DNA of 64,000 nt. It comes from Diaphorobacter sp. HDW4A (lineage in GTDB: Bacteria; Pseudomonadota; Gammaproteobacteria; Burkholderiales; Burkholderiaceae_C). The stretch lies in assembly GCF_011305995.1 (NCBI RefSeq), contig NZ_CP049910.1, forward strand, positions 2,542,001 to 2,606,000, given 5' to 3'. Made by a program: the position numbers and the translations under genes. How positions within the stretch are numbered: the stretch's first letter is position 1; each line of letters begins with the position of its first letter. Shown here in pieces: positions 1 to 64,000 of the stretch. A model generated the notes under the pieces. The model ran no database searches, was not told the DNA's origin, and was given only the letters and a program-made list of their open reading frames with translations.

Positions 1-822
1 CTTCAGATATTCCTCGGCGAGTGCTCGGCTGCCCTTCTTGTCCACGACCTTGTCAACCACCGCCACCGATGGCTCGGCCAAGATGGACAGCGATGGCGCA
101 ACGATCTCGAACTTGTCCGGACCGAATTCCTTGAGCGCCAGGAACGCCTCGTTTTCCCAGGCCAGCAGCACATCGCCCACGCCGCGTTGCACGAAGGTGA
201 TAGTCGAGCCACGCGCGCCGGTGTCGAGTACGGGCACATTCTTGTAGAGGTTGCCCACGAAGTCGCGCGCCTTGTCCTCCCCGCCGTACTTGCGCTTGGC
301 GAATTCCCACGCGGCCAGATAGTTCCAGCGCGCGCCGCCCGAGGTCTTGGGGTTCGGGGTAATCACGCCGACTCCGGGCTTGACCAGATCGTCCCAATCC
401 TTGATGCCCTTGGGGTTGCCCTTCTTCACAAGGAACACAATGGTCGACGTGTAAGGAGCCGAGTTGTGCGGCAGACGTTGCTGCCAGTCTGGCTTGACAA
501 GACCGGTCTTGACCAGCGCGTCGATGTCGCCACCCAGAGCCAGCGTGGCCACGTCGGCGTCGATGCCATCCAGAATCGAGCGCGCCTGCTTGCCCGAGCC
601 GCCATGCGACTGCTTGAACTGCACGTCCTGACCGCTCTTGGCCTTCCAGTGCTTAGCGAATGCCTGGTTGTATTCGACATACAGTTCGCGGGTCGGGTCG
701 TAGGAAACGTTCAGAAAGCTGACCGGATCGGCCGCAAACGATGGCACGGAAGCAAGGGCCATAGCCCCAACTAGTCCGAGAGACAGGGGAAACTTGATAA
801 AGTGACGGCGATCTTTCTTCAT
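1..822 (-). CDS. sbp: Sulfate ABC transporter substrate-binding protein (3' end outside window)
   Basis: Periplasmic sulfate/thiosulfate-binding protein that feeds a CysTWA-type ABC importer. 274 codons are visible from the ATG at 822 to the window edge, and the reading frame is still open, so the C-terminus is missing. A signal peptide is clear ([11 protein letters not shown] then a hydrophobic stretch ending SFAADP). The mature part has the family hallmarks [19 protein letters not shown] and [15 protein letters not shown]. The permease genes would be expected just beyond the left edge. The sulfate-reduction cluster starting at 7708 is a functional partner, although unrelated genes lie between. 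Assignment to the Sbp/CysP family is firm; sulfate versus thiosulfate preference cannot be told. Confidence 0.93.
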
Positions 823-985
823 GGCGTGCTTTCTGGTCCTTGTTGCTTGAATGGATTCGGCGCAATCTGCTGATTTGTTGGCTTTTTGTTGCCGATGCCA
901 TGGATTCTGAAAGTCATGCGACAAAACTGGAACGATTAAGATTTCAGTTCTATATTCAAAAATCATCTAAGAAAAGGGTAACCCC

Positions 986-1258
986 ATGGCACGTAACGTC
1001 CAATGCATCAAGCTCGGCACCGAAGCTGAAGGCCTAGACTTCCCTCCGTATCCCGGTGAACTGGGCAAACGCATCTATGAAAATGTGAGCAAACAGGCAT
1101 GGGCCGACTGGCTCAAGCACCAGACCATGCTGGTGAACGAAAACCGCCTGAACCTGGCCGACGCACGTGCGCGCCAATACCTTGCCCGTCAGATGGAGAA
1201 CCATTTCTTTGGCGGCGGAGCTGATGCGGCTCAGGGCTACGTGCCCCCAAGCGCGTAA
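986..1258 (+). CDS. yggX: Probable Fe(2+)-trafficking protein
   Basis: Small cytosolic YggX-family protein of 90 residues, the usual family length. YggX proteins are linked to protection of iron-sulfur enzymes from oxidative damage and to intracellular iron handling. Family landmarks are the start [11 protein letters not shown] with its conserved Cys7, [12 protein letters not shown], and [18 protein letters not shown]. The ATG follows AAGGG at a suitable distance. It is transcribed divergently from the sulfate-binding protein gene at its left, and the 160-bp gap between them is AT-rich and probably carries both promoters. A short terminator-like hairpin follows the gene. Confidence 0.95.
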
Positions 1259-1310
1259 GTTCTCGACATCCAATTGATCCAGCGCACGCATTGCGCACGG
1301 ATCATTCCTG

Positions 1311-1340
1311 ACGGCGGCGTAGAGTCGCCGTTTTGCTTTT
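1311..1340 (+). terminator. Rho-independent terminator after yggX
   Basis: ACGGCG (1311-1316) pairs with CGCCGT (1326-1331) around a 9-nt loop and is followed by TTTTGCTTTT. The stem is short, so termination may be only partial. It lies just upstream of the preferred mnmC start at 1363, which argues against the in-frame upstream start at 1333. Confidence 0.55.
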
Positions 1341-1362
1341 CCGACTCTTTTTCTCCTGCCTC

Positions 1363-3267
1363 ATGACCGAGCCTCTTTCCTGGCTTCCCGACGGAACGCC
1401 CTTCAGCCCCCGCTTCAACGACCGCTATCACAGCGACGTCAATCGCGGGCTGGATCAGGCCCGGGAGGTGTTCTTTCATGGCTGTGGTCTGCCAGCGGCC
1501 TGGGCCGATCAGCCGCAGTGGCGGATTCTCGAGACGGGCTTCGGTCTGGGCCTGAACTTTCTGACCACTTGGAAGGCCTGGCGCGAAGACCCGCATCGCC
1601 CGCAGATCCTGCACTTCACCTCGGCCGAGGCTTGGCCCGTCAGCGCGGAAGATCTGCGACGTGCCGCTCCGGAACCATTCAAGACACTGGCCGATGAGCT
1701 CAGCCAGCAATTCTGGGGCCTGTTGCCCGGCGTGCACCGTCTGTCATTCGACGAAGGCCGAGTGCTGCTCACGCTCTATATCGGTGACGCCCAGGCCATG
1801 CTGCGCCAGCAAAGCCCGGTGACGGACTCGGTGTATCTGGATGGTTTCAGCCCCAAGGTCAATCCCGAACTCTGGAACACTCACATGATCAAGGCCATCG
1901 CACGCTGCTGTCATCACGGCACGCGGCTGGCGACCTGGACCATTGCACGGGCGATACGCGACGATTTGGCGCAATGCGGCTTCGAGGTAACGAAGGTGCC
2001 CGGCGTGCCGCCCAAACGTGACAACCTGCAGGCCGTGTTCAATCCGCGCTGGGAGCCCCGCGTCACCCGCGAGGCGCTGCCGGATGTGTCGCGCCCGAGT
2101 GCAGGAGCCTGCATGGTGATCGGCGCGGGTCTTGCAGGGAGTGCGTGCGCGGCAAGTCTCGCGCGGCGCGGCTGGCAGGTGACGGTGATCGATGCAAATC
2201 ACGCAGCGGCTGGCGCCTCGGGCCTACCAGCTGGCGTGTTCTCGCCTCACGTCTCGCCTGACGACAGTGTGCTCTCGCGCCTGTCGCGGGCGGGCGTGCG
2301 CAGCACCTTACAGACGCTCTCGTTGATGGAGCGAGGCACTGAGTGGGATGACTGCGGTGTGCTGGAGCACCGTGTGGACGGCACGCCTGGAATTCCTAGG
2401 GCTTGGAGTGAGGACGCAAAACACTCCGGCACCGACTGGTCACGCACCGCCACGCCCGAGCAATGCACCGCCAACGGCGTGCCGCCCGATGCGACGACCT
2501 GCTGGCATCTGCGCGCGGGTTGGGTGCGCCCGCCCCTGCTTGTGGCGCATCAACTTGCACATCCCGCCATCCAACAGATCGACAAAGCCGGCGTGACGCA
2601 GCTCGTGCGGGAGTTGGGCGATGATGGGCCTCGCTGGTGTGCCATCAATGCACAAGGCGATAGCATCGCCGTGGCCGATCTGGTGATCATCACTGCAGGC
2701 TTCGACAGCCATGCGCTGCTGCAACAACGCTGGCCGCTGCAAGCGCTGCGGGGGCAGGTCAGTTGGGGCTTGCACGACGATTCGACCAATGACGCTCCTT
2801 GGCCGCAGGTGCCCGTCAACGGTCATGGCAATCTGGTGCCGCATGTGCCGATGGGTGGCAAGGGGCAAGGCTGGGTGCTGGGCTCCACCTTCGAGCGCGA
2901 CGTCACCGAACTGCCGCCCAGTGCCGCCGACCGGGCCATGGCACATGCAGAAAATCTGGGCAAGCTGCGCGAGCTGGTACCGCCACTGGCATCGGCAATG
3001 GAACCATCCTTCTCCAACTCGCACGCAACGGAAGTCCAAGGCTGGTCGGCCGTGCGCTGCGCCTCGCACGACCGTCTACCCATCGTTGGGCCGGTGGATC
3101 ACGCCGAGCTGCCCGGTCTATGGGTTTCAACGGCGATGGGATCGCGTGGTCTCACGCTGTCGGTGCTCTGCGCGGAACTGCTGGCCGCGCGGCTTCACCA
3201 CGAGCCTCTGCCCGTGGAAGCGCGCCTGGCTCAGCTGCTCAGCAGCGAGCGGATGGTGCGCCGCTGA
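1363..3267 (+). CDS. mnmC: Bifunctional tRNA mnm5s2U biosynthesis protein MnmC
   Basis: MnmC completes the wobble-uridine modification mnm5s2U34. Its FAD-dependent domain removes the carboxymethyl group of cmnm5s2U, and its methyltransferase domain then methylates nm5s2U. The 634-residue protein shows both halves in the usual order. The N-terminal SAM-methyltransferase carries ETGFGLGLN at residues 57-65 and YLDGFSP. The C-terminal DAO-type FAD domain begins with VIGAGLAGSACAAS near residue 252. The start at 1363 (MTEPLSWLPDGTP) is chosen over an in-frame ATG 30 bp upstream because the latter overlaps the hairpin tail and adds a non-conserved stretch. The gene ends 15 bp from the convergent gene at 3283. 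Confidence 0.95.
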   Translation: MTEPLSWLPDGTPFSPRFNDRYHSDVNRGLDQAREVFFHGCGLPAAWADQPQWRILETGFGLGLNFLTTWKAWREDPHRPQILHFTSAEAWPVSAEDLRRAAPEPFKTLADELSQQFWGLLPGVHRLSFDEGRVLLTLYIGDAQAMLRQQSPVTDSVYLDGFSPKVNPELWNTHMIKAIARCCHHGTRLATWTIARAIRDDLAQCGFEVTKVPGVPPKRDNLQAVFNPRWEPRVTREALPDVSRPSAGACMVIGAGLAGSACAASLARRGWQVTVIDANHAAAGASGLPAGVFSPHVSPDDSVLSRLSRAGVRSTLQTLSLMERGTEWDDCGVLEHRVDGTPGIPRAWSEDAKHSGTDWSRTATPEQCTANGVPPDATTCWHLRAGWVRPPLLVAHQLAHPAIQQIDKAGVTQLVRELGDDGPRWCAINAQGDSIAVADLVIITAGFDSHALLQQRWPLQALRGQVSWGLHDDSTNDAPWPQVPVNGHGNLVPHVPMGGKGQGWVLGSTFERDVTELPPSAADRAMAHAENLGKLRELVPPLASAMEPSFSNSHATEVQGWSAVRCASHDRLPIVGPVDHAELPGLWVSTAMGSRGLTLSVLCAELLAARLHHEPLPVEARLAQLLSSERMVRR

Positions 3268-3282
3268 TTTTCAGCCAAATCT

Positions 3283-4653
3283 TCAGCGCGTCATCACCAG
3301 CATCTCCACCACTCCTTTGTCGCCGCCCGAGTGCGACTGCAGCGCCTTGCCAATCACCGTGCCTGGAACCACGGCGCCGGATGCGCGCTTGGCATGACCT
3401 TCGAGGCTGGCGCTGACCAACAAGTCGCCGGGACGGATCGCGCCCCCCTCCAGCGTCACCTTGACCGGCACGCGGCCCGCCAAAGCGAGCGCGGGCAGAC
3501 CCGTGGCGTCTTCGATGCTCGCGTTCATCAATACGCCCGGCTTGGTGGTGATCACGCCTGCGACCATGGGGCTTTCGGAGCCCCTTGAAAGTCGGTAATG
3601 CAAGGCGTGCTCCGGATCAATCTCGACCACGTCGCCGGGCTGCGGCGTGCGGCCTTGAAAGTCGATCAGCTCAGCAATGTCGGCACCACTATTCTGCGTG
3701 CCGCCGTTGAAGAAGCCCTTGCCGGTATCGTCGATACGGGCCACATTTCCGCCCTTCCTGAAAACGGCAAGATTGCCGGCGCCGTTGCCAGACACGACAA
3801 GTACATCGCCTGCATTGGAGGAGTTCACGTTCTCGAAGCGGCCAGCAGTGCCTGTTCCACCGCCGATACCCACCTGCCCGATCACACCAATGCCACCGAC
3901 AGCGTTAGTAACAAAACCACGAACACCATAACCATCTTGACCATCATGCCGCCCGACCACGGCGCCGATGCCCGCGCAGCCAAAACTACCGCACAAGCCG
4001 CCGTTTCCCATCCCGGCGCGGCCAACTACAGCTTCTCCATAGGGGTTGTCGCCCATCACTCCCGCAGCGGACATGCTGAACGTCTTGCCCCATACTGCAT
4101 GGCCCCCCGAGCTCTCGGCATACACGCCCGGCCCTACGCCGTTTTGCATGACATCGACCCCGCGCCCGCCATTGCCACTGTTGCCCAATTGCACGGCAAC
4201 CCCCGACCCAAAGCCCGCCGAAGATGCACTGATAGCGGCTGCAGTACTGACGCTATTGGTGATCGCTCCGCGCAGTGCACCGCCGGTCCCGGACTGCGTG
4301 ATATCGAACAAGGTCAGTGCGTTGTTCACGGTCGCCGAATAAGGCAGCGAAAAGCCTGCGACTGGCGGCGGGCAAGGTCCGATGAAACCGAGCGTGAAGT
4401 CGATGCACATCTGCGTCGCCTGCCCCGGCAGACCACTCCAGCCCGGAATGGAAATCTTGCCATCCTCCTGCACGCGAAAGCGATCTGCACCGCCAAGGCT
4501 GTCCTTGACAACCAGACTGCTGCCCGCCGACGGTTGCACGACCACATCAGCCGCATGCGCCAAGGCCATAGGCAGACACAGGCTGATCAAAGACGCCGTC
4601 AAGCGCAGAGAAACGCCCGCCAGAGCGTGAGCGAATGGAACAACTGCTCGCAT
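3283..4653 (-). CDS. Secreted glycine-rich protein of unknown function, phage-tail/beta-solenoid-like
   Basis: Predicted exported protein of 456 residues; function not recognised. The start at 4653 (MRAVVPFAHALAG) gives a good signal peptide ending ALAHAADVVV and sits behind GAGGAG. The middle third is Gly-rich with short irregular repeats such as GHAVWGK, GEAVVGRAG, GYGVRGF and GIGVIGQ, the pattern seen in beta-solenoid or tail-spike-like secreted proteins. The last ~120 residues (GADIAELIDF, GDVVEIDPEHAL, VAGVITTKPGV, IRPGDLLVSAS, VIGKAL) match a conserved C-terminal module found in many such bacterial proteins of unknown role. It is the third gene of a probable operon with 4709-4999 and 5016-5810. 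Confidence 0.75.
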   Translation of the reverse strand: MRAVVPFAHALAGVSLRLTASLISLCLPMALAHAADVVVQPSAGSSLVVKDSLGGADRFRVQEDGKISIPGWSGLPGQATQMCIDFTLGFIGPCPPPVAGFSLPYSATVNNALTLFDITQSGTGGALRGAITNSVSTAAAISASSAGFGSGVAVQLGNSGNGGRGVDVMQNGVGPGVYAESSGGHAVWGKTFSMSAAGVMGDNPYGEAVVGRAGMGNGGLCGSFGCAGIGAVVGRHDGQDGYGVRGFVTNAVGGIGVIGQVGIGGGTGTAGRFENVNSSNAGDVLVVSGNGAGNLAVFRKGGNVARIDDTGKGFFNGGTQNSGADIAELIDFQGRTPQPGDVVEIDPEHALHYRLSRGSESPMVAGVITTKPGVLMNASIEDATGLPALALAGRVPVKVTLEGGAIRPGDLLVSASLEGHAKRASGAVVPGTVIGKALQSHSGGDKGVVEMLVMTR

Positions 4654-4708
4654 GGAAAGACTCCTCGGACTTCTGGTGGATTGAATAGGAAACGTGCGTT
4701 TGCTGGAC

Positions 4709-4999
4709 TTACTGGCCCGCCTGCGCCGAAGGCAGACTCTTCGGGTCCACAGCGGTCCGCGAAGCCTGCGCAACCGCAGCCGGGTGTTGAGGCGCTGCAG
4801 CCTCTGCTGGCTGATCGGAGCTGAGTGCCGGCGGGCCAAGGCGCACATCGTTTTTGGTCCTCGCCTCATTGGCGCCGGACGTCACAGCCACCGGCTCAGC
4901 CGAAGGCAACTGTGCAGCCTTTTGCGCCATGGCTTCTTCCAACACGCCGCACAGCATCAGCGCGGCAATACACCGCTTGCATTGAATCGCATATTGCAT
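4709..4999 (-). CDS. Small exported Ala/Pro-rich protein, unknown function
   Basis: A 96-residue protein with no recognised family. The start at 4999 (MQYAIQCKRC) gives a plausible signal peptide ending near EEAMAQ, followed by a low-complexity mature part rich in Ala, Pro, Ser and Gln. It starts 16 bp after the stop of the IPTL-CTERM gene and ends 55 bp before the next gene, all in the same direction, so it is probably co-transcribed and co-translated with them. No catalytic motif is visible. Its reality as a gene rests mainly on the signal peptide and the tight operon spacing; a longer in-frame start at 5077 exists but would overlap the preceding gene. Confidence 0.6.
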   Translation of the reverse strand: MQYAIQCKRCIAALMLCGVLEEAMAQKAAQLPSAEPVAVTSGANEARTKNDVRLGPPALSSDQPAEAAAPQHPAAVAQASRTAVDPKSLPSAQAGQ

Positions 5000-5015
5000 A
5001 TTCACCCGAGACTGG

Positions 5016-5810
5016 TTAGTTGGAGTTATCGACACTATTTGATTTTTTCTTGGAGGATGCATATCGCATGCCGACACAGGCGAGCATCAACCCGAGCAGA
5101 ACGAGCGTCCATTCAGAAAATACAGGGACCAGCTTGGTCGTGGGATCGGAATAGACGCCATTCTCATCAAAATAGAACCAGCGAAATATGTTCGCACCGG
5201 GCACCGACTCGAAAACGCTTGCCTTGCCTGGCGCAATCACCGCCCCCGTTGCCCGGTTGTCCGCCACGTCGACAAAGTGAATATCCTGCAGCGTGGTGGC
5301 GGAAATCATGGACGGTGTGCCCGCAGTAGTGCTGCGAATTTTGAGCAGATTTCCGGAAGCCCCACGCAATTGCAATTGCCCCGCCACAGTCACCGTCTTG
5401 GCCGCATCGAGCATCAATTGTTTACCCGTCGAGGTCGTGACGGACAGATTGTGAAAGCTGGTTGCGCCACTCACATGCGATTGGGTACGGCCACAGCCAT
5501 CAATCATGCTGACAGTGCTTGCCCCCGGATTGAATGTACCCGTTGACTCGAAATTGCCCGCTGTATCGATTTGCGCCCCACCTGCATTGAATGTGCCGCC
5601 AGCAGCAATGGTGGCGTTGTCCACCGCGTGGATCTGGGCCGTGCCGCCACTGGCCGTTCCATTCACTTGCAGATCCGAACAACCAAGATGGACGACTGCA
5701 TCGCCGAAATCCACCGAAGAACCTCCGCCTATCTGAAGCTGGGCGGCGGTACCAGGCAATTGATGGCTGGCAACAAGAAGGAAAATCCAAATGACGCGAC
5801 TGGTGCGCAT
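5016..5810 (-). CDS. IPTL-CTERM-type secreted surface protein
   Basis: A 264-residue exported protein with a C-terminal protein-sorting signal. The start at 5810 (MRTSRVIWIFLL) lies behind a strong GGAGGGG site and gives a signal peptide cleaved near PGTAA. The body has beta-helix-like repeats rich in Gly, Thr and Ala (GTFNAGG, GNFESTGTFNPGAS, TVTVAGQLQLRG). The C-terminus reads VPVFSEW at about residues 228-234, then a hydrophobic helix and a Lys-rich tail (SSKKK). This is a variant of the IPTLSEW motif of the IPTL-CTERM family common in Comamonadaceae; Ser-Glu-Trp is intact while IPTL has become VPVF. No candidate sorting enzyme is in the window. First gene of a three-gene operon. Confidence 0.82.
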   Translation of the reverse strand: MRTSRVIWIFLLVASHQLPGTAAQLQIGGGSSVDFGDAVVHLGCSDLQVNGTASGGTAQIHAVDNATIAAGGTFNAGGAQIDTAGNFESTGTFNPGASTVSMIDGCGRTQSHVSGATSFHNLSVTTSTGKQLMLDAAKTVTVAGQLQLRGASGNLLKIRSTTAGTPSMISATTLQDIHFVDVADNRATGAVIAPGKASVFESVPGANIFRWFYFDENGVYSDPTTKLVPVFSEWTLVLLGLMLACVGMRYASSKKKSNSVDNSN

Positions 5811-5828
5811 AATCCCCTCCACCATTTG

Positions 5829-5847
5829 ATTTTTGACTATCAAAAAT
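5829..5847. promoter_or_regulatory. 19-bp palindrome upstream of the secreted-protein operon
   Basis: Perfect 8-3-8 inverted repeat ATTTTTGA-CTA-TCAAAAAT placed 19 bp upstream of the start codon at 5810 and just upstream of its ribosome binding site. It could be an operator or a 5'-leader hairpin for the three-gene operon. No regulator is identified. Confidence 0.4.
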
Positions 5848-6090
5848 TAACCATTTCGCCTCTGATTGTGTGAATTTAATTTTTTCAACTGCAAATCCAA
5901 TCAGGGTTTCTACGAGAATTTTTTTATTTAATCTGATCAACTTCTACCATAGTCACACACCCAACATCTCTCACAATTTAATAAATTTAAATCAAAATTC
6001 ACCAGCAATAACACCTATCGCTATTCCATACAATTCCGCAGCACCGATCACAAAAATTGAAAGAAAGAATTTCCATAAAAACCAGCGTCC
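5848..6090. other. AT-rich intergenic region, no gene seen
   Basis: About 240 bp between the secreted-protein operon and the porin terminator. Two 60-base blocks counted by hand (5881-5940 and 5941-6000) are 28% and 30% GC, far below the surrounding genes. No open frame in it has a credible start site or codon use. It probably contains the promoter of the operon beginning at 5810, but no convincing -35/-10 pair could be chosen. Confidence 0.6.
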
Positions 6091-6125
6091 ATAAAAAAGA
6101 CCGGGTGATGCATTCGCATCCCCGG
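6091..6125 (-). terminator. Rho-independent terminator of the porin gene
   Basis: Read on the minus strand: CCGGGGATGC, a GAAT loop, GCATCACCCGG (one bulged base), then TCTTTTTTAT. This strong GC-rich hairpin with a U-tail lies 38 bp after the porin stop codon. Confidence 0.85.
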
Positions 6126-6162
6126 CCATCAAATACCTTGGAAACAAAACAATCAGACGCGA

Positions 6163-7233
6163 TCAGAAACTATGGCGTACTCCAAATTCAAAGCCATCGC
6201 TGTTGCCGCCTGGCGACTTCACAGCGAGGCCGAGGTTGTAGTTCATGCCATTGCCCTTGTTGTCGATACGCGCGACATGGCCGTAGAGGGCCGTGCGCTT
6301 GGACAGCTCGTAGACATAGCCCAAGGCGAGATGCGCCGCGTCGTTCGCCACGCCCTTGGCCTTGACCTGCGAATAGGCGACGCGGAAATGGCCGGGACCC
6401 GCCGGGATGCGCGCGCCCACCAGCGCGCTCTTGGTGGAGGTGTCACCGACCTTATTCTCGTTCCACAGCAGCATCAGCTCCGCGACGCCAAAGTCATACG
6501 AGCCGCCGATATTCGTCTGGCGCAGATCGCCCAGTGATGAAATCTCGGTCTTGGTGATGCCCACCGCCACGTTCACCGGACCGGACTTGTAGCCGAGGCG
6601 TGCGCCCATCACCCGGCCATCGTTCTTGGTCGGGCCGGAGGCGGAGTTCTCGCCGAAGGCGTACATGGCCTGACCGTAGAGTCCGCCCATCTTCGGCAGG
6701 TGATAGCCGATTGAGTTGGACGCACGCACATTGGTGATGCGCGACGGGCTCTGCACGGGATAGAACAGGAACGACGAACTTCCGATGCCGTTGGTGCCGA
6801 ATGGGCTGAAGTTCGACAGGTTCCAGAAGCCGGGAACATAGTCGCGACCGATGCGCACTTCACCCCATTTGTCACCCATCAGGCTGACCGTGGAACGGCG
6901 GCCGAAGGTCAGGCCGCCCGAATTGGACGCGCCGCTGGGCTGGTTGTTGGCGCTGGTGCTGCCACCCGTGCCAACATCGGGATTGATGGCCGCTTCCAGC
7001 CAGAATCCGGCCTTGAGTCCTCCGCCGAGATCCTCCACACCGCGGAAACCAAGGCGACTCGACAGATTGCCGTCAGTGCCGAGGAGGTTCGCCGAGCCGT
7101 TGCCGCCGCTGCGCAGGTGCGAAACGTTGGTGTCGACAATACCGAACAGGGTGACGGACGAGGACTGCGCGTACACCGCAGCGCCGCTCAAGGCCAGCGC
7201 CGTACAGACCGCGACCCGAGATAGTTTGGGCAT
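6163..7233 (-). CDS. Gram-negative porin (Omp32-like)
   Basis: Outer-membrane trimeric beta-barrel porin of 356 residues for passive diffusion of small solutes. The start at 7233 (MPKLSRVAVCTALALSG) follows GGAGACG and gives a signal peptide ending AVYA before QSSSVTLFGIVD, the typical mature start of the Burkholderiales porin family. Other hallmarks are LGFRGVEDLGGGLKAGFWLE, GRRSTVSLMG, GEVRIGRDYVPGF, and the C-terminal FGVRHSF whose final Phe is the BAM recognition residue. It is monocistronic, with its own terminator at 6091-6125. It is divergent from cysI across a 474-bp spacer. Solute selectivity cannot be read from the sequence. Confidence 0.95.
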   Translation of the reverse strand: MPKLSRVAVCTALALSGAAVYAQSSSVTLFGIVDTNVSHLRSGGNGSANLLGTDGNLSSRLGFRGVEDLGGGLKAGFWLEAAINPDVGTGGSTSANNQPSGASNSGGLTFGRRSTVSLMGDKWGEVRIGRDYVPGFWNLSNFSPFGTNGIGSSSFLFYPVQSPSRITNVRASNSIGYHLPKMGGLYGQAMYAFGENSASGPTKNDGRVMGARLGYKSGPVNVAVGITKTEISSLGDLRQTNIGGSYDFGVAELMLLWNENKVGDTSTKSALVGARIPAGPGHFRVAYSQVKAKGVANDAAHLALGYVYELSKRTALYGHVARIDNKGNGMNYNLGLAVKSPGGNSDGFEFGVRHSF

Positions 7234-7707
7234 ATTGAAACGTCTCCGAATTGAGTTTTTGCAGGAAATCTGCCGGCGCAGTCTAAAAATTCGACCTGTC
7301 ATTCCGCTGTCCAAGATTTAGGTAGATGTACGTATGGTGCCGACTGTCATCAAAACGTAGCAAGATGTTCAAAAAGCGCTTCCGACCTTGCGTTTTCCGT
7401 CGACAGATCGACGGTTGCGACGCCTTGAGACGGCGTGCGGATCGGCCCACTCGGTCAAGGCATCTATCCCCTGATGCGTGCAGGCCCATGACAGGAATGC
7501 CGCATCGCGGCCTGTGATCTGAAACGCATAAGCTTCTGCTTCTTATTCCATTTCAGACATATATGCGTGAATAAATATTCGTTTGAAATCTTAAGAAAGA
7601 CTTCTACATTCCTCTCCATGGCATAGAAAAAGCCATGCAGCGTGGTCGACGGGTGCGCTCCCAAGTCGCCCTCCCCGCCGTCAACTCCCACTATGTAAGC
7701 CGCCGCC
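7234..7707. other. 474-bp divergent intergenic region between porin and cysI
   Basis: No supported gene. It holds a perfect 7-4-7 inverted repeat at 7397-7414 (CCGTCGA-CAGA-TCGACGG), closely followed by ACGCC/GGCGT arms, so a structured or protein-bound site is possible. The cysI-proximal part (7520-7620) is AT-rich and looks like a promoter zone. Open frames on both strands here lack ribosome binding sites and family resemblance. Confidence 0.6.
7528..7546. promoter_or_regulatory. Candidate LysR/CysB-type box upstream of cysI
   Basis: Dyad ATAAG-N9-CTTAT in the AT-rich leader of the cys operon, with the size and symmetry of LysR-family boxes. CysB is the known LysR-type activator of cys genes, so the position is sensible, but the match is short and the site is only a suggestion. 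Confidence 0.25.
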
Positions 7708-9561
7708 ATGTACCAATACACAGAATTCGACAAACAGTTCATCCACCTGCGTGCCGAGCAGTACCGCGACCAACTGGAGCGTTTCCAGGCAGGCAAGCTC
7801 ACGAACGACGAGTTCAAGCCGCTGCGTCTGCAGAATGGCTGGTATGTGCAGCGCTATGCGCCGATGCTGCGGGTGGCTGTGCCCTACGGCGAACTGTCGA
7901 GCATCCAACTGCGCGTGCTCGCCAAGGTGGCGCGTGAATATGATCAGCCTGATGCCACTCTGCTGGCTGACGCACAGGCCGCGCAGGAAAAGCTCGGCGA
8001 CATCCCGCTCGCGGACGGCCGCCGCATCGGCACAGAGTTCAAATACGGCTACGGCCACTTCACCACACGTACCAACGTCCAGTACAACTGGATTCCGCTC
8101 GACAAGAGCGCAGACGTGATGGACTTGCTCGCCTCGGTGCAGTTGCACGGCATCCAGACCAGCGGCAATTGCATCCGCAACATCACCACCGACGCGCTCG
8201 CCGGCATTGCCGAAGACGAGATCATCGATCCCCGCCCCTACTCCGAAATCCTGCGCCAGTGGAGCACGCTGCACCCCGAGTTCTCGTTCCTGCCGCGCAA
8301 GTTCAAGCTGTCACTCAACGGTGCCAAGGAAGACCGCGCCGCGCTCGGCTGGTATGACACCGGCCTGCAACTGGTGAAGAACGAGGCTGGCGAGATTGGT
8401 TTCAAGGTGCGCGTGGGTGGCGGCATGGGCCGCACGCCGGTGATCAGCCCAGTGCTGCGCGAGTTCCTGCCATGGAACCAGATCATGAATTACCTCGAAG
8501 CAGTGATTCGCGTCTACAACCGCTATGGCCGCCGCGACAACCTCTGGAAGGCGCGCATCAAGATCCTCGTGAAGAGCGAAGGCCAGAGCTACATTGATCA
8601 GGTCGAGGAAGAATTCCGCTCCATCGTGGAAGTCGAAGGCGGCCCGCACACCATCACCCAAGCCGAGTTCGACCGCGTCGCGGCCAACTTCAAAGAGCCC
8701 GAGCTCGATCTGTCGCCCTCGAACGCCGAGGCCGAAACGCTGGAGTTGCTGCGCACCGCGAGCGAAGAAAACAACGACTTTGGCCGCTGGCTGCACAGCA
8801 ACGTGCTGCCGCACCGCCTGCCGCAACTGCGCGCCGTGGTGCTGTCGTTCAAGCGCGTGGGCTATGCCCCCGGCGACGCGACGGCCGACCAGATGGACGC
8901 GGCAGCCGACTTGGCCGACAAGTTCTCGCACGGTGAACTGCGCGTGACACACGAGCAAAACCTGATCCTGCCCTGGGTTCGCCGCGACCAACTGGCCGAG
9001 CTCTACAAGGCCGCGAAGGCGCTGGGTCTGGCCAAGGCCAACATCGGCCTCTTGACCGACATGATCGCCTGCCCAGGCGGTGATTTCTGCTCGCTCGCCA
9101 ACGCGCGCAGCCTGCCGATTGCCGAAGCCATCACCGAGCGCTATCAAGACCTCGACGAACTGTGGGATCTGGGCGAGATCGACCTGCACATCAGCGGTTG
9201 CATCAACTCCTGCGGTCACCACCACAGCGGCCACATCGGCATTCTCGGTGTCGACAAGGACGGCAAGGAGTGGTATCAGATCACGCTCGGCGGCGCGGAC
9301 GGCACGAACCTCTCTGGCCCCGCACAGGCTGGCAAGATCATTGGCCCATCGTTCAGCGCGGCCGAAGTGCCCGGCGTGATTGAAGCACTGCTTGCCACCT
9401 ACCGCGATCTGCGCGAAGCTCTGCCCGCAGAAGCCGCCAAGGCCGCACATGGTCAGAAGCACGAAAACTTCATCGACACCGTGCGCCGCGTCGGCATCGA
9501 GCCCTTCAAGGCCGCGTCCAACGCCGTACGTCACACCGCTCACGCGGCCGTGTCTGCCTGA
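7708..9561 (+). CDS. cysI: Sulfite (nitrite/sulfite) reductase hemoprotein, CysI-type
   Basis: Catalytic subunit that reduces sulfite to sulfide using siroheme coupled to a [4Fe-4S] cluster, in the cytosol. The 617-residue protein has the two-fold repeated ferredoxin-like/siroheme architecture of the family. The cluster ligands are visible as C455-x5-C461 (CPGGDFC) and C498-x3-C502 (CINSC). The siroheme-pocket segments HFTTRTNVQYNWI and TSGNCIRN are present. It begins the run cysI, DUF934, cysD, cysN with 13-24 bp gaps or overlap, clearly an operon. The leader is AT-rich with a possible CysB box at 7528. The physiological electron donor is not encoded alongside; no cysJ flavoprotein is present. 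Confidence 0.95.
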   Translation: MYQYTEFDKQFIHLRAEQYRDQLERFQAGKLTNDEFKPLRLQNGWYVQRYAPMLRVAVPYGELSSIQLRVLAKVAREYDQPDATLLADAQAAQEKLGDIPLADGRRIGTEFKYGYGHFTTRTNVQYNWIPLDKSADVMDLLASVQLHGIQTSGNCIRNITTDALAGIAEDEIIDPRPYSEILRQWSTLHPEFSFLPRKFKLSLNGAKEDRAALGWYDTGLQLVKNEAGEIGFKVRVGGGMGRTPVISPVLREFLPWNQIMNYLEAVIRVYNRYGRRDNLWKARIKILVKSEGQSYIDQVEEEFRSIVEVEGGPHTITQAEFDRVAANFKEPELDLSPSNAEAETLELLRTASEENNDFGRWLHSNVLPHRLPQLRAVVLSFKRVGYAPGDATADQMDAAADLADKFSHGELRVTHEQNLILPWVRRDQLAELYKAAKALGLAKANIGLLTDMIACPGGDFCSLANARSLPIAEAITERYQDLDELWDLGEIDLHISGCINSCGHHHSGHIGILGVDKDGKEWYQITLGGADGTNLSGPAQAGKIIGPSFSAAEVPGVIEALLATYRDLREALPAEAAKAAHGQKHENFIDTVRRVGIEPFKAASNAVRHTAHAAVSA

Positions 9562-9585
9562 CCAGCACAAAGAAAACAGATCATC

Positions 9586-9969
9586 ATGCAAATCTTCGCC
9601 GCAAACGAACACCAGCCGGTCACGGAAGACCAGAAGCACATCGTCGTGCTGCCCAATGACGCTGACCCGCTCGCCCTCGATCTGGCCGGTGTGGAGCGCA
9701 TCGACCTCGACTTCCCCAAGTTCACCGACGGCCGCGCCTTCAGTCAAGCACGCCTGCTGCGCCAGCGCCGCCAATTCGCCGGAGAAATCCGCGCCACGGG
9801 CGACGTGTTGATCGACCAGCTCGTACAGATGGCACGCTGCGGCTTTGACGTGGCCGTGCTGCGCGAAGGCGTGGACAAGACCGACGCCCAGCGCCAGTTT
9901 GAACGCTTCAACGCGTTCTACCAAGGCGACGTGAATCACCCGCTGCCGCATTTCCGCGAAGCCGCCTGA
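9586..9969 (+). CDS. DUF934 family protein of the sulfur-assimilation operon
   Basis: A 127-residue soluble protein of the DUF934 family, which typically sits right after cysI in beta- and alphaproteobacteria. Its biochemical role is not established; an accessory or electron-transfer-related function for sulfite reductase has been suggested by context only. Features are HIVVLPNDADPLAL near the start, FPKFTDGRAFSQARLLR, GDVLIDQL and the C-terminal FQRF-like/FNAFYQGD stretch. There are no Cys pairs, so a metal cluster of its own is unlikely. It lies 24 bp after cysI and 13 bp before cysD. Confidence 0.9.
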   Translation: MQIFAANEHQPVTEDQKHIVVLPNDADPLALDLAGVERIDLDFPKFTDGRAFSQARLLRQRRQFAGEIRATGDVLIDQLVQMARCGFDVAVLREGVDKTDAQRQFERFNAFYQGDVNHPLPHFREAA

Positions 9970-9982
9970 GGAACCCACAACA

Positions 9983-10915
9983 ATGAACGCCCGTACCGAA
10001 CCCGCGCTGCTCTCGCAACTGAGCAACCGCCATCTGGATGCGCTCGAAGAAGAAACCATCTTCATCCTGCGCGAAGTGGCCGCCGCCTTTGAACGCCCCG
10101 CCCTGCTGTTCTCGGGCGGCAAGGATTCACTGGTGATGTTGCGCTGCGCCGAAAAGGCGTTTGGCGCCGGTCGCCTGCCGTATCCGCTGCTCATGATCGA
10201 CACCGGCCACAACTTCTCCGAAGTGACCGAATTTCGCGACTTCCGCGCCAAGGAACTGGGCGCAGAGTTGATTGTGCGCAGCGTCGAGGACTCGATGGCC
10301 CGTGGCACGGTGCGTCTGGCCCATCCCGGCGAATCGCGCAATGTGCACCAGTCGGTCACGCTGCTCGAAGCGATTGAAGAATTCCGCTTTGACGCGCTGA
10401 TCGGCGGCGCACGCCGCGACGAAGAGAAGGCTCGCGCCAAGGAGCGCATCTTCTCGCACCGTGACAGTTTCGGCCAATGGCAGCCCAAGGCACAGCGCCC
10501 CGAACTCTGGACGCTGTTCAACACACGTCTGGCTCCCGGCGAGCATTTCCGCGTGTTCCCGATCAGCAACTGGACCGAGCTGGATGTGTGGCAATACATC
10601 GACCGCGAAAAAATCGCGCTGCCTTCGATCTACTACACGCATCAGCGTGAGGTGGTCGAGCGCAAGGGCCTGCTGGTACCCGTGACCGAACTCACCCCGC
10701 CACGCGACGGCGAGCAGGTCGTGACCCGCGACGTGCGTTTTCGCACCGTGGGCGACATCACCTGCACCTGCCCCGTGGAAAGCACAGCGGCAACGGCCGG
10801 CGACATCGTGATCGAAACGCTGTCCGCCGAAGTCAGCGAACGGGGCGCTACCCGCATGGACGACAAGACCAGCGAAGCCTCGATGGAAAAGCGCAAGAAA
10901 GACGGGTATTTTTGA
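9983..10915 (+). CDS. cysD: Sulfate adenylyltransferase subunit 2
   Basis: Small catalytic subunit of ATP sulfurylase, making adenosine 5'-phosphosulfate from ATP and sulfate with CysN. The 310-residue protein has the PP-loop SGGKDS at about residues 44-49, HNFSEVTEFRD, GGARRDEEKARAKERIFS, and the subunit-specific C-terminus RMDDKTSEASMEKRKKDGYF. These features exclude the related CysH reductase. The start follows GAGGAAC. Its stop codon overlaps the cysN start by one base (TGATG), implying translational coupling and equal synthesis. The spot between DUF934 and cysD, where related genomes often carry cysH, is empty here. Confidence 0.96.
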   Translation: MNARTEPALLSQLSNRHLDALEEETIFILREVAAAFERPALLFSGGKDSLVMLRCAEKAFGAGRLPYPLLMIDTGHNFSEVTEFRDFRAKELGAELIVRSVEDSMARGTVRLAHPGESRNVHQSVTLLEAIEEFRFDALIGGARRDEEKARAKERIFSHRDSFGQWQPKAQRPELWTLFNTRLAPGEHFRVFPISNWTELDVWQYIDREKIALPSIYYTHQREVVERKGLLVPVTELTPPRDGEQVVTRDVRFRTVGDITCTCPVESTAATAGDIVIETLSAEVSERGATRMDDKTSEASMEKRKKDGYF

Positions 10916-12306
10916 TGAGCACCGAGACCATTGAACGCGGCAACGACACCGGCACCAACACCGAACAGGCAGCGCAAACCGTGACCCACGCACCCAACGA
11001 CGCAGCCCTGCGTTTCATCACCTGCGGCAGCGTCGACGACGGCAAATCCACGCTGATCGGCCGCCTGCTGGTGGACACCCGCGCAGTGCTGCAAGACCAG
11101 TTCGCGGGAATCACCAAGAGCGGCGAGACCGATCTGGCACTGCTCACCGATGGCCTTTCCGCCGAGCGCGAGCAAGGCATCACCATCGATGTGGCCTACC
11201 GCTACTTCAGCACCGAGCAGCGCAAATTCATCATCGGTGACGCGCCCGGCCACGAGCAGTACACCCGCAACATGGTCACGGCCGCATCCAGCGCCGATGC
11301 TGCACTGGTGCTGGTCGACGCCACCAAGCTCGACTGGAAGAACCCGCAGCTCGATCTGCTGCCGCAGACGCGCCGCCACTCGCTGCTGGTCAACCTGCTG
11401 CGTGTGCCGTCGCTGATCTTCGCGGTCAACAAGCTCGACGCAGTGGAAGACCCTGCCCTCGCCTTCGCCCACATCCGCAACCAGCTGGCTGCGTTCGCGC
11501 ATGCTGCAGGCATCACCGTGCGTGCCACCGTGCCGGTCTCGGCGCTCAAAGGCATCAACGTGGTCGACGCCACCAAGGGCTGGGCAGGCTACGAAGGCCC
11601 GAGCCTGCTGCAGCTGCTGCACACCCTACCCGCCACGCCCGCCGACCACGAACTGCCGCTGGCGTTCCCGGTGCAGTGGGTGGAGAAATTCTCCTCATCC
11701 GCCGACACCCGCCAGGGCCGCCGCGTATTCTGGGGCCGTGTGGCCGCTGGTGTGGCACAACCCGGCCAGCAGGTCACGCTGCTGCCAAGCAACCAGACCG
11801 CCACAGTCGCTCAGGTGTTGAACCATGTGCGCGAGCCTGGCGATGTCGAGGCGGGCAACAGCGCCGGCATCGTGCTGGACCGCGAGGTCGACGTCTCGCG
11901 TGGCGACTGGATCGTGGCATCGGTGGAAAACACCCAGCCCGCAGCCGACGATGATTTCGACGATGCGCCCGCCAGCCAACCCGCCTGGCCGGGTCAGCGC
12001 GAGGTACAGGCCACCGTGGCGTGGATGGACGACGAACCGCTGGTGCCTGGCCGCGTCTACCTCGCGCAGCACGGTCACCGCTGGATCAAGACCAAGGTGC
12101 GCCGCGTGGTGCACCGCTTGAACATCAACACGCTGGCCGAAGAAGACGCCGAGCGTCTCGAAGCCAACGCCATCGGCCACGTCGAGTTGCTGCTGCAGGA
12201 GGCCGCGCCCGTCGCCCCGTTCACGCAGGCCCGTACACTGGGCTCGTTGATCCTGGTGGACACGGCTAGCCACAAAACGGCCGGTGCCGTCTTGATCCGT
12301 TCCTGA
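10915..12306 (+). CDS. cysN: Sulfate adenylyltransferase subunit 1 (GTPase)
   Basis: EF-Tu-like GTPase subunit that drives APS formation by CysD. The 463-residue protein shows G1 at residues 38-46 (GSVDDGKST), G3 DAPGHEQY and G4 NKLD, then the beta-barrel domains. It ends without an APS-kinase (CysC) fusion, so PAPS formation is not encoded here. The ATG at 10915 overlaps the cysD stop by one base; a TTG three bases earlier is less likely. A paired hairpin at 12322-12352 follows the stop. Confidence 0.96.
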   Translation: MSTETIERGNDTGTNTEQAAQTVTHAPNDAALRFITCGSVDDGKSTLIGRLLVDTRAVLQDQFAGITKSGETDLALLTDGLSAEREQGITIDVAYRYFSTEQRKFIIGDAPGHEQYTRNMVTAASSADAALVLVDATKLDWKNPQLDLLPQTRRHSLLVNLLRVPSLIFAVNKLDAVEDPALAFAHIRNQLAAFAHAAGITVRATVPVSALKGINVVDATKGWAGYEGPSLLQLLHTLPATPADHELPLAFPVQWVEKFSSSADTRQGRRVFWGRVAAGVAQPGQQVTLLPSNQTATVAQVLNHVREPGDVEAGNSAGIVLDREVDVSRGDWIVASVENTQPAADDDFDDAPASQPAWPGQREVQATVAWMDDEPLVPGRVYLAQHGHRWIKTKVRRVVHRLNINTLAEEDAERLEANAIGHVELLLQEAAPVAPFTQARTLGSLILVDTASHKTAGAVLIRS

Positions 12307-12321
12307 TAAAGGTTGAAACGT

Positions 12322-12352
12322 CTTGCAACGCCCGTGAAATGGGCGTCTGCAA
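12322..12352 (+). terminator. Hairpin after the cys operon, weak terminator
   Basis: CTTGCA-ACGCCC pairs with GGGCGT-C-TGCAAG around a 7-nt loop, a 12-bp stem with one bulge, 15 bp after the cysN stop. It lacks a T-tail, so it may stabilise the 3' end or act with Rho rather than terminate by itself. The remaining ~130 bp to fdxA shows nothing else definite. Confidence 0.4.
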
Positions 12353-12481
12353 GGCCTCCGATGCATGGCGGAGCGAAGCGAATTTGCCGAGTTACCGTAT
12401 GGCGGCAAGGGCCGCGCTCCACGTCGGGGCATCTAGCGCCTAAAATCAGGGAATTCCCGAAATAGAAAAACACGCTACCAC

Positions 12482-12805
12482 ATGACACACGTCGTCACCG
12501 AAAACTGCATCAAGTGCAAATACACCGATTGCGTCGATGTTTGCCCCGTTGACTGCTTCCGCGAAGGCCCGAATTTCCTGATCATCGATCCCGATGAATG
12601 CATCGACTGCGCAGTCTGCATTCCGGAATGCCCCGCCAATGCCATCTTTGCCGAAGAAGACCTGCCAGCGGACCAGATCGCCTTCATCAAGATCAACGCC
12701 GATCTGACGCCCAAGTACAAGAGCATCACCAAGCGCAAGGAACCATTGCCCGAGGCCGATGAATGGAATGGCAAGACCGACAAGGTCCAGTACCTGGACA
12801 TGTGA
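12482..12805 (+). CDS. fdxA: 7Fe ferredoxin FdxA
   Basis: Cytosolic [3Fe-4S][4Fe-4S] ferredoxin of 107 residues. Cysteines at 9, 12, 17, 21 and 25 and at 40, 43, 46 and 50 form the two cluster motifs, with the 3Fe-type spacing in the first. The C-terminal extension ([27 protein letters not shown]) is typical of the proteobacterial FdxA family. It overlaps end-to-start with the downstream FAD reductase gene, which suggests the two work as a redox pair. Confidence 0.97.
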
Positions 12806-13879
12806 TTGGCACCGGGTTTGTCGAACACTGACCTTGCCCCTCGCAGCCCCATCGAGACGGATGCCGCAGTCATCGGCGCCGGCCCGGTCGGGCTGTTTCA
12901 GGTTTTCCAGCTTGGCCTGCAAGGCATTCACGCGCACCTGATTGACGCCCTGCCGCATCCGGGCGGTCAATGTGCGGAGCTGTACCCCGACAAGCCCATA
13001 TACGACATCCCCGGCATCAAGGTCTGCACCGGCCGCGAGCTGGCGGCCAAGCTGCGCGAGCAGATTGCACCGTTCGCGCCGACCGAACACCTCGGCGAGC
13101 AGATCGCCACGCTCACCGTGCAGCCCGATGGCCGCATTCTGCTGGGCACCTCGTACGGCACGCAACTGCTCGCCCGCTCCGTCTTCATCGCAGCAGGCGT
13201 TGGTGCGTTTGTGCCGCGTGCACTCAAGCTCGAAGGCATTGAGCCGCTGGTCGGCTCTCAGGTTTTCTACCATCCGGCGAGCGTAAATGTAGCCAGCGGC
13301 AAGCATGTCACCGTGCATGGCGGCGATGAGGCTGCAGTGCGTGCCGCCATCGAGTGCGCCGAAGTCGCCCAAAGCGTCACGCTGCTGCATCGCCGCGATG
13401 TCTTCCAAGCCGAGGCGGCCGAACTTGAACGCCTTCAAACCCTGCGCGATGCGGGTCGCATCCGCGTACTGGTCGCACAGATCACCGGCCTCGTGAAAAA
13501 CGACTCAGGCCAGCTCACTGGTCTGCAGATGCTGGATGGGGATGGCAACGAGATCAGCGAGGCGACCGAGCTGCTGCTCGTCTACCTCGGCATCTCGCCG
13601 CGACTCGGCCCGATTTCGGATTGGGGTATCGCCATCGAGCGCAAACAGCTCGTCGTCGACCCCGCGAGCTTCGCCACCAGCGTAACCGGCATCTATGCCG
13701 TGGGTGATATCAACACCTATCCCGGCAAGCGTCGCTTGATTCTCTGCGGCTTCCACGAGGCCACGCTCGCGGCCTTTGCGGCGGCGGAGCATCTGAGCGC
13801 TGCCCCTGTCGCGCTACAGTACACGACCACCAGCGCCAAGCTGCACGAACGGCTCGGCGTGGAGCACCATCGGGACTAG
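12806..13879 (+). CDS. Ferredoxin/flavodoxin--NADP+ reductase, thioredoxin-reductase-like
   Basis: FAD- and NADP-binding oxidoreductase of 357 residues, similar in layout to type-2 ferredoxin-NADP+ reductases. The FAD motif [16 protein letters not shown] lies at about residues 23-38, [21 protein letters not shown] follows, then a second dinucleotide fold and the C-terminal [25 protein letters not shown]. The thioredoxin-reductase CxxC pair is absent, as in this class. No ATG is available near the N-terminus; a TTG directly abutting the ferredoxin stop (12803-12805) is the best start, with TTG at 12818 as alternative. This suggests translation coupled to fdxA. The stop shares a CTAG with the convergent CZB gene. 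Confidence 0.88.
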
Positions 13880-14421
13880 ACTCCGTCACCGTGAAGTGTG
13901 TCGGACACCTCGATGTACAGCGCGCTCAGCAACCCCATCACCTTGATCGAATGGCGCGAATAGTCGCCATGGCGCAGCATCTGCGCCGCCTCATCCGTGT
14001 GCTGGTCGTCGTGCAACTGCACGATGCGCCCGGCAGCCAAGTGAAACTGTCCATGCGCCACCTTGAGTCCACCAAATGACGGCAGATGGCCAAATTCGCC
14101 CGCACCACTGCCATTGATCCACTTGCCGAGCGCGCACTGGTCGTCGCGGCAGATGCGGGTGGCGTCGAGCTTTTCCAGCGATTCGTTGCTGATGTACTTA
14201 TGCAACCGCACCTTCCATTCGCGATGCACGCGGATGGCCGATGCGAAGTCCAAACCGCCTGCATCCGGAGCATCGTTGGTCTGCTTGGAACGCGAGGCGC
14301 TCACGGGCAATGGCACAACCACGGAGCCGCTCGCGCCCGGCGCCCTGCTAGCGTCACGCGCGGAGGGGTTCGGCAATTCATCGCCCTGCGGCCCCTTGTT
14401 CAGCCATTGAAACAGACCCAT
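13876..14421 (-). CDS. Stand-alone CZB (chemoreceptor zinc-binding) domain protein, copy 1
   Basis: Soluble 181-residue protein with no membrane segment or methyl-accepting domain. The CZB domain occupies about residues 58-175, with zinc-ligand candidates H66, C96 (in CALGKWING), H123 and H127. CZB domains bind zinc and sense zinc or oxidants in chemoreceptors and diguanylate cyclases; what a free-standing one does is unclear. The start at 14421 ([10 protein letters not shown]) follows GAGGAGACG. A 55-residue polar linker precedes the domain. It is a tandem paralogue of 14563-15138, sharing the N-terminal MGLF-W motif. It ends overlapping the convergent reductase gene by 4 bp. Confidence 0.88.
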
Positions 14422-14562
14422 GATGCGTCTCCTCTTTCCAGTCGGCGTGTTCGACAGAAGGGACTGTAATGCGTACATTCGTATTTTTCAATTACAAAAT
14501 TAACGATAAGCAACATTCGCATGCGACAACGGAATGATTGAGCGCACTAGTGCGTACCAGAT

Positions 14563-15138
14563 TTATGCCGCGCGCGGCTGGGTGTCCGAAACCTCAACAT
14601 ACAGCGTGCTCAACAGCCCCATCACCTTGATTGAGTAGCGTGAGTAGTCGCCGTGGCGCAGCAGTTGCTGGGCCTCTTGCGTGTGCTTGTCGTCGTGCAA
14701 CTGCACGATGCGACCAGCCGCCAGATGGAACAACCCGTGGCAGACCTTGAGCTCACCGAATGACGGCAGATGACCGAAGTCGTCCGCGCCGCGCCCGTTG
14801 ATCCACTTGCCGAGCACGCACTGGTCGTCGCGGCAGATCACGCGGTAGTTGAGTTGCTCGTCGGATTCATTGCCGAGATACTTGCCGAGGCGGTTTTTCC
14901 AGTTGCGATGCGCCTGGATGGCCGACGCGAAATCGAGACCGCCCACACTCTGTTCGGACTCCTGCACCGCACCGGGCAGCGGCGCTGCCACCGGCTTGCT
15001 TGACGGTACCAACGTCAGACCAGGCGCAACCGTGTCCGCGAACGCGGGTGCGGCCTCGGCGGCGGCCTTGCGCTGAGAGGTCGATGGCTTGGCTGCCGGT
15101 TCGGCGCGCTTGCCCTTCATCCAGTCAAAAAGTCCCAC
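14563..15138 (-). CDS. Stand-alone CZB domain protein, copy 2
   Basis: A 191-residue soluble paralogue of the neighbouring CZB protein. Ligand candidates are H77, C107 (CVLGKWING), H134 and H138; most of the domain is near-identical to copy 1 ([44 protein letters not shown]). The start is a GTG at 15138, supported by an upstream GAGGAG and by alignment with copy 1 (MGLFDWMKGK against [10 protein letters not shown]). The linker between the N-terminal motif and the domain is Ala/Pro-rich and differs between copies. A 141-bp AT-rich gap separates the copies, so each may have its own promoter. Confidence 0.88.
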   Translation of the reverse strand: MGLFDWMKGKRAEPAAKPSTSQRKAAAEAAPAFADTVAPGLTLVPSSKPVAAPLPGAVQESEQSVGGLDFASAIQAHRNWKNRLGKYLGNESDEQLNYRVICRDDQCVLGKWINGRGADDFGHLPSFGELKVCHGLFHLAAGRIVQLHDDKHTQEAQQLLRHGDYSRYSIKVMGLLSTLYVEVSDTQPRAA

Positions 15139-15357
15139 AGAGCACTCCTCGGCGTTGAGTTAAGACGGCAATCGAGTGAGTCGGCTTAAATTGCGTCTAT
15201 TAATTCGATTGCGTTAATTTATGTTATTTAAATCAACAATAATTTTCTAATAGATTTTAGCTAAATCAATTGTTGTTGACATTTTTTACTGCCACTCGGC
15301 GCACTGAAATACGGACCCCAAGACGAACTGCTGCTCGCGTGGCTATACTCGCGCGTC
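15139..15357. other. AT-rich divergent promoter region (CZB copy 2 / cytX)
   Basis: About 220 bp with long A/T runs, especially 15190-15290, and no gene. It includes an imperfect inverted repeat around TCAACAATAATT and CAATTGTTGTTGA. It should carry the promoter of the riboswitch-cytX transcript and that of the CZB gene. Confidence 0.55.
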
Positions 15358-15452
15358 GCTAGGGGTGTTGCTGCGAGTCAATCTTTGGATGACTGGTTGT
15401 GGCTGAGAAAGTCCCTTTGAACCTGTGAGTTAATCCTCGCGCAGGGAAGCCG
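15358..15452 (+). ncRNA. TPP riboswitch (THI element) upstream of cytX
   Basis: Conserved THI-element blocks occur in order: AGGGGTG (15361-15367), a long variable P3 arm, GGCTGAGA (15401-15408), the CCC at 15413-15415, TTGAACCTG (15417-15425), TTAAT, and CGCAGGGAAGC (15440-15450). The P4 arm is shorter than in the second copy at 18471. It precedes a pyrimidine transporter whose substrate is a thiamine precursor, so TPP-dependent repression is the expected logic. About 90 nt of leader separate it from the start codon. Confidence 0.9.
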
Positions 15453-15545
15453 TCTGCCAACGAATCAAACGCGCGCATCAACGCCGCAGTTCTCATACCA
15501 GACGATCGTCTCTGCGCACATCCGATCATCGTTCCCGGAGCGTGC

Positions 15546-16829
15546 ATGCAGCAGTCAGGCCACCCATCGAAACCCGCCACCAACGAGGCACTGGCACCCT
15601 TGCCAGCGGATCGGCGGGTGTTCCGCACGATTGACCACGCCGCGCTCTGGTTCAGTCTGGGCGTGGGGCTGCTGGTCATGCAGGTGGGCTCGTTCCTCAT
15701 TCCGGCGCTCAGCATGCAGCAGGCGCTGCTCGCAATCGTGTTGGGTTCGCTGATCGGTGCCGGACTGCTCGGCTGGGTCGCGAAGATCGCCAGCGACAGC
15801 GGCCTCGCGAGTGCCGGTCTGATGCACACCGTCTACGGCCGCCGGTTCGCCAGCCTGCCCATTCTGCTGAACATCGTGCAACTGATCGGCTGGGGCACGT
15901 TCGAGCTGGTCGTGATGCGCGACGCCACGGTCGCCATCGGTCGCCAGTCAGGCGTCATGAAGGACGCCTGGTGGCCGATTCTTGCAACGCTGATCTGGGG
16001 TGGCGCGGTGGTGGCACTGATCAGCGGTTCCATGGTGCAACTGGTGCGCAAAGTGATCGCGCGCGTCGCGCTGCCGCTGGTCGTACTGTCGCTGCTGTGG
16101 CTGACCTGGCAGTTCCTCGCCGTGGCTTTCGACCTCGGCATCCACGTAATCTGGGACCGTCCCGGCCAAGGCGGCATGGGCGTGATGTCCGCGCTCGACC
16201 TGGTGATCGCGATGCCGATCTCGTGGCTGCCGCTGGTGGCCGACTACGCGCGCCACGGCAAGACCGGCCAGGGCGCGCTGCGCGGCACCTGGATCGGCTA
16301 TGCGATCGCCAACGTCTGGTGCTACGCGCTCGGCGTGCTGGTCGCGCTGGTGCTGCCCTCCGCCGATTTGGTGACCGCCCTGCTGCTCGCACAAGGTGGC
16401 CTGATCGCCGTGTCACTGATCCTCATCGACGAAGTGGACAACGCCTACGGCGATGTCTACTCGGGTGCCGTCTCCACCCACAGCCTGTTGCCGCGCTGGG
16501 GCGTGCGCAGTTGGGGCATGGTGGTCGCCCTCGCCTGCACCGGCATGGCGCTGGTGCTGCCGATGCACAGCCTCGAGCCCTTCCTGCTGATGCTGAGTTC
16601 GGTCTTCGTACCACTGTTCGGCGTGATCCTCGGCCGCCTCGCGTTTGGTGCGAACACCCAGAAGCTGCTTGAGGACGCGGGCAACGTGCACATCGTGCCG
16701 GTGATCATCTGGATCGCGGGCATCGCCTGCTACCACCTGCTGCCGCTCGTCCTGCCCGCGCTGGGCTCTGCGATTCCGACGCTCGTGATCTGCTTCGTCG
16801 CGACGCGCCTGCTCGTGCGCACACGCTGA
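15546..16829 (+). CDS. cytX: Putative hydroxymethylpyrimidine transporter CytX (NCS1 family)
   Basis: Inner-membrane permease of 427 residues with about 12 hydrophobic segments, of the nucleobase:cation symporter-1 family. CytX-type members behind TPP riboswitches are assigned to uptake of the thiamine precursor hydroxymethylpyrimidine. Visible family features are DHAALWFSLGVGLLVMQVGS near the N-terminus, the glycine-rich GLLGWVAKIASDSGLASAGLM, SWLPLVADYARHGKTG, and a region ending in LVRTR. GGAG lies before the ATG. The riboswitch directly upstream supports the substrate assignment, which otherwise rests on family inference. Confidence 0.87.
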   Translation: MQQSGHPSKPATNEALAPLPADRRVFRTIDHAALWFSLGVGLLVMQVGSFLIPALSMQQALLAIVLGSLIGAGLLGWVAKIASDSGLASAGLMHTVYGRRFASLPILLNIVQLIGWGTFELVVMRDATVAIGRQSGVMKDAWWPILATLIWGGAVVALISGSMVQLVRKVIARVALPLVVLSLLWLTWQFLAVAFDLGIHVIWDRPGQGGMGVMSALDLVIAMPISWLPLVADYARHGKTGQGALRGTWIGYAIANVWCYALGVLVALVLPSADLVTALLLAQGGLIAVSLILIDEVDNAYGDVYSGAVSTHSLLPRWGVRSWGMVVALACTGMALVLPMHSLEPFLLMLSSVFVPLFGVILGRLAFGANTQKLLEDAGNVHIVPVIIWIAGIACYHLLPLVLPALGSAIPTLVICFVATRLLVRTR

Positions 16830-16949
16830 CCATCTTTTCGTGTTCGAGAAATCGCGAAATTAGTTGGAACTTTGCGGCGCGCTGGCCCTCCCTTTCTGGG
16901 TTACTCATCTTTTTGAACGGGCAACCCCAACACAAGGAGAACCAGCGCA

Positions 16950-17441
16950 GTGCTTTCTACAGCCGCATCCAGCATCACCCCCTCCCGTTTCTTGCCTGGC
17001 CGCGCATTGGCCGTCGCCTGCGTGATCGGCATGAGCCTGCTCACCGCCACGGTCGCCGAGGCACGGGAATTCGTCAGCATCAAGGGCAAGACCGTCAACG
17101 TGCGGGAGCAGCCGAACACGCGCTCTGCAACGCTGTGGGAGCTGGGGTCGGGCTATCCGCTGCAGGTGCAGCAGCGCAAGGGCCAGTGGCTCAAGGTGCG
17201 TGACTACGAGGCGACGCTCGGCTGGGTGCATGCGCCGCTGACGAACAAAACGCCGCATCGCATCGTGACCGCACGCTCGGCCAATCTGCGCGCCACGCCG
17301 TCGGGCAACGGCAAGATCGTCAGCAAACTGCCGCGCCACGAGGTCGTGCAGACCGTCAAAAATTCGGGCACCTGGGTGCAGGTGCGCACCGAATCCGGCA
17401 AGCAAGGCTGGGTCGCCAAGAACCTCACCTGGGGTTGGTGA
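16950..17441 (+). CDS. Exported protein with two bacterial SH3 domains
   Basis: A 163-residue predicted periplasmic protein. The start is a GTG at 16950 behind AAGGAG, giving a signal peptide with a hydrophobic core (GRALAVACVIGMSLLTATV) and cleavage after AEA. Two SH3_3-like repeats follow, roughly residues 36-95 (FVSIKGKTVNVREQPN, GSGYPLQVQQRKGQWLKV) and 100-163 (RIVTARSANLRATPSGNGKIV, VVQTVKNSGTWVQVRT, GWVAKNLTWGW). Such domains commonly bind cell-wall components; the precise role is unknown. It sits between two thiamine genes but shows no sign of being part of that pathway. Confidence 0.85.
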   Translation: MLSTAASSITPSRFLPGRALAVACVIGMSLLTATVAEAREFVSIKGKTVNVREQPNTRSATLWELGSGYPLQVQQRKGQWLKVRDYEATLGWVHAPLTNKTPHRIVTARSANLRATPSGNGKIVSKLPRHEVVQTVKNSGTWVQVRTESGKQGWVAKNLTWGW

Positions 17442-17472
17442 TCAGCCCCGCCCCCGGTTCGATTCAGGGTTG

Positions 17473-18324
17473 TCAGCCGATGACGACCTGTGCGATGGGC
17501 GCGTAGCCGTGATTCAACGGGCCGTGGCCACGGCCCGTGTGCACGTCCGCGCCTGCCGCAATCGCGCCGAGGATGTAGCCGCGCGCCTTTTCCACCGCCA
17601 AGGGCAACGGCGCACCGAGTGCCAGATGCGACGCGATGGCCGACGACAGCGTGCAGCCCGTGCCGTGGCCGTTGTGCGTGGCGATGCGTTGGGATTCGAG
17701 GCGCAGGTGCTCGGTCTTGTTCAGCGCAAGCACGTCCACCACCCAGTCGCCCGGCAGATGACCACCCTTGAGCAGCGCGGTGCGCGCGCCCAGGTCGAGC
17801 AGCGCATTCGCGGCCTCATCCAGATCGGCCTCGCCCGCGATCTTGCGGCCGAGCAGCCAGCCCGCTTCGTCGAGATTGGGCGTGACCACAGCCACCAGCG
17901 GGAACAGCTCACCGACCAGCGCGGCCTCGGTTTCCTGTGCGATCAAGCGGTCACCGCTGGTGGCCACCATCACCGGATCGAGCACCACGTTGGGCAGGCC
18001 ATGACGACGGATCGCGTCGGCCACCACGCGCACCACCTCGGGCGAATGCAGCATGCCGATCTTGACCGCGTCCACGCCGATGTCTTCGACCACGGCGTCG
18101 ATCTGTGCCCGCAGAAATTCGGGCGGCACACCGTGGATGCCGCGCACGCCCTGCGTGTTCTGGGCGGTGAGCGCGGTGAGCGCGGTCATGCCGTAGCAGC
18201 CCAGCGCGCTGAAGGTCTTGAGGTCGGCCTGAATGCCCGCGCCGCCGCCGCTGTCGGACCCGGCGATGGACAACACGCGTGCGTAGCGACGCTTGTCTTG
18301 CTGCGTCTGAAGTTCTTTGCTCAT
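17473..18324 (-). CDS. thiD: Hydroxymethylpyrimidine/phosphomethylpyrimidine kinase
   Basis: Ribokinase-fold kinase that phosphorylates hydroxymethylpyrimidine twice to the diphosphate used by ThiE. The 283-residue protein has the substrate-binding start SIAGSDSGGGAGIQADLKTF at about residues 19-38, GCYGMTALTALTAQNT, VLDPVMVATSGDRL, and the anion-hole region GHGTGCTLSSAIA near residue 220. It is divergent from thiO-S-G-E; its 5' end is about 150 bp from the second TPP riboswitch, which is oriented for the other strand, so thiD seems to have a separate promoter. Confidence 0.96.
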   Translation of the reverse strand: MSKELQTQQDKRRYARVLSIAGSDSGGGAGIQADLKTFSALGCYGMTALTALTAQNTQGVRGIHGVPPEFLRAQIDAVVEDIGVDAVKIGMLHSPEVVRVVADAIRRHGLPNVVLDPVMVATSGDRLIAQETEAALVGELFPLVAVVTPNLDEAGWLLGRKIAGEADLDEAANALLDLGARTALLKGGHLPGDWVVDVLALNKTEHLRLESQRIATHNGHGTGCTLSSAIASHLALGAPLPLAVEKARGYILGAIAAGADVHTGRGHGPLNHGYAPIAQVVIG

Positions 18325-18470
18325 TCAAAAATTATCGTGTATTCCGCATCGCCTTTTGCAAGAACGTGTCTACAGACGGAATCGCTCACCTCAACCGATA
18401 CAACGCGAGGGACATGAACCAGTTCAAGGAATTTGCCGTTGTCATTGTGTTGTAATCACGACTCGGACGA

Positions 18471-18548
18471 AACAGGGGTGCCCACGCGGAGCGTGCGGCT
18501 GAGAACATACCCTCTACCCGATCCAGACAATGCTGGCGTGGGGAGTTT
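18471..18548 (+). ncRNA. TPP riboswitch upstream of thiO-S-G-E
   Basis: A near-consensus THI element: ACAGGGGTGCCC, a P3 arm with CACGC/GCGTG pairing, GGCTGAGAACATACCC (18497-18512), CGATCCAGACAATGCTGG (18519-18536), then CGTGGGGAGTT. It controls the thiamine operon beginning at 18632. The stretch 18325-18470 between thiD and the element has no gene and probably holds both promoters; no clear terminator hairpin is seen after the element, so control may act at translation initiation. Confidence 0.95.
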
Positions 18549-18631
18549 CTGCAAAAAAGCGGCACCGGCGTGTTTTGTCCATTTGTTGCCTATTGAAGAG
18601 ATAGGGTTGGAACTGGACGAAATAGGACAAG

Positions 18632-19717
18632 ATGCTTCCGCTTCAAAAAAACTCCACGATCACGATTCTGGGTGCGGGCCTCATGGGCCGGCTGCTGGCC
18701 GTCGAGCTGGCGCGCAAGGGCCACCGCGTCGAGGTGTTCGAAGCACAGGGCCCCGATGCACAAGGCGCAGCCGCGCACGTGGCGGCTGCGATGCTCGCGC
18801 CGCTGGCCGAATCGGCCGTGACGGAGCCCGGCGTGGTGCGCATGGGCCAGTACGCGCTGCCGCGCTGGCAGGAACTGATCGGTCAACTCTCGCAGCCCGT
18901 GTTCTTCCAGCAGAACGGCACACTGATTCTCTGGCACCGCCTTGACGCGGGCGAGGCCACGCGCTTTCAGCACAAGCTCACCCAGACCCAAGCACAGATC
19001 CCCGAGCTGCAGCCGCTTGAAATGCTGAACAGCGCGCAGGTCGATGCGCTCGAACCCGCAGTCGCCTCGCGCTTCGCCAATGGCATGTACCTTCCCGGCG
19101 AAGGCCAGCTCGACAACCGCCAGTTGCTCGCGGCACTCGAAGTGGCGATGACCGAACTCGGCGTGAAGGTGCACTGGAACACACCCAAGCAGCCCGAGGA
19201 CATCACGCCCGGCAACGCGGACTTGGTGCTCGACTGCCGAGGTCTCGGCGCCAAGCCCACCTGGAATGCGCTGCGCGGCGTGCGAGGCGAGGTCGTGCGC
19301 CTGTACGCACCTGAGGTTACGCTGCAGCGCCCGACGCGCCTCGTGCACCCACGCTACCCGATTTACATAGCGCCCAAGGAAAATCACCTGTTCGTGATCG
19401 GCGCGACCGAGATCGAGTCGGACGACATGTCTCCCGCAAGCGTGCGCTCGACGCTGGAGCTGCTCTCCGCCGCCTATGCGGTGCATTCCGGTTTTGCCGA
19501 GGCGCGCATTCTTGAGATCGCCACGCAATGCCGCCCCACGCTGCCTGACAATCTGCCCGCCGTGCGTCAGGTGCGCAAGAATGTGCTCGAAGTGAACGGT
19601 CTGTACCGTCACGGCTTCATGATCTCGCCCGCGATGCTGGACGTGGTCATGGAGGTGCTGGAGACCGGACAATCGGCACTCGCTCCCCGTTTTGATCTTT
19701 CCGTGCAGTTGGATTGA
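18632..19717 (+). CDS. thiO: Glycine oxidase ThiO
   Basis: FAD-dependent amine oxidase that converts glycine to dehydroglycine (iminoglycine) for thiazole synthesis. The 361-residue protein has the Rossmann motif ILGAGLMGRLLAVELARKG at residues 12-30, HVAAAMLAPLAES, and the C-terminal FAD-contact RHGFMISPAM. The start follows AGGA. It is the first gene of the riboswitch-controlled run thiO-S-G-E and overlaps no neighbour; thiS starts 28 bp later. Confidence 0.93.
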   Translation: MLPLQKNSTITILGAGLMGRLLAVELARKGHRVEVFEAQGPDAQGAAAHVAAAMLAPLAESAVTEPGVVRMGQYALPRWQELIGQLSQPVFFQQNGTLILWHRLDAGEATRFQHKLTQTQAQIPELQPLEMLNSAQVDALEPAVASRFANGMYLPGEGQLDNRQLLAALEVAMTELGVKVHWNTPKQPEDITPGNADLVLDCRGLGAKPTWNALRGVRGEVVRLYAPEVTLQRPTRLVHPRYPIYIAPKENHLFVIGATEIESDDMSPASVRSTLELLSAAYAVHSGFAEARILEIATQCRPTLPDNLPAVRQVRKNVLEVNGLYRHGFMISPAMLDVVMEVLETGQSALAPRFDLSVQLD

Positions 19718-19745
19718 CATCTGCTCCACTCCAAGCGATATCACC

Positions 19746-19943
19746 ATGAACGTGACCGTCAACCAGAAGAACATCGACCTGCCAGACAACGCCACCGTCG
19801 CCGACCTCGTGGTGCAAATGCAGGCCAAACCACCGTTTGCCGTTGCAGTGAACCTGCAATTCGTGCCCAAGACCCGCTACGCACAACATGCGCTGGCTGC
19901 GGGCGATGCGGTGGAAGTCATCGCGCCGGTCACCGGCGGCTGA
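19746..19943 (+). CDS. thiS: Sulfur carrier protein ThiS
   Basis: Ubiquitin-fold sulfur carrier of 65 residues ending in the required Gly-Gly (VTGG), which is adenylated and thiocarboxylated to deliver sulfur to ThiG. The start at 19746 ([12 protein letters not shown]) gives the usual family length; a longer in-frame version would overlap thiO. No thiF adenylyltransferase is encoded in the window, so activation must come from a gene elsewhere. Confidence 0.95.
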
Positions 19944-19987
19944 ACGGGTCAGCTCCGTCAGCTTATACAAAAAAGGTTGAACCCAAC

Positions 19988-20797
19988 ATGTCCCCTACCC
20001 CCAACACCGATCCGTTCGTGCTCTACGGCCAGACGCTGCAAAGCCGCCTGCTGCTGGGTACCGCCCGTTACCCCTCGCCCGCTGTGCTGCAAGCCGCCGT
20101 CGCGCGCAGCAAGCCCGGCATGGTGACCGCGTCACTGCGCCGCCAAGGCAGCAATGCGGCTGAGACCGGCAGTAGCTTCTGGGAACTGCTGCGCAGCCTG
20201 AACGTGCCAGTGCTGCCCAACACCGCCGGTTGCCACAGCGCGCAGGAGGCCATCACCACCGCGCAGATGGCGCGCGAGGTGTTCGACACGCCGTGGATCA
20301 AGCTTGAGCTGATCGGCGACGACTACACGCTGCAGCCTGACACGCTGAACCTCGTCTCCACCGCCGAGCATCTGGTCCGCGAAGGCTTCTGGGTGCTGCC
20401 GTACTGCACCGAAGATCTGGTGCTGTGCCAGCGCCTCGTCGATGTGGGCTGCCAAGCCGTCATGCCGTGGGCCGCGCCCATCGGCACGGGCCGTGGCCCC
20501 ATCAACCCCTACGCGCTGCAGATGCTGCGCGAGCGCCTGTCGGTGCCGATGCTGGTGGACGCCGGTCTGGGCCTGCCCTCGCACGCCTGCCAGGTGATGG
20601 AATGGGGCTTTGACGGCGTGCTGCTGAACACCGCCGTGGCGCTGGCCACTGACCCGGTCGCGATGGCCGGCGCCTTCGCTGATGCGGTCTCCGCCGGCCG
20701 CGCCGCGCGCACAGCCGGTGCGATGACGCCGCAGGACTCCGCCCAGCCGAGCACCCCCGTGCTGGGCACACCGTTCTGGCACCACAACAATGGTTGA
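19988..20797 (+). CDS. thiG: Thiazole synthase ThiG
   Basis: TIM-barrel enzyme that condenses deoxyxylulose phosphate, dehydroglycine and ThiS thiocarboxylate into the thiazole moiety. In the 269-residue protein, K105 in [11 protein letters not shown] is the expected Schiff-base lysine, and [25 protein letters not shown] and [10 protein letters not shown] are conserved. It extends a little beyond the usual end with a tail closing in FWHHNNG. Its 3' end overlaps the thiE start by 8 bp if the first ATG of thiE is used. Confidence 0.96.
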
Positions 20798-21722
20798 GCC
20801 CATGCAAAACGATCTGACTGTGGACGCGATGAAGCAGGCGATTCTGGCTGCGCACGCCAGCGCCTTTGCCGATTTTCCTGCGCAGCCCGAACCGGCTCCC
20901 GCCATCAACAACAACATTGATGACCCGGTCTACCGCGCCGCGCTCGCGACCTGCAGCCAGTTGGGTTTCATCGGGCATGACGCCGACTGCGTCGCGAACG
21001 CATGGAAGACGCAGACCGCGCGCACCGGCCATTTCGACGCAGCAGCGTGGCCGGTCGAACCTGCGGACTTCGGCCTGCAGCCCGTGCCGCATGCTCAACC
21101 ATTCGCCGCCTGCCCGAAGAACCTCGGTCTCTACGCCGTGCTGCCCGATGCCGCCATGGTTGGCCGCATGGCACGAGCGGGAGTGCCCACCGTGCAACTG
21201 CGCTTCAAGTCGACCGACCCTGCGGCCATCGAGGCCGAGGTAAAGGCCTGCGTCGAGGCGGTGCGTGGCACCGACGCGCATCTCTACATCAACGACCACT
21301 GGCGCATCGCGATTGCAGCGGGCTCCTACGGCGTGCATCTGGGTCAGGAAGATCTCGACGCGCTCACGCAGGAGGAAATCTCCACGCTGCGCGATTCGGG
21401 CGTGCGCCTCGGCGTGAGCACCCACGGCTATGCCGAGATGGTGCGCGCCGATGCGGTCGCGCCGAGCTACATCGCCATGGGCGCGGTGTTTCCCACTACG
21501 CTCAAGAAGATGGCCACGGTGCCACAGGGCATAGCGCGCCTTGAGCAATACGCAAAGCTGATGTGCCACTATCCCCAAGTCGCCATCGGCGGCATCGGGC
21601 TTGATCAGTTCCCACAAATCCTCGCCACCGGTGTGAGATCCATTGCCGTGGTGCGCGCCATCGTCAATGCGGCCGACCCGGAGAAGGCCGCCGCCGAGCT
21701 CATGCATGCCATGGGCTCATGA
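20790..21722 (+). CDS. thiE: Thiamine-phosphate synthase with N-terminal extension
   Basis: Joins HMP diphosphate and thiazole phosphate to thiamine phosphate. Residues ~110-310 are a ThiE TIM barrel: [14 protein letters not shown] (pyrophosphate contacts), [37 protein letters not shown] and VAIGGIGL. Total length is 310 residues against roughly 210 for classical ThiE; the first ~110 residues (including [18 protein letters not shown]) are an extra region of unknown role. The start is either the ATG at 20790, overlapping thiG by 8 bp, or the ATG at 20802; neither has a strong ribosome site, so coupling to thiG is likely. Last gene of the operon. Confidence 0.92.
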
Positions 21723-21788
21723 CGTCAGGAAAAATTCTCACATCTGACAAATGTGCTACGTGAGCACTCATGCCGCCATAATCGCGGC

Positions 21789-23318
21789 ATGAGCAGCACA
21801 TCCATTACTTTTTCTCAGGTCGGCATCGTAGGCACGGGTGCCATGGGCCGTGGCATTGCGCAGATCGCCGCACAGGCGGGCAGCAAGGTATGCCTCTTCG
21901 ACACCAACCCCGAGGCGGCTGCCGCTGCGCAAAAGCAGATCGAGCAGCAATGGCAGAAGCTCGCCGAAAAGGGAAAGATCGACGCCGCCAAGGTCGCGCA
22001 GTGGTCCGCCCTGCTCAAGCCGGTGACGACGCTCGGTGATCTGTCGAGCTGCGATCTGGTGATCGAAGCCATCGTCGAGCGGCTGGATGTGAAGCGCGAA
22101 CTCTTCGCGCAGCTCGAGACCATCGTCGAGAGCACCGCCGTTCTGGTGACCAACACCTCGTCACTATCGGTCACCGCGATCGCCGCCAACCTCAAGTCCG
22201 CACACCGCTTTGCGGGCTACCACTTCTTCAACCCCGTGCCGCTCATGAAGGTGGTCGAAGTGATTGCCGGTCTCAAGACCGACGCCGTCACCTGCGAACG
22301 CCTCACTCAATACGCCCGCGAGATGGGCCACACGCCCGTCACCGCGCAGGACACTCCCGGCTTCATCGTCAACCACGCAGGCCGTGGCTACAACACCGAA
22401 GCGCTGCGCATCCTGAACGAAGGCGTGACCGACATCGTCACCATCGACCGCATCCTGCGCGATCAGGTCGGTTTCAAGCTCGGCCCGTTCGAGCTCATGG
22501 ACCTGACCGGCCTCGACGTGTCGCACCCCGTCATGGAGTCGATCTACAACCAGTACTACCAGGAGCCGCGCTACCGCCCCAGCGTGATCGCCGCGCAGCG
22601 CGTGGCCGGTGGCGTATTCGGCCGCAAGACCAGCGAAGGCTTCTACCAGTACGACAACGGCGTGCAGCAGGTGCCCGAAGAGCAGCCTGTTCCTCAGGTC
22701 GACAACATTCCGCCCGTCTGGGTCTCCACCCGCGCGGCCCGCCGTGCGGAGCTCTATCAGCTGCTCAAGGACCTCGGTGCTCGTGTCGAAACCGGCCAGT
22801 CGCCATCCGCAGAAGCACTGACGCTGGTGGCCCCGCTCGGCTTTGACGTGACGACCGTGGCCGTGGTCGAGCGTCTCGATCCCGCGCGCACCATCGGCAT
22901 CGACATGCTGATCGACGACGCCGCCACCAAGCGCCGCGTGCTGGCCACCAACCCCGCTACCCGCACCGACTACCGCGACGCCGCGCACGCCCTCTTCGCG
23001 CGTGACGGCAAGAAGGTCTCGGTGATCCGCGACAGCGGTGGCTTCGTGACGCAGCGCGTCGTGGCCACCATCGTCAACATCGCCAGCGACATCTGCCAGC
23101 AAGGCGTCTGCAGCCCCAAGGATCTCGAGACTGCCGTCACGCTGGGCCTCGGCTACCCGATGGGCCCGCTCGCCATGGGCAATCTCTGGGGTCCCACCAA
23201 CGTGCTCGAGGTGCTGTTCAACATGCAGACCGTCTACGGCGATACCCGCTACCGCCCCAGCCCCTGGCTGCGCCGCCGCGGTGCCATCGGCCTGAGCCTG
23301 ATGCACGAAGAAGAGTGA
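21789..23318 (+). CDS. 3-hydroxyacyl-CoA dehydrogenase (PaaC/PaaH-like)
   Basis: NAD-dependent oxidation of 3-hydroxyacyl-CoA to 3-ketoacyl-CoA, as in phenylacetate or fatty-acid breakdown. The 509-residue protein starts with the NAD-binding VGIVGTGAMGRGIAQIAAQAG, then TNTSSLSVTAIA, FAGYHFFNPVPLMKVVEVI (catalytic His region) and DTPGFIVN. A second C-terminal 3HCDH-type domain from about residue 400 (SVIRDSGGFVTQRV) matches the long PaaC/PaaH form. The start at 21789 (MSSTSITFSQ) fits the domain better than an upstream non-ATG start. It is followed 52 bp later by the hydratase gene; together they form a beta-oxidation-like pair. Confidence 0.92.
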   Translation: MSSTSITFSQVGIVGTGAMGRGIAQIAAQAGSKVCLFDTNPEAAAAAQKQIEQQWQKLAEKGKIDAAKVAQWSALLKPVTTLGDLSSCDLVIEAIVERLDVKRELFAQLETIVESTAVLVTNTSSLSVTAIAANLKSAHRFAGYHFFNPVPLMKVVEVIAGLKTDAVTCERLTQYAREMGHTPVTAQDTPGFIVNHAGRGYNTEALRILNEGVTDIVTIDRILRDQVGFKLGPFELMDLTGLDVSHPVMESIYNQYYQEPRYRPSVIAAQRVAGGVFGRKTSEGFYQYDNGVQQVPEEQPVPQVDNIPPVWVSTRAARRAELYQLLKDLGARVETGQSPSAEALTLVAPLGFDVTTVAVVERLDPARTIGIDMLIDDAATKRRVLATNPATRTDYRDAAHALFARDGKKVSVIRDSGGFVTQRVVATIVNIASDICQQGVCSPKDLETAVTLGLGYPMGPLAMGNLWGPTNVLEVLFNMQTVYGDTRYRPSPWLRRRGAIGLSLMHEEE

Positions 23319-23370
23319 TGACGGAGTGATCTGATCACCGCACAGAACCAGAGAGAAGAGACAAACCGCC

Positions 23371-24150
23371 ATGCCCGCCGAACTCAAAAGCTCCAGCCAC
23401 GATCACACGCTGATCCTGACGCTCAACGACCCCAGCACGCGCAACGCACTCAGCCCGGACATCTACGCGGCCGGTGTCGAAGCGCTCAACGGGGCCGAAC
23501 GCAACCGCGACATCCGCAGCGTGATCATCACGGGCGCGGGCGGCATGTTCAGCGCGGGCGGCAATCTCAACCGGCTGCAGGCGCGCAGACAGGAAAGTGC
23601 CGAAGAGCAAGCACGCGGCGTGAACGCGCTTCATGGCTGGATCGACACCATCCGCAACTTTCCCAAGCCGGTGATCGCGGCCGTTGAAGGCCCGGCCGCC
23701 GGTGCCGGTTTCTCGCTGGCGCTGGCCTGCGACCTCATCGTCGCCTCGCGCGACGCGGTGTTCATCATGGCCTACGCGCGCGTGGGCCTGTCGCCCGACG
23801 GTGGCGGCACCTGGAGCCTCGCCCAGTCGCTGCCGCGCCAACTCGCGATGGAAATCCTCATGGGCGCCGACAGGGTCGACGTGCAGCGCCTGCACACGCT
23901 CGGCGTGGTCAACCGCCTCACGCAACCGGGCGAGGCGCTGAGCGAAGCCCTGACACTGGCCAACGCACTCGACCAGCGCGCGCCCAACGCCCTCGCCAGC
24001 ATCAAGGAACTGGTCACCGACGCCAGCGGCAACAGCTTGCACGCGCACCTTGATCAGGAGCGCAATCACTTCGTGAAAAACCTCTCGCACGCCAATGCGG
24101 GCGAAGGCATTGCGGCCTTCTTCGAAAAACGCACTGCCCGTTATCAGTAA
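23371..24150 (+). CDS. Enoyl-CoA hydratase/isomerase family protein (possibly alternative oxepin-CoA hydrolase)
   Basis: Crotonase-fold enzyme of 259 residues. The oxyanion-hole segments are MFSAGGNLNRL and GPAAGAGFSLALACDLI; VGLSPDGGGTWSLAQSLPRQLAMEIL follows, where classical hydratases have their catalytic glutamate. The segment GNLNRL and the D in SPDGGG instead resemble the PaaG-like/oxepin-CoA hydrolase group, so the substrate is uncertain. The ATG follows GAGAAGAG. The neighbouring hydroxyacyl-CoA dehydrogenase makes a CoA-linked ring-cleavage or beta-oxidation role likely. Confidence 0.88.
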   Translation: MPAELKSSSHDHTLILTLNDPSTRNALSPDIYAAGVEALNGAERNRDIRSVIITGAGGMFSAGGNLNRLQARRQESAEEQARGVNALHGWIDTIRNFPKPVIAAVEGPAAGAGFSLALACDLIVASRDAVFIMAYARVGLSPDGGGTWSLAQSLPRQLAMEILMGADRVDVQRLHTLGVVNRLTQPGEALSEALTLANALDQRAPNALASIKELVTDASGNSLHAHLDQERNHFVKNLSHANAGEGIAAFFEKRTARYQ

Positions 24151-24223
24151 GATGAAAGGCTTGCAGAGGCACCGGTCACGCGAGTGACAGCAAGTGCCAT
24201 GTCAGTCACCCAAAAGACAGCCT

Positions 24224-24940
24224 ATGGACGAGCCGATTCTTAGCATAGAAGAACGTGAAGCGATCAACAGTGGTCGCTGGTTTTCATCTTTGTCGCCTTC
24301 GCTGCGACATGACATTCTTCGATGCGCTTACGTCAAACGATTTCGCGATGGAGGGCTGATCAGTGCGCGCGGCGATCCACCGGACGAGTGGATCGCCTGC
24401 GCTCGTGGCGCGGTGCGCGTGAGCTCGACCTCGATCTCCGGCAAGCAGATCACGCTGACCTACGTAGAGCCCGGCATCTGGTTCGGCGACGTGGCGATGT
24501 TCGACGGAGACCGCCGCACGCACGACGCCTACGCGCATGGCGACTCGACCATCCTGTGCGTCGCCCGCGCCGACTTCAAGAAGATTCTCTCGCAGCACGC
24601 CGAACTCTACGACGCCCTGCTGCAACTGCAGTCACGCCGCATCCGCCAGCTCTTCGGCCTCGTCGAAGACCTAAACACCCTGCCCCTGCGCTCGCGTCTG
24701 GCCAAGCAACTTCTGCACCTGGCCCGCAGCTACGGAGTCCCCAGCCTCGCGGACGGCGACGACATCCGCATCGGCCTGCAACTGGCGCAGGAAGAGTTGG
24801 CGCAATTGCTCGGCGCATCGCGCCAACGTGTCAACCAGGAACTCAAGGCGATGGAACGCGAGGACGCGATTCGCATCGAAGCGGGCGGCCTCGTGGTTCG
24901 CGATCGCTCCAAACTGATGCGCATCGCCGAGGCAAATTAA
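24224..24940 (+). CDS. Crp/Fnr family transcriptional regulator
   Basis: A 238-residue regulator with an N-terminal cyclic-nucleotide-binding-like domain (DGGLISARGDPPDEW, GAVRVSSTS, EPGIWFGDVAMFDGDRRTHDAYA) and a C-terminal winged helix (LAQEELAQLLGASRQRVNQELKAME, about residues 180-205). No Fnr-type cysteine cluster is present at the N-terminus, so it is not an oxygen-sensing Fnr. The ligand is unknown. The start at 24224 (MDEPILSIEE) is preferred; an in-frame ATG 30 bp upstream is possible. It follows the acyl-CoA genes by about 70 bp and may control them or the next operon. Confidence 0.9.
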   Translation: MDEPILSIEEREAINSGRWFSSLSPSLRHDILRCAYVKRFRDGGLISARGDPPDEWIACARGAVRVSSTSISGKQITLTYVEPGIWFGDVAMFDGDRRTHDAYAHGDSTILCVARADFKKILSQHAELYDALLQLQSRRIRQLFGLVEDLNTLPLRSRLAKQLLHLARSYGVPSLADGDDIRIGLQLAQEELAQLLGASRQRVNQELKAMEREDAIRIEAGGLVVRDRSKLMRIAEAN

Positions 24941-24976
24941 GCGCCCCTTGCTCGCGCAGCGCTTGCTTTGATTGCG

Positions 24977-25404
24977 CTGGCCGGGACTGCCCCCAGCTGG
25001 GCAGTGACTTTTTTGTTTGCGCACAAAAAAGTCACCAAAAAATGCGCTTGAAGTCACACGATAGAGCTTCCTGCGCGACTGCGTCGCTCCGCTCGGACAA
25101 CTATCGTGAGTCAGAGTGCCAATCGGAGAAGGCGACGAAATACACATCGCCAGCGCACTGCGTACCCAACTGCGCACTCCATCCCACATCCCTCTCGTAT
25201 CTCGCGAAGTCGCGAGATGAACAGGCACGAGCGCAGCAAAGTGCCGAACACACCTCCCCGCATTCCACTGACTCGCGGCGGTTGTCCGAACGGAGCGCGC
25301 AGCGCGCAGTGAGTTCTGCCGCGGGTATCGGAAGCGCGTTTTTGGTGACTTTTTGCGCGCAAGCAAAAAGTTACTCCGCCGCCGGGCGGAACTCCCGGCC
25401 TCCG
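24977..25404. repeat. Composite inverted-repeat element A
   Basis: A 428-bp non-coding element bounded by GGCCGGGA...TCCCGGCC. The two halves are diverging copies of one unit: after the outer arm each has a hairpin (left 25004-25035, 13-bp perfect arms GTGACTTTTTTGT/ACAAAAAAGTCAC; right 25345-25374, 12-bp arms with one mismatch), then CAAAAA..GCGCTT, then a CGC-rich block around GCTCCGYTCGGACAAC. The centre has a perfect 9-2-9 hairpin (25199-25218, ATCTCGCGA-AG-TCGCGAGAT). The same architecture recurs at 61782-62325. It fills most of the 526-bp gap between the Crp/Fnr gene and the kinase gene; open frames within it are not credible genes. Confidence 0.85.
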
Positions 25405-25466
25405 CACTCAACACCCCAGCAGAAGCCAGTCGAGCAAACACCACCAAACAAAAAGAGAACCGCCCA

Positions 25467-26594
25467 ATGACCCAATTCGACGCCTTCGCAGGCACCCGCC
25501 CAGTAGCCGACCGCCACACCTTCGACACCCAAGCCCTGACCAGTTGGATGACGAAACACATAGAGCATTTCCAAGGCCCGCTAAGCGTAGAGATGTTCAA
25601 AGGCGGCCAATCCAACCCCACCTACAAACTCAGCACACCAGGCAACACCTACGTGATGCGTGCCAAGCCCGGGCCCATAGCCAAACTGCTCCCCTCAGCC
25701 CACGCCATAGAACGCGAATACACCGTGATGCGCGCACTCGCAGGCACCGACGTGCCGGTCCCGCAGATGCTCGCTCTCTGCGAAGACGAGGCCATCATCG
25801 GCCGCGCCTTCTACATCATGGAGTTCATGCAAGGCCGCGTGCTGTGGGACCAGTCGCTACAAGGCCTGAGCAATGCCGAGCGCGCCGCGATCTACGACGA
25901 GATGAACCGCGTGATCGCCGCGCTGCACAGCGTGGACTTCAAAGCGCGCGGCCTCACCAATTACGGCAGACCCGGCAACTATTTCGAGCGCCAGATTGCG
26001 CGCTGGAGCAAGCAGTACCAGGCCTCCATCACCCAGCCGATTCCCGAGATGGACCGGCTCATGCAATGGCTGCCCGCGCACATGCCCGCAAGCGCGCGCG
26101 ACGAGCGGCTCGTCTCCATTGTGCACGGCGACTACCGTCTCGACAATCTGATGTTCCACCCCACCGAGCCGCGCGTGATCGGCGTGCTCGACTGGGAACT
26201 GTCCACGCTCGGCCATCCGCTCGCGGACTTCAGCTACCACTGCATGAGCTGGCACATCCCGCACCAGCTCTCGCGCGGCATCGGCGGCCTCGACATCGCT
26301 GCGCTCGGCATTCCCGACGAGGACAGCTACATCACCCGCTACTGCGAGCGCACCGGCATCGCACGCTTCTGCGAGGAACACGGCATCACCACACGCACAG
26401 AACTGCGTGCCGACTGGCCCTGGTACCTCGCCTACAACATGTTCCGCATCGCCGCGATCCTGCAGGGCATCGCCAAGCGCGTCGAAGCCGGAACCGCAGC
26501 CAGCGCCGAGGCGAAGGCAACAGGAGCGCAGACCCAGGCGCTCGCGCAACTCGCATGGTCCTTCGCGCAGAAGTTCGACGCGGCGAAACGCTGA
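25467..26594 (+). CDS. Phosphotransferase family protein (APH fold, ACAD10/11-like)
   Basis: Aminoglycoside-phosphotransferase-fold kinase of 375 residues. Kinase landmarks are [13 protein letters not shown] (glycine-rich loop), YVMRAKP with the ATP-binding Lys, the catalytic loop [14 protein letters not shown] and the metal-binding [17 protein letters not shown]. It closely resembles the N-terminal kinase domain of mammalian ACAD10/11, which phosphorylates 4-hydroxyacyl-CoA before dehydration. The adjacent acyl-CoA dehydrogenase gene supports the same 4-hydroxy acid route, not antibiotic resistance. The start at 25467 ([10 protein letters not shown]) is chosen because the upstream in-frame extension runs into repeat element A. 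Confidence 0.9.
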
Positions 26595-26650
26595 TCTCGA
26601 CAGCTCGCCACCCATCACACCGACCGAGACACCCAAGGAGGACGATTCAC

Positions 26651-27925
<1,275 letters not shown>

Positions 27926-27991
27926 ACACGCGGATCACCTCAGCACGAAGCGACTGGTAGGCTGCGATATTTGCAGACACAATCCGGGGCC

Positions 27992-28639
27992 ATGCCGATC
28001 AACACGCCGCAGCTCATCGACACCGCCCGCCTGATCCTCGAGGTCTCGGCCACCATCGCTTTTGCGCTTTCCGGCGTGCTCAAGGCGGCGCACAAAAAAC
28101 TCGACGTGGTGGGGGTCTGCGTGATGGCCTTCATCGCGGCCTTCGGCGGCGGCACGCTGCGCGATCTGCTGCTCGACAACCGCCCGTTCTTCTGGGCCAG
28201 CAACGACTACCTCGTCTGGGCCGTCATGGCCATCAGCCTGATGGCTATCGTCTTCCTGCGCCAGAAGCACTTCCAGATCACAGAACGCGCCATGCTCTGG
28301 CCCGACATGCTGGGCTTGGGCCTCTTCACCGCCGTCGGCGTCGACATGGCGGCCGAGCTCGGTATGTCGCCCCTCATCAGCGTGATGATGGGCGTGGTCA
28401 CAGGCGTCTTCGGTGGCGTGATCCGCGATGTGCTCTGCGGAGAAATCCCCCAAGCCTTCAAGGACCACCAACCCTACGCGATCTGCGCCTTCGCCGGCGG
28501 CTGCGTGGCCCTGCTCTTGCGGCAATGGCCAAGCCTACCCGAAACCGCCCCGATGCTGGCCTGCGTCGTAGTCACCGCAGGACTGCGCGCCACCGCCATG
28601 TGGCGCCAGTGGCGCATTCCATCCTGGCCGGTGGAATAA
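27992..28639 (+). CDS. TRIC-type (UPF0126/YadS) membrane protein
   Basis: Inner-membrane protein of 215 residues with about seven hydrophobic segments and the duplicated UPF0126 unit: first GVLKAAHKKLDVVGVCVMAFIAAFGGGTLRD, second GVDMAAELGMSPLISVMMGVVTGVFGGVIRD. The paired GGGTLRD and GGVIRD motifs are diagnostic. Bacterial relatives form trimeric cation channels; some have been linked to glycine uptake. The start at 27992 (MPINTPQ) follows GGGG; a TTG seven codons earlier is less likely. Confidence 0.9.
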   Translation: MPINTPQLIDTARLILEVSATIAFALSGVLKAAHKKLDVVGVCVMAFIAAFGGGTLRDLLLDNRPFFWASNDYLVWAVMAISLMAIVFLRQKHFQITERAMLWPDMLGLGLFTAVGVDMAAELGMSPLISVMMGVVTGVFGGVIRDVLCGEIPQAFKDHQPYAICAFAGGCVALLLRQWPSLPETAPMLACVVVTAGLRATAMWRQWRIPSWPVE

Positions 28640-28710
28640 AAAACGAGGACTTCAAACAGCGAGCCAATGAAGTGGACACAGCGCTTGAACACCCGGCCCC
28701 AACGGCAAGA

Positions 28711-28775
28711 CAGGCTCTCAGGCTAGGCGTCGAACAAGCGTACGGCAAGGCTTCGCAATGACGCCTGAGAGCCTG
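28711..28775. repeat. 13-bp inverted repeat
   Basis: CAGGCTCTCAGGC (28711-28723) and its exact reverse complement (28763-28775), 39 bp apart, in the gap before the clpA terminator. The decamer CAAGGCTTCG also occurs twice nearby (28746 and 28810). No gene is seen in this 249-bp gap. Confidence 0.5.
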
Positions 28776-28825
28776 TATGGGTGCCCCTGCACGAAAAGCC
28801 ATCGAGGCCCAAGGCTTCGTACGAA

Positions 28826-28862
28826 AGAAAAAAGCCCGCCACTCTAGCAAGTAGCGGGCTTT
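28826..28862 (-). terminator. Rho-independent terminator of the clpS-clpA operon
   Basis: AAAGCCCGC (28831-28839) pairs with GCGGGCTTT (28854-28862). On the minus strand the hairpin is followed by a T-run and lies 27 bp past the clpA stop. The short T-stretch on the other side could also stop plus-strand transcription. Confidence 0.9.
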
Positions 28863-28888
28863 TCAAGCCTTAACAACACGACAGGTAA

Positions 28889-31231
28889 TCAGTCGGTTGT
28901 TGCCTCTTCCGGCTCGGCGGGTTCTGACTTGGTGCGCTCCTTCTTCATCAGGGGCTGAATATCCAGCTTGACCTCGGAAGTCTCGTTGCCCTTGTCATCG
29001 GTCCCATGTTCGATGTCCACCGTCAGACGTCCCCCATCGGTCAGGCGACCGAACAGCAGCTCATCAGCCAGCGCACGACGGATCGTGTCCTGAATCAGGC
29101 GCTGCATCGGACGCGCGCCCATCAGCGGATCAAAGCCCTTCTTGGCCAGATGCTTGCGCAGCACGTCGGTGAAGGTGACTTCCACCTTCTTCTCGGCGAG
29201 TTGCGTTTCCAGTTGCAGCAGGAACTTATCCACCACGCGCAGGATGATCTGCTCGTCGAGCGCCTTGAAGCTCACGATGGCATCCAGGCGGTTGCGGAAT
29301 TCCGGCGTGAACAGGCGCTTGATGTCGCCCATTTCGTCGCCCGCCTGACGCGGATTCGTGAAGCCGATGGTGGCCTTGTTCATGGTCTCGGCGCCCGCGT
29401 TCGTCGTCATGATGATGATGACGTTGCGGAAGTCGGCCTTGCGTCCGTTGTTGTCAGTCAGCGTGCCGTGGTCCATCACCTGCAGCAACACATTGAAGAT
29501 GTCCGGATGCGCCTTCTCGATTTCGTCGAGCAGCAGCACCGCATGCGGCTTCTTGCTGATGGCTTCGGTGAGCAGACCACCCTGATCGAAGCCCACATAG
29601 CCCGGAGGCGCACCAATCAAACGGCTCACCGCATGGCGCTCCATATACTCCGACATGTCGAAGCGGATCAGGTCGATGCCCATGATGTAGGCCAATTGCT
29701 TGGCCGCTTCGGTCTTGCCGACGCCGGTGGGGCCGCTGAACAGGAACGAGCCAATCGGCTTGTCGCCCTTGCCCAGACCCGAACGCGCCATCTTCACGGC
29801 AGAAGCCAGTACGTCCAGCGCCTTGTCCTGACCGAACACCACGCTCTTCAAGTCACGTTCGAGCGTCTGCAGCTTGCTGCGGTCGTCGTTGGAGACATTG
29901 GCGGGCGGGATGCGCGCGATCTTGGCCACGATCTCTTCGATCTCGGTCTTGCCGATGGTCTTCTTGCGCTTGGAAGGCGCGAGAATGCGCTGGGCAGCGC
30001 CGGCTTCGTCGATCACGTCGATGGCCTTGTCGGGCAGGTGACGGTCGTTGATGTACTTGGCCGACAGCTCGGCCGCAGCCTGCAGGGCCGCCAGAGCGTA
30101 CTTGACGCTGTGGTGCTCTTCGAAGCGCGACTTCAGTCCCTTCAGGATGTCGATGGTTTCCGCCACGGTGGGCTCGACCACATCGACCTTCTGAAAGCGG
30201 CGGGACAGCGCGGCATCCTTCTCGAAGATACCACGGTATTCCGTGAACGTCGTCGCGCCGATGCACTTGAGCTGACCGCTCGAGAGTGCAGGCTTGAGCA
30301 AGTTCGACGCGTCCAGCGTGCCGCCCGACGCAGCGCCTGCGCCGATCAGCGTGTGGATTTCGTCGATGAACAGGATCGCGTTTGGCTTGTCCTTGAGCGA
30401 CTTGAGCACGCCCTTCAGGCGTTGCTCGAAATCACCACGGTACTTGGTACCGGCCAGCAGCGCGCCCATGTCGAGCGAGTACACGGTCGCCTCGGCGAGG
30501 ATTTCCGGCACGTCGTTCTGGGTGATGCGCCATGCGAGTCCTTCTGCAATCGCAGTCTTGCCCACGCCGGCTTCACCCACCAGCAGCGGGTTGTTCTTGC
30601 GGCGACGGCAGAGGATCTGGATCGTGCGCTCGACCTCGTACTGGCGGCCGATCAGCGGATCGATTTTGCCTTCCTTGGCAGCTTGGTTCAAGTTGAGCGT
30701 GAACTGCTCTAGCGGAGAAGCCTTTTCGTTGCGCTCGCCGCCGCTTTCCTCGGCTTCAGGCTGGCCTTCGGCCTTGGTGGGCTCTGGCGGCTCGCCCTTC
30801 TTGATGCCATGGGCGATGTAGTTCACCACGTCAAGGCGGGTCACGCCCTGCTGGTGCAGATAGTAGACAGCGTGCGAATCCTTCTCGCCGAAGATCGCGA
30901 CGAGCACGTTGGCGCCGGTCACTTCCTTCTTGCCGTTGCCGGTGGACTGCACGTGCATGATGGCGCGCTGGATCACACGCTGAAAGCCCAGCGTGGGCTG
31001 CGTGTCCACCTCGTCGGTGCCAGCGACCTGCGGTGTGTTGTCCTTGATGAAATTCGTCAGCGAGGCGCGCAGATCGTCAATATTGGCCGCGCATGCGCGC
31101 AGCACCTCGGCTGCACTGGGATTGTCGAGCAGAGCGAGCAGCAAGTGCTCCACGGTGATGAACTCGTGGCGCTGCTGACGGGCCTCAACAAAGGCCATGT
31201 GCAAGCTTACTTCCAGTTCCTGGGCAATCAT
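28889..31231 (-). CDS. clpA: ATP-dependent Clp protease ATP-binding subunit ClpA
   Basis: Hexameric AAA+ unfoldase that feeds substrates to ClpP. The 780-residue protein has the N-terminal Clp-N repeats ([25 protein letters not shown]), a first AAA+ module ([32 protein letters not shown]) and a second ([29 protein letters not shown]). The linker lacks the long coiled-coil middle domain of ClpB. The ClpP-binding loop IGFTN is present near residue 640. It lies 62 bp downstream of clpS. Confidence 0.97.
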
Positions 31232-31293
31232 GATTGAGAACTCCTTTGTGCTTGCGTTTCAGAGATTGACTGTAGATCGGGGCGTCCGGCCTG

Positions 31294-31650
31294 TTATTCA
31301 ACAGGCTCGCATACACATTGCAAAGGATGCCCTGCCTTGTGCGCCGCGTCGAGAACTTGTTCCACCTTGGTTGCAGCAACGTCACGGGTGAAAACCCCGC
31401 AAACACCCTTACCATCCAAGTGGATCTTCAGCATGATCTGCGTGGCGGCTTCGCGGTCCTTGTTGAAGAACTCCTGCAGCACCACCACCACGAACTCCAT
31501 GGGTGTGTAGTCATCATTGAGCATGACCACCTGGTACATGCGCGGCGGTTCGGTCCGCAGCGTGCGCCGCTCCAGCACGACCGATCCGCCCTCGTCCTGA
31601 CGGGGTTTGATCGGCGGTACCTTGGGACGGGAAGGAGGTTTCGTTGCCAT
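31294..31650 (-). CDS. clpS: ClpA adaptor protein ClpS
   Basis: N-degron adaptor of 118 residues that hands N-end-rule substrates to ClpAP. The core [24 protein letters not shown] has the Asn-Asp pair that binds the N-terminal amino group; [17 protein letters not shown] follows. The start at 31650 ([15 protein letters not shown]) gives the flexible N-terminal tail typical of ClpS. It lies 80 bp after dnaE and 62 bp before clpA on the same strand. Confidence 0.97.
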
Positions 31651-31730
31651 GGAGATTATTCTAGCGAGCCTGATCCATCTAAATTGGAATTCAGATAGAG
31701 CCATATTAGTAGTTTTCAAGACACGCTGCG

Positions 31731-34700
31731 TCACCCATGGTCGTAGACCACGGAGACGGCCTCGGAACCCGCCATGCTGCTCCACGCGGCCAGTGCCGCG
31801 TCGGTCGGAAAAAAGCTGCTTGCCTCGCCCAGATTGAGCTCGGCCACAGCCGCGCCGCGATCAGACTGGATCTTCATGTCCAGCCGCACGCGCAGGCCCC
31901 GGCGCAGGGTTTCGCCATGCTCGGTGCTCTCTACCTTCGGGGGAAATTCACGCACGATGGCACCCACGTCCGGCACCTCGTCCTGCACCTTCACGCGCAG
32001 ATACTTTCCATATTTGGCGCGGGCTCCGGCCAGATCGGAAACCTGCAACACCTTCACCCGCAACCCGCCGCTGAAATGGTCGAGCTGCAGACGTCCGGCC
32101 ACAACGATCAGGTCATCGTCCCGAATCGGCATGGACGCGTTGATCACCCCCTCGTCCGCCGAGGCCTCGAGCACCTTGGTTTTGTCATCGATCTTGAACA
32201 GCGCCAACTTGCCGCGTTGACCATTGATGACGCGATAGTCCGTGACGATTCCGGCGATAGTCTGTACCTCGCGGTTGTCTTGCAGCTCGTCAATGGGCGT
32301 GCGCACGAACTTGCGCACCTCAAGCGCCACTTCATCGAACAGATGGCCCGAGAGGTAGAAACCGATGGCGGTCTTCTCCTGCGTCAGGCGCTCCTTGATG
32401 CCCCAGGGCAGCACATCGGCCAGCTCGGGCTCCTTGGTGCTCGAGCCTTGGGCGTCGTCGCCCATCATGTCGAACAGGCCGCACTGATTGGCGTTGGCAT
32501 GCGTCGCCGTGGCGAATTCGAAGGCGGTATCGAGCGACGCCGACAGCGCCGCGCGGTTCATCTGGATCGCGTCGAACGCGCCAGCCTTGATCAGCGCCTC
32601 GACCGTGCGCTTGTTGATGCGGCTGCGGTCCACACGCACGCAGAAGTCGAACAGGCTGGTGAAAGGCCCCTGCACATGACCCTGCGGGCCCTCGCCCTTG
32701 CCCTCACGGGCGGCGATGATGGCTTCGATGGCCGACTGCCCCGTGCCCTTGATGGCACCCAGGCCATAGCGGATCACCTTGTCGGTCACCGGCTCGAAGC
32801 GGTACATGCCCCGGTTGACGTCCGGCGGCTCGAAGGTCATGCCGAAATTCTTGACCGCATCCTCGTAGAGCACCTTGAGCTTGTCGGTATCGTCCATTTC
32901 CACGGTCATGTTGCCGCAGTAGAACTCCGCCGTGTAGTGCACCTTGAGCCAACCCGTGTGATAGGCCAGCAGCGAATAAGCGGCCGCGTGCGACTTGTTG
33001 AAGCCGTAGCCCGCGAACTTCTCCATCAGGTCGAACACCTCGTCGGCCTTCTGCTCGGTGATGCCGTTCTTGGCGGCGCCCTCACGGAAGATGCCGCGGT
33101 GCTTGACCATCTCCTCGACCTTCTTCTTGCCCATCGCGCGGCGCAGCAAGTCGGCGCCGCCGAGCGAGTAGCCACCCAGCACCTGGGCGGTCTGCATCAC
33201 CTGCTCCTGATAGACCATGATTCCGTAGGTTTCGGACAGCACGTTCTCGACCAGCGGATGCGGATACTCCACCACTTCCTTGCCGTGCTTGCGGTTCACG
33301 AAGCTGGGGATCAGGTCCATAGGACCTGGGCGGTACAGGGCGTTCAGCGCGATCAGGTCTTCAAGGCGGCTGGGCTTGGCTTCCTTGAGCATGCCCTGCA
33401 TGCCGCGCGATTCAAACTGGAACACGGCTTCGGTCTTGCCGACCGAAAACAAGTCGTAGGTTCTGGCGTCGTCGAGCGGAATGTCCTCGAACGCGAAGTT
33501 TTCCTTGCCCTTGTGGCGCTTCTGGATGAACTCGCGCGCGATCTCGAGAATGGTCAACGTCGCCAGACCCAAGAAGTCGAACTTCACGAGGCCGACGTCT
33601 TCCACGTCGTCCTTGTCGTACATCGCCACGGCGGAATCGCTGCCTGGCTGCTGGTAGAGCGGACAGAAATCGGTCAGCTTGCCCGGCGCGATCACCACGC
33701 CACCGGCGTGCATGCCGATACTACGGGTCGTGCCTTCGAGCTTCTGCGCCATCTCGATCACGGTGCGCACGTCTTCTTCGTTGCGCACGCGATCGTAGAG
33801 CAGCGGTTCGAGCTCGAGCGCGTAGTTGTTTTTGTCGCCCTCCTTCTTCTGCTCGGGCGGATAGGCCAGCGTATAGCTCATGCCCGGCTTGCCCGGCACC
33901 AGTTTGGAGATGCCATCGCAGAAGGTGTAGCTCATGTCCATCACCCGGCCCACGTCACGGATGGCGGCCTTGGCTGCCATCGTGCCGAAGGTGGCGATCT
34001 GGCTCACGGCGTTCTTGCCGTACTTCTGCTTCACGTAGTCGATCACGCGGTCGCGATTGCCCTGACAGAAGTCGATGTCGAAGTCAGGCATCGAGACGCG
34101 TTCAGGATTCAGGAAACGCTCGAACAGCAGCGCGTACTGCAGCGGATCCAGATCGGTGATCTTGAGCGCGTAAGCTACTAGCGAACCGGCGCCCGATCCA
34201 CGGCCTGGCCCCACGGGGCAGCCATTATTCTTGGCCCATTGAATGAAGTCGCCCACGATCAGGAAGTAGCCGGGAAATCCCATCTGCAGGATGGTGTGCA
34301 GCTCAAACTCGAGACGCTCCACATAGCGCGGACGCTCCTTGTCGCGTTTGGCCTCATTCGGAAACAAATAAATCAGGCGCTCTTCCAGCCCCTGGTACGA
34401 GGCGTAGCGGAAATAGTCGTCGATCGGCATGCCGTTCGGCGTCGGGAAATCCGGCAGACGCGGCTTGCCGAGCACCAGCGTCAAGTTGCAGCGCTTGGCG
34501 ATTTCCAGCGTGTTCTCGACGGCAGTTGGGAGGTCGGCGAACAGCGCCTCCATCTCAGCGGCGGTCTTGAAATACTGCTCACGCGTGAACTTGCGGATGC
34601 GACGCTGGTTGCCCAGAATTTCGCCTTCCGCAATGCAAACGCGGGCCTCGTGGGCCTCGTAATCGTCGGCGGTCGCGAACTGGATGGGATGCGTGGCGAC

Positions 34701-35276
34701 CACTGGCAGATTCATGCGAGCGGCGAGCTGCACCGCCTGCACGAGATGCGACTCGTCGTCGCTGCGGCCTGCGCGCTGTATCTCCATGTAAAAGCGGTGC
34801 GGGAAAATGCGCGCCAGACGCAACGCTTGGTCCATGGCGGAGGCTTCGTCCCCGCGCATCAGTGGTTGGCCGACCGGCCCCGCCTGCGCGCCGGAAAGCG
34901 CGATCAGCCCGTCGTTGAGCTCTTCAAGCCATTCCCATTTGACGAGCGGAACGTTCTTCACGACGTTGCTGGTCCAGGCGCGGGCGAGGATTTCCGATAG
35001 GCTGAAATAGCCCTGATTGCTCTGGATCAGCAGAATCATCCGCGCGAACGGGGCACCGTCGCCCTCCATGGGTACGCTGATCTCTGTGCCGATCACGGGC
35101 TTGAGCCCCTTGCCGCGCGCAGCCTTGTAGAACTTCACGCCCCCAAACATATTGTTCAGATCGGTAAGTCCCATCGCAGGCTGGCCATCCTTGACGGCCG
35201 CCTTGATGATGTCGTCGACCCGGGTGGTTCCGTCGACCACGGAAAATTCGGTGTGTAGGCGCAAGTGAACAAACAT
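31731..35276 (-). CDS. dnaE: DNA polymerase III alpha subunit
   Basis: Replicative polymerase of 1181 residues, normal for proteobacterial DnaE. The order is PHP domain at the N-terminus ([27 protein letters not shown]), the polymerase core with the catalytic MPDFDIDF aspartates, [15 protein letters not shown], the helix-hairpin-helix region, a probable beta-clamp motif QCGLFD, and an OB-fold/C-terminal domain ([21 protein letters not shown]). The start at 35276 is set by the conserved FVHLRLH; a longer in-frame extension overlaps the bamD leader. The divergent gap to bamD is 172 bp. Confidence 0.97.
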
Positions 35277-35448
35277 ATAGGGGGATTGTAGAAACTTGTG
35301 TGGCATCCGTTGCCAACGCAAAGACCCGGACCCTTCAGTGGCGCATACAATGACCGTTTGCCAACGATTTGCGGCCAGGCGGCATATCCCTATGCGGCTG
35401 GTGGCTAAACTGATGCTCAATTCGTCCTCTGCGGGAAATACTGCTGTT

Positions 35449-36246
35449 ATGTCGCGTCTGACTCTGCCCCTGATCTCTGCGTTGCTGGCTGCCGGCCTTC
35501 TGGCAGGCTGCTCCAGCACAACCGAAGACAAAACCGCAGGCTGGAGCCCCAACAAGATCTACTCCGAAGCCCGCGATGAAGCGAACTCCGGCAGCTACGA
35601 TAAGGCCGTTCCGCTGTTCGAGAAGCTCGAAGGCCGCGCCGCCGGCACGCCGCTCGCCCAGCAAGCGCAGCTCGAAAAGGCCTACGCGCAGTACAAGAAC
35701 AACGACAAGGCGCAGGCCGTCGCCACGCTGGACCGGTTCCTGAAGCTGCACCCCTCCTCGCCTGCCACCGACTATGCGCTGTACCTGAAAGGTCTGGTCA
35801 ACTTCAACGAAGACCTCGGCATGTTCTCATGGCTGTCGCGCCAGGACCTGTCCGAGCGCGACCAGAAGGCGGCCAAGGACTCGTTCGAATCGTTCCGCGA
35901 TCTCGTGACGCGCTTCCCCGAATCGCGATACACCCCGGACGCCCGCCAGCGCATGACGTATATCGTCAACTCGCTTGCCCAGTATGAAGTACACGTCGCA
36001 CGCTACTACTACGAGCGCGGCGCCTACGTCGCCGCCATCAGCCGCGCCCAGATCGCCGTGTCAGACTACAAGGAAGTGCCGGCCATCGAAGAGGCGCTGT
36101 ACATCCTCATGCGCTCCTACGACGCATTGGGTCTGGAACAGCTGCGTGACGACACGCGCCGCGTGATCGAGGCCTCCTACCCCAACAGCGAGTTCCTCAA
36201 GTCCGGTTTTGCGAAGAAGAGCGATCCGTGGTGGAAGTTCTGGTAA
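35449..36246 (+). CDS. bamD: Outer membrane protein assembly factor BamD
   Basis: Essential lipoprotein of the BAM complex at the inner face of the outer membrane. The 265-residue protein has a lipobox (LLAGC, C21) and five TPR-like helical repeats (YDKAVPLFEKLEGRAAG, KAYAQYKNNDKAQAVATLDRFLKLHP, ESFRDLVTRFPESRYTPDARQRM, YYYERGAYVAAISRAQ). The start at 35449 (MSRLTLPLIS) gives a proper lipoprotein signal; upstream in-frame starts do not. Its last 50 bp overlap the 3' end of the convergent helicase gene. Confidence 0.96.
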   Translation: MSRLTLPLISALLAAGLLAGCSSTTEDKTAGWSPNKIYSEARDEANSGSYDKAVPLFEKLEGRAAGTPLAQQAQLEKAYAQYKNNDKAQAVATLDRFLKLHPSSPATDYALYLKGLVNFNEDLGMFSWLSRQDLSERDQKAAKDSFESFRDLVTRFPESRYTPDARQRMTYIVNSLAQYEVHVARYYYERGAYVAAISRAQIAVSDYKEVPAIEEALYILMRSYDALGLEQLRDDTRRVIEASYPNSEFLKSGFAKKSDPWWKFW

Positions 36247-38314
36247 GTCCTTCGGACAGCCGCTCGATTTCCGACTGAAATTCGGCTTGCGACGCCAGTC
36301 GCCGCATTGGCGGCAACTGGCGCTGCAACCACTTGCCGTAGCCCTTGGCGAGACGCGCATCGGCCACCACCAGCAAGCCCGAGTCCGTCTCGCCGCGAAT
36401 CAGCCGGCCCGCTCCCTGACGCAGCGCCATGGCCGCCTCCTGCAGGGCAAACTCCTTGAACGCATTGCGCCCTCGCCTTATGAGGTACTGCTCGTAGGCC
36501 TCGACCAGCGGATCGGTTGGAACGGGAAACGGCAGCTTGTCAATCACCACCATCTGCAGCGCATCACCTGGCACATCAAAGCCCTGCCAATAGGTGTGTG
36601 ACGCCACCAGCACGCAACCCGACCGAAGGCCTGCCTCGCTGCTCTTCGCACTCGACTGAAACCGCTCGGCGATCCGGCTCGATGGCATGTCGCCCTGCAC
36701 CAACAACTCGATCTGCGGCACATCCGCGAGCCGTTCGTGCAGCACCCTCGCCACCTCGCCCATCGCGCGCAGGCTGGTCGTGAGAAACAGCGTTCGCCCT
36801 CCAAGCTGCACCAGTGGCCCGGCAAGCCACTCGGCCAACTGGGCAGCATGCTGCAGATCGTTGGCCGACGGCAAATGCTCGGGAATGAACAGCGTCGCCT
36901 GCGAGGCATAGTCGAACGGACTCGCAAGCCGCATCACGGCGGCTTGTGAAAGCCCTAGCGGCTCGGTGAACCAGTCAAGTGCGTCGTTTGTGCCAAGCGT
37001 CGCAGACGTGAAGATGAAAGCACGCACATGCTCTGGAGCGGCCTTCACGGCATCCTCACTCCAAGCGCTTTCCTCTTTCTCACCGCCCTCGCGCGGTTGG
37101 GCTGTCGCCCAAAGTCTCTGCAGATCCGGCCCCGCGCGAAAAGGTGTCTGCGACAGATGGACGCCATCCGCGCTACGAGTCAGCCATCGCACGCGCGATG
37201 CGTCTTCCGTCGATGACAGCGCCATCAGCCCCTGCAGCATCAACACGGCACGCTGATGCAGGCGAAGCAGGTCGGGCGATGCGGCGGTTACCGCATCCAG
37301 CTCGGCAAGGGCCGCGCGCAGGCTTTGCGCTACCGCAGCCCAGGCATGCATCCACTTTGCGATGGAGACACCATCGGGTGCCTCGTCCTGCCAGGCCACG
37401 CGGGTGTTTTCTGAAAGTGCATTGCAGCAGGCCGCCAGCGCCCGAGCCGCATCGAGCAGCTCCATCGCAAGCGCCGTCCAGTCCCGCATGCCCTGCGCTT
37501 CCTGCGATCCCGTCTGCTGCAGGTCATGCGCCAACGCAACCAACTGGCGCGAGCTGAACTCCAGCCCAAACGCCTGCTGCCCCACAGAGTTCAGCGAGTG
37601 GGCCTCATCGAAGATGACCACCTGTGCATGTGCAAGCAGGTCGGACTCGCCACCCTCCGCAGCCCCCGCCAGATCGGCGAAGAAAAGATGATGATTGACC
37701 ACCGCCACATCCGCCGCCATCGCCTGTCTGCGCGCGCGAAAGACGTGGCAATCGTCGTAGCGCGGGCATTGGCCACGCAAGCAGTTGTCGCGCGTGGAGG
37801 TTATTTGCGCCTGCAGATGCGCATCCGCATGCAGTTCGCCGAGCTCCGCCAGATCGCCACTGCGCGTGGACTGCGCCCACGCACGGGCGATCAGAATCGG
37901 CGAGCTGGAAACGCCCGCGTCAAGCAATCCCTGCACCGCCTGATCCAGCCGGTGCAGGCACAGATAGTTGGCGCGTCCCTTGAGCAGCGCAACCCGACGG
38001 TGCACAGCGCGGTGCTTGCCCAGCACTTCCTGCAGACGTGGAAGATCGCGATGCACCAATTGATCCTGCAACGCCTTGGTCGCGGTGGAAATCAGCACAC
38101 GCTTGCCGCTCAGCAGCGCCGGAATCAAATACGCAAACGTCTTGCCAGTCCCCGTGCCCGCCTCCACCACCAGACAGCCACCAGCGCCAACTGTCTGCGC
38201 GACAGCATGCGCCATCTCCAGCTGTTCTGGCCGAGGGCGGAAGTTCTCAAACGACTGCTCAAGAGCTCCGCCCGTACCCAGCAAGGAACGGACATCGGCC
38301 TCCATATCGCTCAC
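36197..38314 (-). CDS. ATP-dependent DNA helicase, DinG/YoaA family
   Basis: XPD-like superfamily 2 helicase of 705 residues that unwinds DNA with a 5' overhang. Walker A is VEAGTGTGKTFAYLIP, the DEAH box is VIFDEAHSLN. Four cysteines between them (YLCLH and CLRGQCPRYDDC) should hold a [4Fe-4S] cluster. The C-terminal motifs IFTSATLG, RTLFLTTSLRAM, YWQGFDVPGD and RQGAGRLIRGE are present. No exonuclease domain is fused. The GTG at 38314 is chosen because GGAAGG lies 7 bp upstream; an ATG at 38305 is possible. It overlaps bamD by 50 bp tail-to-tail. Confidence 0.92.
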   Translation of the reverse strand: MSDMEADVRSLLGTGGALEQSFENFRPRPEQLEMAHAVAQTVGAGGCLVVEAGTGTGKTFAYLIPALLSGKRVLISTATKALQDQLVHRDLPRLQEVLGKHRAVHRRVALLKGRANYLCLHRLDQAVQGLLDAGVSSSPILIARAWAQSTRSGDLAELGELHADAHLQAQITSTRDNCLRGQCPRYDDCHVFRARRQAMAADVAVVNHHLFFADLAGAAEGGESDLLAHAQVVIFDEAHSLNSVGQQAFGLEFSSRQLVALAHDLQQTGSQEAQGMRDWTALAMELLDAARALAACCNALSENTRVAWQDEAPDGVSIAKWMHAWAAVAQSLRAALAELDAVTAASPDLLRLHQRAVLMLQGLMALSSTEDASRVRWLTRSADGVHLSQTPFRAGPDLQRLWATAQPREGGEKEESAWSEDAVKAAPEHVRAFIFTSATLGTNDALDWFTEPLGLSQAAVMRLASPFDYASQATLFIPEHLPSANDLQHAAQLAEWLAGPLVQLGGRTLFLTTSLRAMGEVARVLHERLADVPQIELLVQGDMPSSRIAERFQSSAKSSEAGLRSGCVLVASHTYWQGFDVPGDALQMVVIDKLPFPVPTDPLVEAYEQYLIRRGRNAFKEFALQEAAMALRQGAGRLIRGETDSGLLVVADARLAKGYGKWLQRQLPPMRRLASQAEFQSEIERLSEGLTRTSTTDRSSSQNRT

Positions 38315-38524
38315 AAGCCAACCTTCCAAACCGCAAAACAGCGCCCAACAGCGCCCAAACCAGTGGGTTTCGCGCCAAACTGCAGAAAATTATCAAAATT
38401 CATTAGATTCGGAATCACTTTTGCCGCAACAATCGATGCCAGAGGAGTTCATGGTCATCGACCGATTAAACTCGGGTACGCCAGCCATACAACGAAACAG
38501 AAGAGAAACACAGAGTTTTCCACC

Positions 38525-39361
38525 ATGTCCAAAGCCTTTCGACTGACCGCTTCCACCGGAGTTCACAAGGGTGATCGCGAGTACCAGCAAGACCGGGTCG
38601 CGCTGTTTTCGCACCCCCGGTTCAACGGTTGCGTGCTCGGCATTGTTGCAGACGGCATGGGTGGACGCAGCGGCGGGCGCAAGGCATCCGATCAGGTGCT
38701 GCTCACAGCGCAGCAACTGTTCGAACGTTTCTCGCCTGACTCCGATGACGGCCCGACGATGCTCAAGCATATCGTCACCGAAGCGCACATCGTCATTCGA
38801 CTCACCGCCATTTCCTCCGAACAGGAACCTCACAGCACAGTAGCCGCCTTTCTGATCACGCCGCGTGGCGAATGCCATTGGGTGCACGCAGGCGATTCGC
38901 GCATCTACCATGTTCAGAACGGCCACATGATCCAGCGCACCAGCGACCACTCCTACGTGCAGTCACTGGTTGACCGTGGCGAGCTCACCGAGGCCGAGGC
39001 GCACAGCCATCCGCACTCCAACATTCTGGTTGGCTGTCTGGGCACAGAAAGCGATCCGCCAGCCGCCACCCACGTGATTTCATCCTTGCAGCCCGGCGAT
39101 GTGATTCTGGCCTGCAGCGACGGCGTGTGGCACTACTTTGCGCCCACCGAACTTGCATCGGTCGTGAACTCGCTCACGCCGCGTGAGGCCACAGAATTTC
39201 TGATCGACAAGGCTCGCGCTCGCGCTCGCGGCACCGGCGATAACCTGTCGCTCGTGATCGTGAAAGTCGAGGCGCTGGAAGAACAGAAAAAGGTGCCCAC
39301 CCTCGCCGAACTCGCTCGCCCGGAAGGCCACAGCGTGGGCAACCACGTGCCGCAGCGCTAG
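38525..39361 (+). CDS. PP2C-type serine/threonine protein phosphatase
   Basis: Soluble Mn/Mg-dependent phosphatase of 278 residues. The PP2C metal-binding and catalytic motifs occur in order: GDREYQQDRV, GIVADGMGGRSGG, WVHAGDSRIYH, ILACSDGVWHYF and GTGDNLSLVIV. No membrane segment or sensor domain is fused. Bacterial relatives usually counter a serine/threonine kinase or act in type VI secretion or stress signalling, but no kinase or forkhead-associated protein is nearby. The start at 38525 (MSKAFRLTAST) marks where family similarity begins; the frame is open far upstream only because it runs antisense to the helicase gene. Confidence 0.93.
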   Translation: MSKAFRLTASTGVHKGDREYQQDRVALFSHPRFNGCVLGIVADGMGGRSGGRKASDQVLLTAQQLFERFSPDSDDGPTMLKHIVTEAHIVIRLTAISSEQEPHSTVAAFLITPRGECHWVHAGDSRIYHVQNGHMIQRTSDHSYVQSLVDRGELTEAEAHSHPHSNILVGCLGTESDPPAATHVISSLQPGDVILACSDGVWHYFAPTELASVVNSLTPREATEFLIDKARARARGTGDNLSLVIVKVEALEEQKKVPTLAELARPEGHSVGNHVPQR

Positions 39362-39474
39362 AAATTGAGCACACCCTGAGTCGCTTGGTGCCTTGGGGCG
39401 CAGCAGTCTCAAAAGCGGTGCGATGCGCTTGTCACTCAGGCCCCCCTCGCTGAATAAATCGCTTCCGCGGAGGT

Positions 39475-40176
39475 TCAGTTTCCGGATGCAGCAGGCGCCG
39501 GCAGTGGTGCCGGACTTGGCTTGCCGAGCTTGGCAGCATCGTCCAGATCCCGTTCGTGCTTCGCACGCCGCTCAGCGGCCTTGAGCTGCTTGGCCTCGTA
39601 CTGCATGCGGGCCCGCTCAACCTTGCCGGGCTGCGTAGCATCGCGCTTGGATTGCTCCTGCACGTTGGCCGCTTCGCGTGACTTTTGCTGGCGAGCACGT
39701 TGCTGCGCCTCCAATTCGCGTTGCTGTCTACCCTGCTCACGGCTCTCGGTCTGAGCCCCGGGAAGGGCAGCGTCGGACTTCGCCCGCCCTGCTTCACCCT
39801 TTTCACGCTGCTGCTCTTCGCTCTCGCGAATGTAGTTGCGACGCTCGTCGGCACGTTCGCGGCGCTCAATCTCGTTGAGGCCGAGTTCACGCGAGCGCAA
39901 TGCGCCGTCTTCCGTGCGCGCCTTGGCGCGCGCCGAGCGCAGGCACGACTCGACGACAAACTGGCTGTAGCAGTCCGCCTCTTCCTTTTTCAGGCGATGC
40001 TCCACAGCAGAGCGTTGCTTCTGGATCTCTGCACGCTCGACATCCCGCTGCGCCTGAACGCGTTGCTGCTCTTCCGTGACCTTGGGCTCGGCAGACAGGG
40101 CAGCGCCGCCAATACAGGCAAACTGCAGGGCCAGAAAACTGGTAGCAAGGCGGATGCGACTCGTGCGAAGCTTCAT
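39475..40176 (-). CDS. Exported highly charged coiled-coil-like protein, unknown function
   Basis: A 233-residue protein with an N-terminal signal (hydrophobic LATSFLALQFACIGGAALS, cleavage near LSA). The mature part is dominated by Arg, Glu, Gln and Ala in helix-forming runs such as RVQAQRDVERAEIQKQR, EIERRERADERRNYIRE and LEAQQRARQQKSREAA, and ends in a Pro/Ala-rich tail. One Cys pair (ADCYSQF and ESCLRSA) might form a disulfide. No known family is recognised. It begins one base after the zapE stop codon, so it is very probably co-transcribed with zapE. Confidence 0.75.
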   Translation of the reverse strand: MKLRTSRIRLATSFLALQFACIGGAALSAEPKVTEEQQRVQAQRDVERAEIQKQRSAVEHRLKKEEADCYSQFVVESCLRSARAKARTEDGALRSRELGLNEIERRERADERRNYIRESEEQQREKGEAGRAKSDAALPGAQTESREQGRQQRELEAQQRARQQKSREAANVQEQSKRDATQPGKVERARMQYEAKQLKAAERRAKHERDLDDAAKLGKPSPAPLPAPAASGN

Positions 40177-40177
40177 A

Positions 40178-41275
40178 TCAGGTCAGGTGGGTGTCTACCG
40201 TGCGGCGCTCAAGCGCCAGATATTCCTTGGACTGCATCTCGTTCAGACGCGACACCGTGCGCGGGAATTCATGCGCCAAGGGTCCCTCAGTATAGAGTTG
40301 CTCTGGTGCGGTCTCGGCCGAAATAATCAGCTTGACCGAACGGTCATACAGCACGTCCACCAACCAGGTGAAGCGCCGCGCCGCAGAGGCCATATTCACC
40401 GGCATGTGTTTCACGTTGGACAGTAGCACCGTATGGAACTGGGTCGCGATTTCCAGATAGTCGTTCTGCGAGCGCGGGCCGACGCACAGTTCGTTGAACT
40501 CGAACCACACCACACCACCCGCACGGCGCTTGGAGCGGATCTCGCGGGCCTCAATCTTGAGAATGGGATTCTCATCCGGCACTTCGGCGAGCTGGTTGAA
40601 GGTTTCCTCCATCGCCGCCTCCGCCTCGGGACCCAGCGGCGTGTGATAGAGCTTGGCGTTCTCGAGTGTGCGACGGCGGTAGTCCGTCCCATTGTCGACG
40701 TTGACCACTTCCATGTGCTGGTTGAGCAGCGCGATCGCGGGCAGGATGCGGTCGCGGTGCAGGCCATCCGGATACAGATCGTCGGGCTTGAAGTTGGATG
40801 TGGTGACGAAGCCCACGCCATTCTTGAAAAGCGAATCGAGCAGGCGATACAGGATCATCGCGTCGGTGATGTCCGCGACGTGGAATTCGTCGAAACAGAT
40901 CAGCTTGTAGCGCTTGGATATCTTGGCGCCCAGCACGTCAAGCGGGTTCTGCGTGCCCTGCATCTGATGCAGTTCGCGGTGTACCTCGCGCATGAATTCG
41001 TGGAAGTGCAGGCGCGTCTTGCGCTTGATCGGCACGGCGTTGTAGAAACACTCCATCAGAAAGCTCTTGCCGCGCCCCACCCCACCGTACATGTAAACGC
41101 CCTTAGGGAGGTCCGGGTGATTGATCAGCTTCTTGAGTGCATTGGAGCGCTTGGATTTGTAGGCCGCCCAATCGTCTGCGCAGCGCTGCAGCGCCTCCAC
41201 AGCCCGCAATTGCGCCGGGTCGCTCTTGAACCCCTTCGTGACCAGCGCCGCCTCGTAAGCCTCTTTCACATTCAC
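40178..41275 (-). CDS. zapE: Cell division protein ZapE (AFG1-like ATPase)
   Basis: AAA+-type ATPase of 365 residues that associates with the Z-ring and is needed under stress in enterobacteria. Walker A is YGGVGRGKSFLMECFY, Walker B ICFDEFHVADI, and MILYRLLDSLFKNGVGFVTTSNFKPDDLYPDGLHRDRILPA contains the AFG1 signature. The GTG at 41275 is chosen because GGGAGAG lies 6 bp upstream and the protein then starts MNVKEAYEAAL, as in relatives; a TTG five codons earlier exists. It follows the terminator of the odh operon. Confidence 0.93.
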   Translation of the reverse strand: MNVKEAYEAALVTKGFKSDPAQLRAVEALQRCADDWAAYKSKRSNALKKLINHPDLPKGVYMYGGVGRGKSFLMECFYNAVPIKRKTRLHFHEFMREVHRELHQMQGTQNPLDVLGAKISKRYKLICFDEFHVADITDAMILYRLLDSLFKNGVGFVTTSNFKPDDLYPDGLHRDRILPAIALLNQHMEVVNVDNGTDYRRRTLENAKLYHTPLGPEAEAAMEETFNQLAEVPDENPILKIEAREIRSKRRAGGVVWFEFNELCVGPRSQNDYLEIATQFHTVLLSNVKHMPVNMASAARRFTWLVDVLYDRSVKLIISAETAPEQLYTEGPLAHEFPRTVSRLNEMQSKEYLALERRTVDTHLT

Positions 41276-41294
41276 CGTTGTCTCTCCCAAACCT

Positions 41295-41341
41295 CAAAAA
41301 TACAAATAGCTGCCGACGCTCGTGTCACAAGCGCGGGCAGC
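41295..41341 (-). terminator. Rho-independent terminator of the odhAB-lpd operon
   Basis: On the minus strand GGCTGCC pairs with GGCAGC, extended by CGCTTG/CGAGCG inside, and is followed by TATTTGTATTTTTG. It lies 39 bp past the lpd stop codon and separates lpd from zapE. Confidence 0.85.
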
Positions 41342-41379
41342 CATTGTTGCTCAGAACAATTGATTCAATCTTTGTCGAA

Positions 41380-42837
41380 TCAGAAGTTCAGCGTGCGCTT
41401 GTCAACGGCCAGAGCCGCCTCCTTGGTGGACTCGGACAGCGATGGGTGCGCATGGCAGATGCGGGCGATGTCTTCGCTCGATGCCTTGAACTCCATCGCC
41501 ACCACGGCTTCGGAGATCAGCTCCGAGACCATCGGACCGACCATGTGCACGCCCAGGATTTCGTCAGTCTCAGCATCAGCGATGAACTTCACCATGCCGG
41601 TCGTATCGCCCAGCGCACGTGCGCGACCGTTCGCGAGGAACGGGAACGAACCGGCCTTGTACTTCACGCCTTCAGCCTTGAGTTGCTGCTCAGTGCGGCC
41701 CACCCATGCCACTTCGGGGCTGGTGTAGATCACGAATGGAATCGTGTTGAAGTTCACGTGGCCATGCTGACCAGCGATGCGCTCGGCCACGGCCACGGCT
41801 TCTTCTTCTGCCTTGTGCGCGAGCATCGGGCCACGCACCACGTCACCCACCGCCCACACGCCTGGCAGATTGGTCTTGCAGTCACCGTCGACCACGATCT
41901 GACCGCGTTCGTCCAGAGCCAGGCCCACAGCTTCGGGGTTCAGGCCGATGGTGTTGGCGGTGCGGCCGATGGAAACGATCAGCTTTTCCACTTCCAGCGT
42001 CTGGGCTTCGCCCTTGGCATTGGTGTAGGAAATGGTCACGCCCTTCTTGCCGGTCTTGACTTCGCCGACCTTCACGCCCAGCTCGATCTTCAGACCTTGC
42101 TTGTCGAAAGCCTTCTTGGCTTCCTTGGCGATCTGCTCGTCCACCGCTGGCAGGAACTTGTCCATGCCTTCAAGCACGGTCACTTCGGAGCCCAGACGAC
42201 GCCAGACCGAGCCCATTTCCAGGCCGATCACGCCGGAGCCGATCAGGCCCAGCGACTTGGGAGTCTTGTCCAGCGCCAGAGCACCGTCGTTCGACAGGAT
42301 GAACTCTTCATCGAATGGCACGCCAGGCAGCGCGCGGGCGTTGGAGCCGGTGGCGATGACGATCTGCTTGCCGGTGATGGTTTCTTCTTCCTTGCCAGCC
42401 ACCTTGATTTCGTAGCCGCCCGTAGAACCGGAGGTTCCACCCTCGCCGGGTGGAACGGCCTTCACGAACGAACCACGGCCGTGGAAGAACGTGACCTTGT
42501 TCTTCTTGAACAGGTACAAGATGCCGTCGTTGTTCTGCTTCACGATGCCTTGCTTGCGCGCGATCATCTTGGAAACATCCATGGCCACTTCGCCAGTGGA
42601 GATGCCGTGATCCGCGAAGTGCAGCTTGGCGTGTTCGTAGTGCTCGGACGACTGCAGCAGCGCCTTCGATGGGATGCAACCCACGTTGGTGCAAGTGCCG
42701 CCGGGAGCTGCGCCGCCAGCAGCGTTCTTCCACTCGTCGATACAAGCGACGTTGAAACCCAGTTGTGCTGCGCGGATCGCAGCGATGTAGCCGCCAGGGC
42801 CTGCGCCGATGACGACGACGTCGAATTGCTTGCTCAT
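41380..42837 (-). CDS. lpdA: Dihydrolipoyl dehydrogenase (E3)
   Basis: FAD flavoprotein that re-oxidises dihydrolipoamide of the 2-oxoglutarate dehydrogenase complex with NAD+. The 485-residue protein has VVVIGAGPGGYIAAIRAAQ at the start, the redox-active disulfide C49/C54 in GGTCTNVGCIPSK, an NAD-binding domain (LGLIGSGVIGLEMGSVWRR) and the dimer-interface HAHPSLSE with the catalytic His. It is the third gene of the odh cluster but is preceded by a terminator-like hairpin, so its level may be set separately. Confidence 0.97.
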   Translation of the reverse strand: MSKQFDVVVIGAGPGGYIAAIRAAQLGFNVACIDEWKNAAGGAAPGGTCTNVGCIPSKALLQSSEHYEHAKLHFADHGISTGEVAMDVSKMIARKQGIVKQNNDGILYLFKKNKVTFFHGRGSFVKAVPPGEGGTSGSTGGYEIKVAGKEEETITGKQIVIATGSNARALPGVPFDEEFILSNDGALALDKTPKSLGLIGSGVIGLEMGSVWRRLGSEVTVLEGMDKFLPAVDEQIAKEAKKAFDKQGLKIELGVKVGEVKTGKKGVTISYTNAKGEAQTLEVEKLIVSIGRTANTIGLNPEAVGLALDERGQIVVDGDCKTNLPGVWAVGDVVRGPMLAHKAEEEAVAVAERIAGQHGHVNFNTIPFVIYTSPEVAWVGRTEQQLKAEGVKYKAGSFPFLANGRARALGDTTGMVKFIADAETDEILGVHMVGPMVSELISEAVVAMEFKASSEDIARICHAHPSLSESTKEAALAVDKRTLNF

Positions 42838-42865
42838 TTTTTGAATCTCTCTATGTCTGTTGCTG

Positions 42866-42896
42866 GAAAAAACCCACCGCTTTTGGAGGTGGGTTT
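42866..42896 (-). terminator. Intercistronic terminator/attenuator between odhB and lpd
   Basis: On the minus strand AAACCCACC, a 9-nt loop, then GGTGGGTTTTTT. This perfect 9-bp stem with a six-T tail lies in the 82-bp gap between odhB and lpd. It has the form of a rho-independent terminator inside an operon and could lower lpd transcription relative to odhAB. Confidence 0.8.
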
Positions 42897-42919
42897 CATC
42901 GAATCTCGAACTGCAGTGA

Positions 42920-44167
42920 TTACAGATCGAACAGCAGGCGGGAAGGATCTTCCAGAGCGTCCTTCATTGCCACCAGGCTCAGCACGGCTTCACGGCCGTC
43001 GATGATGCGGTGGTCGTAGGACAACGCAAAGTAGTTCATCGGACGGATCACGATCTGACCATTTTCCACCACTGCGCGATCCTTGGTGGCGTGTACGCCC
43101 AGGATGGCGGATTGTGGTGGGTTGATGATCGGAGTCGACATCATCGAGCCGAAAGTGCCGCCGTTGGAGATCGAGAAGGTACCACCGGTCATGTCTTCGA
43201 TGCCGAGCTTGCCGTCCTTGGCCTTCTGGCCGAATTCAGCAATCTTCTTTTCGATGTCGGCAAAGCTCATCTGGTCGGCGTTACGCAGGATTGGCACGAC
43301 CAGACCGCGTGGCGAGCTGACAGCGATACCAATGTCGAAGTAGCCGTGGTAGACGATGTCGTTGCCGTCGATCGAAGCGTTCACCGCAGGGAACTTCTTC
43401 AGCGCGTGCACTGCCGCCTTCACGAAGAACGACATGAAGCCCAGCTTCACGCCGTGTTCCTTGACGAAATCGTCCTGGAACTTCTTGCGCATTTCCATCA
43501 CGGGAGCCATGTTCACTTCGTTGAACGTGGTCAGGATGGCATTGGTCGATTGCGATTGCAGCAGACGCTCGGCGATGCGGGCACGCAGACGTGTCATCGG
43601 CACGCGTTGCTCCGGGCGATCACCCAGGCTCACGGCAGGAGCGGCGACTTGCGGCAGCGCAGTGGTCGGCACGCCGGTAGGGATGGCAGCGCCGCCCTTG
43701 ATGGCGGACAGAGCGTCACCCTTGGTCACGCGGCCGTCCTTGCCCGAACCTGCCACATTGGCAGCGGACAGGTTGTTGTCGGCGAGAATCTTGGCGGCAG
43801 CAGGCATGGCCACGCCGGCCTTGCTGTTGTTGCTTGCAGCGGCTGCGGCAGCGGCAGCCGGTGCAGCTGCGGGAGCTGCTGCTGCGGCAGGAGCGGCGGC
43901 TGCAGGAGCTGCAGCGCCAGCAACGGCTTCGGTGTCGATCTTGGCGATCACTTGCTCGGCCGTCACGGTCGCGCCGTCGCCTTGCAGGATTTCGGCCAGC
44001 ACGCCAGCGGAGGGCGCTGGCACTTCGAGCACGACCTTGTCGGTTTCGATTTCGATCAGGATTTCGTCCACAGCAATCGCGTCACCGACCTTCTTCTTCC
44101 AGGTGAGCATGGTCGCTTCGGTGATCGACTCGGAGAGCTGTGGGACTTTGACGTCAACAATAGCCAT
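42920..44167 (-). CDS. odhB: Dihydrolipoyllysine succinyltransferase (E2) of 2-oxoglutarate dehydrogenase
   Basis: Core E2 enzyme transferring succinyl from lipoamide to CoA. The 415-residue protein has one lipoyl domain ([20 protein letters not shown] with the lipoylated Lys), a long Ala/Pro-rich flexible linker at about residues 83-118, a peripheral subunit-binding domain ([27 protein letters not shown]) and the catalytic domain ending [20 protein letters not shown] with the active-site His. The start at 44167 ([14 protein letters not shown]) follows GGAAGAA. It lies 104 bp after sucA. Confidence 0.97.
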
Positions 44168-44215
44168 TTTTATTTCTTCCAAAAAGTGTTCTGTACTGAT
44201 TCAGAGATCGTCTGC

Positions 44216-44235
44216 ATGCATCGACCTCGATGCAT
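44216..44235. repeat. Short palindrome between sucA and odhB
   Basis: Perfect 9-2-9 inverted repeat ATGCATCGA-CC-TCGATGCAT in the intercistronic gap, without a T-tail. It may be an RNA processing or stability hairpin. Confidence 0.45.
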
Positions 44236-44271
44236 ACAGAGCTTTCTCACGTAACGAGTGGGTTTCCAGCC

Positions 44272-47151
44272 TTACTTGGTCAGGACAAAACCCTTGAGCT
44301 TGCCGAACGCGCCGTCGACCAGCGCCTTCTGCTGCTCCTGGTGCAGGTGCGAGTAACCCACGGCAGGCGACGCGGATGCGGCGCGACCGGAGTAGCCCAA
44401 CTTCTGACCATCTTGCATGTTCTCGTGGATGTTGTGCTGGATGAAGAACCAGGCACCCTGATTCTGAGGTTCGTCCTGACACCACACGATATCGGCCGCG
44501 TTGCTGTAGCGCTTGACTTCGGCAGCGAATGCCTTGTGGGGGAACGGATACAGCTGTTCGACACGGATGATGGCCACGTCGTCAATCTTGGCTTCGGCGC
44601 GCTTCTTCACCAGGTCGTAGTACACCTTGCCCGAGCAAGCGACGATGCGTTTGACCTTGGCAGCGTTCTTGACGATGGCTTCGTTCTGCTCCGGCAGCAC
44701 CGTGTGGAACGAGCCCTTGGTGAACTCGGTCAGTGGCGATGTGGCGTCCTTGTTGCGCAGCAGCGACTTGGGCGTCATGATCACCAGCGGCTTGCGCAGA
44801 TTGCGCACTTGCTGGCGACGCAGCACGTGGAAGATCTGGCTGGCTGTCGTGGGCTGAACGATCTGCATGTTGGCATCGGCGCCGAGTTGCAGGAAGCGCT
44901 CGAGACGTGCCGAGCTGTGCTCAGGGCCTTGACCTTCGTAGCCGTGTGGCAGCATCAGTGTCAGGCCGTTGATGCGGCCCCACTTCACTTCACCGGATGC
45001 GATGAACTGGTCGATCACCACTTGCGCACCGTTGGCGAAGTCGCCGAACTGGGCTTCCCAGATCACGAGTGTGTTCGGATCGTTGGATGCGTAGCCGTAT
45101 TCAAATGCCAGCACAGCCTCTTCGGACAGGATGGAGTCGATCACGACGAACGGAGCCTGATTTTCAGCCACGTTCTGCAGCGGAATGTAGGTGCCTTCGC
45201 TCCACTTTTCGCGCTTCTGATCATGGATCACGGCGTGACGGTGCGTGAACGTGCCACGGCCACAGTCTTCACCCGACAGACGCACGGGGTAGCCAGAAGC
45301 CACCAGCGATGCGAAAGCCATGTGCTCGCCCATACCCCAGTCCACGTTGATCTCGCCGCGGCCCATGGCTGCGCGGTCGTCGTAGACCTTCTTCACGAGT
45401 GCATGAGGCGTCACGCCTTCGGGAATGGTGGTGATGCGTTCGGCCACACGCTTCCACTCGGTCAGTGGAATGGCGGTGTCGCCAGCGTCCGTCCACTTCT
45501 GGTTCAGGAACGGGCTCCAATCCACAGCGTACTTGCTCTTGAAGTTGGTGAGCACCGGGTCGGCCGTGTGCTTGCCTTCGTCCATGGCGGCGCGGAAGGC
45601 CTTGACCATGTCGTCGCCCAGCGTGTCGCCCAGACCTTGTGCAGCCAGCTTGTCAGCATAAAGCTTACGGGTGCCCGGGTGAGCGCCGATCTTCTTGTAC
45701 ATCAGCGGCTGGGTCAGAGCGGGAGTGTCCTGCTCGTTGTGGCCCAGCTTGCGGAAGCAGATGATGTCAACGACCACGTCCTTGTCGAATTCCATGCGGA
45801 ACTCAAGGGCCAGCTGAGTAGCCAGCGCCACGGCTTCCGGATCATCACCGTTCACGTGCAGAACCGGCGACTCGATCATCTTGACGATGTCGGTGCAATA
45901 CAGCGTCGAGCGTGCGTCGCGTGGATCAGACGTTGTGAAGCCGATCTGGTTGTTGATGATGATGTGCACCGTGCCACCCGTGGAGTAACCACGGGTCTGC
46001 GCCAGCGCCAGAGTTTCCTGGTTCACGCCTTGACCAGCGAAAGCCGCGTCGCCGTGCACCAGCACGGGCAGCACTTGCTTGCCGCGTGGATCCGCACGGC
46101 GGTCCATGCGCGAGCGCACCGAACCTTCGACCACGGGGTTCACGATTTCCAGGTGCGATGGGTTGAACGCCAGCGACAGGTGAACCGGGCCACCGGCCGT
46201 AGTCACGTCGGAGCTGAAGCCCTGGTGGTACTTCACGTCGCCCGATGGCAGCTCTTCAGGAGCGGTGTGATCGAACTCGGCGAACAGGTCCTTGGGCATC
46301 TTGCCCAGTGTGTTCACCAGCACGTTCAAGCGGCCACGGTGGGCCATGCCGATCACGACTTCCTGAATGCCCTTCTGGCCAGCGGAGCTGATCAACTCGT
46401 CCATCGACGCGATGAACGATTCGCCGCCTTCCAGCGAGAAACGCTTCTGGCCGACGTACTTGGTGTGCAGGTAGCGCTCGAGGCCTTCGGCTGCAGTCAG
46501 GCGATCGAGAATGCGCTTCTTCTTGGCTGCGTCAAAGCTCGGCTTGCTGCGGATCGACTCCAGCTTTTGTTGCCACCAGCGTTTCTGATTCTGGTCGGTG
46601 GCGTACATGTATTCGACGCCAAGGGTGCCGCAATACGTTTCGCGCAGAGCATTGATCAGCTCGCGCAGAGGCATGGTTTCTTTGCCGAAGAACGTGTTGC
46701 TGGTGTTGAACACGGTTTCCTGATCGGCATCGGTGAAGCCGTAGAACGATGGCTCCAGCTCAGGAATTTCAGGGCGCTCAGTGCGCTTGAGAGGGTCCAG
46801 ATCAGCCCAGCGTTGGCCGACATTGCGGTACGCGGCGATCAGCTGCTGGACGGCGGTGCGCTTGCGACCCAGTTCGGAATCGGCACCAGAGGCCACGACC
46901 ACTTGCGTGCCGCCTTGCTTTGCGCGCTCGGCGAAAGCATTGATGACGGGCATGTGGGGGACGTCCTTGGCGTTGCTGCCGTCCACTGCGGGAACATGCT
47001 GCAGCGCGTCGAAGTACTCGCGCCAGGAATCGGGAACGCTACCAGGGTTGGCCAGATAGCTCTCATACATCTCTTCAACATACGGCGCATTGCCGCCGAA
47101 AAGATACGTGTTGCCTTGATAGGCTTTATATACGGATGTGGGTTCGCTCAT
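44272..47151 (-). CDS. sucA: 2-oxoglutarate dehydrogenase E1 component
   Basis: Thiamine-diphosphate-dependent decarboxylase of the TCA cycle. The 959-residue protein starts with the E2-binding helix region (PYVEEMYESYLANPGSVPDSWREYF) and shows GMAHRGRLNVLVNTLGK, GDVKYHQGFSSD, the thiamine-diphosphate motif GDAAFAGQGVNQETLAL with HIIINNQIGFTT, and the transketolase-like C-terminal part (GEDCGRGTFTHRHAV, MLPHGYEGQGPEHSSARLERFLQL). It heads the sucA-odhB-lpd cluster; GAGGTGA precedes the ATG. The 238-bp divergent gap to the AI-2E-family gene should hold its promoter. Confidence 0.98.
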   Translation of the reverse strand: MSEPTSVYKAYQGNTYLFGGNAPYVEEMYESYLANPGSVPDSWREYFDALQHVPAVDGSNAKDVPHMPVINAFAERAKQGGTQVVVASGADSELGRKRTAVQQLIAAYRNVGQRWADLDPLKRTERPEIPELEPSFYGFTDADQETVFNTSNTFFGKETMPLRELINALRETYCGTLGVEYMYATDQNQKRWWQQKLESIRSKPSFDAAKKKRILDRLTAAEGLERYLHTKYVGQKRFSLEGGESFIASMDELISSAGQKGIQEVVIGMAHRGRLNVLVNTLGKMPKDLFAEFDHTAPEELPSGDVKYHQGFSSDVTTAGGPVHLSLAFNPSHLEIVNPVVEGSVRSRMDRRADPRGKQVLPVLVHGDAAFAGQGVNQETLALAQTRGYSTGGTVHIIINNQIGFTTSDPRDARSTLYCTDIVKMIESPVLHVNGDDPEAVALATQLALEFRMEFDKDVVVDIICFRKLGHNEQDTPALTQPLMYKKIGAHPGTRKLYADKLAAQGLGDTLGDDMVKAFRAAMDEGKHTADPVLTNFKSKYAVDWSPFLNQKWTDAGDTAIPLTEWKRVAERITTIPEGVTPHALVKKVYDDRAAMGRGEINVDWGMGEHMAFASLVASGYPVRLSGEDCGRGTFTHRHAVIHDQKREKWSEGTYIPLQNVAENQAPFVVIDSILSEEAVLAFEYGYASNDPNTLVIWEAQFGDFANGAQVVIDQFIASGEVKWGRINGLTLMLPHGYEGQGPEHSSARLERFLQLGADANMQIVQPTTASQIFHVLRRQQVRNLRKPLVIMTPKSLLRNKDATSPLTEFTKGSFHTVLPEQNEAIVKNAAKVKRIVACSGKVYYDLVKKRAEAKIDDVAIIRVEQLYPFPHKAFAAEVKRYSNAADIVWCQDEPQNQGAWFFIQHNIHENMQDGQKLGYSGRAASASPAVGYSHLHQEQQKALVDGAFGKLKGFVLTK

Positions 47152-47389
47152 ATACCGCTCACCTCTGCTTCCCTTCAGGAAGCTTTAGCTGGTTAGTAAA
47201 CCTTCCGCGTCACGGCTGAACCGGTTGGCGGATGCGACTGTGGCAGGGGAAGGGGCCTAAGTACGGGCGCTATTGTGCCATCGAAGTGAGACACGTGCGC
47301 GACGCCTTGATGTCGGACATGTGCTTGTTCACAAAGCCACGGCATGTGCGCAAGCCCAAGTCGCGTACATTTGCCGGAATTCGCCTGAA

Positions 47390-48508
47390 ATGCACCGTAT
47401 GAAATCCCAGACTCTGCAGCAACGCACCTTCCTATTGATCCTGATCTCGGTGACCCTCGCCTTCTTCGGGATCCTCTGGCCCTACGCTTTTGCCGTGTTC
47501 TGGGGTGTTGTTCTGGCGATTCTCTTCGCCCCACTTCAGAAATGGCTATTGCAGCGAATGCCCACGCGCAAGAACTGGGCTGCGCTGATCACCCTGGGTG
47601 TCTGTCTGCTGCTGGTGATCCTGCCGCTGCTGGTGATCATCACGTCACTGGTCACGGAAGCCGGAGCCATCTATGAACGGCTGAAATCCGGCCAACTCAA
47701 TCTCGGCACCTATCTGCAGACCGTCATGAAGGCCCTGCCCGGCTGGGCGCTGCAGCTGATGGATCACTTTCACCTGACCTCAATGGCCGAGGTCGAAGCG
47801 CAGCTTTCCAAGTTCGGCGCTCAAGCCAGCCAGTTCCTCGCCACCAAGGCCGTGGACGTGGGCTCGAACACCCTGCAGTTCGTAGTGGGCTTCGGCGTCA
47901 TGCTGTATTTACTGTTCTTCCTGCTGCGTGACGGCAGCGCCTTGGCCGCCCGCATTCGCGACGCCGTGCCGCTCGACCCTATGCACAAGCGCAAGCTGGC
48001 CATCAAGTTCACCACCGTGATCCGCGCCACTGTCAAAGGCAACATCGCCGTAGCCGCCGTGCAAGGCGGGCTCGGCGGATTGATCTTCTGGATTCTCGGC
48101 GTGCAAGGCCCGGTGCTCTGGGGCGTGATCATGGCCTTCCTTTCGCTGCTGCCCGCTGTGGGCGCCGCCCTCATCTGGGCGCCCGTTGCCATCTACTTTT
48201 TCGCCACGGGTGCGATATGGCAAGGCGCCGTGTTGGTCGCCTTCTGCGCGGGCGTCATCGGCTCGGTCGACAATATCCTGCGCCCCCTCCTCGTCGGCAA
48301 GGACACCAAGCTACCCGACTACGTGGTGCTGATCTCGACCCTCGGCGGCATGGCGATCTTCGGCATCAGCGGCTTTGTGATCGGGCCGATGGTGGCGGCG
48401 CTGTTCAACGCTGCGTGGGATCTGTTCTCTCCGCCACCCGGGAGTGATGACGAAGCCGAGGTAGCAGCGGTGTCTCCAGCCCTTGAGCATGACAAGTCCG
48501 TCAAGTAG
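47390..48508 (+). CDS. AI-2E family transporter (UPF0118 permease)
   Basis: Inner-membrane permease of 372 residues with a typical hydrophobic pattern: two helices near the N-terminus (LLILISVTLAFFGILWPYAFAVFWGVVLAILF), a polar central part, then a five-helix C-terminal bundle (VVGFGVMLYLLFFLLRDG, GLGGLIFWILGVQGPVLWGVIMAFLSLLPAVGAALIW). PAVGAALIW and DNILRPLLVG are family signatures. Some members export AI-2 signal and others are Na+/H+ antiporters, so the substrate is open. The ATG at 47390 has a better-placed GGAA than the ATG at 47399. Confidence 0.88.
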   Translation: MHRMKSQTLQQRTFLLILISVTLAFFGILWPYAFAVFWGVVLAILFAPLQKWLLQRMPTRKNWAALITLGVCLLLVILPLLVIITSLVTEAGAIYERLKSGQLNLGTYLQTVMKALPGWALQLMDHFHLTSMAEVEAQLSKFGAQASQFLATKAVDVGSNTLQFVVGFGVMLYLLFFLLRDGSALAARIRDAVPLDPMHKRKLAIKFTTVIRATVKGNIAVAAVQGGLGGLIFWILGVQGPVLWGVIMAFLSLLPAVGAALIWAPVAIYFFATGAIWQGAVLVAFCAGVIGSVDNILRPLLVGKDTKLPDYVVLISTLGGMAIFGISGFVIGPMVAALFNAAWDLFSPPPGSDDEAEVAAVSPALEHDKSVK

Positions 48509-48545
48509 CCATCGCCCACCACGTCAGGCTCAGCCATTCCACGCA

Positions 48546-49526
48546 TCACTCGGGCTGAATCCCCGCTGCCTTGATCACCTTGCCCCACTTCAGCGCATCG
48601 GCTGCCTGGAATTGGGCGAGCTCTTCGGGCGTGGTGGTCCAAGCTTCCGAACCGGCGGTCTGGTAGAACGACTTGGCCGCCGCACTCTGCGTGGCGCGTT
48701 TGAGCAGGTCGTTGAGGCGTGCGACCACCTCCTTGGGCGTTCCAGCGGGCGCATAGGCGGCGAACCAGTAGCCCATGTCGTAGCCTTTCACGCCCGCCTC
48801 GTCGAGCGTGGGCACATCTGGCAGTTGCGCGCTGCGCACCTTGGTGGAATAGCCCAGCGCCTTGAGCTTGCCTGATTTGATCTGCGGAACGCCCGTGGAG
48901 GTGTCGGTGATCATCAGGTCGATCTGGCCACCGAGCAGATCGGTGATGGCCAGCGGATTGCTCTTGTAAGGCACATGCAGGATATCCACGCCCGCGAGCT
49001 GCTTGAGCATTTCGCCTGCAACGCGGCTTGACGAGCTGCCGCTGCCGAACGAGAGCTTGCCGGGCGCGGCCTTGGCGGCGGCGATCAGGTCGCCGACGTT
49101 CTTGTAGGCAGCCGAAGCGTTGACCACCAGCACCTGACCGCCCTTACCCAGCCCCGTGACCGGCGCGAAATCCTTCACCGGATCATACGGCAGCTTCTTG
49201 TACAGATGCTCGTTCGCGGACTGCGTGGTGTTGGTGGTGATGAGCACCGTGTAGCCATCGGCCGCGGCTTTGGAGACGAACTGCGCGGCGATCATGCCAC
49301 TCGCTCCGGCCTTGTTGTCGACGATGACGGATTGCTTGGTGTCGGTCGTCACCGACTGTGCGACGGCGCGCGCCAGCAGGTCGGTGGCGCTGCCCGCTGC
49401 GAACGGCACCACGAAGGTGATGGGCTTGGCCGGATAGTCTGCGGCTCGGACCTGCATGCCGAGCGTGACGGCGACAGTGGCTGCGGCCATTGCCAATAGA
49501 TGGCGGCGGGTCGAAGTTTGATTCAT
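48546..49526 (-). CDS. Tripartite tricarboxylate transporter substrate-binding protein (Bug family)
   Basis: Periplasmic binding protein of 326 residues. The start at 49526 (MNQTSTRRHLLAMAA) follows AGGAGACA and gives a signal peptide ending QVRAAD. Mature landmarks are YPAKPITFVVPFAAGSATDLLARAVAQ, VDNKAGASGMIAAQFVSKAAADGYTVLI, GSGSSSSRVAGEMLKQLAGVDILHVPYK and GGQIDLMITDTSTGVPQIKSGKLKALGYST, all typical of Bug proteins. No TctA/TctB membrane partners are nearby; orphan Bug proteins are common in Burkholderiales. It lies 72 bp after the AtuA-related gene and probably captures a substrate of that pathway. Confidence 0.93.
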   Translation of the reverse strand: MNQTSTRRHLLAMAAATVAVTLGMQVRAADYPAKPITFVVPFAAGSATDLLARAVAQSVTTDTKQSVIVDNKAGASGMIAAQFVSKAAADGYTVLITTNTTQSANEHLYKKLPYDPVKDFAPVTGLGKGGQVLVVNASAAYKNVGDLIAAAKAAPGKLSFGSGSSSSRVAGEMLKQLAGVDILHVPYKSNPLAITDLLGGQIDLMITDTSTGVPQIKSGKLKALGYSTKVRSAQLPDVPTLDEAGVKGYDMGYWFAAYAPAGTPKEVVARLNDLLKRATQSAAAKSFYQTAGSEAWTTTPEELAQFQAADALKWGKVIKAAGIQPE

Positions 49527-49598
49527 GCGTGTTGTCTCCTGCATTTTCAAGTGGATGGGAAATGGTTGTGGGAAATGGGGAGTGATCAGCCCGCCGCC

Positions 49599-49979
49599 TC
49601 AGCGCTCCGGCCCGACGAGATGCGTCTGCAAATGCGGCGGCACCTCCACCTGCATGTCGAGCAGCAGGAACGACAGCGCCTTGCCATGGCTGTCCAGATT
49701 CAGCGCGTCGTTCACGCCGCCGTCGAGCACTTCATCGAGCACGAAATTCATCGCCTGCAACTGGGGCAGCAGATGGCGCTTGACGGCGCTGGGGTGACGC
49801 AGCGCGAATTGCTCGGCCACGCGCGCCTCGGTCACCTGCTCGACGAGCAGATCCCAGAGCGCCGGATGCCAGGCGATCACGCTGATGTTGGAGCGATTGC
49901 CCTTGTCGCCTGTGCGTCCGTGTGCGAGGCGATGCAGCGGCACGGACATCGTCACGTCGGAGGTATGGGATGGACTCAT
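49599..49979 (-). CDS. AtuA-related protein (small partner of AtuA)
   Basis: A 126-residue soluble protein matching the C-terminal domain that is fused to AtuA in some organisms. Features are VPLHRLAHGRTGDKGNRSNISVIAWHP, FALRHPSAVKRHLLPQLQAMNFVLDEVLDGGVNDALNLDSHGKALSFLLLDM. The start at 49979 (MSPSHTSD) follows AGGAGA. It starts 20 bp after the AtuA stop codon, which suggests the two proteins work as one unit. Function beyond terpene or acyl-CoA catabolic context is unknown. Confidence 0.87.
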   Translation of the reverse strand: MSPSHTSDVTMSVPLHRLAHGRTGDKGNRSNISVIAWHPALWDLLVEQVTEARVAEQFALRHPSAVKRHLLPQLQAMNFVLDEVLDGGVNDALNLDSHGKALSFLLLDMQVEVPPHLQTHLVGPER

Positions 49980-49999
49980 GAAAATCTCCTGCCGCTGGT

Positions 50000-51376
50000 T
50001 CATGCGACGAATTCAAAACGCGTCTTCACCGCATCACGCGGCACGAGGCAGGACACAGTGCCAAGCCGTGCGCGCAGATGCGATCGCACCCCGCCGCCGC
50101 CGGCAGGTCCGCAGCAGTACAACGCGTTCACTTCGCGCGCCAGCCTCATCGCCTCGTCACGACTTTCGCGCTGCCACGACAGGCGCAGCCGCACATCGCG
50201 TGCGCCCCCCCACTCGGCCAGCTGCTCGGCGCTCGCGCGGTTCAGCCACCCGTTGTCATCGTCTCCAAAGACACTCTGTACGCCGATCAGATCGACGCGG
50301 ATCGGCGCCGCATTCCCGAGGCGCTCGCGCACCACCTGCGCGGCCAGCAAGGCACGCGCACCGGCACGCGCACCGGCATACGAGATTTCAGCCTCTGCAA
50401 ACCAACCCGCCTCAAAACACACATTCACCTTGAGCGACGGCGGCCGCGCATGTCCCACAACGCCTTCGAGGCGAACCCGATTCGTGCCGACTTCTTGCAC
50501 CGAGGCCTGCGTGATGTCCGCCACCACGTCGGGCGTGAGGTAGGCCGTCGGGTCGTGCAATTCATAGAGCAATTGCTCCTTCACGGTGCGCGCATCAATG
50601 CGCCCGCCCGTGCCCGCAGGCTTGGAGATGGTGCAATGCCCGTCCTCGTCCAATTCGGCAATCGGATAACCGACATGCGCCAGATCGGGCACATCCTTGA
50701 ATCCCGGATCGGCGAAATAGCCGCCCGTGATCTGCGAGCCACACTCCAGAAGATGCCCCGCCATGGTGGCGCGGGCAAGGCGCGGCCAGTCGTCCATGGC
50801 CCAGCCGAAATGCGCAATCGCCGGACCCAGCACCAGCGACGGATCGGCCACCCGGCCACAGACGACAATGTCGGCACCGGCCTTCAAGGCATTGGCGATG
50901 GGCTCGGCGCCGATGTAGGCGTTGACGCTGACGATGGCCTCCTTGGGCAGGCGCTCGCCAAGCGCTTCGACGAGCATGGGGCGGAATTCGTCTGCGCGCA
51001 GATCGTCGCCCTCAACCACCGCAATGCGCGGCCGGGGCGCACCGAGCTCTTCGGCAAGCGCGAGAATCCGACGTGCGGCACCACGTGGATGGGCCGCGCC
51101 AAAATTGCTCACGATGCGGATGCCGTGCGCAAGGCACAGCGCCAGCACCGGACGCAACAGATCGTCCAGCAAGGGCTCGTAGCCTGCATCAGGGTCGCTG
51201 CGCCGTGCGAGTTGGGCAAGCGCCAGCGTGCGTTCGGCCAACGTCTCGAACATCAACACCGACGGCTTGCCCGCAGCAATCAGGTCCTGAACGATGGGCA
51301 GCGCGACATCCGTGCGGTCGCCCGAAAAGCCTGCCGCGCAGCCGATGCGCAGTGTGTTTGCCTGTGTCTTTTCCAT
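50000..51376 (-). CDS. AtuA family protein (acyclic terpene utilization, DUF1446)
   Basis: A 458-residue cytosolic protein of the AtuA family, named for acyclic terpene utilization in Pseudomonas, where its biochemical role is not settled. Family segments are LRIGCAAGFSGDRTDVALPIV, IRIVSNFGAAHPRGAA, IGAEPIANALKAGADIVVCGRVADPSLVLGP, LLECGSQITGGYFADPG, VGYPIAELDEDGHCTISKPAGTGG and YCCGPAGGGGVRS. The start at 51376 (MEKTQANTLRIG) follows AGGAGAT. It is divergent from the LysR gene with an 87-bp shared promoter gap. The rest of a terpene pathway is absent, so another substrate is possible. Confidence 0.9.
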   Translation of the reverse strand: MEKTQANTLRIGCAAGFSGDRTDVALPIVQDLIAAGKPSVLMFETLAERTLALAQLARRSDPDAGYEPLLDDLLRPVLALCLAHGIRIVSNFGAAHPRGAARRILALAEELGAPRPRIAVVEGDDLRADEFRPMLVEALGERLPKEAIVSVNAYIGAEPIANALKAGADIVVCGRVADPSLVLGPAIAHFGWAMDDWPRLARATMAGHLLECGSQITGGYFADPGFKDVPDLAHVGYPIAELDEDGHCTISKPAGTGGRIDARTVKEQLLYELHDPTAYLTPDVVADITQASVQEVGTNRVRLEGVVGHARPPSLKVNVCFEAGWFAEAEISYAGARAGARALLAAQVVRERLGNAAPIRVDLIGVQSVFGDDDNGWLNRASAEQLAEWGGARDVRLRLSWQRESRDEAMRLAREVNALYCCGPAGGGGVRSHLRARLGTVSCLVPRDAVKTRFEFVA

Positions 51377-51463
51377 GTCGATTGCTATCTCCTGAGAGTC
51401 AATGTAGGGCGCATGCGTTATTCTGTGAAATCGATAATCAAGATGAATTGATCTGATTTTCAA

Positions 51464-52390
51464 ATGAATATCTCCACCCGCCAGATCGACGCCTTTCTCG
51501 CGCTTGCCGCACAGCGCAACTTCACGCGCGCCGCCACGCAGTGCCATCTGTCGCAACCGGCTTTCAGCGCGCTGATCCGTGCACTCGAGGACGACCTCAG
51601 CGTGCGGCTGTTCGACCGCAGCACACGGCATGTGGAGCTGACGGCGGCGGGCGCCAATTTCAAGGAATCGGCTCAGCGCATACGCACCGAGATAAACGCC
51701 GCCGTGGCCAGCATGCGCGACGAGGCGACTATGCGACGCGGGCGTGCGGCCATCGCGCTGCTACCCTCGCTCGCGGCGGGCTGGCTACCCGATCAGCTCG
51801 CGGTGTTTCACCAACAGCATCCTGGCGTGGAGCTCGAGATCGCCGATGTTCTGTCTGAGCCCTGCATCGACATGGTGGCTAACGGCAAGGCCGATTTCGC
51901 ACTCGCCGCAATCCGCGCGGACACGCCCGATCTGCAGGCCGAGCCGTTCTGCAGCGACGACTACCACCTCGTGTGCCGCGACGACCATCCGCTCGCAAAG
52001 ACGCCACGCGGCCGCAAGCACGTGGTGACTGCGGCGGAGCTCGCGCAATGGCCCTTCATCCACATGGCGCGGCACAGCAGCGTGCGCCAGTTTCTCGAGG
52101 CCGCCCTTCACCCGCAACCGATGAAGAGCGTGATGGAGGTCGAGCAGCTCGCCACCGTCATGGGCATGGTGCGCGCAGGGCTTGGAATCAGTGCGATCCC
52201 ATCGCTCACGCTGTTCCACTTCCAGCAAAAAGGGTTGGTCACGCGCCCGCTTCATTGGCCCGAACTAACCAGAAAAATCTATCTGGTGCGCCGCCGCGAT
52301 CGTAGCCTGTCGATAGCGGCGCAGGCGCTGTATACACAGCTCATGGCCAACCGCCCTACCGTCGCATCGACCTCCACCCCGCCTAGGTGA
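51464..52390 (+). CDS. LysR family transcriptional regulator
   Basis: A 308-residue regulator with an N-terminal winged helix-turn-helix (MNISTRQIDAFLALAAQRNFTRAATQCHLSQPAFSALIRALEDDLSVRLFDR) and a periplasmic-binding-like effector domain. It is divergent from the AtuA gene, the classic arrangement for a LysR protein controlling the neighbouring catabolic operon (AtuA, AtuA-related, Bug protein). The effector is probably an intermediate or substrate of that pathway. Confidence 0.94.
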   Translation: MNISTRQIDAFLALAAQRNFTRAATQCHLSQPAFSALIRALEDDLSVRLFDRSTRHVELTAAGANFKESAQRIRTEINAAVASMRDEATMRRGRAAIALLPSLAAGWLPDQLAVFHQQHPGVELEIADVLSEPCIDMVANGKADFALAAIRADTPDLQAEPFCSDDYHLVCRDDHPLAKTPRGRKHVVTAAELAQWPFIHMARHSSVRQFLEAALHPQPMKSVMEVEQLATVMGMVRAGLGISAIPSLTLFHFQQKGLVTRPLHWPELTRKIYLVRRRDRSLSIAAQALYTQLMANRPTVASTSTPPR

Positions 52391-52550
52391 TTGCCCTGAG
52401 TTTCTTCGAGCGCCGTGGTTAAAGGGCGATCCTTGGATTTTCAGCGCTACACTCGCTGCGACTTGACGCCCGCCCCGCAACACACGGAGCCCGCAACTCA
52501 GGCCAAAGCCACACGTTGGCTGGTTGTGCTTGCATAGGAGGAAACACCGA

Positions 52551-53417
52551 ATGAACACCCCAGACACCGTATATGCATGCATCGATGGACTCGATGCCAC
52601 CGCGTCTGTCATCGACAGCGCCGCCTGGGCCGCGCGTCGGCTGCATGCCCCTATTACCCTGCTGCACGCGCTGGAGCGCCCCGATCCGCTTCCTCCCGTG
52701 GGCGACTACAGCGGCTTGATAGGCGTCGGCGCGCAGGAAGTGCTGCTGCAGCGTCTGAACGAGCTCGACGAAGAGCGCTCCAAGGTGGCACATCAGGCCG
52801 CCGAGCAGATGATTCAGGAATCGCTTAAGCACATCAATCCCGAAAGCGTGCCAGCACTGCACACCTACCTCAAGGACGGCAACCTCACCGATGTGCTGCT
52901 CGAACAAGAACCCTGTGCGCGGCTGTTCGTGCTCGGCAAGGGGTTCAAAGCCACAAAGTCGCGCAAGCTGCGCCTCGATCATCGCGTGGAAAGCGTGATC
53001 CGAAGCGTCAAACAGCCCGTGCTGGTGATCACGTCAGCCAACTTTGTGCCGCCCACCAATTTCGTCGTCGCATTTGATGGCAGCGCCACCTCGATGCGCG
53101 CCGTGCAGGCCGTCGCGCGCAGCCCGCTGCTGAGTGGCATGGGGGCTCAACTCGTCATGGCGGGCGAGCCCACAATCGAAATGCGCGATCAGATGCAACG
53201 CGCGCAGCAACTGCTCGAAGAATCGGGTTTCAAGGTGACGACGCAGGTCATCCCCGGCGTGCCAGAGGAAGCCATTCCAGCCTTCCTCTCGACGCGTGCC
53301 GACACCTTCCTCGTGCTCGGTGCCTATGGCCATTCGCGCATCCGCCAACTGATCGTCGGCAGCACCACCACCGCCCTGCTGCGCCTGAGTTCAGTGCCGG
53401 TGCTGGTGCTGCGCTGA
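52551..53417 (+). CDS. Universal stress protein, tandem Usp domains
   Basis: A 288-residue protein with two Usp domains, about 1-145 and 155-288. The second has the ATP-binding pattern G-x2-G-x9-G-S/T in VLGAYGHSRIRQLIVGSTT. The first has a degenerate version (LGKGFKATKSRKLRLDHRVE), so it may not bind ATP. AGGAGG precedes the ATG at 52551. It follows a 160-bp gap after the LysR gene and converges with the hydrolase gene 16 bp downstream. Confidence 0.93.
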   Translation: MNTPDTVYACIDGLDATASVIDSAAWAARRLHAPITLLHALERPDPLPPVGDYSGLIGVGAQEVLLQRLNELDEERSKVAHQAAEQMIQESLKHINPESVPALHTYLKDGNLTDVLLEQEPCARLFVLGKGFKATKSRKLRLDHRVESVIRSVKQPVLVITSANFVPPTNFVVAFDGSATSMRAVQAVARSPLLSGMGAQLVMAGEPTIEMRDQMQRAQQLLEESGFKVTTQVIPGVPEEAIPAFLSTRADTFLVLGAYGHSRIRQLIVGSTTTALLRLSSVPVLVLR

Positions 53418-53433
53418 AGCACTGCAGTTTCTG

Positions 53434-54339
53434 TCAGCCCTTCAGGAATGGCAGGGCTGACGCGAGCAAGGCGTCGGGGGCCTCTTCCGCGATGTAGTGG
53501 CCGCAAGGCAGAGTATGGCCGCGCACGTCGATGCCAATCTTCTGCCATTCCTTGAGCGGCTCAAAGCAGCGATTCACCACCCCATCTTCGCCCCACACCA
53601 CCAGTGTGGGCGTCTGCAGATGGTGACCTGCGACGATGTCTGCGCGGTCGTGTTCCAGATCGATGTCGGCCGACGCGCGGTAATCCTCGCAGATCGCATG
53701 CGCCGTGCCGGGCAAGGCAACGCAGCGCTCGTACTCCGCGATAGCCCGCAGATCGAAGGGCGCCAGCCCCGCACTGCGTCCACCGATCACCTCGCGCACA
53801 TAGGCCGACGGATTGGAGTTGATCAGGCGCTCCGGCAGCGGCGATTTCTGGATAAGGAAGAACCAGTGCCAATACGCGCGCGCAAAGGCCTCAGAAGTCT
53901 GCGAATACATGGCAAGCGTGGGGGCAATGTCCATCAGCACGAGGCGTTCGACCATGGCCGGGTGATCTAGCGCCAGCCGATGGGCCACGCGGGCACCACG
54001 ATCGTGAGCCATCACGCGAAAGCGCTCATGGCCGAAATGGTGCATCACCTGCACCATGTCGCCCGCCATCACGCGCTTGCTGTAGTCCACGCTGCGCGCA
54101 CCGCCATTGGGTTTGGACGAGTCACCATAACCGCGCAGATCGGCAATCACCAGCGAAAAGTGCTTCGCCAGCTCGGGAGCCACCTTGTGCCAGATGGCCG
54201 AGGTCTGCGGATGACCATGCAGCAGCAGCAGTGGCGGGCCTTCACCACCGGTCAGTGCATGGATGTGAATGCCGCCATCGACCGCGACAAAATGACTTTG
54301 AAAACCGGGAAACAGCTCACCGAGTTCGTTGCTGTGCAT
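53434..54339 (-). CDS. Alpha/beta hydrolase resembling fluoroacetate (haloacetate) dehalogenase
   Basis: A 301-residue alpha/beta hydrolase. Residues match the fluoroacetate dehalogenase active site: nucleophile D113 followed by R114 and R117 (HDRGAR), acid D137, catalytic H281 (CGHYIAEEAPD), and the halide-pocket trio H158, W159 and Y220 (YWHWFF, ICEDYRA). The oxyanion segment LLLLHGHPQTSAIWHKVAP is also typical. The presence of the full Arg pair and halide trio makes defluorination of a haloacetate a reasonable prediction, but epoxide hydrolase or another hydrolase role cannot be excluded. It is monocistronic. Confidence 0.85.
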   Translation of the reverse strand: MHSNELGELFPGFQSHFVAVDGGIHIHALTGGEGPPLLLLHGHPQTSAIWHKVAPELAKHFSLVIADLRGYGDSSKPNGGARSVDYSKRVMAGDMVQVMHHFGHERFRVMAHDRGARVAHRLALDHPAMVERLVLMDIAPTLAMYSQTSEAFARAYWHWFFLIQKSPLPERLINSNPSAYVREVIGGRSAGLAPFDLRAIAEYERCVALPGTAHAICEDYRASADIDLEHDRADIVAGHHLQTPTLVVWGEDGVVNRCFEPLKEWQKIGIDVRGHTLPCGHYIAEEAPDALLASALPFLKG

Positions 54340-54534
54340 GGATCTGTCTAGTCTCTCTTGGCAATTGAGTCGATGGCAGCAGGCGAAAACCGCATCGCAC
54401 CTGCACCATAGTCAACTCGGGCTACGAATGCCTCCATCATAGGATTGAAAACAAATGCCCCGACAGCGCAATGTCATGCTGCCGCACCAAAGGAAATGAT
54501 CGAGATCAATCGGCGGACGATTCTTCGACTGAAC

Positions 54535-56214
54535 CTACACCTGCGCAGCCGCCACCAGCTTCTTCGTATACGGATGTCTGGGCGCATCTAGCACCTCGCG
54601 CACCGAACCGCCTTCGAGCACTTCACCGTCCTTCATCACGATCACGCTATGCGCCATCGCGCGCACCACAGCGACGTCATGGGTGATCAGAAGATACGAC
54701 AGACTGCGCTCTTTCTGCAGCCGCTGAAGGAGACTCAGCACCTGCTGCTGGATGGTCACATCGAGTGCGCTCGTGGGTTCATCGAGCACCAACAATTGCG
54801 GCTCCACGACGAGCGCCCGCGCAATCGCCAGACGCTGTCGCTGGCCACCCGAAAACTCGTGCGGATAGCGAGACAGCAGCCCTGGAAACTGGGCTTCCGT
54901 CAGGCCTACATCGGTAAGGATACTGATCACGCGTTCGCGGCGTTGCGCTTCGCCAAGTTGCTGCGCGTGCACCTTCAGCCCTTCGCCCACGATCTCTTCG
55001 ACCGTGAGGCGCGGCGACAGCGACGAGAACGGGTCTTGAAAGACGACCTGCACCACCTTGCGCAGCGCCTTGTTGTGTGCGGAGTTGTGCTGCGCCGGCT
55101 GTTGCCATTGCTGCGTGGATATCTCCATCTGGCCTTGAAACGGCAGTAACCCCAGCAGCGCCTGCGCCAGTGTGGATTTACCCGAACCGGATTCGCCCAC
55201 CACTCCCAGCGTCTGCGCGTTCGGCAGCGCAAAGCTCGCATGCTTGACGGCGTCGAAATGCCCTTTGCGGAACCAGCCGCGAATGCCCGCAAGCGGCACC
55301 GGATAGCTCACATTCAGATCACTCACCTGCGCTGCGAACTCGGCAGTGGGCTTGGTCTCGTCCACCTCGATCACATCGCGCACCGGCGTGCTGCCAATCA
55401 GGCGCCGCGTGTAGGCATGTTGTGGATGCGTGAACACTTTTTCGACCGCCCCTTGCTCCACCAGCACGCCGCGCTCCATCACGGCCACGCGGTCGGCAAA
55501 GCGACGCACCAGCACCAGGTCATGCGTGATCAGCAGCACGGCCATGCCGGTCTGGCGCTGCAGGTCCGACAGCAGGTCGAGAATCTGGCCGCGCAACGTC
55601 ACATCAAGCGCAGTGGTCGGCTCGTCGGCCAACAACAGCTTGGGCTTGCTCGCGAGCGCCATGGAAATCATCGCGCGCTGCCGCTGCCCGCCAGAGAGTT
55701 GGTGCGGAAACGACGCGGCACGCCGCGCAGGCTCGGGAATACCTGTGCTCGCGAGCAGCTCAATGGCCTGATCGCGCGCCTGCTGTCTGGTCAGCGCCTG
55801 CTTGAGCTGCAGTACCTCGGCAATTTGCTCACCAATCGTCATCAACGGATTCAGTGCCGTCATTGGCTCCTGAAAAATCATCGCGATGTCGCCACCGCGC
55901 ACGCCGCGCATCTCGCGCTCGCTCAGAGTCATCAAGTCGTGCCCGCCAAACATCGTCTGACCGGAAAGATCGGCGTCCCCCGCGAGGCGCAGCAGCGACA
56001 AGGCGGTGATCGTCTTTCCCGAACCCGACTCTCCTACCAGCGCCAATTTTTCGCCAGCGGCCACATCGAAGCTCACGCCATGCACGACCTCCTTGTCGCC
56101 AAAGCGCACGTGCAGATCGCGCACCGACAGCAGCGGTGTCGACGAGGCGGTTGACAGGGGTTCCGTGGCGCGCATGTTCAAGGAATCCTGGATGGGGTTG
56201 GAGTAGGTCGCCAT
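54535..56214 (-). CDS. yejF: ABC transporter ATP-binding protein YejF (two nucleotide-binding domains)
   Basis: Fused double ATPase (559 residues) for a peptide/microcin-C-type importer. Walker A occurs twice (GESGSGKTITALSLL and GESGSGKSTLAQALL), each with a signature motif (LSGGQRQRAMISMAL and FSGGQRQRLAIARAL) and Walker B (LLLADEPTTALD and LLVLDEPTSALD). It starts 3 bp after the yejE stop codon. It belongs to the yejABEF set, whose transcription unit is broken by the gene at 57410. Confidence 0.94.
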   Translation of the reverse strand: MATYSNPIQDSLNMRATEPLSTASSTPLLSVRDLHVRFGDKEVVHGVSFDVAAGEKLALVGESGSGKTITALSLLRLAGDADLSGQTMFGGHDLMTLSEREMRGVRGGDIAMIFQEPMTALNPLMTIGEQIAEVLQLKQALTRQQARDQAIELLASTGIPEPARRAASFPHQLSGGQRQRAMISMALASKPKLLLADEPTTALDVTLRGQILDLLSDLQRQTGMAVLLITHDLVLVRRFADRVAVMERGVLVEQGAVEKVFTHPQHAYTRRLIGSTPVRDVIEVDETKPTAEFAAQVSDLNVSYPVPLAGIRGWFRKGHFDAVKHASFALPNAQTLGVVGESGSGKSTLAQALLGLLPFQGQMEISTQQWQQPAQHNSAHNKALRKVVQVVFQDPFSSLSPRLTVEEIVGEGLKVHAQQLGEAQRRERVISILTDVGLTEAQFPGLLSRYPHEFSGGQRQRLAIARALVVEPQLLVLDEPTSALDVTIQQQVLSLLQRLQKERSLSYLLITHDVAVVRAMAHSVIVMKDGEVLEGGSVREVLDAPRHPYTKKLVAAAQV

Positions 56215-56217
56215 GGG

Positions 56218-57258
56218 TCACTTGTCCAGCTTGCGCGGGTCCATCGCATCGCGCAGCGCATCGCCCATGAAGGTCAGCAGCAGCAAGGTGATCACAAGCA
56301 CCACGAATGTGGAAATCGAAATCCACCACGCATCGATATTGTTCTTGCCCTGCGCCAGCAACTCTCCAAGACTGGGCGTGCCGGGCGGTACGCCCAGTCC
56401 CAGAAAATCCAGCGAGGTCAGCGCCAAAATCGCCGCGCCCATGCGAAATGGCAGAAAGGTCACGACCGGCGTCATGCTGTTGGGCAAGATATGCCGCGAA
56501 ATGATCTGCCAGTTGCTCACACCCAGCGCGCGCGCAGACTTCACATAGTCCAGCTGGCGATTGCGCAGAAACTCTGCCCGCACATAGTCCGACAACCCCA
56601 TCCAACCGAACAGCGACAGCAGCACCAAAAGCAAGGTGATGCTGGGCGCGAACACGGCCGAAAAAATGATCAGCAGATACAGCTCGGGCATGGAGCCCCA
56701 GATTTCAATGAAGCGCTGGAATGCCAGATCCACTTTGCCGCCGAAGAAGCCCTGAATCGCCCCCGCCAGCACGCCCAGCACCACGCCCACTGCCGTGAGC
56801 GCGAGCGCAAACAGCACACTCACGCGAAACCCGTAGATCAGTTGCGCCAGCAGATCGCGTCCCCGGTCGTCGGTACCAAACCAGTTGTCCGCCGTCGGCC
56901 CCGAAGGATTGGGCGACTTGGCGAAGTAGTTCAGCGTCTCCGGCCCGTAGCGGTTGATCGTATGGATCGCCCAGTTGCCATTGCTCGAGAGCTTCTGCTG
57001 GATGAATGGATCGAGATAGTCGGTAGGGGTCTGAAAATCCCCCCCGAACGTCGTCTCCGGATAGCTGTGAATCAGTGGCGTGTAGTACTGGCCTTCGTAC
57101 TTGACCAGCAGCGGCTTGTCGTTGGAGATCACCTCCGCCATCAGGCTCAATACCACCAGAGTGCTAAAGACGACAAGGCTCCAGAAACCGAGACGGTTCT
57201 TGCGGAAACGGCGCCACGCCCGCCGTGCGGGGGACTGATGCAGGTTCAAGGAAGACAT
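56218..57258 (-). CDS. yejE: ABC transporter permease YejE
   Basis: Inner-membrane permease of 346 residues with an N-terminal cytosolic part, a long periplasmic loop after the first helix (SNDKPLLVKYEGQYYTPLIHSYPETTFGGDF) and the binding-protein-dependent transport domain (FGTDDRGRDLLAQLIYGFRVSVLF, EAA loop YVKSARALGVSNWQIISRHILPNSMTPV). The start at 57258 (MSSLNLHQSPARRAW) follows GAGAG; an ATG five codons upstream is possible. It has no upstream same-strand gene, since DUF2127 intervenes, so it needs its own promoter in 57259-57409. Confidence 0.93.
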   Translation of the reverse strand: MSSLNLHQSPARRAWRRFRKNRLGFWSLVVFSTLVVLSLMAEVISNDKPLLVKYEGQYYTPLIHSYPETTFGGDFQTPTDYLDPFIQQKLSSNGNWAIHTINRYGPETLNYFAKSPNPSGPTADNWFGTDDRGRDLLAQLIYGFRVSVLFALALTAVGVVLGVLAGAIQGFFGGKVDLAFQRFIEIWGSMPELYLLIIFSAVFAPSITLLLVLLSLFGWMGLSDYVRAEFLRNRQLDYVKSARALGVSNWQIISRHILPNSMTPVVTFLPFRMGAAILALTSLDFLGLGVPPGTPSLGELLAQGKNNIDAWWISISTFVVLVITLLLLTFMGDALRDAMDPRKLDK

Positions 57259-57342
57259 GGCTCTCTCGGTCATTGATACGCATTCTATGTAAGTTCTGCC
57301 TCGCCTCTCTCACAAAGCGCGCAACCCTTAGGGACGGCCTGT

Positions 57343-57355
57343 CGGCTGACAGCCG
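57343..57355. promoter_or_regulatory. Short palindrome in the yejE/DUF2127 divergent gap
   Basis: Perfect 6-1-6 inverted repeat CGGCTG-A-CAGCCG in the 151-bp gap that must contain promoters for both yejE and the DUF2127 gene. It may be an operator; no partner is identified. Confidence 0.25.
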
Positions 57356-57409
57356 CTCGCGACGTCGCTGCACAGGGAGCCCAACGGCCCATGCACACAA
57401 TGCCCAACT

Positions 57410-57943
57410 GTGAACCCTCATGAATCCCGCCTGCGCAAGGCCATACAGGCCGTAGCCTTGTTCGAGGCAGCCAAAGGACTTGCGGCCCTGCTGGGCCTCC
57501 TCGGACTGCTGACGCTGCTGCATCACGACATGCACCGCCTCGCGGTCGAGCTCATCGGCCACTTTGGCCTCTCGCCGTACGCGCACCACCCCGAGATGCT
57601 GATCAACGCGGTGGACAACCTGGTCGGCACTCCTACCCATACCATCGTGCTGCTCGGCAGCGCCTACATCGCTTTGCGCTGGGTGGAAGCCTGGGGGCTG
57701 TGGCACGACAAAGCTTGGGGCGAGTGGTTCGGCGCGCTGTCGAGCGGCCTCTACATCCCGCTCGAGATCCGCCACATCTTCATCGCAAGACATTGGCAAG
57801 GCGTCGTCGTGCTGCTGCTCAATATCGCGCTGATGCTGATCCTGTTCTGGCGCATCGCCGATCGCAGGCGTACCGCAGCGATCTCAGAGCACGTCAGTCA
57901 AACTTTACCCGCGGATCAACCCAGACATAGCAAAGATCGCTGA
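57410..57943 (+). CDS. DUF2127 domain membrane protein inside the yej operon
   Basis: A 177-residue membrane protein with four probable transmembrane segments and the DUF2127 pattern: IQAVALFEAAKGLAALLGLLG at the start, HTIVLLGSAYIALRWVEAWGLWHDKAWGEWFGALSSGLYIPLEIRHIF, and a final helix. The function of the family is unknown. The start is a GTG at 57410 with no strong ribosome site, and no in-frame ATG fits better. It lies on the strand opposite to yejB and yejE, between them, and its last 50 bp overlap the 3' end of yejB. Confidence 0.85.
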   Translation: MNPHESRLRKAIQAVALFEAAKGLAALLGLLGLLTLLHHDMHRLAVELIGHFGLSPYAHHPEMLINAVDNLVGTPTHTIVLLGSAYIALRWVEAWGLWHDKAWGEWFGALSSGLYIPLEIRHIFIARHWQGVVVLLLNIALMLILFWRIADRRRTAAISEHVSQTLPADQPRHSKDR

Positions 57944-58940
57944 TCAACTTGGTCACTAGCCCGATCAAGGTGAAAAGATAAAGCGTGCCAAGCACCACCG
58001 GATAGTCGCGCCGGATCACGCTTTCGTAGCTCAACAGTCCAAGACCGTCGAGCGAAAACAGCGTCTCGATCAACAGCGAGCCCGCGAAAAACGCACCGAT
58101 GAACGCCGCAGGAAAGCCAGTGATGATGGGAATCAGCGCGTTGCGGAACACATGCTTCCAGAGCACCTGCTTTTCCGACAGGCCCTTGGCGCGCGCGGTG
58201 AGTACGTACTGCTTGCGGATTTCCTCGAGAAAAGCGTTCTTGGTGAGCATCGCTGTCACCGCAAAGCTGCCCGCCACCATCGCCGTGATCGGCAGCGTGA
58301 TGTGCCAGAGGTAGTCCACCACCTTGCCCATGAAGCTCAGCTCATCCCAGTTCGGCGAGGTCAACCCTCGCAGCGGAAACCACTGCAGCTGCCCACCGAA
58401 GATCACCAGCAGCGCCACGCCCAGCACAAAGCCCGGAATCGCGTAGCCGACCAGAATGATCAGCGTGGTCACGAAGTCAAACCGCGAACCCGCGCGCACC
58501 GCCTTGGCCACGCCGAGCGGCACCGCCACCAGATAGCTGATGAAAAAGGTCCAGAGCCCCAGGCTGATTGACACCGGCAGCTTTTCCTTCACCAGCGTCC
58601 ACACGTCTTTGTTCTGAAAGAAGCTGCGCCCTAGATCGAAACGCGCGAACTGGCCAAGCATCTGAAAGAAACGCTCATGCGCAGGCTTGTCGAATCCGTA
58701 GAGTTTCTTGATCTGCTCAAGTCGCTGCTTGTCGACGCCCTGTCCGCCACGATAAGAAAAGCCGCCGCCTTCGGCTGAGCCGCCACCACTGCCCATCCCC
58801 TGCACCCCAGCCTTGGCTTCAGCCAGATACTGTTCAACAGGGCCTCCGGGTACAAACTGAATCACCACGAATGTCAACAGCAACACGCCCAGCAAGGTGG
58901 GAACCATGAGCAGAACGCGCTTGAGGATATAGGCAAACAT
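57894..58940 (-). CDS. yejB: ABC transporter permease YejB
   Basis: Inner-membrane permease of 348 residues. The first helix (LKRVLLMVPTLLGVLLLTFVVIQFVPGGPVEQ) and the transport domain with EAA loop (YVLTARAKGLSEKQVLWKHVFRNALIPIITGFP) are typical of YejB/OppB. A Gly-rich insert (GMGSGGGSAEGGGFSYRGGQG) lies in the periplasmic loop after the first helix. It starts 10 bp after the yejA stop and overlaps the convergent DUF2127 gene by 50 bp. Confidence 0.95.
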   Translation of the reverse strand: MFAYILKRVLLMVPTLLGVLLLTFVVIQFVPGGPVEQYLAEAKAGVQGMGSGGGSAEGGGFSYRGGQGVDKQRLEQIKKLYGFDKPAHERFFQMLGQFARFDLGRSFFQNKDVWTLVKEKLPVSISLGLWTFFISYLVAVPLGVAKAVRAGSRFDFVTTLIILVGYAIPGFVLGVALLVIFGGQLQWFPLRGLTSPNWDELSFMGKVVDYLWHITLPITAMVAGSFAVTAMLTKNAFLEEIRKQYVLTARAKGLSEKQVLWKHVFRNALIPIITGFPAAFIGAFFAGSLLIETLFSLDGLGLLSYESVIRRDYPVVLGTLYLFTLIGLVTKLISDLCYVWVDPRVKFD

Positions 58941-58950
58941 GACAACTCTT

Positions 58951-60801
58951 TTACGGCTTTGGCGATGGCTTGGGACTTTCGGTGAGTCGAGGCATACGCG
59001 CCCACCAAGTGTCGACCAACCACATTTCTCCTGGGGAATATGGAGGCACCATTTGTGGCCCCTGAAGTCGCCACGAGTTATAGACGATGCGGTGCGCTCC
59101 TCCGAAATACTGCGGAATCAAGTAATGTTCATGCGCGATGATTCGATCCAAAGAATGACAGGCAGAAAGCAACTGCTCTTTAGATTTGGCCTGAACCATG
59201 GCTTTGATGACCGAATCCACTGCAGGATTCTTCACTCCAGCAAAATTCCCTGAGTTCTCCTGATCCGCCGCCGCACTTCCAAACATATCAAAATACTCCT
59301 GCCCTGGGTTGCTACTCCCCCCCAGCGCAAGTGACGTGATATCAAAATCAAAAGTCTGCAGGCGCTGCTGGTACAACGCAAAGTCCACAACCCGGAACTT
59401 CAAAGTAATGCCAAGCTTTTGCAAATGGCGTATCCAAGACGAGAATGTCTTGACGCCAGCCTCCTGACTATCCAGGTATTCGAGCACCATTGGCTCGCCT
59501 TGGGTATTACGCAACACACCATCCCGCACTTCCCAACCAGCCTCTTTTAGCAGCGCTTGAGCTTTGCGCAAATTGTCTCGCAGAGTAGTTTCACCATTTG
59601 TGGTTGACGGCTTGTACATAGGGCCAAACACAGATGTTGGTAAATCCTTGCGCCATGGCTCCAGCAAGACCAACTCGTCTGCTGAAGGCATGCCAGTCGT
59701 CTCGCACATGGTGTTGCCGAACAGGCCCTTCACGCGCGTGTACGACCCATAGAACAGTTGGCGGTTCATCCATTCAAAGTCGAAAGCCAGCCCCAGCGCC
59801 TCACGTACACGACGATCAGCCAACATAGGCCTGCGCGTGTTTAACATGAAACTCTGGAATCCAGACGGCAGTTTGTTCTCAAAAACTCCCTTTACCAGCT
59901 CGCCCGAATCAAACTTCTTACCATTCACCCGCCGTGCCCAATCGCCCGCGCTGAAAAAGCGCATCAGATCGAACTCGCCCGCCTTCAAGGCTTCGAGCCG
60001 CGCCGTGTTGTCCTTGTAGATCTTGATCAGCACACGGTCGAAATTGGCCGAGCCCTTGCGCACGTTCAGATCGCGCGCCCAGTACTGCGGATCGCGCACA
60101 TAGGTGATGTCCTTACCAAAGTTGACAGGCCCGATCTTGTAGGCGCCGCTGCCGATGGGAATGTCCATCACCACCTGGTCGAAGGGCTTGGCCTTGCCAT
60201 CCTCTACGCCCCAGTCGCGGCTGAAGATCGGCAGAGCGCCGACGGTCAACGGTAGCTCGCGGTTCGGGCTCTTGAAGCGAAAGCGCACCGTGCGCTCGTC
60301 CAGCACGTCAACACCCGCCACCTCGATCAGCAAGGTCTTGTAGCCCGGCGAGACAAAGGGCCCCACCAGGGTGTCGTAGGTGAACTTCACGTCCTCGGCC
60401 AGCACCGGCTTGCCATTGTGAAACCGCGCCTTGGGGTGGATGCGGAAGGTGGCCGCGAGTCCATCGGGTGCGACCTGCACGTCCTCGGCCAGCAACCCGT
60501 AGCCCACGCCAGTCTCGTCGAGCGGGCCGGTGAGCAGCGAATCGAACATCATCGTGCTCAGATACGCGGGCGCATTGCCCCGGATCGTGAACGGGTTGTA
60601 CTTGTCAAACGTGGATATCCGCAGATTGCTCACCAGCCGGATTTCACCGCCCTTGGGCGCGTTCGCGTTCACATAGTTGAAATGCGCAAACCCCGCCGGG
60701 AGCGCAGGCTCGCCCCACATCGCGTAGGCATGCGCCGCCCATACCGGCACGCACGCCAACAGGCCACAACCCACCAATCCCAAGCTCTTGATTAACCGCA
60801 T
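58951..60801 (-). CDS. yejA: ABC transporter extracellular substrate-binding protein YejA
   Basis: Periplasmic peptide-binding protein of 616 residues (SBP_bac_5/cluster C). The start at 60801 ([20 protein letters not shown]) gives a signal peptide ending WAAHA; longer in-frame starts run into the fabI gene. Landmarks are [64 protein letters not shown] and [36 protein letters not shown]. The part of the gene from about 59040 to 59930, encoding the C-terminal half, is markedly AT-richer than the rest (about 50% versus 65% GC by hand count of 60-base blocks), suggesting mosaic ancestry. Confidence 0.94.
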
Positions 60802-60891
60802 GCGACAATTCTGCACTACACGGGCGGTTGTCCCTGCAAATCGACCACCGCCCTGTCCGTCATTCGATCCCTTTCTCAGGAGAACAACACA

Positions 60892-61692
60892 ATGGGTTTC
60901 CTCGCTGGCAAGAAGCTGCTCATCACGGGTGTGCTGTCCAACCGCTCCATCGCCTACGGCATCGCCAAGGCCTGCCACCAACAAGGCGCCGAACTGGCCT
61001 TCAGCTACGTCGGTGAACGCTTCAAGGACCGCATCACCGAATTCGCCGCCGAATTCGACTCCAGGCTCGTGTTCGACTGCGATGTGGCCGACGATGCACA
61101 GATCGACAAGATGTTCGCCGACCTGGCTGCCGCTTGGGGCAAGTTCGACGGCTTTGTGCACTCCATCGGCTTCGCACCACGCGAAGCCATCGCCGGCAAC
61201 TTCCTCGACGGCCTGAGCCGCGAGGGCTTTCGCATCGCCCACGACATCAGCGCCTACAGCTACCCCGCCATGGCCAAGGCCGCGCTGCCGTACCTGAACG
61301 ACAAATCGTCGCTGCTGACACTGTCCTACCTCGGCGCTCTGCGTTCGATCCCCAACTACAACACCATGGGCCTCGCCAAGGCATCGCTCGAAGCCTCGGT
61401 ACGCTACCTCGCCGAAGCCGTGGGCCGCACCGCCGACGGCCGTGCCATCCGCGCCAACGGCATCTCCGCCGGCCCGATCAAGACCCTGGCCGCTTCCGGC
61501 ATCAAGGACTTCGGCAAGCTCCTCGGCCGCGTAGCCGACTCCTCGCCACTGCGCCGCAACGTGACGATTGAAGACGTGGGCAACGTGGCTGCGTTCCTGC
61601 TGTCCGATCTGGCCAGCGGCGTGACTGCCGAGATTACCTATGTGGATGGTGGCTTCAGCCAGACTGCGGGTCTGTCTGCGGATCAGGTTTAA
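60892..61692 (+). CDS. fabI: Enoyl-[acyl-carrier-protein] reductase (NADH)
   Basis: Last step of fatty-acid elongation, reducing trans-2-enoyl-ACP. The 266-residue short-chain-dehydrogenase protein has [15 protein letters not shown] near the start and the FabI catalytic residues Y146, Y156 and K163 (TLSYLGALR and NYNTMGLAK), with the same numbering as E. coli. The ATG follows AGGAG. It is divergent from yejA and closed by a strong terminator. Confidence 0.97.
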
Positions 61693-61712
61693 AACCTTCT
61701 TACCCTTTTTTG

Positions 61713-61755
61713 AATGCCTGCAGGCCGCTTGTGCTTGCGGGCATTTTCTTTTTTT
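61713..61755 (+). terminator. Rho-independent terminator of fabI
   Basis: AATGCCTGCA (61713-61722) pairs with TGCGGGCATT (61736-61745), ten pairs including one G-U, followed by TTTCTTTTTTTG. It lies 20 bp after the fabI stop codon. Confidence 0.92.
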
Positions 61756-61781
61756 GGGCGCTGGTTGTGTGTTTCGTCGCT

Positions 61782-62325
61782 GCTGGCCGGGACTCGCCCC
61801 GGCGGGCGAATTCCTTCTTTTGCTGCGCCAAAAGAAGGAATCAAGAAAAGGCGACCCTGCTGCCCACGACCCTACGCCCCGCTACGGGCAACCTGATTCT
61901 GCGGGTTCGTTCGGCGCACGGCAGGAACTCCCTGCGCTTCGCTCCTGTCAGACATCTGTCGTAAGTCAGTTCTTGAAGTTTGGATTGGCACTTGCCAATC
62001 CAAACCGCCGAACGAACCCGCAGAATCAGGCGCGGGCAGAAGGGCGTGAGTCGGCACATCGCTTCGCTCGTGCCCGTAGAAAGCAGTGCCGCTACCAATT
62101 GAGCCGCTGCGCCGTAGATACCATGCATCTCGCGAACGCGAGATGCAGCACGAGCGAAGCAACGTGCCGAACGCACCTCTTCCAAACTGACTTCCGGCGG
62201 TTGTCCGAACGGAGCGACGCAGTCGCGCAGTGAGTTCTGCCGGATGAATTCCAAGCGCGTTTTTGATTACTTTTTGCGCGCCGAGCAAAAAGTGATTGCC
62301 CCGCCGGGGGCAGTCCCGGCCTCCG
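61782..62325. repeat. Composite inverted-repeat element B, with nested inverted repeats
   Basis: A 544-bp non-coding element of the same family as 24977-25404, bounded by GGCCGGGA...TCCCGGCC. Left hairpin 61810-61841 (13-bp arms around CTGCGC) and right hairpin 62266-62296 (12-bp arms). The right half shares GGCGGTTGTCCGAACGGAGC (from 62196) and GCGCAGTGAGTTCTGCCG (62225-62242) with element A. The centre has a perfect 11-2-11 hairpin (62124-62147). The left half carries an extra perfect 25-bp inverted repeat (61892-61916 and 62006-62030) enclosing a 28-nt palindrome (61978-62005, 13-2-13). Open frames across it are not credible genes. It fills the 676-bp gap after fabI. Confidence 0.85.
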
Positions 62326-62368
62326 TAAGCAACCAACCCGCAACACCCAAAAAGCTCATCAGCCAAGC

Positions 62369-63103
62369 TCAAAGCAACTGAGCACCAACACTTCGTCCTG
62401 CAGCCAAAACAAACTTCAAATATCGTGCGTCATACCGATGCACAGGCATAGTCAAAGTAAGCGCCGCCGCCAACTCCCCACTCCCCCGGAACACCGGCAC
62501 AGAAATGCCAGCAATCTCACTGCGCCGATCCCCAATCACCGCCTCATACCCATCTGCCCGCACCCGCGCATAATGCACCCGATCCCTGCGCTCCCACTCA
62601 GCCAACTCAGGATCAAAAGCCACCAACACCCGTCCTCCAGCCCCCTTGCCCAGCGGCAACATGTCCCCCACCCGCGCATGGTCACGCACCGGATGCGGTG
62701 AGTCCACGCGAAAGAGGCACAGGCGGTCGCGGCCCTGACGCACGTGGTAGGCTGCGCTCTCGCCCGTCTGCGCGACGAGCGCGCGCAGCACCGGCATCAC
62801 TACCCGGTCGAGCGAAAAATTCTGCGCATACACCGCATGCAGCCGCGCCACCGCCGATCCGACCGCATAGCGACCGGAATCCAGGCGCATCACCCAGCCG
62901 CCATGCTCCAGTGACGCGAGCAGGCGCGAGACGGTGCTTTTGTACAAGCGGGTGCGCTCGGCCAGTTCGGCGAGCGTGAGGCCGTCACCATTATCTCCAT
63001 CACGAAAGGCGGCGAGCAGGCTCAGCGCGCGATCAACCGCCGCCACGCCGCCGGGTGCGGCGTTTTCATCGGCTACGGATTCGGTCACGGATTTACGCGG
63101 CAT
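62369..63103 (-). CDS. IclR family transcriptional regulator
   Basis: A 244-residue regulator with an N-terminal winged helix (VAAVDRALSLLAAFRDGD, LTLAELAERTRLYKSTVSRLLASLEHGGWV) and a C-terminal IclR effector domain (VVMPVLRALVAQTGESAAYHVRQGRDRLCLFRVDSPHPVRDH, GKGAGGRVLVAF, ISVPVFRGSGELAAALTLTMP). It is divergent from the HMG-CoA lyase-like gene with a 108-bp gap, and is its likely regulator. Confidence 0.93.
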   Translation of the reverse strand: MPRKSVTESVADENAAPGGVAAVDRALSLLAAFRDGDNGDGLTLAELAERTRLYKSTVSRLLASLEHGGWVMRLDSGRYAVGSAVARLHAVYAQNFSLDRVVMPVLRALVAQTGESAAYHVRQGRDRLCLFRVDSPHPVRDHARVGDMLPLGKGAGGRVLVAFDPELAEWERRDRVHYARVRADGYEAVIGDRRSEIAGISVPVFRGSGELAAALTLTMPVHRYDARYLKFVLAAGRSVGAQLL

Positions 63104-63138
63104 GTCCTGATGGCTCCGGTTGATTCTCTTGGCTCACT

Positions 63139-63167
63139 TGACAGCGAATGGGCTGCACCGCAATATC
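63139..63167 (+). promoter_or_regulatory. Candidate promoter of the HMG-CoA lyase-like gene
   Basis: A perfect -35 TTGACA (63139-63144) is followed after 17 bp by CAATAT (63162-63167), a weak -10. Position and spacing are suitable; the -10 match is poor, so this is tentative. Confidence 0.35.
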
Positions 63168-63184
63168 TTATTAGACAGTATTCA

Positions 63185-63201
63185 GTTCTATCCTATAGAA
63201 C
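63185..63201. promoter_or_regulatory. Candidate operator between IclR regulator and lyase gene
   Basis: Perfect 7-3-7 palindrome GTTCTAT-CCT-ATAGAAC ending 10 bp before the lyase start codon and downstream of the candidate promoter. It is a plausible binding site for the divergent IclR protein. Confidence 0.45.
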
Positions 63202-63211
63202 AACTCCCAAA

Positions 63212-64000
63212 ATGCAAACACCCCACAGATACGACGTTCTCATCAGCGAGGTGGGACCGCGCGACGGGCTTCAATCCGTGAACCGCACCATGTCCACTAC
63301 CGACAAGCAAGCGTGGATCGACGCGCTGGTCGCTGCCGGCCTGCAGGAGATCGAGGTCGGCTCTTTCGTCTCGCCCAAGCTGCTGCCACAGATGGCGGAC
63401 ACCGCCGAGGTGGTGAAGCACGCGCTGCATCAACACAAGGGCGTGACCATCATGGCGCTGGTGCCCAATCTGCGTGGCGCGCAGGCGGCGATGAAGGCTG
63501 GGGTGCACAAGATCACCATGCCGATTTCCGCAAGCCGCGCTCACTCGCTCGCCAATGTGCGCAAGACGCCCAAGGAGATGGTCGATGAGGTGCACAACAT
63601 CGCCGCGCTACGCGACGAGATCGCGCCCGGAACGCATATCGAAGCTGGCATTTCCACTGCGTTCGGATGCACGCTGCAGGGCCTCGTTCCCGAGGATGAT
63701 GTGATTGCGCTGGCCGCCGCCTGCGTCGCTGCGGGCGTGGACGAATGCGGGCTCTCCGACACCACCGGCATGGCCAATCCCGCGCAGGTCAAGCGTCTTT
63801 TCACGCGGCTCATTGCGGAGCTCGGCGACAAGGCCGGTGCCGCGCACATGCACAACACGCGCGGGCTCGGGCTGGCCAACTGCCTTGCGGCCTACGACGT
63901 GGGCACGCGCACCTTCGATGCATCGCTCGCAGGACTCGGCGGCTGCCCGTATGCCCCCGGAGCTTCGGGCAATGTGGTGACCGAAGACCTCGTCTTCATG
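63212..64000 (+). CDS. Hydroxymethylglutaryl-CoA lyase family protein (3' end outside window)
   Basis: Cleaves 3-hydroxy-3-methylglutaryl-CoA or a related acyl-CoA to an acetyl-CoA-type product. 263 codons are visible; the frame is open at the window edge. The DRE-TIM barrel features are SEVGPRDGLQ (R17, D18), the metal ligands in HMHNTRG, and the active-site loop GGCPYAPGASGN with C245 followed by VVTEDLV. Only the last part is missing. The divergent IclR gene suggests regulated use in catabolism, for example leucine or isovalerate breakdown; substrate specificity is not certain from sequence. Confidence 0.93.
   Translation, partial: MQTPHRYDVLISEVGPRDGLQSVNRTMSTTDKQAWIDALVAAGLQEIEVGSFVSPKLLPQMADTAEVVKHALHQHKGVTIMALVPNLRGAQAAMKAGVHKITMPISASRAHSLANVRKTPKEMVDEVHNIAALRDEIAPGTHIEAGISTAFGCTLQGLVPEDDVIALAAACVAAGVDECGLSDTTGMANPAQVKRLFTRLIAELGDKAGAAHMHNTRGLGLANCLAAYDVGTRTFDASLAGLGGCPYAPGASGNVVTEDLVFM

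Follow-up and report, generated by a model that had tools for sequence, protein, structure and literature searches.

Candidate bidirectional transcription-boundary elements with a conserved RNA motif form a large intergenic repeat family in Diaphorobacter sp. HDW4A

Introduction

RIME, ERIC and Correia/NEMIS sequences are mosaic or hairpin-forming intergenic repeats that act on transcripts, and bidirectional intrinsic terminators usually consist of one symmetric hairpin that serves both strands of a convergent gene pair. In the portions of the literature drawn on here, the REP sequences, BIMEs and REPINs of Enterobacteria and Pseudomonas are intergenic, high-copy palindromes in inverted or mosaic arrangement, with proposed roles in termination and mRNA stability (PMC2817692, PMC3733652, PMC3116915). 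The Beta-proteobacterial repeat element (BRE), in the part of its description used here, is an intergenic and often tandem repeat of about 90 bp in Betaproteobacteria including Comamonadaceae, with 13 copies reported in Delftia acidovorans (PMC3110155).

Here we describe two intergenic elements, A and B, from a 64,000-nucleotide stretch of the Diaphorobacter sp. HDW4A chromosome (genome G000; the whole stretch is “the window” below, and coordinates refer to it unless a genome is named), together with the repeat family to which they belong, for which no published description was found in the literature searched. Like REP sequences, BIMEs and REPINs as those portions present them, the family is intergenic, palindromic, high-copy, inverted and mosaic. 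The repeat unit here, however, is an arm of about 175 bp (176 positions) with several distinct hairpins, whereas REP and REPIN palindromes span 20–40 bp; the arms of one element differ from each other, and a conserved multi-helix motif is present. Also, unlike REP-flanked RAYT genes, the Y1_Tnp genes at the five loci examined have no arm beside them. The arms differ from BRE, as far as the portion used describes it, in size and arrangement, a distinction drawn by description in which BRE letters were not compared; RIME, ERIC and Correia/NEMIS are likewise set apart by description, not sequence, being smaller and from other taxa. With bidirectional terminators the elements share a position between convergent genes and, on either inward strand, a T-run behind a GC-rich hairpin, but they carry two separate terminator-like hairpins about 400 bp apart and a hairpin-rich interior. 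In position, then, the family is similar to known intergenic mosaic repeats, and none of those considered has its anatomy.

Results and discussion

Anatomy of elements A and B

Structurally, a full element consists of two inverted arms of about 175 bp each around a centre of about 130 bp (spacers mostly 121–136 bp). From its outer end, an arm runs through the motif GGCCGGGA, a short GC-rich hairpin (H0), a 12-bp hairpin with a T-run as its 5' side (H1), a hairpin of some 60 nt built of an outer stem, bulges and an inner hairpin (H2), and a further hairpin (H3), and then reaches the central palindrome. The sequence-only reading had proposed that both elements are bounded by GGCCGGGA and TCCCGGCC, and these motifs do lie at 24979-24986 and 25393-25400 in A and at 61785-61792 and 62314-62321 in B; as an outer boundary GGCCGGGA is less sharp than proposed, with weak, T-rich conservation running some 35–45 bp further out. 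Its description of the right half of A as a reverse-complement copy of the left proved accurate (about 135 bp, 76%, E 3.6e-14), and the halves of B are inverted as well, their outer 49 bp being 73% complementary. The long strings it saw in both elements were recovered (GGCGGTTGTCCGAACGGAGC at 25277 in A and 62196 in B; GCGCAGTGAGTTCTGCCG at 25304 and 62225), whereas the GCTCCGYTCGGACAAC block that it assigned to every half occurs on both sides of A but in B on the right side alone, the left half of B carrying a much altered version. A chance origin is excluded by the whole-element RNA folds of both (z about −13) together with 89 related loci.

Element A (24979..25400, left arm, centre and inverted right arm) opens with its left H0 hairpin and T-run, which are terminator-like on the inward, plus strand (24986..25005, terminator scan), followed by the left H1 hairpin with 13-bp arms that are 100% complementary (25004..25035, inverted-repeat search) and the left H2 motif, whose sense strand runs outward on the minus strand (25054..25114, G000 2567054-2567114; covariance model, E 1.5e-15). 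The central palindrome H4, TCTCGCGA-AG-TCGCGAGA (25200..25217), was read from the sequence and is conserved in 34 aligned centres. Beyond it lie the right-arm H3 hairpin (25224..25245, plus strand, from the sequence), the right H2 motif with its sense strand outward on the plus strand (25268..25326; covariance model, E 3.4e-17), the right H1 hairpin (25345..25374, inverted-repeat search) and the right H0 hairpin and T-run, terminator-like on the inward, minus strand (25373..25392, terminator scan), with a weakly conserved outer tail, TCC...CAGCAGAAGCC, at 25401..25430.

Element B (61785..62321, GGCCGGGA to TCCCGGCC) is a junction of two arm types: its left arm is of a family-wide type, positions 1–111 of B matching many other genera, and its right arm is of a genus type. 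The left arm has an H0 hairpin (61794..61809, plus strand, from the sequence), an H1 hairpin (61810..61841, inverted-repeat search) and a diverged H2-like hairpin (61914..61969, minus strand), recognised from sequence only, left out of the H2 alignment and enclosed by a 25-bp perfect inverted repeat specific to B (61892-61916 / 62006-62030). The central palindrome H4, GCATCTCGCGA/ACGCGAGATGC, lies at 62125..62146 (from the sequence) and is followed by the right H2 motif with its sense strand outward on the plus strand (62187..62247, G000 2604187-2604247; covariance model, E 2.0e-19) and the right H1 hairpin (62266..62296, inverted-repeat search).

A protein-coding gene is ruled against by the lengths of 117 arms (169–183 nt), which when divided by 3 leave each possible remainder about equally often (41, 38 and 38), together with five ORFs over A and B that had no match to any Pfam domain or family; the same ORFs agree with the earlier statement that no transposase lies inside the elements.

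Family size, forms and modular arms

The sequence-only reading took A and B for a two-copy family, and this count did not stand: they are two of at least 91 loci in the HDW4A chromosome, where it had suggested looking for further copies. An iterated 176-position arm profile run over 407,008 fetched bases catalogued 141 arm matches in at least 89 loci, a lower bound, as the search was seeded from BLAST matches to A and B and covered the listed places only; with this catalogue, the proposal of a large intergenic repeat family is borne out. The catalogued loci divide into 42 full elements, 39 single arms, 4 minis and 4 of other form, the total of full elements varying with the filter (42 by length, 39 with both outer ends matched, 38 longer than 400 bp). 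Other searches of the chromosome gave at least 132 matching pieces with A as the query, 100 places with a 17-base core at up to three mismatches versus 20 for the reversed pattern, and 130 matches with an H2 covariance model, two of them at loci beyond the catalogue (414394 and 970778). The mini form is 76 bp long and built of the outer parts, and many single arms finish in a palindrome, sometimes followed by T's, that adjoins the neighbouring gene.

Compositionally, the family is a mosaic. No two of the 38 full elements are more than 91.2% identical over 400 bp (that is, they are at least 8.8% different), whereas arm-length stretches of 174–177 bp match at 96–97% between otherwise different elements, which points to arms being exchanged as modules. 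The two arms of one element are of unlike H0 type in 38 of 39 full elements (one like pair observed versus 14.9 expected, with a minimum of 4 in 5000 shuffles), and in HDW4A (39 full elements) their likeness falls below that of random arms from the same genome in 10 of 12 windows along the arm (at most 5% of shuffles as low). The corresponding figures are 6 of 12 windows in G003 (15 full elements) and 8 of 12 in G002 (15 full elements), where the arms are more alike in the last window; G004, with a single such full element, lay outside this test. The window comparisons indicate that base pairing of one arm with the other is not conserved. As a finding of its own, a rule against like arms was set aside and is retained solely within the tentative reading of a new kind of element given below, an ancestral unlike-armed element followed by module exchange being the plainer account and fitting most of the H0 data. 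The minimum-energy folds of the elements, each taken as one RNA, count against this and against the boundary reading: A joins its left arm to its right along most of their length, and B pairs at its outer ends with both H1 hairpins remaining local.

Along the HDW4A chromosome the elements are spread unevenly (28 of 89 in the 5.0–6.0 Mb bin, 5 in the 2.0–3.0 Mb bin). In genome G001, three arms lie in direct tandem about 235 bp apart (3259230-3259883), the arrangement elsewhere being inverted pairs. Some single arms adjoin an 84-bp palindromic repeat, CCCCTCAGGC...GCATGAGGGGC (L091, G000 near 1164394; G000 near 926639 and near 3423436; and L391), which once lies just upstream of a gene reading like rpsT and may be the published BRE.

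Gene context and terminator-like signals

Gene neighbourhoods were scored with a hexamer-based gene caller made for this analysis. Outer arm ends face the 3' end of a gene in 102 of 128 called cases (11 more ends had no called neighbour), the inner ends of single arms being mixed (17 to 14, with 8 uncalled). The 35 of 42 full elements with both neighbours called comprise 21 between convergent, 11 between tandem and 3 between divergent genes, and the minis are convergent in 4 of 4, versus 14 convergent among 169 element-free neighbouring pairs in the same fetched DNA; a cruder caller placed 23 of the 42 full elements between convergent genes. In the other 26 of 128 cases, the right end of A included, the outer end of the arm looks onto the 5' end of a gene, which weighs against a boundary function. 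The earlier reading placed both elements after a gene end; B sits between convergent genes for a short-chain dehydrogenase and an IclR-type regulator, whereas A sits between same-strand genes for a Crp-type regulator and an APH-type phosphotransferase.

On the inward strand, 109 of 117 arms carry a terminator-like H0 hairpin and T-run, and on the outward strand none of 117 does; shuffles of the first 45 nt gave a mean of 11.4 and a maximum of 17. What defines an intrinsic terminator in sequence, namely a T-run directly behind a GC-rich hairpin on the gene's own strand, is thus present in 109 of 117 arms, although, the T-run being inherited within one family, these are not 109 independent events. 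A scan of A found one terminator-like site on each inward strand. From stop codon to arm the median distance is 62 nt (93 ends), and another terminator-like site occurs in 14 of 93 such gaps versus 11 of 178 control gene ends, whose lengths were unlike those of the gaps, in a comparison made to see if arms take the place of ordinary terminators. In B, an ordinary terminator-like hairpin and T-run already precedes the element, so that, with the 14 gaps, some genes would be stopped even if the element were missing, a point against the boundary reading. Gene context and strand-specific signal together support the transcription boundary that had been listed among the possible roles, and the sequence lends direct support to a putative terminator for the near gene.

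Covariation, strand and recurrence of the H2 motif

The H2 domain, a 61-nt hairpin, was aligned alone because automatic consensus folding of the 117 whole arms, with their gaps, missed it; the alignment (A1) holds 40 sequences from this genome, the genus, other genera of the family, named Comamonadaceae contigs and one Burkholderiales MAG. Its 16-pair structure is paired in 96.3% of 628 cells versus 81.9% in shuffles, with changes on both sides at 12 of 16 pairs versus 5.8, and four of five measures were reached in 0 of 500 shuffles and the fifth in 4 of 500. Versions of the structure slid along the alignment were at most 50.5% paired, and RNAalifold returned 14 pairs, 10 of them changed on both sides. 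A single pair, 35-41, accounts for 12 of the unpaired cells, at a place where short inner hairpins align badly. By folding energy H2 alone is no stabler than shuffles (z −0.6 to −1.5), which counts against the boundary reading; the case for H2 is built on covariation. Counts for the H3 stem from the automatic search were unclear, and no result rests on them.

The mismatches carry a strand signature. Read on the arm-forward strand, H1 has 114 A-C and 4 G-T mismatches and the H2 outer stem has 70 A-C and 2 G-T, whereas H0 shows no bias (45 G-T, 45 A-C); alignment A1, read outward, has G-U in 44 cells and A-C in 13. These counts come from related copies and the events are not independent. An excess of A-C on the arm-forward strand corresponds to G-U on the other, which suggests that the folding kept is that of the outward-running strand.

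Taxonomically, the element occurs in 6 of 6 Diaphorobacter genomes searched, and B as a DNA query matched at least 63 of 150 genomes of the family, its own genus included. The H2 model matched at least 16 of 250 genomes of the order, 5 in the own family and 11 in other families (best E there 2.4e-14), and at least 6 of 274 of the class, including 4 from beyond the order (best E 3.6e-6); in both searches strict filters were applied to 19–21 candidates per genome, which makes the genome counts lower bounds. Outside the own family the model gave 68 matches, among which 8 neighbouring pairs lie within 600 bp, and all 8 are outward (left match on the minus strand, right on the plus) and 320–363 bp apart, an arrangement that matches A and B although these genomes, one unplaced MAG aside, gave the model no sequence. 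Covariation, together with the reappearance of the motif in other families, thereby supports the structured RNA that had been among the suggestions, and the covariance model proposed at the time has been built for H2. In Rfam 15, A and B had no match at gathering score; A alone, at E up to 1, had matches far below gathering score only, and six other loci had none at E up to 0.1.

Site history and the case for mobility

Repeats of this kind could also be non-autonomous mobile elements, REP- or MITE-like, whose hairpins a transposase acting in trans recognises as single-stranded DNA and whose gene-end placement reflects harmless insertion, a reading that we consider rather unlikely. It is favoured by presence throughout the genus genomes searched and by two sites that are occupied in certain species but not in another. 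Site A holds the element in G000, G002 and G004, whereas G003 lacks it and has the matching flanks separated by about 150 nt. Site B is occupied in G000 and G002; G003 lacks the element there, its flanks being about 165 nt from each other, and so does G004, where about 5 kb of other DNA separates the flanks with no element seen at either edge. Empty sites in related strains, which the sequence-only reading had suggested looking for, were thus found twice, both in G003, where they are too diverged to define ends or duplications. The near-identity of arm-length stretches between different elements also fits mobility, as would the mismatch bias if one DNA strand were the one folding.

Against mobility stands, first, the constancy of the sites. 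The sampled elements lie at a G000 element site in 15 of 20 cases in G002, 16 of 20 in G004 and 3 of 18 in G003, the samples being non-random and drawn from listed matches to A and B; for the two sister species G002 and G004 together this is 31 of 40. Form changes at such common sites: two 76-bp minis in G000 are full elements in G002 (474-bp), six full elements in G000 are represented in G004 by single arms, and one G000 single arm is a full element there. Sites are therefore mostly common to sister species while form changes. The identity ceiling among the 38 full elements shows no recent burst, no sharp end was found, and the right part of A had no match among 50,697 phage records. Among plasmid records, the right part of A matches one and the left arm of B two. 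A 37.8-kb viral contig (IMGVR_UViG_2617271037_000002; locus L473, 257-273) holds one exact H2 core about 9.8 kb in.

A search limited to the Y1_Tnp domain found a single Y1-type (RAYT-like) transposase gene in each of 5 among the 6 genus genomes, which would fit mobilisation in trans. The G000 gene (L194, 3933004-3933291), however, adjoins a gene reading like gltB about 23 kb from the nearest catalogued element, and no arm lies beside the transposase in any of the five 3.3-kb loci at E 10; a RAYT/REP link was rejected on these grounds. The locus in G002 has one 23-bp match to the fetched DNA, outside the elements. A MITE would have the terminal inverted repeats of a known transposon and no transposase gene inside; the elements have inverted arms and five ORFs devoid of Pfam domains, and no parent transposon is known, the transposase search having covered Y1_Tnp. 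Mobility in the MITE sense, as earlier suggested, was not borne out, given the Pfam-less ORFs, the missing transposase-side arm, the 91.2% ceiling and the 31 of 40 common sites. Spread to new sites must nevertheless have happened; examination of the Y1-type transposase loci of five genomes found no mechanism for it.

Proposed function and remaining alternatives

If the element encoded small structured RNAs transcribed outward from near its centre, with H2 as their functional core, for instance as a protein-binding site, its covariation, conserved loop letters and strand bias and the consistently outward close pairs in other families would follow, and the silence of Rfam would mark the RNA family as new. 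We regard such an RNA gene family as improbable: no promoter-like site was found in A, 34 aligned centres had no obvious promoter by eye, and 130 copies in one genome would be unusual for an sRNA gene. Least probable by our estimate, and quite unlikely, are passive long inverted repeats kept by recombination or replication slippage with terminator- and RNA-like looks that merely follow from palindromes, which would suit the form changes at one site (76-bp mini versus 474-bp full, full versus single) and the mosaic arms but would not be expected to produce the strand bias of mismatches, the conservation of unpaired H2 letters across genera, the gene-end orientation or the outward H2 pairing in other families.

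Gene-end placement of the outer ends, inward terminator-like hairpins, outward H2 and convergent context agree with one another, making a two-sided transcription boundary the most likely role. We therefore posit, with belief and doubt in about equal measure and judging from sequence, that A and B belong to a large mosaic non-coding intergenic family of bidirectional transcription-boundary elements that would act at transcript ends. Mechanistically, the outer end of an arm usually follows a gene, where the leaving transcript would meet the GC-rich H0 hairpin and a U-run and would be stopped in the fashion of an intrinsic terminator; with two back-to-back arms in a full element, both genes of a convergent pair would be served. 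A transcript that escapes would cross the centre and meet the far arm reversed, where the conserved H2 could fold in its sense orientation and act as a second barrier at the RNA level, or as a processing signal, so that antisense RNA would not enter the opposing gene. Two points count against a boundary role here: the outward H2 lies antisense to what the adjoining gene transcribes, and A showed no promoter-like site. What H2 does or binds in the cell, and termination there, we can only infer from these arrangements.

More specifically, and as a tentative possibility that we hold to be doubtful, the family may represent a previously undescribed kind of boundary element, in which two outward H2 copies about 270–360 bp apart are enclosed by back-to-back terminators and guard convergent gene ends across Burkholderiales and in some genomes beyond, with arms kept different so that each folds alone and the element does not become one long unstable palindrome.

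If a boundary role is correct, a widespread bacterial group would mark convergent gene ends with a large modular device, not a simple shared hairpin, with a new RNA motif in more than 100 copies in this genome, and the family would offer a natural system in which to study what limits antisense transcription where genes converge. Hairpin-rich intergenic regions in related Comamonadaceae may be explained by it too, and the changes among mini, single and full forms at common sites would allow the growth and loss of inverted repeats to be traced between species. Elsewhere in the window, a sucA RNA motif (Rfam RF01070) lies on the minus strand at 47156-47237 (87.7 bits).
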